In this document: positions 1 through 54,412 of the stretch, one piece after another | Layout: each line of letters opens with the position of its first letter | How positions within the stretch are numbered: position 1 is the stretch's first letter | Notes under the pieces: model-generated | Seen by the model: the letters and a program-made list of their open reading frames with translations, nothing else | Databases searched by the model: none | What the model was told of the DNA's origin: nothing | Program-made: the position numbers and the translations under genes | NCBI GenBank assembly: GCA_011051755.1 | Contig: DRKN01000172.1 | Location: forward strand, 1-54,412 | Source of the DNA: Gammaproteobacteria bacterium | GTDB taxonomy: Bacteria; Pseudomonadota; Gammaproteobacteria; SZUA-152 | DNA length: 54,412 nt | Reading direction: 5' to 3'

Positions 1-138
1 AGACATTCGGTTTTTGTTATTTGTAAAATAACTGATAGCCGCACTCAATTTTTCCAACCTGTCACCTTTCAGTTCGTGCGCCTCTCTATATTCACCCATT
101 TCCCGCAATAAGCGTGAGGCGGCTCCGACTTTGTGTTT
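1..138 (-). pseudogene. fragment of an ISKra4-type transposase
   Basis: An open minus-strand frame runs off the left edge and reads ..REMGEYREAHELKGDRLEK.. then ..LSAAISYFTNNKNRMS. The ISYFxNNxxRM stretch resembles the part of ISKra4/UPF0236 transposases just before their conserved C-terminal GSG block. On its upstream side (right of about 140) the frame enters GC-rich tandem repeats and meets a stop at 187-189, so the N-terminal part of the protein is missing. This is a truncated remnant unless the element was split by the repeat array. The family assignment rests on one short motif recognised by eye. Confidence 0.45.
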
Positions 139-144
139 TAGTTT

Positions 145-195
145 GGGGAGAAAGGGGACGCTACCCTTTGGGGGAGAAAGGGGACGCTACCCTTT
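145..195. repeat. two tandem copies of a 26-bp GGGGACGCTACCC repeat
   Basis: The unit GGGGAGAAAGGGGACGCTAC plus CCTTTG occurs at 145-170 and again at 171-195. Related pieces follow (AAAAGGGGTCGGGC near 210 and GGGAGAAAGGGGCG near 243). Such GGGACGCTACCC words are typical of palindromic repeats found beside Y1 (RAYT) transposase genes in gammaproteobacteria. No RAYT gene is present here. Confidence 0.75.
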
Positions 196-331
196 AGTGC
201 TTAGGGTCGAAAAGGGGTCGGGCATGTTGTATCATCCTCAACGGGAGAAAGGGGCGACGACAGAAATTCGCCGCTTGCTATATGAGAAAAAGGAGTTCAT
301 ACAAAACATACCGCGTATTTTAACGATGATA

Positions 332-522
332 CAATTAACCTGACCCTTTCGATGCTTTCGCAATTAACCTGACCCTTTCGATGCTTTCGACATTAACGAT
401 GATACAATTAACCTGACCCTTTCGAATTTTCGAATTTTCTTTCGAATTTTCGACAATTCCAATTAACCTGACCCTTTCGACAATTCTTTCGACGCTTGAT
501 ACAATTAACCTGACGCTTTCGA
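332..522. repeat. array of five CAATTAACCTGACCC repeats
   Basis: The 21-bp unit CAATTAACCTGACCCTTTCG+A starts at 332, 361, 405, 460 and 502; the last copy has one change (GACGC). The spacers are 8-34 bp and built from the same TTTCGA words, and two copies share a longer left flank (AACGATGATA). Spacing is irregular and spacers are not unique, which argues for repeat expansion rather than CRISPR. AACCTGACCC is again a word seen with RAYT/REP repeats. Confidence 0.8.
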
Positions 523-962
523 CATCGCTGTACTTACCGATCAAAACACGCGAAGTATGTACGGCATTTTTGGCTTTAAGTCAGTGCTATCTTGGTGATA
601 TCCTTATTTTTTCCGTTTTTTTCATGAAAAAGTTCTCAAGTTATGGGATATCTTGACGAAACTAGAGTCGAATACAAACAAAACACACTCGGCCAGACGA
701 GAGGCATCTTTCTATTGTCCGCAGCCGGGTATTTCTTCACTGCTGTTCAATCAGCAATCAGTGTTAACGATATCGCCCCTGCCTCCGCCGATATCCAAGC
801 CACTAGCCATACTGGAAAATAGGCCTAATTTATCAATCTTATTCGACTGTTTGTAATGTAAAATGCTTTAAAGGCATCATCCTGTAACACAAATTAAGCG
901 TTATATAGACGCTATACTACGGTGGAGATCAATAACATCGTCACCCAATGAGAGGAAATATT
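523..962. other. intergenic stretch without a recognisable gene
   Basis: Between the repeat array and the PilJ-type gene there is only a short plus-strand frame (653-856) with no recognisable domain, no ribosome binding site and biased composition. A TATACT word near 912 followed by GGTGGAG could belong to the promoter of the downstream gene, but this is weak. Confidence 0.5.
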
Positions 963-1775
963 ATGATGCCAGGCAATACTATAAAGCGACTTTTTTCAAC
1001 CTGTGCACTTATTTTCGCATTTGCAGGATTGCCCTTCGAGCAAGCTCACGCAAATTTTGATATTGGCACAATAATTGACGAAGCAGGACAACAGCGCATG
1101 TTGAGCCAGCGTATTGTCAAGGCCTACTTAATGCTGGCTGCAGACATCAACCCTGTTGAAGCACAGAAACAGTTGGACAGTAGTATTGGGAAATTTGAAC
1201 AAAATCTCTCCAAGCTTCTCACCTTTGCACCCAATGATAAAATAAGAAGTGAACTGGAGAAGGTTGAAAATCTGTGGATGCAGTTCCGCATGACCGCCCT
1301 CTCAACAACCTCTAAAAAAACCGCTACTAAATTTCTACAGGATGGTGAAACTTTACTGCGACACTCCCAGGGCATTGTCGATAAAATTACTGAATTTTCG
1401 GGAGTAAAAGACGCCAGAATCGTCGCCATCTCCGGCCGCCAACGCATGCTTTCCCAACGGATTGCAAAGTATTATATCGCTTATTATTACGGCCTGAGAA
1501 CAACGCAGATTATTGAGTCCTTTAACAAGGCGGTGCAGGAGTATGAAACCGCATTGAAACAACTGATGAAACATAAAGGAAACACCAATGATATCCAAGC
1601 AAAGCTAAAGAAGGTCAATTCTCAATGGACTTTCTCCAAGGTAGGTATAAAGAATTTTCCAAAGGAAGGAGAACTTGTACCGTTTATCATTTCTGTGACC
1701 ACTGAGAGTATGCTGGTAAAAATGCATGAAATTACCAGACTATACGCCAAGCTGCTCAACAAACAGATGAAGTAA
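963..1775 (+). CDS. secreted protein with two PilJ-type sensor domains
   Basis: A 270-residue protein with an N-terminal signal peptide (a hydrophobic stretch ending near QAHA) and two copies of the helical PilJ/type IV pili chemotaxis-sensor domain (the family of PF13675). Each copy carries the hallmark QQRMLSQRI / RQRMLSQRIAKYY motif, about 125 residues apart. In PilJ and NarX-like sensors this helix bundle is the periplasmic part of a transmembrane receptor. Here no second membrane segment and no cytoplasmic output domain follow, so it is probably a free periplasmic sensor or binding protein. The start at 963 is chosen because AGAGGA lies 7 bases upstream; an in-frame ATG at 948 lacks a ribosome site. 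The next gene is convergent. The ligand is unknown. Confidence 0.8.
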   Translation: MMPGNTIKRLFSTCALIFAFAGLPFEQAHANFDIGTIIDEAGQQRMLSQRIVKAYLMLAADINPVEAQKQLDSSIGKFEQNLSKLLTFAPNDKIRSELEKVENLWMQFRMTALSTTSKKTATKFLQDGETLLRHSQGIVDKITEFSGVKDARIVAISGRQRMLSQRIAKYYIAYYYGLRTTQIIESFNKAVQEYETALKQLMKHKGNTNDIQAKLKKVNSQWTFSKVGIKNFPKEGELVPFIISVTTESMLVKMHEITRLYAKLLNKQMK

Positions 1776-1851
1776 GAAGGTAATAGCTCTCCCTTGTCCA
1801 CACTGTCGGTGAGCACGGCGCCTGGCTGTCAAACACTGTGGGTCAATGCCG

Positions 1852-2577
1852 TTATTCGGCTCTGCCGCGTACTCTCTGCTTGAATTCGGTGACTCGTGGA
1901 TCATCCTTTTTTATTTTCACGACCTTTGTCTCACCGGTATCCACACCGACATAGGGGGCTGCTGCCGCCGCCATAATGGGCATGAGCGCACGCAGGTCGT
2001 TGGAGGGCCCGGTTGATGTAATTTCGCTTTTCCATAACGTTTGCATGTCTCTTGGCTTGCCGCCAACCTGGTGGCGTTTAGCCTCAAGCGTGACAAAACG
2101 GGTAAACACCGTATAACGACTGGTGCCGACAGACATGCCCACGAGACGCTGGCGCGAGGGGGTGGTAACGGTGCTCGTTACCGTCGACGTCGTTTTCCCC
2201 TTTTTGTCTTTCTTGGTTTCCGTATAGACAATCGTATCGCCCCCCTCCCATTCATAAATCGGTGTCGTAGTAGTGTATTGTGTCGTACGCCCAGGACTCA
2301 CACCATAGCTGAAATAAATGGCAATGGGCGCATCCTTGTCGGTATTTTCATGATAGCCATGATCCTGTAAAACGGCCTGAAAATAACGGCTGAATTCACG
2401 AAAATGGAGATCATTGCGTGATGTTCCTCGCATACCGCTGAGCCATGTGTAATGTTTGGCGGGGATATCCTTCTGTCCAACGATCGAGTCAACTGAAATC
2501 TTCACGCTTTGCGTGCCACAAGCCGTTAGGCCGACGACCACCAGCAATACAAGAGAGACAAGTCTAAAAATTTGCAT
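1852..2577 (-). CDS. predicted outer-membrane lipoprotein, DUF4136-like
   Basis: A 241-residue lipoprotein. The start at 2577 puts AGGAG nine bases upstream and gives a clean lipobox, LTACG, after a Leu/Val-rich signal. The mature protein has an AIYFSYGVS strand, a Thr-rich linker (TTTTPIYEWEGG, then KTTSTVTSTV) and a C-terminal Lys-rich tail. The strand order and the LWKSEITSTGPSNDLRALMP block resemble the DUF4136 family of small lipoproteins of unknown function, but the match is by eye. It is single and convergent with the PilJ-type gene, 76 bases away. Confidence 0.7.
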   Translation of the reverse strand: MQIFRLVSLVLLVVVGLTACGTQSVKISVDSIVGQKDIPAKHYTWLSGMRGTSRNDLHFREFSRYFQAVLQDHGYHENTDKDAPIAIYFSYGVSPGRTTQYTTTTPIYEWEGGDTIVYTETKKDKKGKTTSTVTSTVTTPSRQRLVGMSVGTSRYTVFTRFVTLEAKRHQVGGKPRDMQTLWKSEITSTGPSNDLRALMPIMAAAAAPYVGVDTGETKVVKIKKDDPRVTEFKQRVRGRAE

Positions 2578-2858
2578 CAGCGTGTGCTCCTGCTTGCGGG
2601 GTATTGAAGATATCCACCAAAACTCTATCAATCAAGTATAGACAACTATGGAGCTAAGAAATTCTATAATCCTGCTGTTATCATTTTTCTTCGCAAGGAA
2701 TCAGCGCAGTACCGTCAAAGGCATCGCTCAATGCATTGAAGATATTATGCCCCTGCTTTTTAAGTATAGAGAGGTAGCCGCGTAGGCGCATAAAAAAACG
2801 TGCCCATCCTGTTCTTAGTTTTAATCAATCCAACATGACCGCCAAATCTTCTACAAAA

Positions 2859-5207
2859 TCAATCTTTCGGCGGCGGCGGTGCCAACACTTCACGCGAACC
2901 ATTCGACTGCAATTCACCCACAACCCCCGCCGCCTCCATTTCCTCCACCATCCGTGCGGCGCGGTTATAACCAATTTTCAAGCGCCGTTGCACACCGGAA
3001 ATAGACGCCTTGCGCGTCTCGGTCACAATACGCACGGCATCGTCATACAGCGGGTCGGACTCACCTTCGCTGTCGCCGCCAGTGCCGGGCATACCGCCCA
3101 TGTCGGTGCCAGCGGGTGAACCTTCCAGAATCTCGTCGATGTATTCAGGCGTACCACGGCTATGCCAATCCTTGACTACACGGTGCACCTCGGCATCCGA
3201 CACAAACGCGCCGTGCACGCGCATGGGGATAGCGGTGCCGGGCGGCAGATAGAGCATATCGCCATGGCCAAGCAGTTGTTCGGCGCCGCCCTGGTCGAGG
3301 ATGGTACGCGAATCCACCTTGGCGGAAACCTGGAAAGCAATGCGGGTGGGGATGTTGGCCTTGATGAGGCCGGTGAGCACATCCACCGAGGGACGCTGGG
3401 TGGCCAGGATCAGATGCATGCCGGCGGCACGGGCCTTTTGCGCCAGACGGGCAATGAGTTCTTCGATCTTTTTGCCCACCACCATCATCATGTCGGCCAG
3501 CTCGTCGATCACTACGACAATCTGCGGCATGCGCTCGAGGTGACGAATTTCGTCCGGCTCGATGGGGACATAGAGCGGATCTTTAATGGGCTCACCGGCG
3601 GCTGCGGCGTCTTTGACCTTGCGATTGAAACCAGCCACGTTGCGCACACCGAGGGCGGCCATCAGCTTGTAACGGCGTTCCATTTCGGCCACGCACCAAC
3701 GCAGGGCATTGGCCGCCTCTTTCATGTCCGTGACCACCGGCGCCAACAGGTGCGGAATACCTTCGTATACCGACAACTCAAGCATTTTGGGGTCGATCAT
3801 GATCATGCGCATGTCATCGGGCGTGGCGTTGTAGAGCATCGACAACACCATGGCGTTGATGCCCACGGACTTGCCGGAGCCGGTGGTACCGGCCACCAGC
3901 AGGTGCGGCATCCTGCCCAGATCGGTCACCACAGGGCTGCCACCGATGTCCACGCCCAAAGCCATGGTCAGTGGTGATTTCTTGCACGCCTGTTCATAGG
4001 CGGAAGACTTGATGACCTCGGACAAACGCACCATTTCACGGACTTCGTTAGGAATTTCCAGGCCTACCGTGGGCTTGCCGGGGATCACTTCCACCACCCG
4101 CACGCTGATGGCCGACAGGGAGCGCGCCAGATCCTTGGCCAGATTGGTGATGCGGCTGGCCTTGACACCGGGCGCGGGGGCCAGTTCGTAGCGGGTGACC
4201 ACCGGGCCGGGGTGCACCGCGACCACTTCCACTTCGACACCGAAGTCGGCCAGCTTCAGTTCAACCTGGCGGGAGATCGCCTCCAGCGCCGCAGCAGAAA
4301 CATCGGACTTGCGGTCGTCGGCAGGATCGAGCAGGGCCAGTGGCGGCAGTGAGCCTTCCACCGGGGCATCGAACAGCGGCACCTGACGCTCTTTTTCTGC
4401 ACGCGCGGAGACCACTGGCGCCTGTTTGATCACCGGTTCGATGCGCGGCGGCAGACGTTTGGCGACCTTTTGTTTGCTGATCTTGACCGACGCCTCGCGT
4501 TTGCGGCGCGCACGGCGGGCCTGCAGGTTTTCGCGCAACAGCCAGATGCGCTCGCGAATACCGCCCAGGATATTCAGAGTCAGGCGACCAATGCCGTCCA
4601 TCAGCCAGAACCACGACAGGCTGGTGAGCAGGGTCACACCGCTGAGAAACAGGGCGACCAGAAACAGGGTGCTGCCCACCGCATTGAGCACGCCCACCAT
4701 GCCGCCGCCAACAACGTCGCCCAACACCCCGCCGGAGCCCACCGGCAGGTGTGAAAAATCGGCGAAATGCAGCGCCGCCAGGCCGGTGCCGGCGCCCAGA
4801 GTGAGGATGAAACCAACGCAGCGCAGCGCACCGTGGCGCAGATCGAAGGGAATCTGCTGCTTGCGCCCGGCGTACAGCAGCCAGCCGGCGTAGGCCACAC
4901 CGAGGGGAATCAGGTAGGCCAGATAGCCGAACAGGTACAGCGACACGTCGGCGAACCAGGCGCCGATCACGCCACCCGCATTGGCGATATGATCCGTGCT
5001 TTCGCTGTGTGACCAGGCGGGATCCGCAGGGTCATAGGTGGCCAACGCGGCAAACAAAAACAGCGCCGTGGCGCTGAAGACGATCAGCGCGCCTTCGCGC
5101 AGACCGCGCACCATGTGGCCGGCCAGTGGCATGCCGTCTTTGGGCTGCGTGGCGCTGCGAGTCGCCAGTGATTTTCGGGTCAGTATCTTTTCTGTTGGCT
5201 GTGCCAA
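2859..5207 (-). CDS. ftsK: DNA translocase FtsK
   Basis: A 782-residue septal DNA pump that moves chromosome termini and activates XerCD at dif. Order of parts: four to five membrane helices in the first 210 residues; a short Arg/Lys-rich linker; the RecA-like motor with Walker A ([15 protein letters not shown], near residue 440) and Walker B ([13 protein letters not shown], near 565); and the C-terminal winged-helix gamma domain ([19 protein letters not shown]) that reads KOPS sites. The linker is much shorter than in E. coli FtsK (1329 residues), matching the SpoIIIE-size forms of many gammaproteobacteria. It stands alone; the usual downstream lolA is absent. Confidence 0.97.
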
Positions 5208-5258
5208 GACTGTGTTCCTGATGTATTAATTGTTAACGATGATGCAGACCATTGGGCC

Positions 5259-5321
5259 GTAGGAGTGGCTGTAGCCACGACATACAGGCATGGAAGCTGT
5301 CGCGACTAAAGCCGTTCCTAC
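5259..5321. repeat. REP-like inverted pair (GTAGGAG...)
   Basis: GTAGGAGTGGCTGTAGCCACGA on one side faces GTCGCGACTAAAGCCG TTCCTAC on the other, 18 bases apart. The core GTAGGAGYGGCTNTAGCC is the common gammaproteobacterial/Pseudomonas-type REP word, here as an inverted pair (BIME-like) just upstream of the ftsK start. Confidence 0.7.
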
Positions 5322-5563
5322 AACTGTAATCATCTGAATGGTTTGTGGGCGGCTCTGCGTTCTCTGTGGCTTTTACCGGCCATCGCGGGATGGATGGCCC
5401 GCTCCTTCGTGACTCTAAACAGGCTTATATTACCAGCTCACGCAGAGCCGGGTAGACGATTTCGCCAGTCGCCGCCGGTAAGACGTGAAATACAGGGTAT
5501 CAGCAGGTCGGCGGAGTACCTCATGCATGGCGTCCGAGTAAGGATACAGGGGATAATATTATC

Positions 5564-5812
5564 GATGGGGCAAAGGCGTTTTACGCTGAATTACCGGGCT
5601 GAACCATGGACGACCTGCCCTCGGGGGATATGACCTACACTATGCTGAAGGCCGGTGGGCAGGAAGTCGCTGGCATGGTGACGACACCGCCGGAAGAAGC
5701 AACCAGCATGCCGACAATGTCGGGCAGCTATGTCACTGTAGAAGCTGTTGACGCCCAGGCGGGCAAGGCGGAAACGCTGGGTGGCAAGGTACTGGCGCCA
5801 CCCTGTCGTTGA
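5564..5812 (+). pseudogene. decayed VOC/glyoxalase-like gene fragment
   Basis: The frame reads DGAKAFYAELPG-stop-TMDDLPSGDMTYTML and goes on to AGGQEVAGMVTTPPEE and YVTVEAVDAQ..AETLGGKVLAPP. This is the N-terminal half of a VOC-fold protein of the type xxAxxFYxELFGW..GDMxYxMxxxGG. The expected Trp after FG is a TGA stop (5600-5602). After KVLAPP the frame ends at once, whereas relatives continue for about 50 residues. There is no start codon with a ribosome site in front. The piece from 5606 could still be translated, but a 68-residue half domain is unlikely to be active. Confidence 0.6.
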
Positions 5813-5950
5813 TCACCTACGTGTAAAACACCGCTTGTTTCGGCGTTGGCGCATGGTCATGATTTCAGATTTGATCATGCGCCGCCCCGTCATTGAACAG
5901 CTTTCATATCCAGGAGCCATCGCGCGCATGGCGCACGCTACGGGCTGTTT

Positions 5951-6025
5951 TGTCGGTTGATGGTGAGCTTGCGCACCCCAACGAAACCCACAATGTTGGG
6001 ATTCCTGCGTCACCATCAACCGACA
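5951..6025. repeat. hairpin element with 16-bp perfect inverted ends
   Basis: TGTCGGTTGATGGTGA at 5951-5966 is the exact reverse complement of 6010-6025, and 43 bases lie between. The inner part keeps a second imperfect pair (GCGCACCCCAACG / CAATGTTGGG). GATGGTGMGCTTGCGCACC words are common dispersed repeats in related genomes, and part of another (GCGCGCATGGCGCACGCTACGG) sits just to the left at 5923. It may be a small non-autonomous element. Confidence 0.6.
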
Positions 6026-6043
6026 ATACGTAGGGTGTCAGAC

Positions 6044-6072
6044 TTAACCCTGAACCCTCGGGTTCAGGTTAA
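6044..6072. other. hairpin built from AACCTGAACCC words
   Basis: TTAACCCTGAACCC pairs with GGGTTCAGGTTAA, with one bulged C and a tiny loop. No T-run follows, so it is not a clear terminator. The word is close to the AACCTGACCC unit repeated at 332-522. Confidence 0.45.
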
Positions 6073-6339
6073 CTTAATGACATTGCCGCGACTTCCCTTC
6101 CTCTCGGGCAATAACATCCCAAGGGCAGGATGACTCTTCTACAGGTTTTTTTGAATCATCAAGTCAGGCTCATCGTCTATGAGTATTCCTTGGGGGGCAC
6201 TTGCCACATAACTCCAGCCCACCACCGAAATAACTGGTTGATATGGGAAAAACCACTACATATCTTTCCTTTTCCGTCCTGAGTGACACCCTTCCTCGTA
6301 AAAACTTCAGTAAAACAATACTTTATTGGGAACCTCTGA

Positions 6340-7228
<889 letters not shown>

Positions 7229-7248
7229 CACAGCCGTCTTCGCAAAGA

Positions 7249-7758
7249 TTACCAACTGATATAGGCGTACCCGTCTTGCTGCAATTCCATCAGATCCGAC
7301 GCCCCCACTTCCACGACGCGGGCAAAGGGCTGCATGTCTTTCGCTTCCCAACCCAATGCCTTCATGGTGTTACCGCAAGCATGGAATTCCACTCCGTACT
7401 GACTCAGGCTGGACACACGCTGACGGGTTTCCTCACTCACCGGCCGCCGAGGTTCCTTTGCCAGGATGTGCAGACCCGGGCCGATGGCTACCACCACGAT
7501 ATGGATGTTGTCGCCGTATTTGCGCAGCATGGCGCCGACGGAAAACAACACCGCTTTCTGATAGGCCTCGTCGGCCTTATTGAACTGGTAAACCAGCTTG
7601 TGATCCGACGGATCACCAGGGAAACGCAGCGCCTCGTCCTCATCCGCCGCGCAGCTCACACCCGCCAGACCCCAACAGAACAGGACGGCCAGCAGGGTGA
7701 CCGGAAAATATCGACACTCGCGACGCCGACTGACGCTCGGCCCTCCTCCCCCGCCCAT
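7249..7758 (-). CDS. periplasmic DsrE-like protein
   Basis: A 169-residue protein with a signal peptide (Arg/Lys-rich start, hydrophobic core, VSCAADEDE cleavage region) and a DsrE/DsrF-like alpha/beta fold: VYQFNKADEAYQKAV, NIHIVVVAIGPG and the conserved cysteine motif FHACGNTMKALG. Cytoplasmic DsrE/TusD proteins carry sulfur on such a cysteine; exported members are common beside sulfur-metabolism genes, but their role is not settled. The start has GGGAG eight bases upstream. It lies 42 bases behind dnaJ, so it may share heat-shock transcription. Sulfur handling is inferred from the family. Confidence 0.8.
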   Translation of the reverse strand: MGGGGGPSVSRRRECRYFPVTLLAVLFCWGLAGVSCAADEDEALRFPGDPSDHKLVYQFNKADEAYQKAVLFSVGAMLRKYGDNIHIVVVAIGPGLHILAKEPRRPVSEETRQRVSSLSQYGVEFHACGNTMKALGWEAKDMQPFARVVEVGASDLMELQQDGYAYISW

Positions 7759-7800
7759 GACAGTACTCCCAACAGGTTAATAACTTACTTTATTTATTCC

Positions 7801-8937
7801 TTATAACTTTATGTCTTCAAAGAATTTTTTCACCCCATCAAGCCACGAATGTTCCTTCGGGCGATGGGTGCTGCTGCTCGACATCGTACTATCGAGTTCA
7901 CGCAGCAGGTCTTTCTGTTTTTGGTTCAGGTTGACCGGCGTTTCGATCAGCACCCGGCAGAGTAAGTCGCCCACCGTGCCCCCACGCACTGATTTCACGC
8001 CCTTGCCGCGTAACTTGAACAGGCGTCCGCTTTGTGTTTCGGCAGGGATTTTCAGCTTGACCCGACCATCCAGGGTCGGCACCTCCAGCTCACCACCCAG
8101 CGCCGCGGTAACGAAGCTGATAGGCACCTCGCAGTAGAGGTCACTCTCTTCGCGCACGAAAATGGGATGTTCCTTGACGCTGATCTGCACATACAAATCG
8201 CCTGCCGGCGCACCGCGCCCCCCGGCTTCGCCTTCGCCGGCCAGGCGAATACGATCACCATTGTCCACCCCCGCTGGTACTTTCACCGAGAGGGTTTTCT
8301 GCTCTTCAACGCGGCCCTGACCGTGGCAGGTGGTGCAGGGATCCTTGATCATTTGTCCGCTGCCGTGACACTGCGGGCAGGTCTGCTGAAGGGAGAAAAA
8401 GCCCTGTTGCATACGCACTTGACCGACACCGCCACAGGTGGTGCAGGTGGTCGGCGAAGAGCCCTTCTTGGCACCGTTACCGCCACAACTGGAACAGCTC
8501 ACAGAGGTGGGTACACGGATCTTGACCGTGGTACCGCGTACGGCCTCCTCCAGGGTCAATTCCAGGTGATAACGCAGGTCAGCGCCACGGCGGGTTCGTT
8601 GCTGCCCACCACCACCCCGGCTGCCGCCGAAGATATCCCCAAACACATCGCCGAAGATGTCGCTGAAACTGCCACCATCGGCCGCACCCGGCCCGCCGCC
8701 ACCCATCCCTGCATCCACGCCGGCATGACCAAACTGGTCATAAGCCGCGCGCTTCTGAGCATCGGAAAGCACCTCGTAGGCTTCCTTGGCCTCCTTGAAC
8801 TTTTCCACCGCCTCGGTATTGTCGGGATTGCGGTCCGGGTGATGCTTCATGGCCTGCCGTTTGAAGGCCTTTTTCAGCTCGATCTCGGTAGCATTGCGCT
8901 CCACACCGAGTACTACGTAGTAATCACGTTTGGACAT
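7801..8937 (-). CDS. dnaJ: chaperone protein DnaJ
   Basis: A 378-residue class I J-protein that delivers substrates to DnaK and triggers its ATPase. It has the J domain with HPD ([10 protein letters not shown]), a Gly/Phe-rich linker ([11 protein letters not shown]), four zinc motifs ([32 protein letters not shown]) and the C-terminal substrate barrels. It follows dnaK by 129 bases containing a strong hairpin that could separate or stabilise the transcripts. Confidence 0.98.
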
Positions 8938-8997
8938 ATTATTTTTTAACTACAGTTAGTTATAAACAGTTTTGAATAATTTCCCTTAAACGGCGTA

Positions 8998-9029
8998 ACG
9001 CGACAGGCGGGAAAACCCCGCTGTCGCGT
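8998..9029 (-). promoter_or_regulatory. dnaK-dnaJ intergenic hairpin
   Basis: ACGCGACAG(G)CGGG and CCCGCTGTCGCGT form a stem of about 13 pairs with one bulged base around an A-rich loop. In the minus-strand transcript it is not followed by a T-run, so it is more likely an RNA-stability or partial-termination structure between dnaK and dnaJ than a full terminator. Confidence 0.55.
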
Positions 9030-9066
9030 CTTGCCGTACACAGCGATCTTCAGGCCACCGGCGAGA

Positions 9067-11016
<1,950 letters not shown>

Positions 11017-11132
11017 GGTTCGTTCTCCGATCTATTTCTAATTATCTGCTTTAAATTCTGACTGTTGCGCTTTGTGTTACTAAATATGGGTGATTGCGCT
11101 TTTTTCAAGCCCGGTTTTTCAAACCCCGGCCC

Positions 11133-11726
11133 TCAAGCCTTGGCTTTCGACACCACCACCATCGCCGGACGAATCAGGCGCTCGTTGAGCTGATAGCCCT
11201 TCTGCATCACCGCCATCACCGTATTGGGCGCATACTCTTCGCTTTCTTGCATGGACATGGCTTGATGTTGCTCGGGATTAAAGGTATCACCGGCGGGATC
11301 GATTTCCTTGATACCCGACTTTTCCATCGCCGCGCTGAGCATCTTCAGGGTCAGCTCGGTGCCTTCGCGCAACTGCTTGATCGCCTCGGCGGCATCCGTC
11401 TCGCCGCTGGCCGCGGCCAGCCCCATTTCCAGGCTGTCCTTCACCGGCAACAATTCCTGGGTGAATTTCTCCAGTGCGTACCGGTGCGCGTTTTCCACAT
11501 CCTGCTTGGCGCGCCGGCGCAGATTTTCCAGTTCAGCATTGCTGCGCAACACCTGATCCCAGTGCTCATCCGCCTTGCTGCGGGCATCTTCCAGCAGCAG
11601 GATCAACTCTCCATGGCTGGGCACATCCGCTGACGCAGTGTCGTTGTTCGTAGCGGTTTCAACCACACCCTCCACGGCGCCCTCGCTTTCCGGGGCTTCT
11701 GGTGTCGATTGTTCGTTGTTCGTCAT
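11133..11726 (-). CDS. grpE: nucleotide exchange factor GrpE
   Basis: A 197-residue DnaK partner that releases ADP. It has an acidic N-terminal tail (TPEAPESEGAVEG), the long paired helix with the typical NLRRRAKQDVENAHRYA segment, and a C-terminal beta domain (GDTFNPEQHQAMSM, NTVMAVMQKGYQLNERLIRP). The start at 11726 has GGAG upstream; an in-frame start 39 bases earlier adds non-conserved residues. It lies 76 bases behind hrcA. Confidence 0.97.
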   Translation of the reverse strand: MTNNEQSTPEAPESEGAVEGVVETATNNDTASADVPSHGELILLLEDARSKADEHWDQVLRSNAELENLRRRAKQDVENAHRYALEKFTQELLPVKDSLEMGLAAASGETDAAEAIKQLREGTELTLKMLSAAMEKSGIKEIDPAGDTFNPEQHQAMSMQESEEYAPNTVMAVMQKGYQLNERLIRPAMVVVSKAKA

Positions 11727-11802
11727 TATTGGTCTCCACAACCCGTTTCTGATTCTGAAATTCAACAGGCCGGTTCACTGTGGCCTGTGGGGAAAATATG
11801 GG

Positions 11803-12849
11803 CTAATTCCGCGGATTCAAGACGTGGCCGAGTAATTTTGCCGTAACATCCACCACCGGAATGATACGGTCATACGCCATACGCGTGGGACCGATCACCC
11901 CCAACACACCCAGTACCTCGTCATCGGCGGAAGAATAGGTGGCGGTAACAACGCTGCAATTGTCGAACACCTCGTAGCCGGATTCCTGGCCGATGAAGAT
12001 CTGTACCCCCTGCGCCTGCAGGGATTTATCGAACAGATCCAGCATCGCGCGCTTCTCGTTGAAGGCCTCGAACAACTGGCGCAGGCGTGTTACATCGGCC
12101 ATCTCTTCATAACCCATCAGATTGGTCTCCCCCGCCAGCACGTAATCTTGTGTCCCGGCATCATCATCTTCGAATGCCTGCTGCGCGATTTCGATGGTTG
12201 AGCGCATCAGGCGGTCGATATGTTCACGGTCACCCTGCATTTCATCGAGCAGCTTGCGTCGCACCGTCGACAAATTCTGCCCCTCAAATTGCGTATTGAG
12301 ATAGTTAGCGACACGCTCCAGCTCCACCCGGCTGTATGATCGCGAGGTCTGGATCACCCGATTCTGCACATCACGCTCGTTGATCACCAGGATTGCCAGC
12401 ACACGGTTATCCGACAGGGGCAGGAACTCGATATGCCGCAGCGCCTCCTGTTTCTGGAACGGCAGCATCACCACTCCCGCCATGCGCGTCAGCCCGGACA
12501 ACATGGCTGAGGCATTTTCCAGCAGGGTTGAGGTCTCCACTTCGGCATCCAGCTGCTCGGCGATGGTCTGCACCTCCGGCTCGCCCAGCGGCTTGACAGA
12601 CACCAGGTTGTCGATGAACAGACGATAACCCAGCTCGGTCGGCACGCGCCCGGCGGAGGTATGCGGCGCATGCACCAAGCCCAAACGTTCAAGATCCGCC
12701 ACCACATTGCGAATAGTGGCCGGACTCAAGTCCAACCCGCTGTCCTGCGCCAGGGTCTTCGAGCCTACCGGCTGACCATCGCGGATATGGCGCTCGATCA
12801 GAGCCTTGAGGAGGTACTGGGCGCGCTCATTGATGGCAGGTTCAGTCAC
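11803..12849 (-). CDS. hrcA: heat-inducible repressor HrcA
   Basis: A 348-residue repressor of chaperone genes that binds CIRCE. It has an N-terminal winged helix (LSPATIRNVVADLERLGLVHAPHTSAGRVPT, of which PATIRN and HTSAGRVPT are the hallmarks), a GAF-like centre and a conserved tail (GVIGPTRMAYDRIIPVVD). It is the first gene of the heat-shock operon and has a CIRCE element 117 bases upstream of its start, so it probably represses its own operon. Confidence 0.97.
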   Translation of the reverse strand: MTEPAINERAQYLLKALIERHIRDGQPVGSKTLAQDSGLDLSPATIRNVVADLERLGLVHAPHTSAGRVPTELGYRLFIDNLVSVKPLGEPEVQTIAEQLDAEVETSTLLENASAMLSGLTRMAGVVMLPFQKQEALRHIEFLPLSDNRVLAILVINERDVQNRVIQTSRSYSRVELERVANYLNTQFEGQNLSTVRRKLLDEMQGDREHIDRLMRSTIEIAQQAFEDDDAGTQDYVLAGETNLMGYEEMADVTRLRQLFEAFNEKRAMLDLFDKSLQAQGVQIFIGQESGYEVFDNCSVVTATYSSADDEVLGVLGVIGPTRMAYDRIIPVVDVTAKLLGHVLNPRN

Positions 12850-12965
12850 GAGGCAGGATGATTTGACTTGGCTGGATTAACACTGGGTGAATGAGACCTG
12901 TTGCAGGGGTTTTCAAATGACGGCAAAAACTGCCCGCCTATCATCGACCCGCAAAGGCGGCTACT

Positions 12966-12992
12966 TTAGCACCCCCACGACTGGAGTGCTAA
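12966..12992 (-). promoter_or_regulatory. CIRCE operator of the hrcA-grpE-dnaK-dnaJ operon
   Basis: TTAGCACCC, nine bases, then GAGTGCTAA. This matches the HrcA operator TTAGCACTC-N9-GAGTGCTAA with one change in the left arm. It lies 117 bases upstream of hrcA. The exact 9-9-9 geometry and the neighbouring HrcA gene make the assignment strong. Confidence 0.9.
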
Positions 12993-13274
12993 GCCTCATT
13001 TTAGACCACCTCCTTATTAAGAACGGCGTGAGAGACCATTTTTGCGTGGAAATCAGGACGGCAATAACCTTGAACATCAAGGGTTTTAGCGAAGGATCTG
13101 GTCGTGAATCGCACCTGCGCAGCGCAATACTGCTGTTACTCCGGCGTCATTTTTGCCGCCTGTGTTATTGATTCCCTTAAAAGACGTAAGCGGTTATTAC
13201 CCATGTGCCGACAAGTTCTGTTGCGGACCCTGCCTAAGAAACGTAATACAACGACCAGGCTGGAAGGCCTGGGA

Positions 13275-13770
13275 TTACCGTCTTCGGAGATGATGGGGAC
13301 GGCAACCTTGTCACCGGTCTCGTTCCACATAATACGATGATGCGAAACAAACCGATACTGATCTTCCAGGATGCTCACACGAACATCCAATTCTACCGGG
13401 ACTCCCGCCTTTCCCTTGCATACCCATTCAGTGTGTTATTCGAAAATGGAGAAGGCTTTTTCGCTATGGGGGATAACCTCTCCCTTCAATACACGCCGGT
13501 CAATTTGGTCGATTCGACGCACTGCATGCTGGATATAGTGCGCTATTTTCTCTACCTGAAATATCTTGCCTAAATCATTCAACGTCTTTAGTGTTCTCTT
13601 GCTTTTTCAATCAGGCGTTCTGCTTCGAATAAATATTCTCGATAAGTTTGGTGAACCTGTTCGCACCGGGCGGCTCTTTTCTCTTCATCTTTGCAGGTGG
13701 CGTGTTTGATTTTTTGCGCTTTACGATAATACTGTTTAAATTGCTTCCGGTTAAAGTGGTATTGTCGCCA
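13275..13770 (-). pseudogene. decayed transposase, ISNCY/ISDol1-like
   Basis: Minus-strand frames read WRQYHFNRKQFKQYYRKAQK, then (other frame) IFQVEKIAHYIQHAVRRIDQ and VIPHSEKAFSIFE-stop-HTEWVCKGKAGVPVELDVRV and SILEDQYRFVSHHRIMW. The HSEKxFSIFExHTEWxxKGKAGxPVELGxxV core belongs to the ISNCY/ISDol1 transposase group. There is at least one frameshift near 13580, an in-frame TAA at 13436-13438, and the C-terminal catalytic part after VAVPIISE is missing. The first third of the protein is also absent, cut off at the L,D-transpeptidase gene. Confidence 0.65.
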
Positions 13771-13778
13771 ACCGCATT

Positions 13779-14261
13779 CTATGGCAATATTTCAATGGGC
13801 GTACCTAATTTTACCAGCGCCCATATTTCATCCATTTCAGCATTAGTCACGGCGATGCAACCGTCTGTCCAATTAAATTGTTGAGCCAACCACGACAATG
13901 CGCCCCGACCATTTTTCTGACCATGAATCATTATTTGGCCACCAGGGCTTACCCCATTGGCCCTGGCCCGGCGCCTGTCCGCTTCGTTTGGATATGAAAT
14001 ATGAATGGCCTTGTAAAATGAACTATCTGATTTTTTATAATCAAGAATATACTTTCCCTCCGGTGTTCTTTCATCCCCTTCATGTTGTTTATGACCTTTG
14101 GGGTTAGCACCAAAAACAACGTTATACTCTTTAATTCTATCCCCCTCGGACAGAAGGTACATTTTCTTTTCAGATTTATAGACGATCACATAATCGACCT
14201 CATGCGAGGCGATGTTAACACTCAAAATCATCAGGCTGAATAGTAGTAAAAAATATCTCAT
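13779..14261 (-). CDS. secreted L,D-transpeptidase (YkuD domain)
   Basis: A 160-residue protein with a short signal peptide and a YkuD catalytic domain: the HG motif in IMIHGQKNG and the nucleophile motif WTDGCIAVTNAEMDEIW with the active cysteine. YkuD enzymes cross-link peptidoglycan or attach proteins to it; small ErfK/YafK-like forms can also cleave such links. The start is taken at ATG 14261, because the longer frame begins with TTG and neither has a clear ribosome site. The gene and its neighbour are clearly lower in GC than the flanks and border an IS remnant, which suggests an accessory patch. Confidence 0.85.
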   Translation of the reverse strand: MRYFLLLFSLMILSVNIASHEVDYVIVYKSEKKMYLLSEGDRIKEYNVVFGANPKGHKQHEGDERTPEGKYILDYKKSDSSFYKAIHISYPNEADRRRARANGVSPGGQIMIHGQKNGRGALSWLAQQFNWTDGCIAVTNAEMDEIWALVKLGTPIEILP

Positions 14262-14342
14262 TTTATCAGCATACAATGCAAATTATACCGGCTATACAAT
14301 TGGCCCGGAGAATGTCTATAAATAAAGCTTACGCGGCAGTTT

Positions 14343-15182
14343 CTATTTTTTACCTGTTGCTTTTTTACTTGTTAGTATATATATAGTGACATCGGCTTCT
14401 GAATAACTTTGAGATACATAATCTTTTTCCACAGCCACGCCCATAGCGCTCAAAATCTCCAATACCGCATCAATTTTATCAGGCTCCAAGCCTGGCCTAT
14501 ACCGGATATTTACAAAATATTGCTCGCCATCATACTTTAAATTATTGACCAGCCCGCTGACAACAGAGCCAAGAGAGTAAACATCCGAACTTTTTGAGAT
14601 GCCAGCCATCAAGCCCTTAACACGAAATGCAACATTCTTCAAATCCGACACCCCAACAGGATAGTAAATACGGATATAGTTTACTTTATCACCACTATAT
14701 TTTGCGGCTTCATATTCAAGCGAGCCGGCATAAGCACTCGGGACAAGGAATGAGGTTAGGCTTATTTCCTGATTAGCATCCACCTTGCTTGAAATAGAGA
14801 ATGGCGAATTTAAAAATACCAGTGAAAAAATAGCTAGTGAACCGCTGGCTTGAAGCCATTTAATGTTGATATTCATTGACCCGGTAAATCCAGCCGAAAA
14901 TGCAGCAGCCGCCAAAGAACCTGAAAGCAATAGTATGAATTTATAGTTCTCCGGCTGATCAATATTCATTCTTTCCGCGGCAAATACTTCTACAACAAAA
15001 ATAAAAAATATCATTCCTATTCCCACTAAAAATGACACTCTAGGGTGAATAGTAAATATTTTCTCCCATTCATTAGAGATTATTTCAGAAATAGCATCTC
15101 TTTTTCCTTTCTCTTTAAGGTTTTCATCCACGGATACTTTAAAAACCTGCTCAAGGGACTGGTCTGATATTTTGTATTTCAC
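14343..15182 (-). CDS. unknown low-GC membrane protein
   Basis: A 279-residue protein not recognised. A GTG start at 15182 is preferred (AAGGGA about nine bases upstream) over a longer TTG frame. After a polar N-terminus come three hydrophobic segments: VSFLVGIGMIFFIFVVEVFA, ILLLSGSLAAAAFSAGF and SLAIFSLVFLNSPF. A soluble C-terminal part follows, with YIRIYYPVGVSDLK and YFVNIRYRPGLEPDKIDAVL, ending KKATGKK. The C-terminal part looks like an alpha/beta domain, perhaps periplasmic. The codons are AT-rich, unlike the flanking genes. It lies 81 bases upstream of the L,D-transpeptidase on the same strand, so the two may be co-transcribed. Confidence 0.6.
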   Translation of the reverse strand: MKYKISDQSLEQVFKVSVDENLKEKGKRDAISEIISNEWEKIFTIHPRVSFLVGIGMIFFIFVVEVFAAERMNIDQPENYKFILLLSGSLAAAAFSAGFTGSMNINIKWLQASGSLAIFSLVFLNSPFSISSKVDANQEISLTSFLVPSAYAGSLEYEAAKYSGDKVNYIRIYYPVGVSDLKNVAFRVKGLMAGISKSSDVYSLGSVVSGLVNNLKYDGEQYFVNIRYRPGLEPDKIDAVLEILSAMGVAVEKDYVSQSYSEADVTIYILTSKKATGKK

Positions 15183-15670
15183 GTTTCCATTCCCTTGTAA
15201 TTTGTTGCCATTCTGTAATTGGCGCCAGATTACAATATTATTTAATATATTTAACAAGGGATAGCAAACAGCGCCTCATCCTCAAGAGGTATTATCGAAG
15301 TGGATGAGTAATTTTTTGGGCGGGACTTTAACCCGTCAGACATGCAACCGATGACGGCGTTCGACCTGCCTCTGCCATCCAGTCGCCTTTTGATTTTTTC
15401 GCCGATACCGCGCGATTGTCCGATTCGGCCCATTACAACTGAATCTCAGCTACTTCCATGCTTGTCGTGCGCCCATTAAGACGCAGAATCATTAGGATAT
15501 CAAGAGGGAGGGGGGAGCATGGTAATAGGCCACAAAAATGCACCGTTGTCTGCCCAAACAAGCACATGGATACCCCCTCTCCCGAAACGGGGGGCGTTCA
15601 GATTGGGGAATGGTGGCTCGCTCTGCGTGCGGGCAAATCGTGCGCTAGTAAATACACACCACCGTTGCGC
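15183..15670. other. intergenic stretch without a recognisable gene
   Basis: A 60-residue minus-strand frame (15251-15433) shows no domain or ribosome site. The right half contains a GGGGAATGGTGGCTCGCTCTG word of the kind found in dispersed repeats. No promoter or RNA gene is recognised. Confidence 0.5.
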
Positions 15671-16183
15671 TCACTGCCGAAGCAGCCCTTCCATCTGTTG
15701 GAAGACCGACTCACTGGCCCACTCTTTACTGCCCAGCACGCGGTCGACAATGCGCCCCTGGCGGTCAATGAGGAAACTCACGGGAATACCGGAAACTTGA
15801 TACCGGTCGCTGGCCAGACTAGCGGCATCAAGCAGGATGGGAAAGGTCAGGTTGAGGCGGCCTACGAAATTCCTGATGCGTGATTCACCACCGTTGTCGG
15901 TGGATACGGCGAGGATCACCAGCCCCTGCTTGCGGTAGGTCTGCCAGAGTTTTTCCATGCTCGGCATTTCCTTGCGGCAGGGTGCGCACCAGGTGGCCCA
16001 GAAGTTGAGCAACACGACCTTGCCATGATAGTCGGACAGACTGACATGCTCGCCCTGCAGGTTTTTCAGGCGGAACCCGGGCGCGGGCGGCTTTTCGGCG
16101 GGATCCAGACTTTTGGCCTGTGCGGGCAGTGCTGACGCCAAAGACAGCAGCAGATATAACAAAAAATACCTCACCTTGGGCAC
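15671..16183 (-). CDS. TlpA-like periplasmic thiol-disulfide protein
   Basis: A 170-residue protein with a signal peptide (LLLSLASALPAQAKS) and a thioredoxin fold: FWATWCAPCRKEMPSMEKL holds the CxxC pair, followed by VSTDNGG and the cis-proline region VSGIPVSFLIDRQG. TlpA/ResA-type proteins reduce cysteines in the periplasm, often for cytochrome c or copper-site assembly. The start is GTG at 16183. It is the last gene of a five-gene cassette, 21 bases behind the cytochrome c gene. Confidence 0.9.
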   Translation of the reverse strand: MPKVRYFLLYLLLSLASALPAQAKSLDPAEKPPAPGFRLKNLQGEHVSLSDYHGKVVLLNFWATWCAPCRKEMPSMEKLWQTYRKQGLVILAVSTDNGGESRIRNFVGRLNLTFPILLDAASLASDRYQVSGIPVSFLIDRQGRIVDRVLGSKEWASESVFQQMEGLLRQ

Positions 16184-16204
16184 CTCTGCCGGATTGTCCC
16201 CACC

Positions 16205-16486
16205 CTACTCCGACGGTGAGGATAGATAGGCATGTACCTGGCTGAATTCTTCTTCATCCAGCGCTGGCATGCCAGCCTGTTGCATGCGTTTCTGCATCAA
16301 TTCTAGCAGGCGCTGCCATTTGCTCGGCGTCAGCATATCAGGCTCGGGCAGCTGGTGGCAGGCCACACAACGTGCCTCGAACAGCGCTTTGCCCTGCACC
16401 TGCTGTTCGCTGAGCCCACCGTCAGCAGCCGGTAGTGTACCGGCTGCGCCAGTCATCAGCAAAATCCCCAGCAATACGTGCCTCAT
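16205..16486 (-). CDS. small c-type cytochrome
   Basis: A 93-residue exported protein with one heme site, CVACH, following a signal peptide (LGILLMTGAAGTLPAADG). MLTPSKWQRLLELMQKRM and MPALDEEEFSQVHAYL resemble small sulfite/green-cytochrome-like c domains in which a C-terminal helix packs on the heme. The axial Met is probably one of those before or in QQAGMPALD. Its ATG overlaps the end of the lipoprotein redoxin gene by four bases (ATGA), which implies coupled translation. Confidence 0.85.
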   Translation of the reverse strand: MRHVLLGILLMTGAAGTLPAADGGLSEQQVQGKALFEARCVACHQLPEPDMLTPSKWQRLLELMQKRMQQAGMPALDEEEFSQVHAYLSSPSE

Positions 16487-17031
16487 GGCAAAGCCTCCAG
16501 AGTGGCGCGCAGTTTATTGCCGTCGAGATAGTCTTCGTTCATGCGCACGATCCGTCCACCGGCATCGATCACCACAGTACTGCCCATGGTGGCCTGATAA
16601 CGCTTGGTGAAACTGTCGCTGGTGGGCACCAGTACGGTGAAGTCGGTGTAACCACTGGCGACCTGGTTGCTGCGGCTGAGGGGCACCGATCCACTGACGT
16701 AATCGACGAGGAAAAAACGCACAGTGGGAAAGTCCGGCACGATGTGCTGACGCATGTGGTTAGCATGGGTATCGCAAATGGGACACCACATGTTGAAATA
16801 AAGCACCACGGCACGGGCGCCGCCCAGTTCAGTGGACAGGGTATACGGCGTATACAGGGTGTCATCGAGGGTGAAGTCGGGGGCGATCTGGCCCACCTGC
16901 GCACCGACGCTGCCGAACACCACCTCGGGGCGTTTATCCTCGCCGGAGGGGGTAAGGTCATCCATCACGTCATCACAGCCAGCCAGCAGCACCAGCGCAA
17001 CCATCATCAATAGCCGTCTAGCGAAGAACAT
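16483..17031 (-). CDS. lipoprotein redoxin with a CPIC motif
   Basis: A 182-residue lipoprotein (lipobox LLAGC) with a peroxiredoxin/TlpA-like fold. APDFTLDD is the usual redoxin entry, FNMWCPICDTHANHMRQH holds the CxxC pair and two His, and GSTVVIDAGGRIVR is the cis-proline region (here Ser-Thr instead of Pro). CPxxC with nearby His recalls SCO-type copper proteins, but the SCO CPxVC spacing and distal His are not clearly met, so thiol-disulfide exchange is the safer reading. The ATG has GAGGTGAG just upstream and overlaps the barrel gene by 14 bases. Confidence 0.75.
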   Translation of the reverse strand: MFFARRLLMMVALVLLAGCDDVMDDLTPSGEDKRPEVVFGSVGAQVGQIAPDFTLDDTLYTPYTLSTELGGARAVVLYFNMWCPICDTHANHMRQHIVPDFPTVRFFLVDYVSGSVPLSRSNQVASGYTDFTVLVPTSDSFTKRYQATMGSTVVIDAGGRIVRMNEDYLDGNKLRATLEALP

Positions 17032-18004
17032 GACTCACCTCGAAGCTCAGGACGTTGGTGACGGGAAAATTCTCGCCCCAGTCGTTTCTGGGCACGGCAT
17101 GGCTGAGGGTGCCCTTGAAAATCCAGTCGCGATCCATGGTGGACCAGGCGACGGTGCCGGCGAGGGAGTTCTTTTCCATGCGGGTACTGGGATCGGGGCG
17201 GCCATCGATACGGCCATCATCTTCTTGCAGATGTGAGAAGGCCAGGGTAAAGGTCAGCGTGTCCATGGATTCGAGGAAATAGGTATACCCCCCGGAAAGG
17301 GTGGCCAGCATGCGGTCACCCAGTTGGCGCCGGGTCGGTTCGACGTAGTTGCCGTAGTCACGATTGACGTTGCGTTCGAGGTATTTTCCGTAAGACAACA
17401 ACAGCAAAGCGTTCCACGGGTAGATGGTTTTTTCCACCAGCAGGTTGGCGTCCAGCCGATAGAAACCCCGGCCGGTGATGTCGAAACTGTTGGCCACATT
17501 GTCGAAACGGGAGATGCCGGTGGGTACGGTGAGCGAGCCACCCAGATAGACCGCCGGTTTCAGGTCGGCCCACTGGCGCACCTTCCACACACAGGTGATT
17601 TTGTCGAAGGTTTCGTACCAGAGATTGAGGGTGGTGTCCCCCAGGCCCCGGGTATTGGATATCAGGCCGGTGTAGTCATTATTGTTCCACACGTAGGGCA
17701 GGATCACGCTGCCCTGCCAACGTGAAGCAAACCGGTGAGCATAGCCCAGATTGATGCGGTACTGGTTGAGATCCGAGTCCTTGGGATCCGGGCGATAGTC
17801 GCCCTGCGAATTCCAGAAGCCATTGTAATTTTCCATGTCCACGGACAAATTCATCACCGCGCGCGAAAACTTGGGCATGATCAGCGACGAGGACGAGCCG
17901 CCACCACAACAGGAGGCGGCCCATGACTCCGGGGACGTGAATGAGGAACCACAGGCGATCCCGGCCAGCAGGATCGCCCGGAGGCTGAAACGGAGTGCGA
18001 CCAT
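17018..18004 (-). CDS. predicted outer-membrane beta-barrel with SCCGGG motif
   Basis: A 328-residue protein with a signal peptide and, right after cleavage, a short Cys/Gly/Ser motif, ASCCGGGSSSS. The rest alternates strands typical of an outer-membrane barrel (INLGYAHRFASRWQGSVILPY, TTLNLWYETF, DANLLVEKTIYPWNALLLLSYG) and ends in FEVSHVLR rather than the usual terminal Phe. The vicinal Cys pair could bind a metal or be a substrate of the two redoxins in the same operon. Its ATG overlaps the stop of the upstream lipoprotein gene (TGATG). Confidence 0.65.
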   Translation of the reverse strand: MVALRFSLRAILLAGIACGSSFTSPESWAASCCGGGSSSSLIMPKFSRAVMNLSVDMENYNGFWNSQGDYRPDPKDSDLNQYRINLGYAHRFASRWQGSVILPYVWNNNDYTGLISNTRGLGDTTLNLWYETFDKITCVWKVRQWADLKPAVYLGGSLTVPTGISRFDNVANSFDITGRGFYRLDANLLVEKTIYPWNALLLLSYGKYLERNVNRDYGNYVEPTRRQLGDRMLATLSGGYTYFLESMDTLTFTLAFSHLQEDDGRIDGRPDPSTRMEKNSLAGTVAWSTMDRDWIFKGTLSHAVPRNDWGENFPVTNVLSFEVSHVLR

Positions 18005-18912
18005 CAGGGCGTGACGGTGAAGGTCTGGTAGTCCTGGCCGGCACCAGTGCCGTCAAGGGTTTTGGTCTCACTATTAACTGTCAGGCGTACCCGCAGGGTA
18101 TTGGCCATGCCAGCAGTGAGCCCCAGCCCACTGATACGCCAATGCCCCTGTCCCTCATCGTTGGCGGCAAGCCAGGTAGTGCCATCATCACTGGAGGCCT
18201 CAACGGCCATGCTGGCCACCGTCAATTCGTAGGCGGTACCGCTGTTGAAGGTCTGATTCAGGTAGGCGGCAGGGAAACCCATCATGCTCTCACGTGCGGC
18301 GATGAACAGACCAAAGCTGTCCGTGCTGGCCATGCCATCTTTAAACAAATAGTAAGTACGCGGCTCATCGGAGCCCGTCATACCCGGTATCAGGTCGGAT
18401 ACACCCTTCAGCTTGGCCATCACGGTATCGCCCATGGTCATCATCACCTTGGGGGAAAAACTGACGGACTCACCGCCAATGACAGCGGTCAGCGCCCAGT
18501 CACCCATGGCCACGCCGTTCATTTCCGAGGCCATGACGTAATAGATGGTGCAGAGATAATCGCCGGCGGTGGTCGCCGATTCGATGCAGTCCTCGTCGGG
18601 CGTGGCGTGATTCATGCCGCCCACCATGTGCATCACGGGTACAAGATTAACCGTCAGCCCCGTCGCCGGCGTATTGTCGGCACGCTTGTCGATGTGCAGG
18701 GTAAAGGTGTTCTTGCCGACCTGTTCAGCCATCGCGCCGCCTGGAATGTATTCCACGCAATAGCTGTCGCTGGCCTTTTCACCACTGTCGCAGGCTGTAG
18801 GGTCATCATCATTATTGGAGGAGGCGCAGGCCGCCAGCCCTAGAAGCAATGGAATCAGACTCAGTTTCAGGTAGGCCTCAGTGCGGGCCGATACAACAGA
18901 CAGACACTTCAT
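18004..18912 (-). CDS. Met/His-rich lipoprotein of unknown function
   Basis: A 302-residue lipoprotein (lipobox GLAAC) heading the cassette. The mature part has a FixH/YtkA-like beta-sandwich feel, with TLHIDKRADNTPATGLTVNL and a Met/His cluster, VMHMVGGMNHATP; more Met-rich stretches follow (MMTMGDTVM, IPGMTG). Such clusters are typical of periplasmic copper ligands, but copper binding here is an inference. Four cysteines besides the lipid Cys may form disulfides. GCGAGG precedes the ATG. The gene is divergent from regB, 182 bases away. Confidence 0.6.
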   Translation of the reverse strand: MKCLSVVSARTEAYLKLSLIPLLLGLAACASSNNDDDPTACDSGEKASDSYCVEYIPGGAMAEQVGKNTFTLHIDKRADNTPATGLTVNLVPVMHMVGGMNHATPDEDCIESATTAGDYLCTIYYVMASEMNGVAMGDWALTAVIGGESVSFSPKVMMTMGDTVMAKLKGVSDLIPGMTGSDEPRTYYLFKDGMASTDSFGLFIAARESMMGFPAAYLNQTFNSGTAYELTVASMAVEASSDDGTTWLAANDEGQGHWRISGLGLTAGMANTLRVRLTVNSETKTLDGTGAGQDYQTFTVTP

Positions 18913-18983
18913 GATGAATCCTCGCTCGGATTTTATGACCGGTAACGAGGTTTATCCTAGCGAGCCACCCACGGCTCGGGAAT

Positions 18984-18998
18984 GTGACAAAGTGTCGC
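18984..18998. promoter_or_regulatory. possible RegA-type binding site in the divergent promoter region
   Basis: GTGAC-N5-GTCGC lies between the lipoprotein gene and regB. RegA/PrrA sites are loose pairs of GCG-rich half sites ending in CGC with a variable gap; this fits only in part. Position and geometry are suggestive, no more. Confidence 0.25.
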
Positions 18999-19094
18999 AG
19001 GGCGCTGACAGTGCTCAGGCATTGCCGGATAATGTCAGAGAACCTCTGGCCGGCTGGAAACGTCAGGGACACCGACCGCAACCGATACCGATCC

Positions 19095-20390
19095 ATGTTG
19101 ACTGCCAATAATCGCTACGCCTCCACGCAACACAACCTACGCCGTATCGCCGGACTGCGCACCATCAGTATCAGCATGCAGATATTGCTCATCGGTATCG
19201 GTCAACTGTGGCTCGGTCTGCCCCTGCCGCTACTGCCGCTGGCCCTCATCCTGCTCGCCCACAGTCTCTGGAATCTGTTCACCTGGTGGCGTGCGCGCCA
19301 GCCACGGCCGGTGTCCGATGGTGAGTTCTTTTTCCAACTGGTCACCGACGCCCTCGCCTTCAGCGCTCTTCTCTATTGCACTGGCGGCGCCACCAATCCC
19401 TTTGCCTGGTTCTATCTGCTGCCGCTGATGATCGCCGCCACCGTACTGCCAACCACCCATGTCTGGGCCATGGCCGGGCTCACCGTGACCTGTTACTCGC
19501 TGCTGATGTTTTTTTACATTCCCTTGCAGCCGGCCGGCGCCCTGTCGCACATGCAGCACGACAGCGGTTTCACCCAACACGTCTTCGGCATGTGGTTCGG
19601 CTTCGTACTCAGCGCCGTACTGGTGTCCTATTTCGTCACCAATATGGCTCGCACCCTGCGCGACCGCGACCGCGTATTGGCGGAGGCCCGCGAACAGGCC
19701 CTGCGTGACGAACGCCTGGTCGCTCTCGGCACTCTTGCCGCCGGTGCCGCACATGAACTGGGCACCCCACTGGGCACCATTGCCCTGGTGGTCGATGACC
19801 TGCTGCTGGATCTCGGTCATAAAAAACTGATGGCAAAAGACAGAGAACAAATCGAACAGCTACAACTGATTCGCGAACAGATCGACCGCTGCAAAGACGC
19901 ACTCTCGGTCATCTCCGCCTCCGCCGGCCAACAACGTGCCGACGAGGGACAATCGCTGCCGGTGGATCGCTACCTGCGCCAGCTCGCGGAGCAGTGGCAG
20001 GTGGAACGGCCCGGCGTCTCCTTCACCCAGCAACTGCAAGGTTCGCAGCCTGCCCCGTCCATGCTGGCCGACCGAGCCCTCAACCAGGCCCTGACCAACA
20101 TTCTCAACAATGCCGCCGATGTCTCACCCGACAGCGTCGAACTACAGGCCAGCTGGAATGCACAGAACCTGGACATCCACATCCTCGACCGTGGTCCCGG
20201 CATCAGCGAGGCCGCCGTCTCGGCCGCTGGCAAAACCCAGTTCAGCAGCAAAAAACAGGGCCTGGGTGTCGGCCTGTTCCTCGCCCATGCCGTCGTCGAA
20301 CGCCTCGGCGGCCACGTCAGCCATCGCCGTCGCGAGACCGGTGGCACCTGCACCTGCATCAACCTGCCCCTGATTGGAGTCCGCCCATGA
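19095..20390 (+). CDS. regB: RegB/PrrB-type redox sensor histidine kinase
   Basis: A 431-residue membrane kinase. Six hydrophobic segments occupy the first 180 residues and contain CTGGATNPFAWFYLL, the GGxxNPF quinone-binding motif of RegB. The H-box LGTLAAGAAHELGTPLGTIA has the phospho-His, DRCKDALSVIS carries the cysteine that corresponds to the redox-active Cys of RegB, and the N, G1 and G2 boxes follow (ALTNILNNAADVS, ILDRGPGIS, GLGVGLFLAHA). In Rhodobacter relatives this kinase reads quinone/redox state. The start is uncertain: in-frame ATGs also occur at 18984 and 19032. The stop overlaps regA (ATGA). Confidence 0.88.
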   Translation: MLTANNRYASTQHNLRRIAGLRTISISMQILLIGIGQLWLGLPLPLLPLALILLAHSLWNLFTWWRARQPRPVSDGEFFFQLVTDALAFSALLYCTGGATNPFAWFYLLPLMIAATVLPTTHVWAMAGLTVTCYSLLMFFYIPLQPAGALSHMQHDSGFTQHVFGMWFGFVLSAVLVSYFVTNMARTLRDRDRVLAEAREQALRDERLVALGTLAAGAAHELGTPLGTIALVVDDLLLDLGHKKLMAKDREQIEQLQLIREQIDRCKDALSVISASAGQQRADEGQSLPVDRYLRQLAEQWQVERPGVSFTQQLQGSQPAPSMLADRALNQALTNILNNAADVSPDSVELQASWNAQNLDIHILDRGPGISEAAVSAAGKTQFSSKKQGLGVGLFLAHAVVERLGGHVSHRRRETGGTCTCINLPLIGVRP

Positions 20391-20932
20391 GCAGCACCCA
20401 CGACAAACCGACGCTGCTGCTGGTGGATGACGACCCCACCTTTTGCCGCGTGCTTGCCCAGACCCTGGAAAAACGCGATTTCGAGGTCTATACCGCCACC
20501 GACCTGGCCGGCGGGCTGGAACTGGCCGGCGACCACAACCCGGAATACGCCATCATCGACCTACGCATCGGCCACCAATCCGGCCTGGAACTGGTGAAGG
20601 GGCTCAAGGCCATGAACACCGACCTACGCATGGTGATGCTCACTGGCTACGCCAGCATCGCCACCGCCGTGGAAGCCATTAAACTCGGCGCCATTCACTA
20701 CCTCACCAAACCCGCCAGCGCCAATGAAATCATCCATGCCCTGGAGCGCCATGCCGGCGATTCCGCCGTACCCGTGGCGGAAAATCCCCTGTCGGTCAAA
20801 CGTCTGGAATGGGAGCATCTACAGAAAGTGCTGATGGAGAACGACGGCAACATCTCCGCCGCCGCGCGCGCCCTCGGCATGCATCGCCGCACGTTGCAGC
20901 GTAAACTACAGAAAAAGCCCACCAGAACCTGA
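20387..20932 (+). CDS. regA: RegA/PrrA-type response regulator
   Basis: A 181-residue regulator with a receiver domain (LLVDDDPTFCRVL, AIIDLRIGHQSG with the phospho-Asp, MLTGYAS, LTKPAS) and a short Fis-like helix-turn-helix, NISAAARALGMHRRTLQRKL, which is the near-invariant RegA DNA-reading helix. The partner of the kinase encoded just upstream, with which it overlaps by four bases. RegBA systems control respiration, carbon fixation and other electron-transport genes; the adjacent cytochrome/redoxin cassette is a plausible target. Confidence 0.93.
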   Translation: MSSTHDKPTLLLVDDDPTFCRVLAQTLEKRDFEVYTATDLAGGLELAGDHNPEYAIIDLRIGHQSGLELVKGLKAMNTDLRMVMLTGYASIATAVEAIKLGAIHYLTKPASANEIIHALERHAGDSAVPVAENPLSVKRLEWEHLQKVLMENDGNISAAARALGMHRRTLQRKLQKKPTRT

Positions 20933-20934
20933 GT

Positions 20935-21510
20935 ATGATGCAGCAGACAACGGATCATCAGGCGATCACCCAGACCCGGGCATGGATCGACGCCGTGATT
21001 GTGGCGCTGAACTTCTGCCCCTTCGCCCGGCGGGAGTTGGATCGTAACAGCGTCCGCTTCAAGGTAGTCCGTGAGGACTCTCTGGAACAGTACCTGCTCG
21101 CCCTGATCGATGAGTGCATCCTGCTCGACCGGGATCCGGAAATCGAAACCAGCCTGCTGATCCTGGCGCAGGATTTTGCTGCCTTCGATACCTTCCTCGA
21201 CCTGCTGGAAATGGCCAACGCGCTGCTGGTCGAGCAGGGCTATCGGGGAATTTACCAACTCGCCAGCTTCCACCCCGAATACCGCTTTGCCGACGCACCG
21301 GCCGGCGACCCCGCCAATTACACCAATCGTTCACCTTTTCCGCTCCTACACCTGATCCGCGAGTCCAGCATCGAACGCGCCGTGGCCAGCTATCCACAAG
21401 CGGAACTGATTCCCGAACGCAACATGGCCCTGGCGCGTGAAAAAGGCTCGGTAGAAATGCAGGCACTGTTGGCGACCTGCTGCAAAGACAACGGCAGCCG
21501 CAAACGATAA
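20935..21510 (+). CDS. DUF1415 family protein
   Basis: A 191-residue cytosolic protein with the family marks VALNFCPFARRE and YQLASFHPEYRFADAPAGDP..YTNRSPFPLLHLIRE (long conserved blocks). The function of the family is unknown. It starts two bases after regA, so it is the third gene of that operon. Cys-Pro in the first block and a late CC pair (LLATCCKD) could be redox-relevant, but this is speculative. Confidence 0.9.
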   Translation: MMQQTTDHQAITQTRAWIDAVIVALNFCPFARRELDRNSVRFKVVREDSLEQYLLALIDECILLDRDPEIETSLLILAQDFAAFDTFLDLLEMANALLVEQGYRGIYQLASFHPEYRFADAPAGDPANYTNRSPFPLLHLIRESSIERAVASYPQAELIPERNMALAREKGSVEMQALLATCCKDNGSRKR

Positions 21511-21861
21511 ACTATCCCGCTACGCGAAAGCGGAGTACTAGTACTCCATTTCCTACGTAGTTCGTTGGAGTAAGGAACGAACCCCAACGAACTACGGTTT
21601 GGATCAAGCCCGGGATGAGAACGCAGAGGACACAGAGGTGCAAAGGATGCGGAGAAAAAAGCCTTAATTCTCTCTGCCAAAAAGCCTTCGCCAGTGAGTT
21701 ATGAATACACGACTAACATCCCGTTCCCATGAAAGCGCTTTGGAGGCAATCGCTACCGCATAAGTAACACGCGATGGGTGTTGTTTCTGATGCAGGGAGC
21801 TGGCGTGAATAATGAGCAATTTTTTCCGTCCCTACACTAAAGCATGAGGTTTTAATACGCG
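21511..21861. other. intergenic stretch with hairpin repeat
   Basis: Contains the inverted repeat at 21556-21596 and a GAACGCAGAGGACACAGAGG dispersed word that recurs in altered form near 27703. No gene is recognised. Confidence 0.55.
21556..21596. repeat. 13-bp perfect inverted repeat after the regBA operon
   Basis: CGTAGTTCGTTGG at 21556-21568 is matched by CCAACGAACTACG at 21584-21596 around a 15-base loop that itself holds GGAACGAACC. The stem could stop regBA-DUF1415 transcription, but no T-run follows; it may equally be a dispersed palindrome. Confidence 0.6.
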
Positions 21862-22194
21862 ATGAGCAAACAATCAACCACACAGGCAACAAGTCTGTTT
21901 ATAAAGGAGGTCAAGAGAGAGTTTTCTATCCAGCGCGTATTAATGTTTGGCAGCCGGGTCAGGGGTGATGAACACGGCGAGAGCGATATTGATCTTGCTG
22001 TTCTAATGGAAGAGGCAAGTGGCGACTTTTTCAGTCTCAAGATGAAATTGGATGATATCGCCTACGATATCCTGTTGGAAACCGGCATGAGAATACAGGC
22101 GCTGCCGATCTGGCAAAACGAGTGGCAACAGCCTGAGCGTTACAGTAATCCGTATCTCATTAAAAACATTCAACGAGAAGGAGTTGCTTTGTGA
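21862..22194 (+). CDS. MNT-type nucleotidyltransferase (antitoxin of a HEPN/MNT pair)
   Basis: A 110-residue minimal nucleotidyltransferase with the active motif MFGSRVRGDEHGESDIDLAV (GS-x9-10-D-x-D). In HEPN/MNT systems the MNT protein silences the HEPN RNase, in some cases by adding AMP groups to it. The gene overlaps a following GTG-started HEPN frame (GTGA), the usual arrangement, but that frame is cut short. The MNT gene itself looks intact. Confidence 0.9.
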   Translation: MSKQSTTQATSLFIKEVKREFSIQRVLMFGSRVRGDEHGESDIDLAVLMEEASGDFFSLKMKLDDIAYDILLETGMRIQALPIWQNEWQQPERYSNPYLIKNIQREGVAL

Positions 22195-22304
22195 TTACTG
22201 CTGATGAACTCATGACAAAAGCCAGGCGAGCACTCGCTTCGTCACAGTTGCTCTTAACTGAAGAAGATGCAGACGGTACATGCAACAGAGCCTATTACTA
22301 TTAA
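22191..22304 (+). pseudogene. truncated HEPN-domain toxin gene
   Basis: A GTG overlapping the MNT stop opens a frame ITADELMTKARRALAS..LLTEEDADGTCNRAYYY-stop. This is the first helix pair of a HEPN domain; relatives read GxCNRAYYAMFDAA. The sequence departs from the family directly after NRAYY and stops three codons later, about 90 bases before the IS630 transposase gene. The RNase motif (Rx4-6H) near the C-terminus is lost. The remainder is not visible on the other side of the element. Confidence 0.75.
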
Positions 22305-23480
22305 CAGTTGTGTATGTTCTCGCATGAAAACAAGTGTTTTCCCCATGTAACAAGGAGGAACGACTGCGAATATTTACGCAACTATTAATACCTAGACAGC
22401 AGCAAAGGATACAGCTTCATTTCTGAAAAAGGATTTCACTAGCGCCTTATTCTGGGCAATCAACTCCAAGTCGATGAATGTCCTCTCCCACAATGATTCA
22501 CCTTTCTTGAGTGGTGACCTTGCCGTACCCGTCTGTCGAATGTAGTTCCATACCAATTCATCTGGATTAAGATCGGGTGCATAGGGTGGCAGTATGAATA
22601 TACTAAGGCGGCCTTTTAAGCTGGCAACATACTCTTTTACCTTTTTACTCTTATGTACAGGATGGCCGTCCGTAATGACATAGATTGGTTTTTTACGGTT
22701 ACTGATCAAGTCTTTCAAACATTCGATACAAACTTCTGCATTAAAGCGCTCCGTATAAACTCTGTACCAAAAACCGCCGCTGTTCGATAGGGCGGAAATG
22801 GCGTTAATGCCTTGGCGTTGACCACTTGTTTTTACTGTTGGTGTTTGACCTTTTAAGCCCCAGGTTCTCATTAACGGGTCATCTGAACGTATCGATGCCT
22901 CATCTAGCCAGAATATCTCTGCACCTTGTTTTTTGGCGCTTTTTTTGATTTTTGGATAAGTTTCTTCCTTCCATTTCTTTATCTCAGCATCATTCCTTTC
23001 ATAAGCGCGGCGCATCGGTTTTTGTGAGCTAAGCCCTAATCGATAAAGCAAATCACCAACAGCCGTTAAACCAAGATCAATGCTGAACCGGTCTTTGATG
23101 AGGTCGGATACGATTTGCCGAGTCCATAGCCCAAAATCAAATCCGTATTGACGGGGGTCGCCTCCAAGTATCCAGCGCTTAACTTCATCGGCCTCAAAGT
23201 CACTTAGCGCCCTTCCTCTACCGGACCTCGGCTTAGGTGCAAGCGCATCTAGTCCATTTTCTCTTGCGATTCTCAGCCAGCCATAAATGGTTCTATCGCC
23301 AAGTCCATAACTGCGTGTAACTTCACTCGCTGCTTCACCATCAAACACTCTTTGTACAGCCAGCCGCCGTAGAAGATGCTGCTCTTCCGTGGATAATTTT
23401 CTTGCGTCATATTTCATATCTGACATTATCGCATGAATAGAAAGATAATGTACTCTTTATTTCCGACTCATTAGTAGATT
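22300..23480. mobile_element. IS630-type insertion sequence (ends not resolved)
   Basis: The transposase gene plus short flanks. The left limit is put where the HEPN frame breaks and the right limit upstream of the IMPase gene. I could not find convincing terminal inverted repeats; the IS630 group inserts at TA, and TA occurs at both presumed ends, which proves little. Boundaries are approximate. Confidence 0.6.
22392..23426 (-). CDS. IS630-family transposase
   Basis: A 344-residue, apparently complete DDE transposase. The N-terminal part has a helix-turn-helix (SYGLGDRTIYGWLRIAREN) and a second winged region (LGLTAVGDLLYRLGLS). The catalytic triad lies in IFWLDEAS, VITDGHPVHKSK and LPPYAPDLNPDELVWNYI, the standard IS630/Tc1-like D-D-E layout. 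No frameshift is seen, so the element may be active or recently arrived. Confidence 0.93.
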   Translation of the reverse strand: MSDMKYDARKLSTEEQHLLRRLAVQRVFDGEAASEVTRSYGLGDRTIYGWLRIARENGLDALAPKPRSGRGRALSDFEADEVKRWILGGDPRQYGFDFGLWTRQIVSDLIKDRFSIDLGLTAVGDLLYRLGLSSQKPMRRAYERNDAEIKKWKEETYPKIKKSAKKQGAEIFWLDEASIRSDDPLMRTWGLKGQTPTVKTSGQRQGINAISALSNSGGFWYRVYTERFNAEVCIECLKDLISNRKKPIYVITDGHPVHKSKKVKEYVASLKGRLSIFILPPYAPDLNPDELVWNYIRQTGTARSPLKKGESLWERTFIDLELIAQNKALVKSFFRNEAVSFAAV

Positions 23481-23592
23481 TCGCCAACATAGTTCCACAT
23501 GCCGCGTGGGCATGAAAAACCTGCCCACCCTACGGGACTCAATCCAGACAGACCAACAGAAGTTATTTTAAGCTATGCCCATCAAGCACTTC

Positions 23593-24393
23593 ATGATGCC
23601 GGATCTACAGCATGTGCAATCCTTGCTGATCGCCACCGCACGGACAGAGTTGTTGCCCCGCCTCGCGCAGGTATCACGTCAGACCAAGGCCGACGGCAGC
23701 GTCGTCACCGCGGCCGATCTCGCCATGCAGAAACGCCTCACCGCCCGCCTACAGGCACAGTGGCCGTATATCCGCCTTCTCGGTGAAGAAATGTCTGCGG
23801 CGGAACAGACCCACCTGCTCGCCGACAGGCAGCCACTGTGGTGCCTCGATCCTTTGGACGGCACCAGCAATTTTGCCGCCGGCATCCCGTATTTTGCCGT
23901 ATCGCTGGCCCTGATCCAGCAGGGACGGGTGGTGCTGGGGGTGGTCTACGATCCACTACGTGACGAATGCTTTGCCGCCAGCGACGATACGCCGGCCACC
24001 CTCAATGGCGATCCCCTGCAGCGTGCCTGCGCAGACCTCGCCCTGTCCCAGTCCACCGCCGTGGTGGACTTCAAACGCCTGCCGGTACCCCTGGTGGCCC
24101 GTCTGGCCAGCGCGCCACCCTATGCCTCACAACGCAGTTTTGGCGCCGTAGCCCTGGACTGGTGCTGGCTCGCTGCGGGCCGGGGGCATCTTTACCTGCA
24201 CGGCAAACAAAACCTGTGGGACTATGCCGCCGGCCATTTTATCTTCCAGCACACCAGTGGCCATGCCGCCACCCTGACAGGCGAACCCGTATTCACCCCG
24301 GCCTTGCAGGCACGCACGGCGGTCGCCGCCGTGAACAGTGAACTGTTCACGGCTTGGCACGCCTGGTTGCAGACCACGCTCACGGACACCTGA
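23593..24393 (+). CDS. inositol monophosphatase-family phosphatase
   Basis: A 266-residue metal-dependent phosphatase of the IMPase/SuhB/CysQ group. Metal and substrate motifs are LGEEMS, WCLDPLDGTSNFAAG and, near the end, QNLWDYAAG. The substrate cannot be told: 3'-phosphoadenosine phosphate, inositol phosphate and sugar phosphates are all used in this fold. The start is uncertain; ATGs at 23575, 23593 and 23596 are in frame without a strong ribosome site. Single gene between an IS element and a MOSC gene. Confidence 0.85.
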   Translation: MMPDLQHVQSLLIATARTELLPRLAQVSRQTKADGSVVTAADLAMQKRLTARLQAQWPYIRLLGEEMSAAEQTHLLADRQPLWCLDPLDGTSNFAAGIPYFAVSLALIQQGRVVLGVVYDPLRDECFAASDDTPATLNGDPLQRACADLALSQSTAVVDFKRLPVPLVARLASAPPYASQRSFGAVALDWCWLAAGRGHLYLHGKQNLWDYAAGHFIFQHTSGHAATLTGEPVFTPALQARTAVAAVNSELFTAWHAWLQTTLTDT

Positions 24394-24486
24394 ATAAACA
24401 TTCAGGAGCCTGTCCCCTGTTTTTTCGCAAATGGACTGGGTAACCTTCCCACGTCAAAACACAACCACACCTTTAGGAGGCACCGC

Positions 24487-25290
24487 GTGTCGAACCTGCG
24501 CGTCAGTGAACTCAGCATCTACCCGGTCAAATCCCTTGGCGGTATTACCCTGCAACAGTCGGCGGTGGAGCCTTTTGGCCTGCACAACGACCGCCGCTGG
24601 ATGGTGGTGGACGACCGCGACCGTTACCTCACCCAGCGTGAACAGTCACGCATGTGTCTGATCCAGCCCGAGCCCCTGAGCAACGGCCTGCGCCTGTCGA
24701 CGCCGGGCATGGAGGCACTGCAAATCGCCCACACCGCAGAAATGCCGGTTCGCGAGGTCACCGTGTGGGACGACCGCTGCCGCGCGCTGGACTGCGGTGA
24801 CGCGGCCGCCGGATGGTTGGGCCGTTTCCTCGGCATCGACTGCCGGCTGGTCTATTTTCCCGACGACGGCCGGCGCGCGGTGGATCCGGCCTATGCCCGG
24901 GCCGGCGACATCACCGCTTTCAGCGATGGTTTTCCTATTCTGTTGATCACTCAGGCCTCGCTGGACGACCTCAATAGCCGACTGGCCGAACCGCTGTCCA
25001 TGCGCCGTTTCCGGCCCAATCTGGTCATTGACGGGAGCAAGCCCTATGCGGAAGACCAGTGGAAGCGCCTGCGCATCGGCGATCTCACCCTGCGCGTGGT
25101 CAAGCCCTGCAGCCGCTGCATGATCCCCACCATCGATCCCGCCAGCGGCAAGCGCCACGCCGACACCGAACCCCTGCGCACCCTGGCCGCTTACCGCATG
25201 CGCGATCAACGGATTTTTTTCGGCCAGAATGTGATTGCCGATGGTACCGGCCGGCTCGAGGTGGGTCAGCCGGTGGAAGTCCTCGACTAG
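24487..25290 (+). CDS. MOSC-domain protein, YcbX/mARC-like
   Basis: A 267-residue protein with an N-terminal MOSC barrel (SELSIYPVKSLGG, RRWMVVDD) and the molybdenum-cofactor sulfurase C-terminal domain. RVVKPCSRCMIPTIDP holds the cysteine expected to ligate molybdenum in mARC/YcbX proteins. Those reduce N-hydroxylated compounds with an external electron donor. The [2Fe-2S] domain at the end of E. coli YcbX is absent. A GTG start is favoured by AGGAGG six bases upstream. Confidence 0.88.
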   Translation: MSNLRVSELSIYPVKSLGGITLQQSAVEPFGLHNDRRWMVVDDRDRYLTQREQSRMCLIQPEPLSNGLRLSTPGMEALQIAHTAEMPVREVTVWDDRCRALDCGDAAAGWLGRFLGIDCRLVYFPDDGRRAVDPAYARAGDITAFSDGFPILLITQASLDDLNSRLAEPLSMRRFRPNLVIDGSKPYAEDQWKRLRIGDLTLRVVKPCSRCMIPTIDPASGKRHADTEPLRTLAAYRMRDQRIFFGQNVIADGTGRLEVGQPVEVLD

Positions 25291-25466
25291 CGGATGTTGA
25301 TCCCTTAGAGGGGCGTCATCGTATTTCCCTGACAAGCTTTGCACCGTGGCGACGAGACCTTATCCACCCTGCCAACACAGGGCTTGCCGGCCGACCCTGT
25401 TTTGGTGGTATCATTGCCGCCCGCTGAACGGATCGATCAATCGGTTCACTTGCTCAGCGGGTCTCG

Positions 25467-25582
25467 ATGGCGGCTCGTGTCGGTCCCCTCGCAACGATAA
25501 ACTGTGAACCCCGTCAGGCCTGGAAGGGAGCAGCGGCAGCAGTGGATTCGTGTGCCGGGGTGTGGCTGGCATGGGCCGTCTC
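25467..25582 (+). ncRNA. ffs: 4.5S signal recognition particle RNA
   Basis: The conserved hairpin core is present: CGTCAGGCCTGGAAGGGAGC, AGCAGCGGCAGCAG, then GTGTGCCGGGGTGTGGCTGG. Outer sequence GGCGGCTCGTG pairs with CATGGGCCGTC over 11 base pairs (with G-U pairs), which fixes the approximate ends. It sits upstream of dnaX. An ACTGAGT/ACTCAGT stem at 25593-25613 follows and may help end the transcript. Confidence 0.93.
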
Positions 25583-25592
25583 CATTTTCAGG

Positions 25593-25613
25593 ACTGAGTT
25601 TCCAGGACTCAGT
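25593..25613 (+). terminator. possible ffs terminator stem
   Basis: ACTGAGT pairs with ACTCAGT over a seven-base loop directly after the SRP RNA. No T-run follows, so this is a weak candidate. Confidence 0.3.
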
Positions 25614-25705
25614 GAAAAGTCAGTTCCCCTCAATCCTCATTCTACTGTCTCCCGCCACAAAACCCGCTAGAATGGATGGCCTGTCAAACGCAGGTAGCAA
25701 ATTCC

Positions 25706-27649
25706 ATGAGTTATCAGGTTCTGGCGCGCAAATGGCGCCCGCGCAACTTCGCTGAACTGGTCGGTCAGGCGCATGTGCGTCAGGCACTGACCAACGCCCT
25801 GGACAACGACCGTCTGCACCACGCCTTCCTGTTCACCGGCACCCGCGGTGTGGGTAAAACCACCATCGCGCGCATCCTCGCCAAGTCGCTGAATTGCGAA
25901 CAGGGCATCAGTTCCACCCCCTGCGGCCAGTGCGGCACCTGCATGGAGATCAACGAAGGCCGTTATGTCGACCTGATCGAAGTGGATGCCGCCTCGCGCA
26001 CCAAGGTGGACGAAACCCGTGAACTGCTGGAAAATGTGCAGTACGCTCCTACCCGTGGCCGTTACAAGGTCTATCTTATCGATGAGGTACACATGTTCTC
26101 CAACAGCAGCTTCAATGCCCTGTTGAAGACCCTGGAAGAGCCGCCACCGCACGTCAAGTTCCTGCTTGCCACTACCGATCCGCAAAAACTGCCGGTCACC
26201 ATCCTCTCGCGCTGCCTGCAATTCAACCTCAAGCACCTGTCGCCGGAGCAGATTCGTAACCACCTCGGCATGGTACTGGAAAAGGAAGGTATCGTATTTG
26301 ACACCCCGGCCCTCGGCCTCATCGCCCGCGTCGCCGACGGTTCCATGCGTGACGCCCTCAGCCTGCTCGATCAAGCCATCGCCTTCGGTGGTGGCAGCCT
26401 GCGCGAGCCCGATGTGCGCAGCATGCTGGGCAGCATCGAACAACACCACATCATCGACTTGCTCACCGGCCTCGCCGATGGTGACGCCAACGCCCTGCTC
26501 TCACGCATCGCGCAGCTGGCGGAACAGGCACCGGATTTCGCCGGAGTGCTGGCTGAACTGATTTCCACCCTGCACCGTATCGCCCTGGCACAGGCCGTAC
26601 CCGGGGTGGTCAACGACGAAATGGCCGACCGCCAGGCCGTACTGGCACTGGCCGGACGCCTGTCACCGGAAGACGTACAGCTCTACTACCAGATCGCCCT
26701 CATCGGCCGCCGTGACCTGCCCCTCGCCCCCACCCCACGTGGCGGTTTCGAGATGGTACTGCTGCGCATGCTGGCCTTTCGTCCGCACAGCGCCCGAGAC
26801 GATACGCCACCCCGACCCGCCGCCGCACAGCCCACACCGGCAAACCACGGCGCATCGCAGCAGTCAAACCACCCCTCCCCGCCCACTGCACCGCCTGCCA
26901 CGGACGCCTCACGACGCGCCAGCGCCATGGCCGACGTGCGTTCCCAGCTGACCGGCAAGGCAAAGGCGGCAGCGACAAAAAAGACAAAAAAACCGGCAAA
27001 TACCGGTAATGCACCGAGCCAGCCCATCGCACCCCGGGCCATGCCGCCAGCCATCCGGCAAAATCCACCGCCACAGGATCAGTCCCCTGTCACTGACGAT
27101 ATGCCACCGATACCGGACTATATGAAAGAAGAGATTCCCCCGGCCTACGGCAACACCCGGGCCAGTGCCGCCGCCAGCGCCGCCACGGCCGAGAGACACG
27201 AGACACTGGCCGTGGCCGAGCCCGCACCGGCGGCCATTGTCCCCGCAGCCGCCATCGAAGTAGTGCCGGGCCCGGACGAATGGGAATCCCTGGCCACCGC
27301 GCTGGACTTGAAGGGCGTCAACCAGCAATTGGCGTTGAACTGTGCACTGACAAGCCGGCAGGGCAACCACTTCACCCTCAGTCTCGCACCCACCCATGCG
27401 CAGCTGCTGAGCACGGCGCGCGAAAATCTGTTGCGTGAGGCACTGGGCCAACAGCTGGGCGAGACCGTCACCCTCAGCATCAACGTGGAACAGACCGGCA
27501 ACACCAGCCCGGCGACGCGCCAGAAACAGCGCCAGGCCGCACGCCAGCGTCAGGCCGAGGCCAGCATCGAGCAGGATCACACCGTGCAGGCCCTGCGCGA
27601 GACCTTCGCCGCACAGATCAATCCCGGCTCCGTGCAGCCCGTTGATTGA
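25706..27649 (+). CDS. dnaX: DNA polymerase III clamp-loader subunit gamma/tau
   Basis: A 647-residue tau-length protein. The ATPase start has LARKWRPRNFAELVGQ, Walker A GTRGVGKTTIAR, a zinc module (CGQCGTC with Cys upstream at LNCEQG), Walker B YLIDEVHMFS and sensor 1 LLATTDPQK. Domain III follows to about residue 365, then a Pro/Ala-rich linker, then the tau domains that bind helicase and polymerase alpha (PDEWESLATALDLKGVNQQL). The start at 25706 is chosen since relatives begin MSYQVLARKWRP. Codons 424-429 contain two slippery heptamers described separately. The gene is followed by ybaB and recR. Confidence 0.97.
   Translation: MSYQVLARKWRPRNFAELVGQAHVRQALTNALDNDRLHHAFLFTGTRGVGKTTIARILAKSLNCEQGISSTPCGQCGTCMEINEGRYVDLIEVDAASRTKVDETRELLENVQYAPTRGRYKVYLIDEVHMFSNSSFNALLKTLEEPPPHVKFLLATTDPQKLPVTILSRCLQFNLKHLSPEQIRNHLGMVLEKEGIVFDTPALGLIARVADGSMRDALSLLDQAIAFGGGSLREPDVRSMLGSIEQHHIIDLLTGLADGDANALLSRIAQLAEQAPDFAGVLAELISTLHRIALAQAVPGVVNDEMADRQAVLALAGRLSPEDVQLYYQIALIGRRDLPLAPTPRGGFEMVLLRMLAFRPHSARDDTPPRPAAAQPTPANHGASQQSNHPSPPTAPPATDASRRASAMADVRSQLTGKAKAAATKKTKKPANTGNAPSQPIAPRAMPPAIRQNPPPQDQSPVTDDMPPIPDYMKEEIPPAYGNTRASAAASAATAERHETLAVAEPAPAAIVPAAAIEVVPGPDEWESLATALDLKGVNQQLALNCALTSRQGNHFTLSLAPTHAQLLSTARENLLREALGQQLGETVTLSINVEQTGNTSPATRQKQRQAARQRQAEASIEQDHTVQALRETFAAQINPGSVQPVD
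26977..27009 (+). promoter_or_regulatory. predicted programmed -1 frameshift site in dnaX
   Basis: Codons ACA AAA AAG ACA AAA AAA CCG contain A_AAA_AAG (26977-26983), the E. coli dnaX slippery heptamer, and A_AAA_AAA (26986-26992). In the -1 frame both lead to a TAA at 27007-27009, giving a 434-residue product; E. coli gamma has 431. A short ACCGG/CCGGT stem follows the second heptamer, and AAAGG lies ten bases before the first, where E. coli has a stimulatory Shine-Dalgarno-like word. Confidence 0.75.
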
Positions 27650-27702
27650 CCATTTGCTAGCGCAGGAACGGGCCATCAGACCCGCGATAAAAGACCCTTT
27701 GC

Positions 27703-27800
27703 CACAGAGGCACGGAGAACACAGAAAAATAATGGATTTGTTTTTCGCCATGCCCTCTGCACCTCTACGGCAAGCAAGACGTATTTCGCGGGCATGGCCC
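27703..27800. repeat. ACAGAGGCACGGAGAACACAG dispersed-repeat remnant
   Basis: The CCACAGAGGCACGGAGAACAC word and a later CCTCTGCACCTCTACGGC partner recall a widespread dispersed repeat of gammaproteobacterial intergenic DNA. A related piece is at 21630. It fills the gap between dnaX and ybaB. Confidence 0.45.
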
Positions 27801-27906
27801 GCTGCGACAAAAACCCTTGGGAACAGGCGGGTCAAAAACCTGAATCATTACCCCTCCCTCAGGTATAATCCCCGCCCGTTGTAAACCAAAAATGAGGTGA
27901 GACATC

Positions 27907-28233
27907 ATGATGAAAGGTGGTCTTGGCAAGCTCATGAAGCAGGCCCAGGAAATGCAGGAAAATATGAAAAAGGCCCAGGAAGAGCTGGCCAACATGGAGG
28001 TCACCGGCCAGTCCGGCGGCGGCATGGTCAACGTGGTCATGACCGGGCGTCATGACGTCAAGCGCGTGTCTATCGACGATAGTCTGATGGGCGACGATAA
28101 GGAAATGCTCGAAGACCTGCTGGCCGCTGCGGTGAACGATGCCGTGCGTCAGGTAGAAAGCAACACACAGGAAAAAATGTCCGGCATGACGGCAGGCATC
28201 AATCTTCCAGATGGCTTTAAGATGCCATTTTAA
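27907..28233 (+). CDS. ybaB: YbaB/EbfC nucleoid-associated protein
   Basis: A 108-residue dimeric DNA-binding protein. The N-terminal helix is Met/Gln/Lys-rich ([20 protein letters not shown]), then [21 protein letters not shown] and the C-terminal [18 protein letters not shown] lies upstream of the ATG. It stands between dnaX and recR, as in E. coli. Confidence 0.97.
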
Positions 28234-28256
28234 CTCACTGTTATTTCTCAACAACC

Positions 28257-28853
28257 TTGGAATTCAGCCCCCTCATCTGCCGCCTCATCGAGGATCTGCG
28301 CTGCCTGCCCGGCGTTGGTCCGAAGTCAGCGCAGCGCATGGCCTTCCACCTGCTGGAACACGACCGCGAGGGCGCTGTGCAACTCGCCCGCTCCTTGCAA
28401 AAGACCGTGGAAAAAATTGGCCATTGCCACCACTGCCGCACCCTGAGTGAAACGGACACCTGCCCGCTGTGCGCCAACGCCAGCCGCGACCAGGGCCTGC
28501 TGTGCGTGGTGGAATCCCCCGCCGATGTGCGCGCCATCGAGCAATCCACCGCTTACCGCGGCCTGTACTTCGTCCTCATGGGTCACCTTTCGCCACTGGA
28601 CGGCATCGGCCCACAGGAGATCGGCCTGGATCAGTTGGAGGCGCGTCTTGCCAACGGCGGGATCAACGAGGTGATCCTCGCCACCAATCCCACCGTGGAA
28701 GGCGAGGCCACCGCCCACTACATCCGCGAAATAGTGCATGCCCAGGGCATCCGCAGCACCCGCATCGCGCACGGCGTGCCCCTCGGTGGTGAACTGGAAT
28801 ACGTCGATGGCGGCACCCTCTCCCACGCCTTTGCCGGTCGTCGCGACATCTGA
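28257..28853 (+). CDS. recR: recombination mediator RecR
   Basis: A 198-residue RecFOR component that loads RecA on gapped DNA. It has a helix-hairpin-helix ([20 protein letters not shown]), a four-Cys zinc finger ([16 protein letters not shown]), a Toprim domain ([15 protein letters not shown]) and a Walker-B-like end. The start is TTG at 28257: the residues after it align with the usual MxxSPL start, and no ATG is available upstream. No clear ribosome site is seen, so translation may depend on ybaB, whose stop is 23 bases upstream. Confidence 0.96.
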
Positions 28854-29168
28854 TCCGCCGGTCTGCCCGGTACCGTCCCTCAGGTATAAACCACATACAA
28901 AAGCCGGGTATTGCACGACCCATTCAAGCACTTGGGCGTTCGAACAAAAAGCCCCTGCCGTCCGTAGGGTGGGCATTGCCCACCATTTGCGAGAACACGG
29001 GTCATTTGCATGGATGGGCGGTGCCCAACGGGCAGCGGCCAAGTCGGGGTGGCATTCGCTGCACGCTGCAAGGAATTCAACCCGGAGAAGATGCCCCCTC
29101 CCTAAAGATCCCCTGCTCACTGCCGCTGAGAAGGCAGACCGTAGCAACCATACCTGGCCGAGGGCTGC
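28854..29168. other. repeat-filled gap before the sigma-factor gene
   Basis: Contains GTAGGGTGGGCATTGCCCAC at 28964 followed by TGGATGGGCGGTGCCCAAC near 29011 and a GCTGCAAGGAATTCAACCC word at about 29068. These three words recur together near 38250-38340 and in part at 42650. No gene or clear promoter is recognised. Confidence 0.55.
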
Positions 29169-29885
29169 ATGTACGACAACCTGGTGGAAAACCTGCACGA
29201 TGAACTGGTGCTGCGTTATGCACCATTGGTGAAGCGCATTGCCTACCACCTGAAGGCCCGCCTGCCCGCTACGGTGCTGGTGGATGACTTGCTGCAAGCC
29301 GGCATGATCGGTCTGTTGGAGGCGGCGAAAAAATACGACGCCAACCAGGGCGCCAGCTTCGAGACCTACGCCGGCATCCGTATCCGCGGCGCCATGCTCG
29401 ATGAGCTACGCCGCAACGACTGGGCGCCGAAGTCGGTACACCGCAAGGTGCGCGACATCACCGCCGCCATCCGCGAGATCGAGAACCGTGAGGGCCGCGA
29501 CGCACGCGACGAAGAGGTCGTCCAGGCCCTGGGCATCAGCAAGGCAGAGTATTTCAAGACCCTGCAGGACGTCTCCACCCACCGGGTACTCAGCTGGGAC
29601 GAGATCGGCATCGACGAAGATGCCATCGGCCAGTCCATCATGGACACCAAACCCGGCATTCAGGATCAGTTGGAAAAACAGCATTTCCGCGAACGCCTTT
29701 CCGAGGCCATCGCCACCCTGCCGGAGCGGGAAAAGATGACGGTGGCCCTGTACTACGAATCCGAACTCAATCTGCGCGAGATCGGTGGCGTGCTCAACGT
29801 CAGCGAATCCCGTGTCAGCCAGTTATTGAGTCAGGCGCATATTCGCCTGCGGGCTCGCATGAAGGACTGGATTGCGCAACAATAG
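29169..29885 (+). CDS. fliA: FliA-type (sigma-28) RNA polymerase sigma factor
   Basis: A 238-residue sigma factor with region 2 (VDDLLQAGMIGLLEAAKKYD, then FETYAGIRIRGAMLDELRR), region 3 (KVRDITAAIREIE) and region 4 (LNLREIGGVLNVSESRVSQL). Residues and length agree with FliA/RpoF, which reads class 3 flagellar promoters. No flagellar or chemotaxis gene lies near it; usual neighbours flhF, fleN and cheY are absent. It follows recR on the same strand after a repeat-filled gap, and no ribosome site is obvious before the ATG. Confidence 0.88.
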   Translation: MYDNLVENLHDELVLRYAPLVKRIAYHLKARLPATVLVDDLLQAGMIGLLEAAKKYDANQGASFETYAGIRIRGAMLDELRRNDWAPKSVHRKVRDITAAIREIENREGRDARDEEVVQALGISKAEYFKTLQDVSTHRVLSWDEIGIDEDAIGQSIMDTKPGIQDQLEKQHFRERLSEAIATLPEREKMTVALYYESELNLREIGGVLNVSESRVSQLLSQAHIRLRARMKDWIAQQ

Positions 29886-29910
29886 GTGTTTTCCACAACG
29901 CTAGACGATC

Positions 29911-30375
29911 ATGCCCGGATTCATATTCCAACCCGTGATGCGCAAACGCCGTCTCCACAACGCCACGCGCCTGCACGAACACAATTTTTCCAAGCTGTTG
30001 CTGGTCATCCCGGGTATCCGCGACATCACCGCCCCACTCTGCCTGCAAGGCCGTGGCGACACGCGCCTGGCGGTGGAAATCCTGGAAAAAAGCAAATACA
30101 CCACCACCTTTTCCCTGCAATTGCAACAATGTAGCAGCCACCGCTGGCTGCCCTCGCTGCACATGAAAGTCCGTACCTATCACGATCTCCATGTCGCCGA
30201 AGTTCTGGCCTTTCAAGGCCACCACCGGCTGAGCCCCCGCTACGCCTACCCTAACCCACGCATGTATCACCGCGATGAGAAATGGCAACTCAACCACTTT
30301 CTCGGCGACTGGCTCGACCACTGCCTGCACAGCCGTTGCATTTTCCGCGACAAAATCCAGCCCATCGACGCCTGA
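29911..30375 (+). CDS. DUF1249/YqiB-like protein
   Basis: A 154-residue protein with the family marks FSKLLLVIPG, KYTTTFSLQLQQ, LPSLHMKVRTYHDLHVAEVL and the C-terminal DEKWQLNHFLGDWLDHCL. In E. coli the relative yqiB sits between nudF and cpdA; its function is unknown. The start may be 29911 or an in-frame ATG at 29938. It lies 25 bases behind the sigma-factor gene. Confidence 0.88.
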   Translation: MPGFIFQPVMRKRRLHNATRLHEHNFSKLLLVIPGIRDITAPLCLQGRGDTRLAVEILEKSKYTTTFSLQLQQCSSHRWLPSLHMKVRTYHDLHVAEVLAFQGHHRLSPRYAYPNPRMYHRDEKWQLNHFLGDWLDHCLHSRCIFRDKIQPIDA

Positions 30376-30718
30376 AACGGGCATTCCAGATAGGCCACAG
30401 TCGGCCACAAAAAAAGATGGCGAGGTAAAAAACCGGTATTTCAGGTCGCTCGGCAACCGCTGTTTCAAGGATCAACCCCACTTCCAGCAGCCTCCCAGCC
30501 TTAAGAACAAGCCGGACTGTTCCGATAACTCATTGTGTAAGGATGGCAATCACTCTTTTATTCTGTGATTATTCTGTCGAGTGAGTAATATGTTTGCATC
30601 CGGCGCAACGCGAGTACGGCAGTCGCTGGCGGTAAGAATAATAATGATTGGTGCGTACCTGCGACAAATAGCGGATAAACTGCCCCGTACCTGCCAGCAA
30701 TGACACAAGAAGGTAACT
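30376..30718. other. intergenic stretch without a recognisable gene
   Basis: Only short unconvincing frames. TTATTCTGTGATTATTCTG near 30560 is a small direct repeat. The last 20 bases carry AAGAAGG, the ribosome site of the Sel1 gene. Confidence 0.5.
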
Positions 30719-31732
30719 ATGAATAGATGGGCCAAGTGTATTGTTTTTGTCCTGGCAATGGTGTTCAGTAATACGGCAGCCCTGGCGGCCGTGGATTATA
30801 TCCTAGAACAGAAGTTTCACGCTGAGCTTGTCAAGGCTGAACAGGGTGACGCCAAGGCACAATACGCTATTGGCGAGATGTATGAAAAAGGCAGAGGTGT
30901 TGAAAAGGATCCACGCCAGGCGTTCAGCTGGTATAGCAAGGCCACCCAGCAAGGCAATATGAGGGCCGAATACAAGCTGGGTATGGCCTATCTGAACGGC
31001 ATTGGCATCCGTAAAAATTACCGTAAAGCACACGATTGGCTCAATAAATCCAGTAATCAGGGATATGCGCGTGCCCAGTACTCCCTGGGGACACTCTATG
31101 AAAATGGCCTGGGTATGACGCAGGATCTTGATAAAGCCCTGGAATGGTACAAGCGAGCCCTCAGAGGCGGTTATGATGTGGCCGCCACAGGCATGCAGCG
31201 CGTAAACCAACGGCAAAAACGACAACGAGAGAAACTCAGCCAGCTTCGCCAGAAAGCCCTTGCCACGGCAAAAAAACTGAAGGAAAAGGCCCGACTACAA
31301 CCAAAACCGGTGGAACCCGCAACAGCACTTATACCGCTGACGACCAAACAACGGATACAGGCCGGCGGCTGGCAAAAACTCGGCAAGGCGGTCGAATACC
31401 TGCCCTCCGCCAATACCCACTGCGAGGATTTGGACAGCCGCATAGAATGCGAATCAATAACCTTGATGCGTAATATCGGTATAGCGGATATCAGCTTTCA
31501 GACCAAGGCCACCCTGTCCCACTTCAAAGAAGATGGCTCATTCACCATCTCGTACCGAAATAACGTACTGAAAATCACTATCACCGATGAAGAATTCGCC
31601 GGCTCCGGGGCAAAACTCCCGGTACGCGAGGGCTGGCAGGAAACAGAGCACAAACTGACCTGTGTGTTCGAAGATGACACACAGATAAACTGCAAGAAAA
31701 ACAAGCTGCGCAATATAAAATTACACCGTTAG
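30719..31732 (+). CDS. exported Sel1-repeat protein
   Basis: A 337-residue protein with a signal peptide (ending ALAAVDY) and at least three Sel1-like TPR repeats: GDAKAQYAIGEMYEKGRGV, GNMRAEYKLGMAYLNGIGI and GYARAQYSLGTLYENGLGM. A Lys/Gln-rich helical linker follows, then a C-terminal beta domain of about 120 residues not recognised (CEDLDSRIECESITLMR, LTCVFEDDTQINCKK). Sel1 repeats serve as protein-binding scaffolds in the periplasm. AAGAAGG lies seven bases before the ATG. A run of ten G begins at the last base of the stop codon. Confidence 0.85.
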   Translation: MNRWAKCIVFVLAMVFSNTAALAAVDYILEQKFHAELVKAEQGDAKAQYAIGEMYEKGRGVEKDPRQAFSWYSKATQQGNMRAEYKLGMAYLNGIGIRKNYRKAHDWLNKSSNQGYARAQYSLGTLYENGLGMTQDLDKALEWYKRALRGGYDVAATGMQRVNQRQKRQREKLSQLRQKALATAKKLKEKARLQPKPVEPATALIPLTTKQRIQAGGWQKLGKAVEYLPSANTHCEDLDSRIECESITLMRNIGIADISFQTKATLSHFKEDGSFTISYRNNVLKITITDEEFAGSGAKLPVREGWQETEHKLTCVFEDDTQINCKKNKLRNIKLHR

Positions 31733-31741
31733 GGGGGGGGG
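31732..31741. repeat. ten-G homopolymer tract
   Basis: G10 begins at the last base of the Sel1 gene stop codon, in the 36-base gap between two convergent genes. Such tracts mutate easily; here it can alter only the intergenic spacing, or reflect a sequencing error. Confidence 0.7.
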
Positions 31742-31768
31742 TTAGGAGGATGCGACTGACACAAGTAT

Positions 31769-34387
31769 TCAGGCAGCAAGCTGACGGGCCAGGGACTCCA
31801 GACTCTCGCGATCATGCAAAATGGTCTCCCAGAGACCGACCACGCAATGGGCATCGATGCCAAGCCGTTTCACCACCTCATCCAGCCGTTCAGCACGAAG
31901 CTCATCACCGACCTCGTCGTCCAGCAGGATATCCACCACCCGCAGCAGGTAAACGTAGTCCGCAAAGTCCCCGTCATAATCCACGCTATGATGCCGGGCA
32001 ACCGCTGTAATCACCTCTTCGGGCAATTGCCAGCTTCGCAGCAATTGCCCACCAATGTACGCATGACTCATTCCCAGCACACGTTTTTCGATGTCCACAA
32101 GTGGCGTCTCCGGTGACTGCGATTGGCAGTCCGCAATGATGTCACAAGCTTCCGCAAACTGGCTCGCCAGGAACAGATGGCCGATATTACGCAGCAGGGC
32201 CGACAGATAGGCCAGCCCGGGTTTGACACGCTTGCCTATGGGGCGCTGTGAGGCCAGCGCCTGGGCCATGGATCCGGCGGCCACCGCCTTCCACCAAAAA
32301 CCTTCACGCGCCAGCATGGCCTTGCCGCTGGCCGGCAGAGATCCCATAGCCACCAGCCCCAGTGCGATGCCCATGACGCCGTCGTAACCCAATACGGTGA
32401 CCACCGCTTTTTCGACGGACTCAATACGCCCCTGAAAGCCAAAAAACGGGGCATTGGCGTAGCGGATAATCTGTGCCGCAAGGGCGGGATCACTGGCCAC
32501 TATGTCGCTCAGTTCCCGGACATGAGCGTCCGGATCCTGCATCAGATTCAGCAGTTTTTGCCCCACATCGGACATCACCGGCAAACCGTCACTGGTTTTG
32601 AGCGCCGCAGAAATCCGTTTTTTCCAGGGGGCATGAATATCGATAACCTCCACCACAACGGAAGACTTTCCTTTTAAATGCCCCTTGCGCAGCATGACGG
32701 TCATTTCATCAGCAGGTAGTGGCCTGCTGTAATAATACCCCTGCATATAAGTGCAATTCAGTTTGCGTAAATAGGCCTCCTGCCCGGCCCCCTCCACGCC
32801 TTCCGCCACCGTTTCCAGCCCCAGAGAATGGGCCAGGTGAACGATGGAGTTGGTAATTGCCGCCGATTCACTATCGACCATGACATCCTTGACGAAACTG
32901 CGGTCGATTTTCAGCGTATCGATGGGGAAACGCTGCAAATAACTGAGTGAGGAATAGCCCGTACCAAAGTCGTCGATGGCGATGCGCACACCGAGATCCC
33001 GCAATGTCGTCAGAATCTCAATGGTGAGTTTGGGGTTGTTCATGGCGGCGCTTTCGGTAATTTCGAGTTCCAGCCAACGCGATTCCAGACCGGTTTCCTG
33101 CAACACCCCCCGCACCATGCTGAGCAGATTATTCTCATCATCGAACTGCAATGCGGAGAGATTGACCGCCACCCGCACCGGCGCCAGGCCCCGCTGTTGC
33201 CAGGCTTTGTTCTGGGCACAGGCAGTCCGCAACACCCATTCCCCCAAGGGAATAATCATGCCACTGGACTCGGCCAGGAGAATAAAATCCAGTGGCGGGA
33301 TCATACCCAGCTCGGGATGCTCCCAGCGAAGCAACGCCTCCAGAGCTTTCACCGTACCGGTCTTCGCGTCGAGGATAGGCTGATAATGGATAGAAAATTC
33401 ACCTCGCTCCATAGCATGACGCAGATCGGCCTCCAGAGTGAGGCGACGGGTCTCTTCCGCATGAATCTTGGCATTGAAAAAGCGCAGACAGGCGCGTCCC
33501 TGCTGTTTCGCCGTGTACATCGCGGCATCGGCATGTTTCATCAATAAACAGGCATCGTCGCCATCACTGGGGTAGATGGCAATGCCGATACTGGGCGTGC
33601 AGGCCACCCGTTGCTCTTTCAGAGCGATGGGCTGCGACAGGGATTGCAGGATCTGATGCGCGGCCTTTTCCGCATTGGCCGGGGAACCGATTCCCGTCAA
33701 CACACAGCCAAACTCGTCCCCGCCCAGGCGGGCAAGCATATCGCAACCACGCACACCGGCTACCAGCCGCTCACTCACCTGCTTCAACAGATGATCACCG
33801 GCATCATGCCCGTAGGTATCATTGACTGACTTAAAGCGGTCGAGGTCGATGAACAGCACCGCCAGTTTTTCCGTATTGCGTTCTGCCTGCAGCAGGCTGG
33901 CGCTCAGACGATCACGAAACAGGGCGTGATTGGGTAAACCCGTGAGAGGATCGTGGGTTGCCAGATGTTCCTGATCCAGCCGGGCCGCAGCCAGTTCGCC
34001 ATGTAACTGGCGACGTTCGAGGGTAAATCCCAGCGTACGCACCAACAACTGGGGATTGGTCTCGCCGCGCAGCAGATAATCCGCCGCACCAGCCGTACAC
34101 AGGGCCTTGGCTCGGGCCTCTTGCACCGGATCGGCCAGCAAGATCAGGGGAGTATCAGGCAGATACCGATCCTGCCATCGCTGTAAATTCTGACTTTTGT
34201 CGCCAAACCCCATCATATCGGCCACCACGATATCGAAGCGGCCAGCTTCAAGCATGGACTCCGCCGCCGCCAGATCAGCCGCATGCACCAGTCCGAAACA
34301 ACCCTTTCCTACACTGCGCAGAGCATCGACGACCCAGCGGACATTGCTGTCAATCAGCAGGATTCTGGCAGAAACTTCAGGTTTCAT
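31769..34387 (-). CDS. REC-GGDEF-EAL-HDOD signalling protein
   Basis: An 872-residue cytosolic protein joining four domains. Residues 1-125: receiver-like, with Asp57 (VVADMM) but without the acidic pair (LLIDSN) and with the Lys motif changed to LLRGE, so probably not phosphorylated. About 145-300: diguanylate cyclase with intact LGGDEF and an RGCD inhibitory site five residues before. About 320-565: phosphodiesterase with EALLRW and DDFGTGYSS. About 600-790: HDOD (SDVGQKLLNLMQDPDAHVREL, ASDPALAAQIIRYANAPFFG). Both c-di-GMP activities look intact. GGAG precedes the ATG. It ends convergently to the Sel1 gene. The fixed joining of an HDOD domain behind EAL is uncommon. Confidence 0.93.
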   Translation of the reverse strand: MKPEVSARILLIDSNVRWVVDALRSVGKGCFGLVHAADLAAAESMLEAGRFDIVVADMMGFGDKSQNLQRWQDRYLPDTPLILLADPVQEARAKALCTAGAADYLLRGETNPQLLVRTLGFTLERRQLHGELAAARLDQEHLATHDPLTGLPNHALFRDRLSASLLQAERNTEKLAVLFIDLDRFKSVNDTYGHDAGDHLLKQVSERLVAGVRGCDMLARLGGDEFGCVLTGIGSPANAEKAAHQILQSLSQPIALKEQRVACTPSIGIAIYPSDGDDACLLMKHADAAMYTAKQQGRACLRFFNAKIHAEETRRLTLEADLRHAMERGEFSIHYQPILDAKTGTVKALEALLRWEHPELGMIPPLDFILLAESSGMIIPLGEWVLRTACAQNKAWQQRGLAPVRVAVNLSALQFDDENNLLSMVRGVLQETGLESRWLELEITESAAMNNPKLTIEILTTLRDLGVRIAIDDFGTGYSSLSYLQRFPIDTLKIDRSFVKDVMVDSESAAITNSIVHLAHSLGLETVAEGVEGAGQEAYLRKLNCTYMQGYYYSRPLPADEMTVMLRKGHLKGKSSVVVEVIDIHAPWKKRISAALKTSDGLPVMSDVGQKLLNLMQDPDAHVRELSDIVASDPALAAQIIRYANAPFFGFQGRIESVEKAVVTVLGYDGVMGIALGLVAMGSLPASGKAMLAREGFWWKAVAAGSMAQALASQRPIGKRVKPGLAYLSALLRNIGHLFLASQFAEACDIIADCQSQSPETPLVDIEKRVLGMSHAYIGGQLLRSWQLPEEVITAVARHHSVDYDGDFADYVYLLRVVDILLDDEVGDELRAERLDEVVKRLGIDAHCVVGLWETILHDRESLESLARQLAA

Positions 34388-35011
34388 TAAAACTCCAGGT
34401 TACACATGTTGGAACAGGGCTAGCCAGTTTTACGCGGAATCTCAAGCCGGTTCATTGAAGCTCTTCATAATATCTACTTGTCGGCAACAGGCTTCCGCTT
34501 CTTTAAGGAGAAATAAGCTGAAAAACAAAAAATTATCAATCCAAACAACAAATAACAGACTGACAATTTATCGGTGGATATTCGCTTTGAACTGTGAGCA
34601 TAAACAGACCGGTTTACAAATCGCATTTTCAGATTAATTTAACAGCAAATGTAACGATGCAGCCCAACGCTGGATCAAGAAATTTACCGGGCGACGACCT
34701 ACCCTATTGTGCGCACGGCGCACACTACACCTGCCCGAAGCAGGCACCATGCGCACGATGACCTTTGGAATATAGTAACCCGCAGACGCTAACGGATCGG
34801 TAGAACTGTTTTTTTAAACCCAGCCCTGCCTTGATTCTCGGCAATCCGCATGTGCTGATTTCCACACACCTTCAACAACCCGGACAACAAGCGGCATGGA
34901 TAAATTTGACCGCCGAAAGGCGGTGGTTTTAACCTTAAAATGAGACGAATAAAAAGCCCATCTGCCATACTTGCAGATGGGCCATTCTAATTCTGGTTAT
35001 CGTGACAGCAG
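34388..35011. other. intergenic stretch with palindromic repeats and the adk terminator
   Basis: Contains GTGCGCACGGCGCAC plus CCTGC/GCAGG and TGCGCAC words around 34709-34756, which form a branched palindrome of a common dispersed type; a GNRA-loop hairpin ACCGCC-GAAA-GGCGGT at 34909-34924; and the adk terminator. No gene is recognised. The GGDEF/EAL promoter must lie just right of 34387. Confidence 0.55.
34951..34982 (-). terminator. rho-independent terminator of adk
   Basis: In the minus-strand transcript GCCCATCTGC and GCAGATGGGC form a ten-pair stem with a seven-base loop, followed by TTTTTATT. It begins about 30 bases after the adk stop codon. Confidence 0.92.
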
Positions 35012-35668
35012 CTAAGAGGCCTCTGCAAGCTTTTCCCCGATTGCCGTCAGAACCACCTCACTAGGACCAGCTGCATCGACATTCAGCAGCAAGCCTTCAT
35101 TTTCATAGAAACCGATGAGCGGTGCGGTCTTTTCATTATAGGTTTCCAGCCGATGCGAGATGGCCTCTGCAGTCTCATCTTCTCGCTGGATAACCGGGCC
35201 GCCACATTTATCACAGATACCTTCCTGCTGGGGGGGATTGCTTTTGACATTGTAAATCGCCTGACAATCGGCATTGGAGCAGGTACGACGAGTGGTCAGA
35301 CGATCCAGAATCACTTCGCGTTCAAGATTGAAATTGACCACCATATCCAGTTTGATATCCAGCTTTTCCAGCAGGCTCTTGAGCGCTTCGGCCTGGGGAA
35401 TCGTGCGTGGAAAACCATCCAGCAAAAATCCTTGTTCACAGTCCGCTTGCTGGAGACGCTGCGCCATAATGCCCATGATGAGATCATCTGACACAAGGTC
35501 ACCCGATGTCATCAGAGACTCTATCTGCTTGCCCAGTGGAGTGCCCGCAGCCACGGCACTGCGGAGAATATCGCCAGTGGAAATCTGCACCGAACCATCC
35601 AGCCCGGTCAATAGCTTTGCCACTGTGCCTTTACCCGCACCCGGGGCACCTAAAAGTATCAGTTTCAT
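35012..35668 (-). CDS. adk: adenylate kinase with zinc-binding LID
   Basis: A 218-residue long-form adenylate kinase interconverting ATP, ADP and AMP. It has the P-loop GAPGAGKGT, FLLDGFPRT, and the LID with four cysteines in two CxxxxC/CxxC pairs (TCSNADC, then ICDKCGG), a structural zinc site. Most gammaproteobacterial Adk carry a zinc-free LID, and the second residue after the P-loop (GTVAKLL rather than GTQA) also differs, so this form is unusual for the group and may have come from another phylum (for example a delta-type donor). AAGGCGA precedes the ATG; a strong terminator follows. Confidence 0.95.
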   Translation of the reverse strand: MKLILLGAPGAGKGTVAKLLTGLDGSVQISTGDILRSAVAAGTPLGKQIESLMTSGDLVSDDLIMGIMAQRLQQADCEQGFLLDGFPRTIPQAEALKSLLEKLDIKLDMVVNFNLEREVILDRLTTRRTCSNADCQAIYNVKSNPPQQEGICDKCGGPVIQREDETAEAISHRLETYNEKTAPLIGFYENEGLLLNVDAAGPSEVVLTAIGEKLAEAS

Positions 35669-35886
35669 TCAAATCGCCTTTTTTGTCGTTAAAAATAATA
35701 CCCGAACCCACATCCCGGCAAACCCGTGAGTCCAGGTGAACCATGTAACAATCAATCGACTATCGCGTAATCTCTCGCATGAAGAGTCAGGCGCAGAAAG
35801 ACAAAATCAGGCTCACAACGAAAACTCCAATTATCGTCAGAAGAGAATGACACACACCCAACCCGGGGTTTCTGGCAGACGACTGA

Positions 35887-37947
35887 TCAATCACGGTCGT
35901 CAGCCTGATAGGCCCTGTCACCATCACGCAAAAAGAGACCGCGTGGCAAGATGATTTCTTCATGCCCTCCCAGGCCCTGGCGAATCTCGGCCATGGCAAA
36001 ATCCTCGATACCGATGATCACGGGCTTCATTCGTACCTGTCCATCCTGCAACACAGCCAGATACACCTTACCTTCCCGGTTCAGCAGGGCTTCAAAAGGC
36101 ACCTTGATGGCATGAGGGTTCCAGGCGGTACGGATCTCCGCATCCACTGTCTGCCCCGGACGCAGATCAGGGGCCTGCGCACCCAGGCTGATAAACACCT
36201 TCACCGGGCCGGCATTTGCTTCCTGCCCGGTCATCGTATCCAAGCGGGTGACCGTCTCCTGCCATTCCAGGCCCGGAAAGGCATCACTGGTCACCAACAC
36301 CACTTGCCCCACCCGAATACGCTGGCTGTCGGCAGCATCCACGCTCACTTCAATTTCACCCTGTGCCTCGCCGGCAAGCACAAACAGGGAGTCCGTCGGC
36401 ATCACCCATTGGCCGGTTTCAGCCTGGCGCTGTATTATCGTGCCGGAAAAAGGTGCCGTGATATCCTGTTTTTCCGGCACCTGCGTGGCACGCCGCGCCG
36501 CTCCCATGGCCGCGCTGGCGCGCGCACGCGCGGCCATCAGTTTCATTTCGGCATCTTTCACGAATCGTTCCGCCACAGCGCCTTTCTCATGGGAGCGGCG
36601 CAATTGCGCCCAGGTACGTTCTGCCCGCTCGATATCCTCACGCGCAGCGGCCAGCTCCGCCTGTATCTGTTCCAGGTGCGCAGGCAACTCACGATCATCC
36701 AGGCGCGCCAATAACTGCCCACGCTGCACCCTGTCCCCCTGATTCACCAATACCCTTGTCAGGCGACCGGTGCGTGAGGGCCGGATCATCACCCTCTGTC
36801 GACTGACGATGTTGCCGGGCACCACGACGGTCTGATAGATCTCCCCCATTTCAGGGAAGGTGGTCTGCACCGCCAACTCTGTACTGAAAAAAAACGACCC
36901 GCCCTTAAAAACGGCAAAACCCAGTGCCGCCAGCACCATCACCACCAGCAGAGTACGACGGGAAAACAGCCTCTGCAGCCGGTTTGCTGGACGCGACGGC
37001 ATCTCATCGAAGATGAATGGGTTATCGCCATGGCGACTGTCATCTGCACCCTGCTGGATGTTTTGGCGGTCTCTACGCCTGCGGCCCGGGGACGGCTCGG
37101 GATCAACGATAATCTCCCTCTCTCTGTCGTATTCGACAGGCTCTGCTGCACCCCGCCGAAACCCGTCTTCCACATCCGGCGTGGCGGTCTCCGGCGCGGC
37201 TTCCGGAGTCGTATCGATCACCGGCTCAGGCATCGGTGTGGAGACAGGGCGTGACGCCGTGTCACTGGCCACGACCCGCTCTATCATGCCGGCCTCCGGG
37301 GCTACTGTTGGCGCTGGCTCGGCCGGCACAGTATTTTCACTGGATGCCTGTACGTCCGCCCTCTCCTGCGGTGGGTTTTCCGCTGAGAGACCCGTGACCT
37401 GTAGCAGCGGAATGGTCTTGTTGTCTTTGGCCTCGGCAACCGGGGCCGTCTGAACCGGCGTCACCAGTGGGACATCCACGGATTCACGGTGACTGGCTTG
37501 CGGCTGAGTCGCTATGGATTCGTGCCTTTCAAGCAGCAGACGGCGGATGTGGCCATCCAGCTCTCCGGCATCGACCGGCTTGCTCATCACCTGATTGGCC
37601 CCGGCATCGTAGGCCTTGGCCAATGCCTCGGCATCGGTGGAGCCGGTAATGACGATAATCGGCAATTGACTCAGCCTGGGTTGCCCGCTCTGACGCAGGG
37701 TGCGGATCAGATCATCACCATCCATCCCCGAGGAGGAAACTTTGAGATCGGTGAGCAATAAATCATAGTCCCCCTGAATCAGGGCGACAACGGCGGGTTC
37801 CGCAAACTGAAAATAGTCTATCTGATAGCCACAGGGCTCCAGCATGCGGCGCATAACGAAGGCGGCGGTGCGGCTGTCATCGACATAGCACAAACGTGCG
37901 GTAGGCTTCTCTGCCCCCGGCGGGTGAGTGGAGAACCTCTCACTCAT
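35887..37947 (-). CDS. receiver domain fused to an RND/HlyD-type periplasmic adaptor
   Basis: A 686-residue fusion not known to me as a described type. Residues 15-140: receiver domain with every phosphotransfer residue (YVDDS, Asp67 in LLLTDLK, Thr101 in VITGS, Lys123 in MSKPVD). 140-320: Pro/Glu/Ala-rich acidic linker ending in a basic patch (GRRRRDRQ). Near 330-350: one membrane helix (LLVVMVLAALGFAVF). 360-686: a complete adaptor, with biotinyl-lipoyl halves (VRPSRTGRLTRVLVNQGDRV-like block and ITAPFSGTIIQRQAETGQWV), a coiled coil of about 75 residues, a beta-barrel and a membrane-proximal domain. The receiver would be cytosolic and the adaptor periplasmic. No pump gene is adjacent; a PhoPQ-like pair lies 542 bases upstream on the same strand. 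Start taken at ATG 37947. Confidence 0.88.
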   Translation of the reverse strand: MSERFSTHPPGAEKPTARLCYVDDSRTAAFVMRRMLEPCGYQIDYFQFAEPAVVALIQGDYDLLLTDLKVSSSGMDGDDLIRTLRQSGQPRLSQLPIIVITGSTDAEALAKAYDAGANQVMSKPVDAGELDGHIRRLLLERHESIATQPQASHRESVDVPLVTPVQTAPVAEAKDNKTIPLLQVTGLSAENPPQERADVQASSENTVPAEPAPTVAPEAGMIERVVASDTASRPVSTPMPEPVIDTTPEAAPETATPDVEDGFRRGAAEPVEYDREREIIVDPEPSPGRRRRDRQNIQQGADDSRHGDNPFIFDEMPSRPANRLQRLFSRRTLLVVMVLAALGFAVFKGGSFFFSTELAVQTTFPEMGEIYQTVVVPGNIVSRQRVMIRPSRTGRLTRVLVNQGDRVQRGQLLARLDDRELPAHLEQIQAELAAAREDIERAERTWAQLRRSHEKGAVAERFVKDAEMKLMAARARASAAMGAARRATQVPEKQDITAPFSGTIIQRQAETGQWVMPTDSLFVLAGEAQGEIEVSVDAADSQRIRVGQVVLVTSDAFPGLEWQETVTRLDTMTGQEANAGPVKVFISLGAQAPDLRPGQTVDAEIRTAWNPHAIKVPFEALLNREGKVYLAVLQDGQVRMKPVIIGIEDFAMAEIRQGLGGHEEIILPRGLFLRDGDRAYQADDRD

Positions 37948-38489
37948 GGCCAATATTACTCATGGAAAACGAACTCTGAAACAATTCCAACGGGCGCTTG
38001 GCAAATATTCCCGTGACTGTCGGCAGTCTGTGGGGGTTCCATTTATTGCATGCGGCCTCTGCGGGGCAACGAAATAGACGTGCCCTCTATTATCTGTGTT
38101 GTACCCAATGCCCTGTTCCAGCAGTTCATTAACCGCAGGGCGCCTCCCGGCATCGCTGCCACTATAAGATTACCCGCCAGCTAAGTAAACTCGTCACACT
38201 TCGATGCATCAGCCGCCAAAAGCCATAACATTCCATGCGTCAATCTCCTGGGGTTGAATTCCCTGCGGCTTGCTTGGCTGCCGCCACTGATGAAGGCTGG
38301 GTATTGCCCACCATTTGCGAGAATACTGGCAACGGGGATGTCTAATGGAGGTGCAACACAAGTGGATAACAGATAGGTTTTGCAGCGGCCTGTGCAGGCC
38401 GGTCTCAGGCCTCAGTGCCTTGCTTGAGAGAAATAGCACCGGCTTACCCCATAATGGTCGCCACTATCACGGCGATAGATTTACCGCTG
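37948..38489. other. gap with dispersed repeats between the kinase and the fusion gene
   Basis: Contains GGGTTGAATTCCCTGCGGCTTG (inverse of the 29068 word) at about 38253 and GGGTATTGCCCACCATTTGCGAG at 38299, the same pair of words found at 28964-29085. No gene is recognised. The repeat makes read-through from the kinase operon uncertain. Confidence 0.6.
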
Positions 38490-39863
38490 TTATCCCTTTG
38501 GCCCCGCTGGCAGCCAGACATGCACCGCCGCACCGCCCAGCTCACTTTCACCAATTTCCAACGTGCCGCCGTACAACTGTACAATATCCCGCACGATGGA
38601 AAGACCGATGCCATGTCCGGCAATATCCGAATCGGCCCGGCGACCGCGCTGCATGACATAGCGCACCATTTCGGAAGGAATGCCCGCACCATCATCCTCG
38701 ACATGGATAAACAGATCCATTTCACCGTTGCGCGGCCCGGCCTTGGAGCAGGCCAGCACATGCACCTGTCCCCGGCACCATTTAAAGGCATTGTCCGTGA
38801 GGTTGCCAACAATCTCCACCAAATCGCCCTCATCACCGGAAAACTCCAGACCGGGCTGCAATTCAGTTACCGTTTTCACTTCCTTGTCGGCATATACCTT
38901 GTGCAGACCGGCCAGCACTTTCTCCACCACAGCCTGTACCGCGATAGGCGCGGACAATACCGTCCAGCCTGAAGTCGCGGCACGCCGTAGTTGATAGCCC
39001 GTGAGCTGATTCATGCGCTCCACCTGTTCTAACACAATGTTGGGCAGTTCAGTTTTACCCTCACGGTTTTCCGCCGCGCTCTGTAGAATCGCGAGGGGGG
39101 TTTTGAGACTATGGGCAAGGTCGCCGAGGGTGCGCCGGTACCGCTCCAGGTGCTCCCGTTGGTGGGAAAGCAGGCCATTGATATTACTGGTCAGTGTCTG
39201 CAATTCGGGTGGATAACGTCCCTTCATGCGTGTCTGCATACCCTCTTCAATGGCGCCCAATTCATTGGCGGCATGTTTCAACGGCAGCAATCCCCAGCGC
39301 AGAATGCCCCACTGCACCGCCAGCAGCAACAGCGCCACCCCCCCCAGCGTCCCCCACAGACTGCTCCGGAAGGCGGCGATCCGGGCATCGAATTCAGTCA
39401 TGTCCTGTGCGACGCTGAAGGTATAATCCTGTCCGGGATCGGGGGAATCACTCCAGACCACGCCGTAACTGAACAGATAAAGCCGCTGACCATCGGGCAG
39501 GGTAATCTGCCGGCTGCTCTCAGCCAGACGGGGAAGATTTTTTGTAAAAGGGATCGACATATCCTTGATGGATTCCGAGCGCCACAGCCATTTTCCATCA
39601 TTGCTGGAGACCTCGCCAAAGAGACCGGATGCCGGATCGTAAAAGCGTGTGTCCGGTAATTCCTTGTCCATGATGAGACGCCCGTCATCACCCATCTCGG
39701 CAGCGGATATCAGGGCATAGACATGCCCGAACATGCGCTCTTCCATGTCCTGTTCAATACTGTCGTGATAGATTTTTTCGAGGGTGATCTCGGCGAGCCC
39801 GAAGAAACTGAAAAGCACCGCACTGGCCGCAATCAGCACACGGGTATTCAGGGAAAGGGGCAT
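38490..39863 (-). CDS. PhoQ-like sensor histidine kinase
   Basis: A 457-residue inner-membrane kinase. A first helix (VLIAASAVLFSFFGLAEI), a periplasmic sensor of about 140 residues, a second helix (LWGTLGGVALLLLAVQWGIL) and HAMP region precede the H-box LGDLAHSLKTPLAILQSA and the ATP-binding domain (GNLTDNAFKWC, DDGAGIPSEM, GHGIGLSIVRDIVQLYGG). H-box and N-box are those of PhoQ. The sensor does not show the acidic Mg2+-binding patch clearly, so the signal is unknown. Its ATG overlaps the regulator stop (TGATG). Confidence 0.9.
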   Translation of the reverse strand: MPLSLNTRVLIAASAVLFSFFGLAEITLEKIYHDSIEQDMEERMFGHVYALISAAEMGDDGRLIMDKELPDTRFYDPASGLFGEVSSNDGKWLWRSESIKDMSIPFTKNLPRLAESSRQITLPDGQRLYLFSYGVVWSDSPDPGQDYTFSVAQDMTEFDARIAAFRSSLWGTLGGVALLLLAVQWGILRWGLLPLKHAANELGAIEEGMQTRMKGRYPPELQTLTSNINGLLSHQREHLERYRRTLGDLAHSLKTPLAILQSAAENREGKTELPNIVLEQVERMNQLTGYQLRRAATSGWTVLSAPIAVQAVVEKVLAGLHKVYADKEVKTVTELQPGLEFSGDEGDLVEIVGNLTDNAFKWCRGQVHVLACSKAGPRNGEMDLFIHVEDDGAGIPSEMVRYVMQRGRRADSDIAGHGIGLSIVRDIVQLYGGTLEIGESELGGAAVHVWLPAGPKG

Positions 39864-40561
39864 CAGGTGCTGCCGCGGTTCTCAGAGGTCGGTGTCAAGG
39901 CAAACCGATAGCCCCGGCCACGCAGGGTTTCTATGACGTTGAGGACGCCGTCGGGATCGAGCTTGCGACGCAGACGGCCAATGAAGACCTCGATAACATT
40001 GCTGTCACGGTCAAAGTCCTGGTCATAGATATGCTCGGTGAGTTCGGACTTGGACACGACCTGACCCGCACGCAAGACCAGATACTCCAGCACCCGGTAT
40101 TCATAGGCAGTCAGTTCGATGGATTTTTCATCGACAATCACCTGCTGGGTGCCGATGTCGATATGCAGTGAACCGAAAATAAGCTCTGACTGGGTCCAGC
40201 CGGCAGATCTGCGCATGAGCGCCTTGAGACGCGCCAGCAATTCCTCCATGTGAAAAGGCTTGACCAAATAGTCATCGCCGCCGGCTTCGAGACCTTCGAC
40301 CTTATCCTGCCAACGATCCCGGGCAGTCAGGATCAGGATTGGAAATGCCTTGCCTTCACTGCGCAAATGGCGGATCAGGTCGATACCGGACAGCTTGGGC
40401 AGGCCCAGATCCACCACCCCCACATCGATGGGATATTCCCGTCCCAGGTACTGCCCTTCTTCACCATCGGCAGCCTGATCCACAACGAAGCCCTCTTGCC
40501 GCAAACGGGTGGCAAGCTCTTCACGCAAACGCAATTCGTCTTCGACGACCAAGACACGCAT
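39863..40561 (-). CDS. PhoP-like OmpR-family response regulator
   Basis: A 232-residue regulator: receiver domain (LVVEDELRLREEL, GVVDLGLPKLSG with the phospho-Asp, ILTARDRW, LVKPFHMEELLAR) and a winged-helix DNA-binding domain (IELTAYEYRVLEYLVLRAGQ, IEVFIGRLRRKLD, ETLRGRGYRF). It is first of a two-gene operon with the kinase. It resembles PhoP most among OmpR-type regulators. A perfect palindrome 90 bases upstream could be its own operator. Confidence 0.92.
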   Translation of the reverse strand: MRVLVVEDELRLREELATRLRQEGFVVDQAADGEEGQYLGREYPIDVGVVDLGLPKLSGIDLIRHLRSEGKAFPILILTARDRWQDKVEGLEAGGDDYLVKPFHMEELLARLKALMRRSAGWTQSELIFGSLHIDIGTQQVIVDEKSIELTAYEYRVLEYLVLRAGQVVSKSELTEHIYDQDFDRDSNVIEVFIGRLRRKLDPDGVLNVIETLRGRGYRFALTPTSENRGST

Positions 40562-40650
40562 AGTACTAAATCTCTTGAGGAAAAGCCGGATAGGCAGGGA
40601 AAGACATCGTATAATCTGAAAGGCGGCACACCCTCTTTAGATTAGCGCTA

Positions 40651-40666
40651 TTGCATTGAAATGCAA
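40651..40666. promoter_or_regulatory. palindrome upstream of the phoP-like operon
   Basis: TTGCATT-GA-AATGCAA is a perfect inverted repeat about 90 bases before the regulator start. On the minus strand an ATTATAC word that could serve as -10 lies between it and the gene. It does not look like the direct-repeat PhoP box, so the binding protein is unknown. Confidence 0.35.
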
Positions 40667-40678
40667 AGAGGAAATGTC

Positions 40679-40705
40679 TGGGATGGGCTGCCATCCGCCC
40701 AACAC
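40679..40705. repeat. GGATGGGC...GCCCAAC repeat piece
   Basis: GGGATGGGCTGCCATCCGCCCAAC resembles the TGGATGGGCGGTGCCCAAC word at 29011, a member of the dispersed TGGGCATTGCCCA family. Confidence 0.5.
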
Positions 40706-40779
40706 GGGAACGTGACCGAGCATGGCGGAGGCACCCGGGAAACATGAGGCACCATTTTCCCGTCCCGTGCAAAACGACG

Positions 40780-41088
40780 CTATAACGTCATAATAAAATC
40801 GACCAGCTTCTCGATATTGGCATCGGAAACACGTGGTGAATAGGGAGGCATGGGCGCAGTGCCCCAAACACCCTTGCCACCCTTCTTGATCTTGACGGTC
40901 AGTTTGGCCCGCGCATCGGCATCGCCCTTATATTTGGCGGCAACATCCAGCCAGGACGGACCAACGATCTTTTTATCCACGCTGTGACACGCCATGCAAC
41001 CACTCTTTTTGGCCAAGGCCAGATCGGCCATTACGGAACCTGAGATGGCCATGGAGACCAAACTTAATGCAATTAAAACTGTTTTCAT
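40780..41088 (-). CDS. class I cytochrome c (c551/c552-type)
   Basis: A 102-residue periplasmic electron carrier: signal peptide ending SVMA-DLALAKK, heme site GCMACHSVD, VGPSWLDVAAKY, and the axial Met in MPPYSP. Length and motifs match cytochrome c551/c552 that donate electrons to terminal oxidases or nitrite reductase. GAGGGTGAG lies just before the ATG. Single gene between the phoPQ-like operon and a peptidase gene. Confidence 0.94.
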   Translation of the reverse strand: MKTVLIALSLVSMAISGSVMADLALAKKSGCMACHSVDKKIVGPSWLDVAAKYKGDADARAKLTVKIKKGGKGVWGTAPMPPYSPRVSDANIEKLVDFIMTL

Positions 41089-41201
41089 TACTCACCCTCC
41101 ATAGGCAGATACATAGGCGCACAAGCGCATAGGCAAAATGTCCACAATACCGCGAAGGTACTCCGCAAAAACTGAACACGCACTGAACATGACTAAACCA
41201 C

Positions 41202-42365
41202 TCAGGTATAACCCTTAAATCGCTGCGCATTCTTACGCAAGCGGGCCTGTGTCCCGGCCCAGGGCGCCTGCCATGCCAGGCCCGGGCGCATCAATCCACG
41301 GCACAGACGCAGCAGTCCGTCGATATCATCACAGTGCACAAATTCCGGTGCCGGCCCCTGTGCCTTGCGACAATCCATACCACCATCGAAGCATTGATTA
41401 TGGTAATTGCCCAGCGGCAAGGTCAGGCCGATGGTGGGAATACCCCAAGCCGTGGCGGCGGTTGCCTCACAGGCGCCGCCATCCATGATACGTCGCTGGT
41501 GCCTACCCGGCAGCAGCCTTTCCGCCAGATCCGAGAGCAGGCGCATGCCCCCGGGGTCGAAGGTCGTACGCCGATCTCCCAGGCGCACCACCGGCCCCTT
41601 GCCGATGTGCGCGCCGGGCAATGTCCGCGAGGCCTCCAGGCTGACACAGACCAATGGGCGGCGCCGCTCATCCAGCCAACCCAGATCGAAGTGCCGCACG
41701 GCACCGACAAAACCCACCTCCTCCGCCCGCGTCAACAGACCCAGAAAGGGGGCCCGGTCGGCCTTGCCACGTTTGCACAGATCGATGGCCGTGGAGACGA
41801 TCGCAAACACCCCGGCCAGATCATCGACAGCGCGGGCGTAGATACGCTTGCCGCTACGCCAGTAAGGCGCCCGGAATTGCAGGCCACCGAACAGCTGTGT
41901 TGCCGGCAGGTTGCCCGTCCGTTTACTGCGCAATTGAACCACGGCACTGTCCATCGCCCAACCCTGCTTGCGCAGTTTGACCTTCCTCAGGCAGCCTTTT
42001 TCCAGCATTATCTTCCCGTCAGACAACCAAACCCCGGCCCCGGCCAGATGCTTGACGGGCGAGCCCCCCAGCCATTTCACGGCGAGGTGTTTTTCATCGA
42101 GCCAGCGCACACCATGAAAGCCCGGATGATCCATATGGGCGACGAACAGGCGTACCGGCTGTGCGGATTTTTCCCGCAGCAGGCGGCGATAGGCTGCGCA
42201 TGAATCAACGCCGACCAGCAGATTGCCGACAGGGTCTTCGCAACAGGGCACACCCGCACGCTGCAGGTGCGCGCTGGCACAGCGCAGTACATACATCTCC
42301 CGGAAGGGAGCGGTGGGCTGGGAGAGGATATCTTTGAGGAGCTGCTGGCGGGTAGCGGTCAACAT
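41202..42365 (-). CDS. M42/M20-like metallopeptidase
   Basis: A 387-residue protein with the co-catalytic zinc layout of the M42 aminopeptidase fold: FVAHMDHPG (His ligand), YARAVDDLAGVFAI (bridging Asp), LTRAEEVGFVGA (catalytic Glu pair), VSLEA and NYHNQCFDGG (last His). Sequence between motifs departs from standard M42 enzymes and is rich in Arg. The substrate is unknown. The start at 42365 is preferred (GGAG ten bases upstream, ending the preceding repeat) over a longer frame. Confidence 0.75.
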   Translation of the reverse strand: MLTATRQQLLKDILSQPTAPFREMYVLRCASAHLQRAGVPCCEDPVGNLLVGVDSCAAYRRLLREKSAQPVRLFVAHMDHPGFHGVRWLDEKHLAVKWLGGSPVKHLAGAGVWLSDGKIMLEKGCLRKVKLRKQGWAMDSAVVQLRSKRTGNLPATQLFGGLQFRAPYWRSGKRIYARAVDDLAGVFAIVSTAIDLCKRGKADRAPFLGLLTRAEEVGFVGAVRHFDLGWLDERRRPLVCVSLEASRTLPGAHIGKGPVVRLGDRRTTFDPGGMRLLSDLAERLLPGRHQRRIMDGGACEATAATAWGIPTIGLTLPLGNYHNQCFDGGMDCRKAQGPAPEFVHCDDIDGLLRLCRGLMRPGLAWQAPWAGTQARLRKNAQRFKGYT

Positions 42366-42694
42366 AAATAAACAACTCCGCAGCAAGCTATCTTGCTGCA
42401 CTCGACTTTCACTCTGCGAAAGCGGGGTATTGAAGGGTGCTGACGGGATCTTGAGAGACCTGGAATACCGTCATTCCCGCGCAGGCGGGAATCCAGAATG
42501 TCGGAAATTTCAAGCATGCAGGATGACTGGCTCCGGCGAAAACCAGATCCTGCGGCGGCAATCTCTGGATTCCGGCTAAAAACAGGCCGGAATGACGATA
42601 ATATCGCAGCACCAAAAGTAAGCGCTTTTCTTAAAGAAGCTACTTTTGGTCGGCGAGCTGCGGGGAATTCGACCCAACGAGATTAAAGGCAAGA
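42366..42694. other. repeat-filled gap between bactofilin and peptidase genes
   Basis: Holds the CGTCATTCC element (42469-42597) and, at 42640-42685, TACTTTTGGTCGGCGAGCTG followed by CGGGGAATTCGACCC, a relative of the word at 29068 and 38253. No gene is recognised. Confidence 0.6.
42469..42597. repeat. 129-bp CGTCATTCCCGC...GGAATGACG element
   Basis: Ends CGTCATTCC and GGAATGACG are inverted copies; inside, GGCGGGAATCCAGA faces TCTGGATTCC. GTCATTCCCGCGNAGGCGGGAATCC is a very common gammaproteobacterial dispersed palindrome, and here two copies enclose about 80 bases, like a small MITE. Confidence 0.75.
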
Positions 42695-43120
42695 TCAACC
42701 CACAGACTCGGCAGCACGCCGATTGGCAAAGCGGGTGACATCGCTCATCTGCAATTCACCCTCGTGAACGGCGCCTTCGGCAATGGCGATCAGCCGGCTG
42801 GTGAGGGTGCCGCGGATGCGCGCCGTGGAGATAATTTCCATCGTTTCACGCGCCATCAGACTTCCCTCCACCCGCCCGGCAATGAGCATATTGTTCGCGA
42901 CAATGCCACCAATCCAACGACCGCCTTCGGCAATCACCAGGGTGCCATCGATGTCGCAGTCTCCTTCGACGCGGCCATAGACGATACAGTGGCCCGCCCC
43001 TCCCATGACACCAGTGAACGATGTTTCAGGGCCAACGCTGCTGGCAAAGCCCTCGACCCGGTCGAGAATCCGCCGGCCCTTTACCGTACCCAGATTAATG
43101 TCTGGCTCGTTGCTCACCAC
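42695..43120 (-). CDS. bactofilin (DUF583)
   Basis: A 141-residue protein of the polymer-forming bactofilin family: the beta-helix core VYGRVEGDCDIDGTLVIAEG, GIVANNMLIAGRVEGSL, ISTARIRGTLTSRLIAIAEGA has the regular Gly/Val/Ile turns, with short disordered ends. Bactofilins form membrane-linked filaments that organise cell-wall or polarity proteins. The start is GTG (43120 or 43117). It lies 26 bases behind fabB, so it probably shares the fabAB transcript. Confidence 0.9.
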   Translation of the reverse strand: MVSNEPDINLGTVKGRRILDRVEGFASSVGPETSFTGVMGGAGHCIVYGRVEGDCDIDGTLVIAEGGRWIGGIVANNMLIAGRVEGSLMARETMEIISTARIRGTLTSRLIAIAEGAVHEGELQMSDVTRFANRRAAESVG

Positions 43121-43146
43121 TGAATCACGCGCATACCGACAGGCCG

Positions 43147-44361
43147 CTATCTGTAGCGCCGGAAAACAAGACAGGCGTTGGTGCCGCCAAAGCCGAAGCT
43201 GTTGGACATCACCGTATCGAGGCCGGCATTGTCGATGCGCGCACGGGCAATGGGAAATTCCACCGCCGCGGGGTCGAGGGTCTCGATATTCGCCGAGGCG
43301 GCAACAAAATCGTTCGTCATCATCAAAAGAGAGTAGATGGCCTCGTTGACGCCCGCTGCCCCCAGGGCGTGACCGGTCAGCGATTTGGTGGAATTGATGT
43401 GTGGCACGTGGTCACCAAATACCTCACGCAGTGCGCCCAGTTCCTTGGTATCACCGACCGGCGTGCTGGTGCCATGGGCATTGATATAGTCGACCTTGCC
43501 ATCGACCGTGGCCAACGCTTGCTGCATGCAGCGCACGGCGCCCTCGCCGGAGGGCTGCACCATGTCGTGGCCATCACAGGTCGCGCCATAACCCACCAGC
43601 TCGGCATAAATCTTCGCACCGCGCGCCTTGGCGTGCGCCAGCTCTTCCAGCACCAACAACCCACCGCCACCGGCGATCACAAAGCCATCACGATGGGTAT
43701 CGAAGGCCCGTGAAGCCTTATCCGGGGTGTCGTTGTACTTGGATGACATGGCGCCCATGGCGTCAAACAGTACGGACTGGCTCCAGTGCAACTCCTCGCC
43801 ACCGCCGGCAAAGACGATGTCCTGCTTGCCCAGCTGGATCAGTTCCATGCCGTTGCCGATACAGTGTGCGCTGGTGGAACAGGCGGAGCTGATGGAATAG
43901 CTCACGCCTTTGATCTTGAAGGCGGTGCCCAGACAGGCGGAAGTGGTGCTCCCCATCGCGCGCGGCACCATGAATGGCCCGACCTTGCGCACACCCTTGG
44001 TACGCAGCAAATCAGCGGCCAGTACGACATTTTCATTGGAGGCGCCGCCGGAACCGACCACCAGGCCGCTGCGCGGATTGGACACCTGCTCGCCGCTCAG
44101 ACCGGCATCGTCAATGGCCTGCACCATGGCGAGATAATTGAACGCCGCAGCATCGCCCATGAAACGGCGCAGCTTACGGTCGATGAGTTCTTCGGTATTC
44201 AGGCGCACCGGGCCATGTACCTGGCTGCGGAAACCAAGATCGGCATATTCCTGACTGAATTCAATGCCGGAACGTCCTTCACGCAGCGAATCCAACACTT
44301 CCTGCTGATTGTTTCCGATACTGGATACGATGCCCAGGCCGGTGATTACAACGCGTCTCAC
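43147..44361 (-). CDS. fabB: 3-oxoacyl-ACP synthase I
   Basis: A 404-residue condensing enzyme of unsaturated fatty-acid synthesis. It has the nucleophile in [15 protein letters not shown], the two His motifs [12 protein letters not shown] and [15 protein letters not shown], and the Gly-rich end [11 protein letters not shown]. The GTG start has GAGGAAAG upstream. It follows fabA by 18 bases; the fabA-fabB pair is the standard gammaproteobacterial arrangement. Confidence 0.97.
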
Positions 44362-44379
44362 AATGCTTTCCTCGCTTCC

Positions 44380-44919
44380 TCAGAAATTTTCAGTGGAGGT
44401 AAACAGACCAACCCGCAGATCCTTCGCAGAATAGATTTCCCGGCCATCGACTTCCATGACCGCATCGGCAATACCCATCACTAACTTGCGCATGATGACG
44501 CGCTTCATATTGATGCGATAGGTCACCATTTTATTGGCCGGCGTCACCTGTCCGGTAAATTTCACCTCACCGGCGCCGAGTGCGCGTCCACGTCCAGGAC
44601 CACCACTCCAGCCAAGAAAAAACCCCACCAGTTGCCACATGGCATCGATACCCAGACAACCCGGCATCACGGGATCACCCTCGAAGTGGCAGGCGAAAAA
44701 CCACAGATCTGGCGTAATATCCAGCTCGGCGATGATTTCACCCTTGCCATAGGTGCCACCGCTGGCGGCAATGCGGATAACGCGGTCACACATCAGCATG
44801 GGCGGCAGCGGCAGCTGGGCATTGCCTTCGCCAAAGAGTTCACCCCGACCACAACTGAGCAGTTCCTCATGGGAATAGCTACCTTGTCTGGATGAAATTT
44901 CAGTTTCGATTGACGACAT
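44380..44919 (-). CDS. fabA: 3-hydroxydecanoyl-ACP dehydratase/isomerase
   Basis: A 179-residue FabA that dehydrates and isomerises the C10 intermediate, the branch point to unsaturated fatty acids. It has the hot-dog fold with the catalytic His in [20 protein letters not shown] (with Asp later in DAMWQLVGF) and [14 protein letters not shown]. The start at 44919 has GGGGA eight bases upstream. First of fabA-fabB-bactofilin. No clear FabR-type operator was found upstream. Confidence 0.97.
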
Positions 44920-45407
44920 ACGAGCGATCCCCATGCTTGCCTAACTAGGTGTTTGAATTTGGAACTCAGTAAAAGAATCAGTAATGAAAGATAGTGCCGT
45001 GCGGCAACAAGCCATCCGACAGCGATTGCCGGCGTAGATTACCATACCCCGTCAGGGTTTTGGGAACCGTCGGGCCAGGGGGCGTTTACTACTACCTGAA
45101 TCCGTGGCTTCAGGGCGGATGCAGAACGCACCAAAAGTGGGCGCTCTTCGGCGAGATACTGATTTCACCGTGGAATTAAAAAATCTTAGCTTCATTCATC
45201 GGTTAGCGCAGTGTATCCTATGGATAAGCGGGCATTTTTTAAACCGCTGTGGAATCAAGAGCCTGTGCTATGCGCCGTCATGAAGTCACGGATTCAGCGA
45301 CTATTCTGACAGTATTCACACACGTCCTCGATATCCGACAGACCGGCATCACTGTGCACACAATAGCACCACCGTTACCGCCAATGAACGGCAGGGAAAG
45401 CAGTACT
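44920..45407. other. intergenic stretch between relA and fabA
   Basis: Contains a dispersed-repeat piece (GGCTTCAGGGCGGATGCAGA, then CACCAAAAGTGGGCGCTCTTC). No gene is recognised; plus-strand frames here are the start of a shadow of relA. Confidence 0.5.
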
Positions 45408-47576
45408 TTACGAGGATTTTCTCCGCACTTCGATCACGTTTGGCAACTGTTCGACCTTGGCCAGCACACCGCTGAGCTGGGCGACATCGTGCACATCCAG
45501 CGACAGGGTCATATCCGCAATGTGGGTGCGCCGATCCGTGAGGGTGTTTACGCCCATCACATTGAGCCGTTCATTGGTGAGGATTTCGGTAATGTCACGC
45601 AGCAGACCCTGGCGGTCGTAGGCATGCACCAGAATCTCCACCGGATAGGTGTTCTGGATGTTCTGCGACCAATCCACCTCCAGCAGACGCTCATACTCTG
45701 TCTGCTGCAAGCGCAGCAGATTGGGGCAGTCACGACGATGAATGGTCACCCCGCGGCCACGGGTGATGTAGCCAACGATGGCATCAAAGGGAACCGGTTT
45801 ACAGCAGCGTGCCATGTGAGTCATCAAGCCCCCTACGCCCATCACGTGCACGTCGCCGCCACCGGCAAGCTCCGGCTGGCGTAATACGGGTGGCGGTATT
45901 TCCGTCGCCGGCGGCAGCACCTGTTCGTTGACCGCAGCAGCGATCTGCGCGCTGGCCATATCGCCACGGCCCAGGGCGGCAAGAAAATCATCCAGACGGT
46001 TGTAATGGAAGCGTTTCGCCAGCAGCTCCAGATTCAGATCCGTCACCGACAGGCGGTGCAGCTCTCTATCCAACAGCGAGCGCCCATCGCTGACATTGCG
46101 ATCAAAATCCTGCTGGCGAAACCAGCTGCGCACCTTGGCGCGCGCGCGCGAGCTTTTCAGATAACCCAGCTGTGGATTGAGCCAGTCACGGCTGGGCGAA
46201 GCCTGCCGGGACGTCAGTATCTCGACCTGTTCGCCATTCCGCAACGCGTAGCCGATGGGCACGATGCGGCCGTTGACCTTGGCACCACGATAGCGATGCC
46301 CGACATCGGTGTGGATATGATAGGCAAAATCCAGCGGTGTCGCCCCGCGCAGCAAATCCACTACCTTGCCGTTCGGGGTCAGTACGTAGACACGATCCTG
46401 AAAAACCTCGGATTTGAAACGGTCGATGAAATCGCCGGCATTACGCTCCTCGTCCTTCCATTCGAGAATCTGCCGCAGCCAGGCAATTTTTTCACCATAC
46501 TGCGTATCCTGCCTCCCGCCTTCCTTGTATCCCCAGTGGGCGGCAACACCATATTCGGAATGCCGATGCATCTCAAAGGTACGAATCTGGATCTCCAGCG
46601 CCTTGCCCTCAGGGCCCACCACCGCCGTGTGCAAGGACTGGTACATATTTTCCTTGGGCGAAGCAATGTAATCGTCGAATTCGCTGCGGATAGGCTGCCA
46701 GCGACTGTGCACCAGTCCCAGCACGGCGTAGCAATCGGCCACTGTGTCGACCAGCACACGGGCAGCGCGAACATCAAACAATTCCTTGAAATCCACAGAC
46801 TTGCCAGACATTTTTCGCCAGATACTGTAGATATGTTTGGGACGTCCGGCCACCTTTCCCCGGATGCCGGCGTGCGCCAGCTCGGCACGCACCTGCTCCA
46901 GCACCAGGCTGATGTATCGCTCACGATCCACGCGCCGCTCGTCCAACAGCTTCGCCACCCGCATATAGGTCTCCGGCTGCAGAAAGCGGAAGCTGAGATC
47001 CTCCAGCTCCCACTTCAACTGCCAGATGCCCAAACGATTGGCCAGCGGCGCGAAGATGTCCATGGTCTCCTGCGCCACATGAGCGCGCTCATCCTCTGAG
47101 CGATGCTTTAGCTCGCGCATGATCTGCACCCGCTCGGCCAGCTTCACGAACACCACCCGCACGTCCTCGGCCATGCCCAGCAACAGCTTGCGCAGACCTT
47201 CGAGATACTGCGCGTCACCACGCTGCGCCTGCTGGCGGAAGTCACCCACGATACGCATCTTGCGCACCCCATCGACCAGCCCGGCCACCACGCCGCTAAA
47301 GGCCGAGTGGACATCGTCCGCAGACAGATCCTTCTCACCCAGACTGCAAATGAAACCGGCCACCAGGGTATCGATATCCATGTGCAGGGTGGTGAGGATG
47401 TCGACCACCGCACGTGCGCGGCCCACGACATCCTCGCCCGCGCCTTGCTGGCGCGCCAACCCCAACGCCCGCCCCAGAGGCGAGACATCGATATCCGCCT
47501 TTACCGCCAGTTGATCCAACCAGCACTGATCATCGGTGCAGAAATCACCCTCGCTGAGAACCTGTGTCGTCACCAT
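45408..47576 (-). CDS. relA: GTP pyrophosphokinase RelA
   Basis: A 722-residue ppGpp synthetase of the stringent response. The N-terminal pseudo-hydrolase region lacks the HD-x-E-D metal site (GFICSLGEKDLSADDV in its place), as in E. coli RelA. The synthetase domain has the EFDD signature and SPKENMYQSLHTAV. TGS (YVLTPNGKVVDLLRGATPLDFAYHIH), a zinc/CC motif (MARCCKPVP) and an ACT domain (YDRQGLLRDITEILTNE) follow, for ribosome binding. ATG has GAGG upstream. It is followed on the same strand by the intergenic gap before fabA. Confidence 0.97.
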   Translation of the reverse strand: MVTTQVLSEGDFCTDDQCWLDQLAVKADIDVSPLGRALGLARQQGAGEDVVGRARAVVDILTTLHMDIDTLVAGFICSLGEKDLSADDVHSAFSGVVAGLVDGVRKMRIVGDFRQQAQRGDAQYLEGLRKLLLGMAEDVRVVFVKLAERVQIMRELKHRSEDERAHVAQETMDIFAPLANRLGIWQLKWELEDLSFRFLQPETYMRVAKLLDERRVDRERYISLVLEQVRAELAHAGIRGKVAGRPKHIYSIWRKMSGKSVDFKELFDVRAARVLVDTVADCYAVLGLVHSRWQPIRSEFDDYIASPKENMYQSLHTAVVGPEGKALEIQIRTFEMHRHSEYGVAAHWGYKEGGRQDTQYGEKIAWLRQILEWKDEERNAGDFIDRFKSEVFQDRVYVLTPNGKVVDLLRGATPLDFAYHIHTDVGHRYRGAKVNGRIVPIGYALRNGEQVEILTSRQASPSRDWLNPQLGYLKSSRARAKVRSWFRQQDFDRNVSDGRSLLDRELHRLSVTDLNLELLAKRFHYNRLDDFLAALGRGDMASAQIAAAVNEQVLPPATEIPPPVLRQPELAGGGDVHVMGVGGLMTHMARCCKPVPFDAIVGYITRGRGVTIHRRDCPNLLRLQQTEYERLLEVDWSQNIQNTYPVEILVHAYDRQGLLRDITEILTNERLNVMGVNTLTDRRTHIADMTLSLDVHDVAQLSGVLAKVEQLPNVIEVRRKSS

Positions 47577-47582
47577 CCAGCC

Positions 47583-48104
47583 TCACTCCCCGGCGCACAG
47601 ACACGCATGCTGCAGGGCGATCACCGTCTTGGCATCGACAACCTCTCCCGCACAGACCTTCGCCCGAGCTTCGCTCAGGGACAACCAGTGGATTTCGATA
47701 TATTCACCGGCCTCATGGGCGGTGGGTAGCGGGGAAAGCTCGCGGGCGAGAAACAGATCAATACGCTCATCACAGATACCGGGCGACGGCAGCAGGGTAG
47801 CGAGGGGCTGCCAACGTTGGGCCTGTAAGCCCGCCTCTTCAGCCAATTCCCGCTGTGCGCAGGCTTGCGCCGCCTCGCCCGTTTCCAGTCGGCCGGCAGG
47901 GATCTCCCACAGCCAACCGCCTGCGGCATAACGGTACTGACGAATCAGGCACACACGGCCTTCATCATCCAACGCCAGCGCCCCGGCCCCACCGGGATGA
48001 CGAATAATCTCCAGCAGCGCCTGTTGCCCATCGGGAAACACGGCACGCTCTTCATTCAGCGTGAGGGCACGCCCCTGATAGATCAACTTACAGTCCGTGC
48101 CCAT
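47583..48104 (-). CDS. NUDIX hydrolase, ADP-ribose pyrophosphatase-like
   Basis: A 173-residue hydrolase with the Nudix box GRLETGEAAQACAQRELAEEAGL (G-x5-E-x7-REUxEExGU) and the preceding IRQYRYAAGGWLWEIPAG typical of NudF-type ADP-ribose pyrophosphatases. It lies six bases before the relA start on the same strand, so the two are probably one transcript. Confidence 0.92.
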   Translation of the reverse strand: MGTDCKLIYQGRALTLNEERAVFPDGQQALLEIIRHPGGAGALALDDEGRVCLIRQYRYAAGGWLWEIPAGRLETGEAAQACAQRELAEEAGLQAQRWQPLATLLPSPGICDERIDLFLARELSPLPTAHEAGEYIEIHWLSLSEARAKVCAGEVVDAKTVIALQHACLCAGE

Positions 48105-48118
48105 GCAGGAGATTCGAC

Positions 48119-48766
48119 CTACCAGGCCGAAGGCAGGCGCTCATTGATGGTGATGATCTTATTCTTGCTGGTGATATAACCACCGACCGTGAGATCTCTC
48201 AGGATACGGCTGACCATCTCACGTGAGGCCCCCACCATACTGGCGATATCGCGCTGGGTCAGACGTTGAGTCACGACCAATTTGCCGTCTTTCTCTTCGG
48301 CCAGATCCAGCAGGGTGTGTGCAACGCGTCCATAAACATCCATCAATGCCAAACTGCGCACATTCTCGGTCAGTTCACGCAGACGACGCGCCAGACCCTG
48401 GATCACCGTCAAGGCAATCTTGGGATTGCATTCCAGACACTCATCGAAGGCGGACTTGGACACCACCGCCAGCCGGGTTTTCTCCAGGGTCATCACCGAT
48501 GCCGAACGCGGCGCATCATCCAGCATCGCCAACTCACCAAAATATTCCCCCTCGCCCTGAATATTGAGTGTGACCTCTTTGCCTTCCTCATCATTGAGAA
48601 ACACCTTCACCTTGCCCGACAGCACGATATACAGCGAATCAGAACGATCCCCTTCGCAGATAATCAGCGTATTCTTTGGATACTGACGCGTCACCGCCAA
48701 CTCCGAAACTGCCTGTAAATCCTCATCAGGCAAGCCCTTAAACAATGAAATACTCTTTATATTCAT
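48119..48766 (-). CDS. Crp/Fnr-family regulator
   Basis: A 215-residue regulator: cyclic-nucleotide-binding barrel (YIVLSGKVKVFL, GEGEYFGELAMLDDAPRSASV), dimer helix and winged helix (RLTQRDIASMVGASREMVSRILRDL). FGELAMLDDAPRSASV resembles the cAMP pocket of Crp/Clp/Vfr, so cAMP or another nucleotide may bind; no Fnr-type cysteines are seen. The start at 48766 is preferred; a second in-frame ATG lies at 48781. It is 14 bases upstream of the NUDIX gene. Confidence 0.92.
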   Translation of the reverse strand: MNIKSISLFKGLPDEDLQAVSELAVTRQYPKNTLIICEGDRSDSLYIVLSGKVKVFLNDEEGKEVTLNIQGEGEYFGELAMLDDAPRSASVMTLEKTRLAVVSKSAFDECLECNPKIALTVIQGLARRLRELTENVRSLALMDVYGRVAHTLLDLAEEKDGKLVVTQRLTQRDIASMVGASREMVSRILRDLTVGGYITSKNKIITINERLPSAW

Positions 48767-48998
48767 TACACCAATTCCCATGTCGACATTCCTTTATGTT
48801 CGACGACGAACAAAACCGCGTTCTTGATTAATGTGAAAATACCACAAAACAAAGCATGATTATTACCTGGTGACACTATCCCACAGCGCCTATGCTTTTA
48901 GTGGTCTAGGGACGGCAGAGGGAGAGACACGGACGTCTACCTATTATAAAACGGACTACCCCGCAAGATTTTGCGGACTGCTTGCGCCGTTGACCATG

Positions 48999-49676
48999 AC
49001 CCGCAATATGCCAAAGCAGACACAGCAAACACAGGTCAGACAGAGAGCCGCCATGTTACCGATCATGCAGAAAAAAGAATCCCCTGTTGCATGGAGAGAA
49101 TTTGCTGCCGGCATGGAATTCCTCCACCGTTACGGCATCCACAACACCGCCAACTCCAGCGCCATCAGCCGGGACAATCTGCGCCTGCTGCATCGCGCCC
49201 TGTTGCAGGATAGCGAATACCGGCAGTTAATCACAGCCGCGCGCCGGGAAGCACCACAACTCACCAGCCCCAACTGGTCGCTACTCACGGCATCTCATCA
49301 ACTGCACGCCCACTTCGTCAGCATCCCGGCAAAAAGCAGCATTCAGCTTACCGTCCATCCCGGTTACCTGGGCATGTTTTTGATACTTTCCGGATCAGCC
49401 GAAACCTCAAAGCAGGCAGAGACATCTCTCCGACGCAACTGGTGGCCGCGCGGCTGGCTGCCCAGTCGCCAGGCGCATGCAAAAACACAGCTCCTCAAGG
49501 CCAATGACATTATCTCCGTAACTCACAGCACCTCAAATGCAGGTCTGCTGGTGACGGGCAAAAAGGCGTGCACCATCCTCGCTGTTTTCACTACCCGGCA
49601 AATCCGGCAGGCACAGCCAAACAGTGACACCAACGGATTGCTATCTCAGCAGATCCCTCTCCACAGCGCAAGCTGA
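48999..49676 (+). CDS. unknown cupin-like protein
   Basis: A protein of about 226 residues not firmly recognised. ATGs at 48870, 48996, 49053 and 49065 are in frame, so the start is open. A helical N-terminal half (WREFAAGMEFLHRYGIHN) is followed by a beta-rich part with cupin-like features: HAHFVSIPAKSSIQLTVHP, GYLGMFLILSGSAETS, LLKANDIISVTHSTSNAG and CTILAVFTT. HxH appears (HAH), but a full metal set is not clear. It is divergent from the crp-type gene, with which it may share a control region. Confidence 0.55.
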   Translation, partial: TRNMPKQTQQTQVRQRAAMLPIMQKKESPVAWREFAAGMEFLHRYGIHNTANSSAISRDNLRLLHRALLQDSEYRQLITAARREAPQLTSPNWSLLTASHQLHAHFVSIPAKSSIQLTVHPGYLGMFLILSGSAETSKQAETSLRRNWWPRGWLPSRQAHAKTQLLKANDIISVTHSTSNAGLLVTGKKACTILAVFTTRQIRQAQPNSDTNGLLSQQIPLHSAS

Positions 49677-49813
49677 TTAGTACTCCGTCAATATAACCTT
49701 GACGGAGTACGACCCTCCACGCCCACAAAACAGACTGCCCCCCTGACCAATACCTCGCACCTCAGGATCACTTTTTGCTATGCTCCCCGCAAGCCGCCCC
49801 GGGAGTTATCTGT

Positions 49814-51115
49814 ATGCCAAATGGACGATCCGTCCTGAAGAAAACCGTGCCCCTGCTATTGATACTGGGGCTTGCCGTCGGCGGCGCCATTCTGCTGGTC
49901 GCCACAAAACCCCGCACACCGCCACCAGAAAGCGAGGAAAAGGTCTGGGTGGTTGCCACGCAGACCGCAACCCCCGCACAACACTTTCCTGTCATCACCT
50001 TGTATGGCCGTATTGAATCGGCACGCTCGAGCCGCTTGACCTCCTCGCTGAGTTCGGAGGTCATCGATGTCCTCTGCAAGGAAGGTGAACGGGTGAGCAA
50101 GGGGCAAGCCCTGGTGCGCCTGGACGAACGGGATGCACAGTTACGCCTGCAACAGCAAAGCGCGGAACTGGCGGAAATCCGCACCCTGATCGCCAGTGAA
50201 ACACACCGCTTCGACTATGACCAACGCATATTGGCGAGTGAACGCCAATTACAGGCCCTCGCCCAACAGGAAGTAAAACGGGCGCAGCGCCTCAAAGAAG
50301 GCAAGCTTGCCGCCCAGGCACGCATCGACGAGGCACAACAGGTTAAATTGCGCCAGGACATCGCCGTGGCCCAACGCCAGCTCGCCGTACAGGATCACGA
50401 AGCCCGCCTGGCCCGTTTGCAGGCGCAACTGAAAAAGGCCGAGTCGCTACAAGCGCTGGCCAAACTCGATATTGAACGCAGCCTGCTCAGCGCCCCCTTC
50501 GACGCCCGCATCACCCAGGTGCCCGCCTCACCCGGCAATCGTACGCGGCCCGGCGAAGTGCTGGTGGAGCTTTACGCGTTGGACGCCCTGCAAGTCCGCG
50601 CACAGCTCCCCAACGCCAAACTGGCCGCCATCGAAACGGCGCTGAATAATGGCCATCCGCTCACCGCATGGGCGCTTACGGGCACTCGGCAGCGATTGGA
50701 ATTGCAGCTCAGCCACCTTGCCGGTGATATAAAACCCGGCCGCGGCGGACGCGATGGTCTGTTCGAACTAAAAAACCCGGCCACGGATCCGGCCATCGGC
50801 GACATCGTGTCGCTGCAACTCCAGTTGCCAGCGGTCGACAACAGCCTCACCCTGCCCCGCAAGGCCCTGTATGGCAATGACCGCATCTACACCATCAGCG
50901 ATGGCCGGCTGAAGGGCCACCGGGTCGAGCGTCTCGGTGAAACGCTCGCCAACAATCCCGGCTCGCCCTTCGATACCCTGTCCAGCGCCGAAAATACAAA
51001 CTGGCTGCTGGTGCGCAGCGCCAGCATCACACCGGGCAGTCTCATCGTCACCACCCAACTGCCCAACGCCGTGGAAGGCCTGAAGGTGCGTGAGCGGCGC
51101 ACATCGGCCCCATGA
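49814..51115 (+). CDS. RND efflux periplasmic adaptor
   Basis: A 433-residue membrane-fusion protein. N-terminal membrane anchor (LLLILGLAVGGAILLVA), first lipoyl half (SSEVIDVLCKEGERVSKGQALVRLD), a coiled coil of about 100 residues, second lipoyl half (LLSAPFDARITQVPASPGNRTRPGEVLVEL), barrel and membrane-proximal domains. GGGAG lies eight bases before ATG 49814. It is followed by its pump gene; the stop is 22 bases before the pump start. Substrate not predictable. Confidence 0.92.
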   Translation: MPNGRSVLKKTVPLLLILGLAVGGAILLVATKPRTPPPESEEKVWVVATQTATPAQHFPVITLYGRIESARSSRLTSSLSSEVIDVLCKEGERVSKGQALVRLDERDAQLRLQQQSAELAEIRTLIASETHRFDYDQRILASERQLQALAQQEVKRAQRLKEGKLAAQARIDEAQQVKLRQDIAVAQRQLAVQDHEARLARLQAQLKKAESLQALAKLDIERSLLSAPFDARITQVPASPGNRTRPGEVLVELYALDALQVRAQLPNAKLAAIETALNNGHPLTAWALTGTRQRLELQLSHLAGDIKPGRGGRDGLFELKNPATDPAIGDIVSLQLQLPAVDNSLTLPRKALYGNDRIYTISDGRLKGHRVERLGETLANNPGSPFDTLSSAENTNWLLVRSASITPGSLIVTTQLPNAVEGLKVRERRTSAP

Positions 51116-51137
51116 ACACAATGAATGGATCACCTCG

Positions 51138-54100
51138 ATGAGCAATAACCCGGGCGGCTTGATCCGGCTGTTTGCACGCCATCGCGTCGCTGCAAATCTA
51201 CTCATGGCGCTGATGGTTCTCGCCGGCAGCTGGGCCCTGGCCAAGCTCAACACCCAGTTTTTTCCCAATTTCGAGCTGGACATCATCACCGTGCGCATCG
51301 CCTGGAGCGGCGCCAGCGCCGAGGATGTAGAGCGTGGCATTACCGCACCGCTGGAACAGGCGCTGCGCAGCCTCGATAACTTACACAGCATCACCTCCAC
51401 CTCGGCCATGGGTATCGCCGCCCTCAGCCTGGAATACGACGACGGCACCGACATGAGCGCGGCGCTGGAACAGGTCAACGGCGTCATCGCCCTGGCGCGC
51501 AATCTGCCGGAGGAGGTGGAAAAACCGGAGGTCAGCCGCATCATCCGCTACGAACCCGTGGCCCGCCTGCTGCTCAGCGGCAGCCACGACCGGCAAGAGC
51601 TGCGCCCCCTGGCCGAGAAGATGCGTGATGAGCTGCTGGCGCGCGGTATTTCCAAGATCGAGATCAATGGGCTGCCGAAGGAGGAAATCGCCATTCAGGT
51701 GCCTCCTGAGCACCTGTTGGAACTGGACATGACACTGGAGCAGATCAGCAGTCAGATTCAAAAACAAAGCCGCGACCTGCCCGCTGGCTCCGTTGGCCGC
51801 GATGACATCGCCCGCCAGCTACGCGCCCTCGAACAGCGGCGCGACATCACCGGTCTGGAACAGTTGCCGTTGATCAGCGATGCCGACGGCCGGCTCATTA
51901 CATTACAGGACATCGCCCGCCTCGAACGCCGCCCCATCCAGGGCCAGACCACCCTGAGCGTCGATGGCGAACCCGCCGTGGAACTGCGCCTGTTCCGCGC
52001 CGAATCCGCCCCCTCACTCGGCTCCGCCCGCATACTGGAAGACTGGCTGGAAAAAACCCGTCCCACCCTGCCACCCAACATTCAGTTGCGGGTCTACGAC
52101 GAAATGTGGCAGTTGATCAGTGAACGCATCAACCTGTTGCTCATCAACGGCGGTGGCGGTCTGCTGCTGGTGGTCGGCATCCTGCTGCTGTTCCTCAACC
52201 GCCGTGTCGCCCTATGGGTCAGCATCGGTATCCCGGTGTCGTTCATGGCTGCGCTGGCGGTGCTGTATCTGGCCGGCGGCAGCATCAACATGATCAGTCT
52301 GTTCGGTCTCATCATGGCGCTGGGTATCATCGTCGACGACGCCATCGTGGTGGGCGAGGACGCCCTCAGCCACTTTGAAAAAGGCGAGCCGCCCACCCAG
52401 GCCGTGGAAGGCGGCGCCTATCGCATGCTGGCGCCGGTGATGTCCTCCTCACTCACCACTGTGGCCGCCTTTATTCCTCTGATGCTGGTCGGTGGCATCA
52501 TCGGTAACATGATGTTCGAGATTCCACTGGTGGTGATCTGCGTCATCATCGCCTCACTGGTCGAATGCTTCCTGATCCTGCCCGGCCACCTGCGCGTCTC
52601 CTTTGAACGGCACGGCAAACAGGTACGGCGGCTGCCCGGCAACTTCCGCCGCCGCTTCGATGCCGCCTTCGACCGCTTCCGCAACGGCCATTTCCGCCGC
52701 CTGGTCAGGTGGGCCGTGGCGCACCGGGGCATCACCCTCACCGGCGCCGTGGGCGCCCTGATCCTGGCCTTCGGCCTGATTGCCGGTGGCCGCCTCGGTT
52801 TTACCTTCTTCCCCAATGTGGAAGGACGCCTGGTCTTCGCCTCCGTCACCTTTTCCGCCGGCAGCCCGGCAGAACGGGTCGAAGACTTCCTCGGCCACTT
52901 GCAGGACACCCTGCACGAAACCGAACAGGCCCTGGGCGGTAATCTGGTGGCCATCGCCGTGGCCAGCGAAGGCAGCGCACAGAGCGCCGGCGGCGGCCCG
53001 CCCCGCGCCGGCCCGCAGAACGGCTCATTGCTGGTGGAAATGGTATCGCCGGAAAAACGCGACATCAGCAACCGGGAATTCATTGCGGAATGGGAAAAAC
53101 GTCTGCTCATCCCCCCCGGGGTGGAAACCTTTACCCTTGCCGAACGCCGTTCCGGTCATCCCGGGCGGGACATCGATATCAATCTCACCGGCGCCGATGC
53201 CATGGATCTAAAGTTGGCCGCGCAGGCGATCATCGACGCCCTGAAAACCTTCCCCGGCGTACTGGCGCTGGAGGACGACCTGCCGTGGGGGCAGGAACAA
53301 CTGATCTACCGTCTGACCCCCACCGGCGAGGCGCTGGGACTGGACGTGGAAAGTGTTGGCCGGCAACTGCGCGCCGCCTTCGATGGTGCCCTGGTGCAGA
53401 TCTACCTGGATGGGCAGGACGAGGTGGAAGTCCGTATCAGCCTGCCCGATGCGGTGCGCAACCATCTCTCCGGACTGGAAAGTTTTCAGCTCATTCTGCC
53501 CGATGGCGGCAGTGTGCCGCTGGGCAACGTGGTCGAATTCAGCCGGCAACGTGGCTTTGATGTCCTGCGCCATACCGAAGGCCGGTTGGCCGTGTCGGTA
53601 CGCGCCGACGTGGATCACAGCAAAAATAATGGCAACATGATCCGTGAAAACCTGCGTCAGAACGTGCTGCCCGAGATCGAGTCGCGCTACAACGTGCAGG
53701 TGGATTTCCAGGGCCGCGCACAGGATCAAGACACCACCTTGAGCGACCTCAAGCGCGGCGTGCTGTATGCCTTCATTCTCATGTACATCATCCTCGCCTG
53801 GGTATTCGCCTCCTACAGCAAGCCACTGGTGGTGATGGCCATCATCCCCTTCGGGCTGGTGGGCGCCATCGTCGGACATTGGGTGATGGACCTGGAACTG
53901 ACGGTGCTGTCGCTGTTCGGCTTTTTCGGCCTGTCCGGCATCGTCATCAACGATTCGATCATTCTGGTGACCTTCTACCAGAAATTGCTGGCGAAAGGCA
54001 TGGCGGTCAATGAAGCCATTGTCGAAGCCGCCTGTCAGCGCCTGCGCGCGGTGCTGCTGACCTCGCTCACCACCATTGCCGGATTGACTCCACTGCTGTT

Positions 54101-54266
54101 CGAGACCTCCCTGCAGGCGCAGTTCCTGATCCCCATGGCGGCGACTATCAGCTTCGGCCTGGGTTTTGCGACGGTGCTGGTGCTGATCATTATTCCCGCC
54201 CTGCTGTCGACACTGGCATCCGTCTCCAATCGTTACCACAGCCTGCGTGGCCAGTTGGCGCATTGA
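51138..54266 (+). CDS. RND efflux pump inner-membrane permease
   Basis: A 1042-residue RND transporter with 12 membrane helices and two large periplasmic loops. The first helix is followed by QFFPNFELDIITVRIAWSGASAEDVE, the usual entry of pore domain PN1. Helix 4 has LGIIVDDAIVV with the proton-relay Asp pair. Start at 51138 is chosen because relatives begin just before LIRLFARHRVAANLLM; the longer frame starts with GTG inside the adaptor gene. The sequence is closer to the AcrB-like multidrug group than to CusA-type metal pumps. No TolC-type gene follows within the window. Confidence 0.94.
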   Translation: MSNNPGGLIRLFARHRVAANLLMALMVLAGSWALAKLNTQFFPNFELDIITVRIAWSGASAEDVERGITAPLEQALRSLDNLHSITSTSAMGIAALSLEYDDGTDMSAALEQVNGVIALARNLPEEVEKPEVSRIIRYEPVARLLLSGSHDRQELRPLAEKMRDELLARGISKIEINGLPKEEIAIQVPPEHLLELDMTLEQISSQIQKQSRDLPAGSVGRDDIARQLRALEQRRDITGLEQLPLISDADGRLITLQDIARLERRPIQGQTTLSVDGEPAVELRLFRAESAPSLGSARILEDWLEKTRPTLPPNIQLRVYDEMWQLISERINLLLINGGGGLLLVVGILLLFLNRRVALWVSIGIPVSFMAALAVLYLAGGSINMISLFGLIMALGIIVDDAIVVGEDALSHFEKGEPPTQAVEGGAYRMLAPVMSSSLTTVAAFIPLMLVGGIIGNMMFEIPLVVICVIIASLVECFLILPGHLRVSFERHGKQVRRLPGNFRRRFDAAFDRFRNGHFRRLVRWAVAHRGITLTGAVGALILAFGLIAGGRLGFTFFPNVEGRLVFASVTFSAGSPAERVEDFLGHLQDTLHETEQALGGNLVAIAVASEGSAQSAGGGPPRAGPQNGSLLVEMVSPEKRDISNREFIAEWEKRLLIPPGVETFTLAERRSGHPGRDIDINLTGADAMDLKLAAQAIIDALKTFPGVLALEDDLPWGQEQLIYRLTPTGEALGLDVESVGRQLRAAFDGALVQIYLDGQDEVEVRISLPDAVRNHLSGLESFQLILPDGGSVPLGNVVEFSRQRGFDVLRHTEGRLAVSVRADVDHSKNNGNMIRENLRQNVLPEIESRYNVQVDFQGRAQDQDTTLSDLKRGVLYAFILMYIILAWVFASYSKPLVVMAIIPFGLVGAIVGHWVMDLELTVLSLFGFFGLSGIVINDSIILVTFYQKLLAKGMAVNEAIVEAACQRLRAVLLTSLTTIAGLTPLLFETSLQAQFLIPMAATISFGLGFATVLVLIIIPALLSTLASVSNRYHSLRGQLAH

Positions 54267-54301
54267 TCTAGTGTGGTGTAACGTATAAAGTGTACCTATC
54301 A

Positions 54302-54399
54302 GAGGCCCGCAAATGCCCCAAGACAAGGCGCAGTCCGCCGTTAATGGCCCCCTCCCTTAACAAGGACTGGAACGCAGGATTGGGGCATTTGCGGGCCTC
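54302..54399. repeat. inverted repeat with 20-bp perfect arms after the RND genes
   Basis: GAGGCCCGCAAATGCCCCAA (54302-54321) is the exact reverse complement of 54380-54399, with 58 bases between, including CCCCCTCCCTTAACAAGG. Arms this long suggest a stable hairpin, an element end or a recombination site; the window ends 13 bases later. Confidence 0.8.
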
Positions 54400-54412
54400 C
54401 CTCCGGGCGCGG

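Follow-up and report, generated by a model that had tools for sequence, protein, structure and literature searches.

What is the role of five envelope genes that are read divergently from the genes of a RegB/RegA redox two-component system, and does that system control them? The question is raised by a contig of a gammaproteobacterium (DRKN01000172.1, assembly GCA_011051755.1), of which the whole stretch of 54,412 nucleotides is referred to here as the window. How copper passes across or out of the outer envelope to respiratory enzymes, the function favored below, is to our knowledge poorly known, and no description of the gene cassette or of its promoter box was found among the open-licence literature matches listed. 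The five genes occupy 15671-18912 on the minus strand and regBA 19095-20932 on the plus strand (Table 1). A gap of 21 bases separates the TlpA and cytochrome c genes, the later joins are overlaps of 4, 14 and 1 bases, and regB and regA overlap by 4 bases; every gene position and join length given in a preliminary description of the window was confirmed. The block is more than a chance arrangement, because congeners keep it (barrel identity 84-94%) and its core recurs in distant groups.

Table 1. Features of the cassette, the divergent promoter region and regBA, in window coordinates
Feature	Position	Strand	Characteristics
TlpA/ResA-like thiol-disulfide protein, optional	15671..16183	-	WCAPC, cis-Pro retained; Pfam AhpC-TSA 4.4e-30
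Small one-haem cytochrome c, optional	16205..16486	-	CVACH; Pfam Cytochrom_C 8.2e-06
CPIC lipoprotein redoxin, core	16483..17031	-	Lipobox LLAGC; C83-P-x-C86-x2-H89; invariant M149-G150
Outer-membrane beta-barrel, core	17018..18004	-	SCCGGG right after signal peptide; FapF/COG4313-like channel fold predicted
Met-rich lipoprotein, core, 302 aa	18004..18912	-	Ig-like domain; invariant M94, M96, M127; near-invariant H102, M136
-10-like hexamer TAGGAT, cassette promoter	18954..18959	-	23 bases past box
Candidate RegA operator TGTGACAAAGTGTCGCA (reverse strand TGCGACACTTTGTCACA)	18983..18999	.	Sole exact copy in assembly
regB promoter-like pair CTGACA-17-GATAAT	19005..19033	+	Hexamers in conserved blocks, 8-locus intergenic alignment
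RegB/PrrB/ActS-type sensor kinase	19095..20390	+	ATG 19095 probable start; frame open from 18984; NCBIfam NF033792 2.7e-73, sub-cut-off
RegA/PrrA/ActR-type response regulator	20387..20932	+	NCBIfam NF033791 4.2e-56, sub-cut-off

The genes and their order are real, but the five do not form the conserved unit, as had been thought; that unit consists of three genes, encoding the Met-rich lipoprotein, the SCCGGG barrel and the CPIC redoxin. This core triad is found in Gamma-, Zeta- and Lambdaproteobacteria and in Geobacteraceae, while TlpA and cytochrome c are present or absent from locus to locus, both in a non-exhaustive set of 37 loci, obtained by scanning with two short peptide patterns, and in a class-wide set of 12, two of which are also among the 37. 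The lipoprotein occurs in 34 and the CPIC redoxin in 33 of the 37 loci, the missing cases lying at contig ends except for L062, and both occur in all 12 class-wide loci. Plasmid carriage of the barrel was rejected, as a search of 72,556 plasmid records gave no match.

The sensor kinase carries the quinone motif GGATNPF and the redox cysteine of the dimer helix (IDRCKDAL), as the preliminary description had it, together with HELGTPL; the cysteine is present in 12 of 13 aligned RegB sequences. Its best-scoring NCBIfam family is the RegB equivalog, at 247 bits with a cut-off of 350, which places it among kinases of the RegB type but not within the curated equivalog. The response regulator has a receiver and a Fis-type helix-turn-helix domain, and its best NCBIfam match is RegA (190 bits, cut-off 250). 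RegA of R. capsulatus binds copper and its Cys156 forms a copper-driven disulfide (PMC9147068). Asn stands at this position in the window protein (KVLMENDGN against the quoted VYELCDR, compared by eye) and Cys appears only in L031 and L130 among 14 aligned RegA sequences, so copper sensing of the R. capsulatus type was rejected here. The same text has group 1 regA and/or regB cotranscribed with senC, a copper protein gene, and the window resembles such Rhodobacter loci in that redox two-component genes adjoin a putatively copper-tied envelope thioredoxin-fold protein (PMC9147068). However, no Sco was found among 10 proteins scanned around the window regBA; the barrel, the Met-rich lipoprotein and the CPIC redoxin are there instead, RegA has no Cys156, and a single exact box in the genome contrasts with the broad set of loose sites in Rhodobacter.

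The box, a near-palindrome of TGCGACA-N3-TGTCRCA, matches the 3.3-Mb assembly exactly at one place, the 182-base region between the two divergent operons, and is identical in eight divergent promoters from two genera. It lies just upstream of the cassette -10 on one strand and, on the opposite strand, of the regB promoter, and a TA...T hexamer stands at an offset of 23 from the box in 27 of 34 loci (runner-up offset, 4/34). The genomes G000-G006 and G009 have the exact box once each, always at this promoter, and no searched genome has more than two copies; G014 has precisely two, one preceding the cassette and the other an unlinked regB. Compared by eye, the box agrees with the RegR box GNGRCRTTNNGNCGC (PMC5506826) at 13 of 15 positions in the window, 14 in L035 and L038 and all 15 in L082.

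The occurrence of the box follows that of the RegA gene. A site that departs from the box at no more than one position stands before the cassette, near the lipoprotein start, in 32 of 35 genomes with RegA and in one of 23 without (Fisher 8.7e-12, the related genomes not being independent samples), and the value is 5.1e-6 when the Geobacter-type family is left out together with that of the window. These 58 genomes were counted from 62 given, L085, L089, L037 and L120 having been dropped for short upstream DNA; L049 was left out, as were L050/G557 and L140/G492, whose contigs do not include the lipoprotein region, and presumed duplicate genomes, such as L039/L022, L040/L023, L046/L089, L052/L122, L053/L123, L055/L133, L057/L120, L058/L127 and L059/L091. 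The RegA gene was called at NF033791 E <= 1e-28 or at least about 140 bits, a threshold chosen because all response regulators match weakly and none here reaches the curated cut-off. L030 was scored as box-less since its stop-to-stop frame overruns the promoter; the box is present, and the corrected count is 33/35. G503 was coded as having RegA from an adjacent contig-end fragment with no full match, and recoding it gives 31/34 versus 2/24; the lipoprotein start of G504, at a contig end, was placed by hand. The exceptions are the Zetaproteobacteria G477 and G491, which have RegA and no box before the cassette, and G547, which has the box and no RegA gene in an assembly that may be incomplete. 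In nine RegA-bearing relatives that lack the cassette, no exact copy of the 17-base box occurs, implying that RegA there must use other or looser sites.

The preliminary description had held that a cassette found mostly without RegBA would speak against RegBA control. Adjacency is indeed lineage-limited: regBA adjoins the cassette in 10 of the 37 loci and lies within 6.5 kb in none of the 12 class-wide loci, and in L080 it is about 8 kb away. But 17 of the 32 RegA-bearing genomes that keep the box have no RegBA close to the cassette, so a distant position of the two is no refutation of regulation. The proposed control thus gains support beyond adjacency from an operator-like box that tracks the RegA gene across the 58 genomes. 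The box might instead belong to a third regulator that travels with RegA genes, RegBA and the cassette being separate targets. RegA-type operators are described as degenerate and dissimilar in PMC5506826, where no motif was predictable in Acidithiobacillus, and one exact copy each is found in four genomes without RegA, namely G547 and, away from any cassette, G007, G030 and G549. The tracking of the RegA gene by the pre-cassette box and its resemblance to the RegR box nevertheless make this reading improbable, as does the exact box before regB itself in G014, G224, G159, G366 and G477, which autoregulation predicts.

The core proteins conserve residues of a metal-binding type. The lipoprotein, previously called Met/His-rich, is Met-rich in its mature form (6.3%) but not His-rich (1.5%); M94, M96 and M127 are conserved in 33/33 sequences and H102 and M136 in 32/33. 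At 302 aa it is a short form, relatives usually having about 540 aa with an extra N-terminal module that weakly matches carboxypeptidase-regulatory-like domains. It shares an Ig-like fold and Met/His residues with YtkA/FixH-type proteins, but its match to Pfam YtkA is sub-threshold (0.063; 14.4 bits, gathering score 25.9) and it has a second Ig/FnIII-like domain, besides the N-terminal module found elsewhere. For the lipoprotein, Foldseek returned generic Ig chains only, VIA-align reached Z scores of at most 9.4 with filamin and adhesin Ig domains, which reflect a common arrangement, and the profile matched no PDB sequence at E up to 1.

SCCGGG is present in 34/34 barrels. The AlphaFold model of the barrel (pLDDT 85) finds FapF (7.8e-17) and Pput2725 (2.5e-13) in Foldseek and superposes on them with TM-scores of 0.59-0.67 by model length, which predicts a FapF/COG4313-type channel. 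The barrel has no Pfam or NCBIfam match, Phenol_MetA_deg included, and its profile matches FapF weakly (E 0.04). It differs from these channels in having 14-17% identity to them and an SCCGGG N-terminus of its own, and no amyloid or phenol-degradation gene was noticed adjoining it. Lipidation at the SCC cysteines, where AAS-C fits a lipobox loosely, is disfavored; the small-x-Ala pattern looks more like ordinary signal-peptidase cleavage.

In the CPIC redoxin, C83, C86, H89, M149 and G150 are conserved in 30/30 sequences, and Met-Gly occupies the x-cisPro position of TlpA/ResA in all 30. Sco1/SenC proteins have CxxxC and a distal His at the loop position. The redoxin shares with them the thioredoxin fold, two Cys, the loss of cis-Pro and a soft-ligand residue near the loop, but it has CPxC with His three residues on and Met at the loop, and its profile matches a Sco weakly. 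Its Cys-Pro-x-Cys-x2-His and Met are plausible as a Cu(I) site. TlpA is a standard member of the ResA/TlpA type: C66, P68, C69 and P134 are invariant in 11/11 sequences and W65 nearly so, giving WCxPC with cis-Pro; the NCBIfam ResA match is 1.5e-38, below cut-off, and SCO1-SenC matches only sub-threshold. Since two of the five proteins have a thioredoxin fold and another is a cytochrome c, the cassette could instead handle no metal and serve thiol-disulfide exchange on envelope proteins or in cytochrome c maturation, Met richness then being an antioxidant trait. This is decidedly improbable, however, as TlpA and the cytochrome are dispensable whereas the Met-rich lipoprotein is not, the redoxin lacks the cis-Pro that ordinary disulfide thioredoxins retain, and the neighbors include NosL, Csp1 and Sco.

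These neighbors, with the conserved Met, Cys and His residues, support the suggested copper role and make copper the best-supported substrate. In all 13 barrel genomes of the Geobacter-type G389 family (76 genomes searched), NosL follows downstream of the barrel at no more than 1 kb, a Csp1-type gene belongs to the gene run of the cassette in 5 of the 12 Zetaproteobacteria that have the barrel, and Sco stands beside the cassette in L056. Further exact boxes precede PCuAC-Sco (G552), a Sco-containing pair (G395) and nosRZ (G551, G159); 14 of the 46 exact sites, which were assigned to genes by eye, have neighbors without a known copper link or no clear gene. Redox of sulfur compounds (thiosulfate or sulfide), also suggested earlier, was rejected as very improbable indeed, even though some hosts are sulfur oxidizers by record title (e.g., Thiolapillus, Thiotrichaceae) and, in Acidithiobacillus, RegA binding has been described at promoters of sulfur-oxidation genes (PMC5506826); no sox, dsr or sqr was noticed in those neighbor lists that were read, and the Geobacter-type family has the module with NosL.

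Copper could also be handled for defense, the module exporting, buffering or storing excess periplasmic copper and being switched on under reduction since Cu(I) is most toxic then. The Csp1-type copper store of the five Zetaproteobacteria would fit such a role, as would the record titles of some hosts, which hint at marine or vent samples. On the other side, those genes sharing the box whose copper function is known (PCuAC-Sco, Sco, nosRZ) serve the supply of copper to enzymes, the Geobacter-type copies carry NosL, and no gene of the CopA, CusA or CueR type was noticed in the list of recurrent neighbor families; defense is therefore rather unlikely. We consider it fairly probable, from these sequence comparisons, that the cassette is an outer-envelope copper-trafficking module under direct, activating control by RegA, serving respiratory copper enzymes.

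In such a module, RegB would sense a reduced quinone pool at low oxygen and RegA, once phosphorylated, would bind the box and act as an activator. The cassette would then provide an outer-membrane channel of FapF/COG4313-like type, whose mature N-terminus bears a vicinal Cys pair, alongside the Met-rich Ig-fold lipoprotein and the thioredoxin-fold lipoprotein without cis-proline. Cu(I) may be taken up or handed along the Met, Cys and redoxin sites to chaperones of the Sco, PCuAC or NosL type and from there to the copper enzymes of respiration, which could be CuA or cbb3 oxidases in this organism and, for relatives, N2O reductase. Where TlpA and the small cytochrome c occur, their probable task is to hold the thiols in the reduced state and to carry off electrons. 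No NosZ above the cut-off was found in the window genome, and the locus has no Sco, so the copper recipient is a guess. A further parallel is pcuABCDE of Bradyrhizobium, a copper-acquisition operon with an outer-membrane protein, periplasmic copper proteins and a Sco/thioredoxin-type protein. The cassette likewise combines an outer-membrane protein with putative copper proteins and thioredoxin-type proteins in one operon, but its barrel is no TonB receptor, there is no PCuAC or Sco inside, and regulation by RegA, not only by copper starvation, is proposed. RegA does affect nosZ elsewhere, as a repressor in R. capsulatus and an activator in B. pseudomallei (PMC5359404, PMC8191878).

More tentatively, and with somewhat less than even confidence, RegBA in many cassette-bearing Gamma- and Zetaproteobacteria may govern a very small and narrowly defined regulon of one or two operators per genome, instead of acting as a broad global regulator through degenerate sites, and may drive an undescribed outer-membrane copper relay together with PCuAC/Sco and N2O reductase. 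If so, the redox state of the quinone pool would gate the supply of copper to respiration. The 17-base box allows candidate targets of RegA to be predicted, and one of those that it points to is an undescribed envelope system of three genes.

The positions and overlaps given in the preliminary description are correct for the five minus-strand genes of the cassette and for plus-strand regBA, and RegB carries the quinone motif and redox cysteine claimed for it. The best matches of RegB and RegA are the RegB/PrrB/ActS and RegA/PrrA/ActR models, both below the curated cut-off. ATG 19095 is the most likely start codon of RegB, because homology in some congeners stops just ahead of it, which places the divergent starts 182 bases apart; the divergent promoter contains CTGCGACACTTTGTCACATT. 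The DUF1415 gene adjoins regA in congeners with long enough contigs and also in loci L019 and L033, and is possibly cotranscribed with regA.

Features of the window and of related loci (L, locus; G, genome)
Feature	Location	Positions	Strand	Remarks
TlpA gene	window	15671-16183	minus	ordinary ResA/TlpA protein; WCAPC and cis-proline
Cytochrome c gene	window	16205-16486	minus	c-type, one haem, 93 residues
CPIC lipoprotein redoxin gene	window	16483-17031	minus	
SCCGGG barrel gene	window	17018-18004	minus	
Met-rich lipoprotein gene	window	18004-18912	minus	short form, 302 residues
Box, candidate RegA operator	window	18983-18999		TGCGACA-N3-TGTCRCA
Promoter-like pair	window	19005-19033	opposite to cassette promoter	CTGACA-17-GATAAT; five-base gap from box
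RegB gene	window	19095-20390	plus	
RegA gene	window	20387-20932	plus	
DUF1415 gene	window	20935-21510		two-base gap after regA
Transposase gene	window	22392-23426		DDE_3 and winged-helix domains; just past the locus; IS630-like
tmRNA call (ARAGORN)	window	50252-50671	minus	odd GC-rich tag; overlaps long open frame, probably a false call
Tll0287-like haem protein gene (Pfam)	L184 (G327)	3386-3940		exact box ahead
Tll0287 look-alike gene (by eye)	L186 (G225)	2611-3168		exact box ahead; same genus as G327
Phenol_MetA_deg-family Met/His-rich barrel gene	L035	12052-13086		after regBA
Cys-rich exported protein gene	L056	5474-6097		GECSGDC...DGCS..R...HTCCCW; no Pfam family

In eight loci from two genera the 17-base core of the box is identical, whereas much other intergenic DNA has drifted. 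The core GYGACA-N3-TGTCRC was first sought in the 350 bases ahead of the lipoprotein gene of every locus: with 0-1 mismatch it is present in most gammaproteobacterial and zetaproteobacterial loci, also when RegBA is encoded elsewhere, and it is absent from the Geobacter-type loci (the family of G389: Geobacter, Geobacteraceae, Desulfuromonadaceae). A second scan, which covered 900 bases upstream and the first 150 bases of the open frame with genomes sorted by their RegA gene, found the box with at most one mismatch in 32 of 35 genomes with a RegA match, against 1 of 23 without. Fisher's test gives 8.7e-12, or 7.1e-7 without the Geobacter-type family and 5.1e-6 without the window's family as well, values that serve as a guide only because related genomes are not independent. 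Composition-shuffled control windows had the box in 3 of 290 cases, and 17 of the 32 box-bearing genomes have no RegBA within 6.5 kb. Correction of locus L030 by hand raises the count to 33 of 35, leaving as exceptions G477 and G491, which have RegA and no box, and G547, which has the box and no RegA match.

In 27 of 34 loci, or 18 of 24 without near copies, a -10-like TA...T hexamer begins exactly 23 bases past the box (the next best offset reaches 4 of the full 34), and therefore the box centre lies near -44 of the cassette promoter. This position is typical of an activator in contact with polymerase. The placement of the promoter-like pair on the other strand agrees with regBA autoregulation. 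In three loci (L022, L023, L042) the cassette promoter appears by eye to have two overlapping boxes, e.g. TGCGACATAATGTCGCG then GCGACGCTATGTCAC, so two RegA dimers may bind at this promoter.

The exact 17-base box is rare. It occurs once in the window's assembly and once each in six congeners and G009, always at the cassette promoter, and twice in G014, before the cassette and before regB, which lies with regA on another contig. The 89 genomes searched contain 46 exact sites, spread over 35 of them with no more than two in any one; a reversed control pattern has matches in 3 genomes. When the sites were assigned to genes by eye, 23 lay ahead of the cassette, some in a promoter common to regBA, and five ahead of regB with no cassette, some of these five also facing a different divergent gene. 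Four precede copper genes, namely PCuAC-Sco (G552), a Sco-containing pair (G395) and nosRZ (G551 and G159), and 14 lie by other genes or no clear gene, among them a Tll0287-like haem protein, its look-alike, two unassigned exported-looking proteins and a TetR gene. G547, G549, G007 and G030, all lacking a RegA match, have one exact site each, which in G547 precedes the cassette. No exact site was found in nine cassette-less relatives with RegA, and therefore other RegA targets there would have to use looser sites. Another barrel rich in Met and His, a Phenol_MetA_deg member, is encoded divergently from regB in locus L194, and a box lies in the region that separates the two genes; L193 has a broken-looking relative of it, and in L035 such a barrel gene comes after regBA. 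This second barrel may represent a further envelope copper gene linked to RegA.

Searching 84,980 species genomes by sequence pattern turned up 37 cassette loci, from Gammaproteobacteria (including Chromatiales, Thiolapillus, Oleiphilaceae and Thiotrichaceae), Zetaproteobacteria (Ghiorsea), Geobacteraceae, Desulfuromonadaceae, a Lambdaproteobacterium and some vaguely named bins. The lipoprotein gene adjoins the barrel gene in 34 of them and the CPIC gene does so in 33, the gaps being contig ends except in L062. A class sample of 369 genomes gave 17 matches at E <= 0.001, two from the window genus, three weak and 12 strong; the triad of lipoprotein, barrel and CPIC redoxin is complete in all 12 strong ones, two of which are also among the 37. 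The five-gene cassette first proposed thus survives in part: the triad recurs across lineages but TlpA and cytochrome c are confined to some, and therefore the unit is the triad plus accessories. Of the 37 loci, 10 have RegBA or RegA within 6.5 kb of the cassette: six belong to the window genus, in L033 it is divergent, in L031 and L035 it lies downstream, and in L048 RegA is upstream at a contig end. None of the 12 class-wide loci has it within that distance, though G224 (L080) has regBA some 8 kb from the cassette on one contig with it. Of 12 zetaproteobacterial barrel genomes, seven have regBA beside the cassette, including G504, judged at a contig end, and G503, judged from a RegA fragment, in three arrangements: divergent, upstream, or downstream with Csp1 between. 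Linkage is therefore recurrent but not general. A cassette found mostly without RegBA, named beforehand as part of the evidence against the proposal, is what the 37 loci and the class-wide sample show; as the box is kept in 17 genomes with no RegBA nearby, this does not refute RegA control.

Neither barrel nor lipoprotein has a Pfam or NCBIfam family above cut-off. The AlphaFold model of the barrel is confident (pLDDT 85) and superposes on FapF and COG4313 channels, and its SCCGGG is present in 34 of 34 relatives. The lipoprotein model has two Ig/FnIII-like domains (pLDDT 88), the first with M94, M96 and M127 in 33 of 33 sequences and H102 and M136 in 32 of 33; most relatives have about 540 residues, with an additional N-terminal module. 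The window and G001 (L015) share 93-98% identity in RegBA, barrel, CPIC, cytochrome and TlpA, but the lipoprotein of G001 is of the long form and only 48% identical; the window's short form is matched at 64-89% in congeners (L017, L018, L021). From comparison of L014-L021, this looks like allelic replacement of a single lipoprotein gene within a conserved operon.

The CPIC profile aligns to TlpA/ResA, with Met-Gly at the x-cisPro position and C83-P-x-C86-x2-H89 invariant in 30 of 30 sequences; a 62-sequence set agrees, with Met at the cis-Pro position in 98%. In metal-binding thioredoxin folds such as Sco, the cis-proline is lost and soft ligands lie close by. We infer a Cu(I) site in the CPIC redoxin from these residues; by its motif it is not a Sco.

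Copper genes accompany the triad in several lineages. CPIC has a NosL gene after it in each of the 13 genomes of G389's family that encode the barrel (76 searched with a local profile); NosL also adjoins L037, L047 and L061, Pfam confirming those of L047 (5e-10) and L061 (9.8e-14). Of 12 Zetaproteobacteria with the barrel (78 searched), five have a Csp1-type gene for copper storage within the triad's gene run, and one of the encoded proteins matches TIGR04401 at 3.1e-35 and PDB Csp1 at 1.2e-12. The Csp1-type gene of L049 (Thiolapillus) is divergent, and in L056 a Sco gene lies upstream (Pfam 1e-22). A Cys-rich exported protein like that of L056 stands ahead of the triad in 10 of 13 Geobacter-type loci. 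The sulfur-compound role also proposed at first gained nothing, as no sulfur-oxidation gene was noticed on reading through the neighbour listings.

As described in PMC9147068, senC, a copper protein gene, is cotranscribed with regA and/or regB in group 1 systems, and R. capsulatus RegA binds copper, with a copper-stimulated disulfide at Cys156, a residue that the window's RegA lacks. The box resembles the Bradyrhizobium RegR box, quoted in PMC5506826 as GNGRCRTTNNGNCGC, which is fitted fully by the L082 copy and at 13 of 15 positions by the window's (by eye). RegA acts on nosZ as a repressor in R. capsulatus (PMC5359404) and as an activator in B. pseudomallei (PMC8191878). On these grounds a RegA-activated copper-trafficking module is the best explanation of the cassette, and a reasonably probable one. 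The competing explanations are not mutually exclusive, and the third, another regulator acting at the box, bears on the regulator alone. Each component of the module (RegBA, thioredoxin fold, COG4313-type channel, Ig lipoprotein) belongs to a known type; what is new, as far as limited literature searches show, is their combination, the CPxCxxH redoxin without cis-Pro and the sharp candidate RegA box. Because of the genes that share the box, supply to respiratory copper enzymes is favoured over copper defence as the module's probable purpose. Since the window genome has no NosZ above cut-off and three Sco matches above it, the copper recipients here would be CuA- or cbb3-type oxidases.

Follow-up and report, generated by a model that had tools for sequence, protein, structure and literature searches.

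A receiver domain joined to a MacA-type periplasmic adaptor in a gammaproteobacterial order, and its probable retention after loss of a MacB-like exporter

Regulation of efflux pumps is thought of mainly as transcriptional. A more direct arrangement is raised by one gene in the window, the whole stretch of 54,412 nucleotides analysed here (contig DRKN01000172.1, assembly GCA_011051755.1, order SZUA-152 of the Gammaproteobacteria), where one reading frame joins a response-regulator receiver, through the membrane, to a periplasmic efflux adaptor. An earlier note, made from the sequence alone, had proposed that such a receiver could act directly on a tripartite pump. The questions are whether the join is real, which pump, if any, the protein serves, and what the receiver does there. 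The features concerned are these:

35887..37947, minus strand: receiver-linker-transmembrane-HlyD/MacA-type adaptor fusion, 686 aa (ORF, Pfam, relatives, AlphaFold2)
37510..37899, minus strand: receiver domain, residues 17-146, with D23, D24, D67, T101 and K123 (Pfam PF00072, AlphaFold2, residue check)
36964..37509, minus strand: disordered Pro-rich linker, residues 147-328 (pLDDT below 50 for 148-325, composition)
36886..36960, minus strand: single transmembrane helix, residues 330-354, Arg-rich on its N-terminal side (AlphaFold2, hydropathy)
35905..36876, minus strand: periplasmic adaptor with membrane-proximal, beta-barrel, lipoyl and hairpin parts, residues 358-681 (Pfam PF16576/PF13437, Foldseek)
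36466..36690, minus strand: alpha-helical hairpin, residues 420-494, with Q-S-A and not R-L-S at tip positions 448/452/459 (AlphaFold2, alignment)
38490..39863, minus strand: PhoQ-like histidine kinase (profile scan, synteny)
39863..40561, minus strand: PhoP-like OmpR-family response regulator (profile scan, synteny)

The frame starts at an ATG at 37947, with TTG 37953 as an alternative start of the same ORF. In its N-terminal part, residues 21-134 score 63 bits against Pfam Response_reg (cut-off 30.2), and all the catalytic residues that the earlier note had listed are there; across 22 aligned sequences D23, D24, T101 and K123 never vary, and a single sequence lacks D67. The AlphaFold2 model, built with 22 homologues, gives the receiver alternating strands and helices; its whole-protein pTM is 0.36, low owing to the linker, and confidence is good for each domain. 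The one membrane helix of the note is also found, in the model and as the sole strong hydropathy peak (Kyte-Doolittle 2.06, second-best window 1.02). The linker, described as long and acidic, is indeed long, about 180 residues, and disordered, but just mildly acidic (32 D/E, 19 K/R and 25 Pro in 182 residues). The adaptor half matches HlyD_D23 (residues 374-597, 66.9 bits) and HlyD_3 (residues 496-598, 64.1 bits) in Pfam, RND_mfp TIGR01730 in NCBIfam (178 bits against a cut-off of 94.9), and the AcrA, MacA and MexA structures in Foldseek; the MacA equivalog NF008606 is missed, with 47 bits against 342, and no PDB chain among the 60 matches listed covers the receiver and adaptor halves together. 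The protein is thus a member of the MacA-type periplasmic adaptor family with an N-terminal cytosolic receiver added. The nearest receivers in its own genome look like those of REC-GGDEF and REC-HD-GYP proteins, by domain names read directly from the sequences.

The join is not peculiar to this assembly. Each of the 24 genomes of the order carries the fusion gene, and in 23 of them the contig spans both ends of the gene and holds them in a single uninterrupted frame; the contig of the remaining genome, G013, begins inside the gene, so that the receiver end is out of view. No stop codon interrupts the joined frame in any relative in these 24 genomes. A frameshift joining two separate genes, which the note had named as its possible refutation, was rejected together with other assembly artefacts, since independent assemblies carry the identical join. 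Relatives were also found in four further gammaproteobacterial families, and a phylum-wide search, weak since it scored two candidates per genome, returned no additional member. One contig (L082, from contig C12 of G201) is mostly 93-99% identical per protein to a G019 contig, yet is assigned to another family; it is probably mis-binned and was left out of the distribution argument. In a tree of adaptor domains the receiver-bearing members form one clade (support 96/99), separate from plain adaptors, with several long branches that make the branching within the pseudo-receiver group uncertain. Because all of them group in that clade, the fusion would most simply have arisen once.

The relatives also indicate a pump partner. 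Directly 3' of the fusion gene, and likely in the same operon, a gene for a MacB-like ATPase of about 227 aa is found in 14 of the 24 genomes, and in 13 of these it is followed by one for a permease (MacB_PCD/FtsX, about 415 aa); in the fourteenth, G011, the contig ends at the ATPase gene and part of a permease is found on a different contig. Spacing between adaptor, ATPase and, where present, permease genes is mostly 6-46 bp (range 6-140) in the order, and family f101 has the same arrangement with overlapping genes. MacB is the best NCBIfam model for both ATPase and permease, at 265 and 206 bits, below cut-off. In E. coli stimulation of the MacB ATPase requires the cytoplasmic region and transmembrane helix of MacA (PMC5985334), so that a receiver at this place would be well positioned to tune that activity. 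A MacA-type adaptor would accordingly have gained an N-terminal cytosolic receiver and, in most lineages, would work as the adaptor of a MacB-like exporter whose ATPase and permease are encoded separately just downstream. The receiver would lie below the membrane on a long flexible tether, adjoining the exporter ATPase, and its state would most likely tune pump assembly or ATPase stimulation, by phosphorylation where the Asp is present and by plain docking where it is missing. Since the linker is flexible or disordered over some 180 residues, tethered docking is favoured over rigid gating. The earlier proposal of direct pump control therefore remains plausible as post-translational tuning, tied to an exporter in the relatives, and is less favoured as rigid gating.

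The relatives also differ in the receivers that they carry. Locus L087 (6306-10970) encodes a protein of 1554 aa in which six receivers, each having N or S in place of the phospho-Asp, precede the adaptor, with ATPase and permease next; L088 and L090 have two Asp-less receivers apiece, and in L086, L089 and L091 the adaptor that goes with this exporter is a plain one lacking a receiver. Because the receivers of L087, L088 and L090 are without the phospho-Asp, phosphorylation would seem dispensable for the family as a whole, and docking may be its common denominator. The L090 protein (1165-4281) also bears, after its two receivers and adaptor, a C-terminal rhodanese-like domain (one stretch in Pfam).

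Other genes recur around these loci. HDOD genes lie directly upstream in three f101 loci, L083:7129-8169 (called HDOD by similarity alone), L084:5810-6682 and L102:2535-3425, and another is near the L087 fusion gene (14418-15305); in the window a GGDEF-EAL-HDOD protein is encoded downstream of the fusion gene (31769-34387). In most of the order a divergent neighbour of the fusion gene (L049:10374-11552 and equivalents) encodes a kelch-repeat protein that has a hydrophobic stretch at its N-terminus, and in f101 such a gene also lies nearby; in the window's genus no such neighbour was seen, and the 537-bp gap upstream of the window gene holds no kelch remnant.

A cognate MacB-like ATPase and permease were not found in the window's own genome or genus. 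A search for the permease orthologue found none in the seven genomes of the genus (G000-G006), nor in G017, G019 and G020, an absence that is to be read over ten incomplete multi-contig draft assemblies, the best rated 100% and 98% complete. The best reading of this pattern is that the cognate ABC exporter was lost in the window's genus. The sole MacB-like system found in the genome, a paralogue on contig C206, was rejected as the cognate exporter, being roughly 30% identical and having its own adaptor gene. The RND pump at 51090 (51138 in the earlier note), there suggested as partner, likewise has its own adaptor gene, at 49775, and service to it was judged unlikely; the partner in relatives is the MacB-like ABC exporter. 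An ARAGORN tmRNA call at 50252-50671 on the minus strand overlaps the RND adaptor gene on the opposite strand and is likely false.

Changes in the adaptor itself accompany the missing exporter. The RLS motif at the hairpin tip is the site of docking to the outer-membrane channel (TolC). In a register placed by eye against AcrA, every one of the 14 exporter-bearing rows retains the arginine, as do 3 of the 9 exporter-less ones. Pump-bearing members of the order keep the R only and f101 keeps R and S; in the window protein the three positions read Q448, S452 and A459, so that every TolC-docking residue is replaced. The "full" adaptor of the earlier note is thus complete in its fold and altered at its tip. 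A codon model comparing the exporter-less genus with its pump-bearing sister genus, in which synonymous sites are near saturation (dS about 2), gave omega values of 0.301 against 0.093 for the hairpin, 0.197 against 0.072 for the rest of the adaptor and 0.083 against 0.024 for the receiver. By codon bootstrap the corresponding ratios are 2.6 (1.4-4.3), 2.5 (1.8-3.5) and 1.8 (0.95-3.5), the receiver interval including 1, unlike those of both adaptor regions. The kinase, used as a control, showed no relaxation (0.063/0.075 in one run, 0.059/0.120 in another). Part of the relaxation is protein-wide, since receiver omega rises somewhat too; the adaptor half in the window's genus is specifically relaxed, and the receiver stays well conserved, its omega of 0.08 being similar to that of the neighbouring adk. 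An independent exporter loss, at L057, shows the same division, with an adaptor branch of 0.66 against 0.12-0.23 in sisters and an ordinary receiver branch (0.19 against 0.09-0.20); in the exporter-less L051 and L055 acceleration is little or absent. Finally, the fusion protein of one genus member, G003 (L056:8090-9787, 565 aa), has lost lipoyl and hairpin in frame with both ends kept, a deletion known from a single draft genome.

These data bear on two other readings. The protein might be a phospho-gated adaptor still serving a non-cognate exporter here, such as the C206 paralogue or an RND pump, which its receiver would open or close; its complete fold with MacA/AcrA-type matches agrees with this, and an adaptor omega of 0.2-0.3 still denotes purifying selection and a half not free of function, which might point to an unrecognised pump partner. 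We nevertheless consider this reading unlikely, as the C206 exporter and the RND pump at 51090 each have an adaptor gene of their own, the RLS tip is gone, a member of the genus does without lipoyl and hairpin, and the linker is long and disordered. Alternatively, the whole gene might be drifting towards a pseudogene after exporter loss, as the roughly 2.5-fold relaxation of the adaptor half and the G003 deletion could suggest; the frame is free of stop codons in all seven genus members and the receiver is held about as tightly as adk next door, and decay is very improbable.

What the receiver answers to may be reflected in its neighbourhood. The kinase/regulator pair that the earlier note had placed upstream on the same strand is there and is PhoPQ-like only, both proteins missing the equivalog cut-offs (PhoP 227.5 against 336, PhoQ 214.6 against 497). 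Wherever the contig reaches far enough, at 17 loci of the order, the kinase orthologue is found upstream on the same strand, and in G018, G019 and G020 the PhoP-like regulator is on another contig while the kinase is still beside the fusion gene, a persistence that suggests a functional tie between the two. With the receiver's catalytic residues conserved, the fusion could then be a membrane-tethered phosphate sink or insulator for this pair, the kinase phosphorylating both receiver and regulator and the periplasmic part anchoring or sensing. Helix alpha-1 is the main kinase-docking helix, however, and that of the receiver (DELRLREELATRL) is quite different from that of the kinase's own PhoP-like partner (DSRTAAFVMRRML), so that direct phosphotransfer from the neighbouring kinase is doubtful. 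Kinase and fusion genes are moreover in separate operons, 404-2191 bp apart and often with a divergent gene between, and in f101 a scan of part of the fusion gene's neighbours recognised no kinase. A sink or insulator role consequently appears improbable.

The reading that we prefer, with a probability of roughly 55%, is that the fusion was ancestrally a receiver-regulated MacA adaptor of a MacB-like exporter and is an orphan membrane-tethered receiver in the window's genus. Orphan status is favoured because the cognate exporter was not found and the hairpin tip is degraded. The exporter would have been lost and the fusion kept, its receiver and membrane anchor still under selection next to the PhoPQ-like pair, its adaptor half drifting and the TolC-docking tip gone. 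The window protein would then most likely serve at the envelope for docking or as a phosphoryl acceptor, and not as a working pump adaptor. More broadly, we hold tentatively, at a little under even odds, that these proteins are an undescribed class of exporter adaptors with built-in cytosolic receivers, either a single intact one or between two and six that lack the Asp. Cytosolic signalling would act directly on a MacB-type exporter through them, and some lineages would have kept the protein beyond the pump, as a transmembrane signalling protein. A receiver covalently joined to an adaptor would offer a direct path from signalling to pump activity, and the family provides natural experiments, in that one adaptor/exporter type occurs with an intact receiver, with Asp-less receivers or with none, as well as in the lineages that have lost the pump and kept the fusion.

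No description of a receiver-HlyD fusion was found in the part of the full-text literature covered, in keeping with the earlier note's belief that the architecture is undescribed; the domains are known, and their joining appears to be a new form of MacA-type adaptor. The closest known system is MacAB-TolC of E. coli and Aggregatibacter, whose MacA has the same single N-terminal transmembrane helix and the same membrane-proximal, barrel, lipoyl and hairpin domains. As there, a MacB-like exporter is involved (encoded downstream in the fusion relatives) and a PhoPQ-type pair is at hand, MacAB expression being PhoPQ-regulated in E. coli and Salmonella (PMC5985334). Unlike MacA, the fusion has a cytosolic receiver and a long linker, its ATPase and permease are separate genes, and in the window's genus it lacks both the exporter and the RLS tip residues. 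The receiver shares fold and five catalytic residues with those of CheY, PleD and RpfC type, whereas its output is a transmembrane periplasmic adaptor and not an enzyme or DNA-binding domain. L087, L088 and L090 resemble the aspartate-less receivers described elsewhere (PMC4395418), from which they differ in being joined to an exporter adaptor, and the Asp is still there in the window protein. In BceAB-BceRS modules, too, a MacB-like ABC exporter is genetically tied to a two-component system (PMC5985334), but BceAB has no adaptor protein, whereas here an adaptor is present, with the receiver built in as the signalling link.
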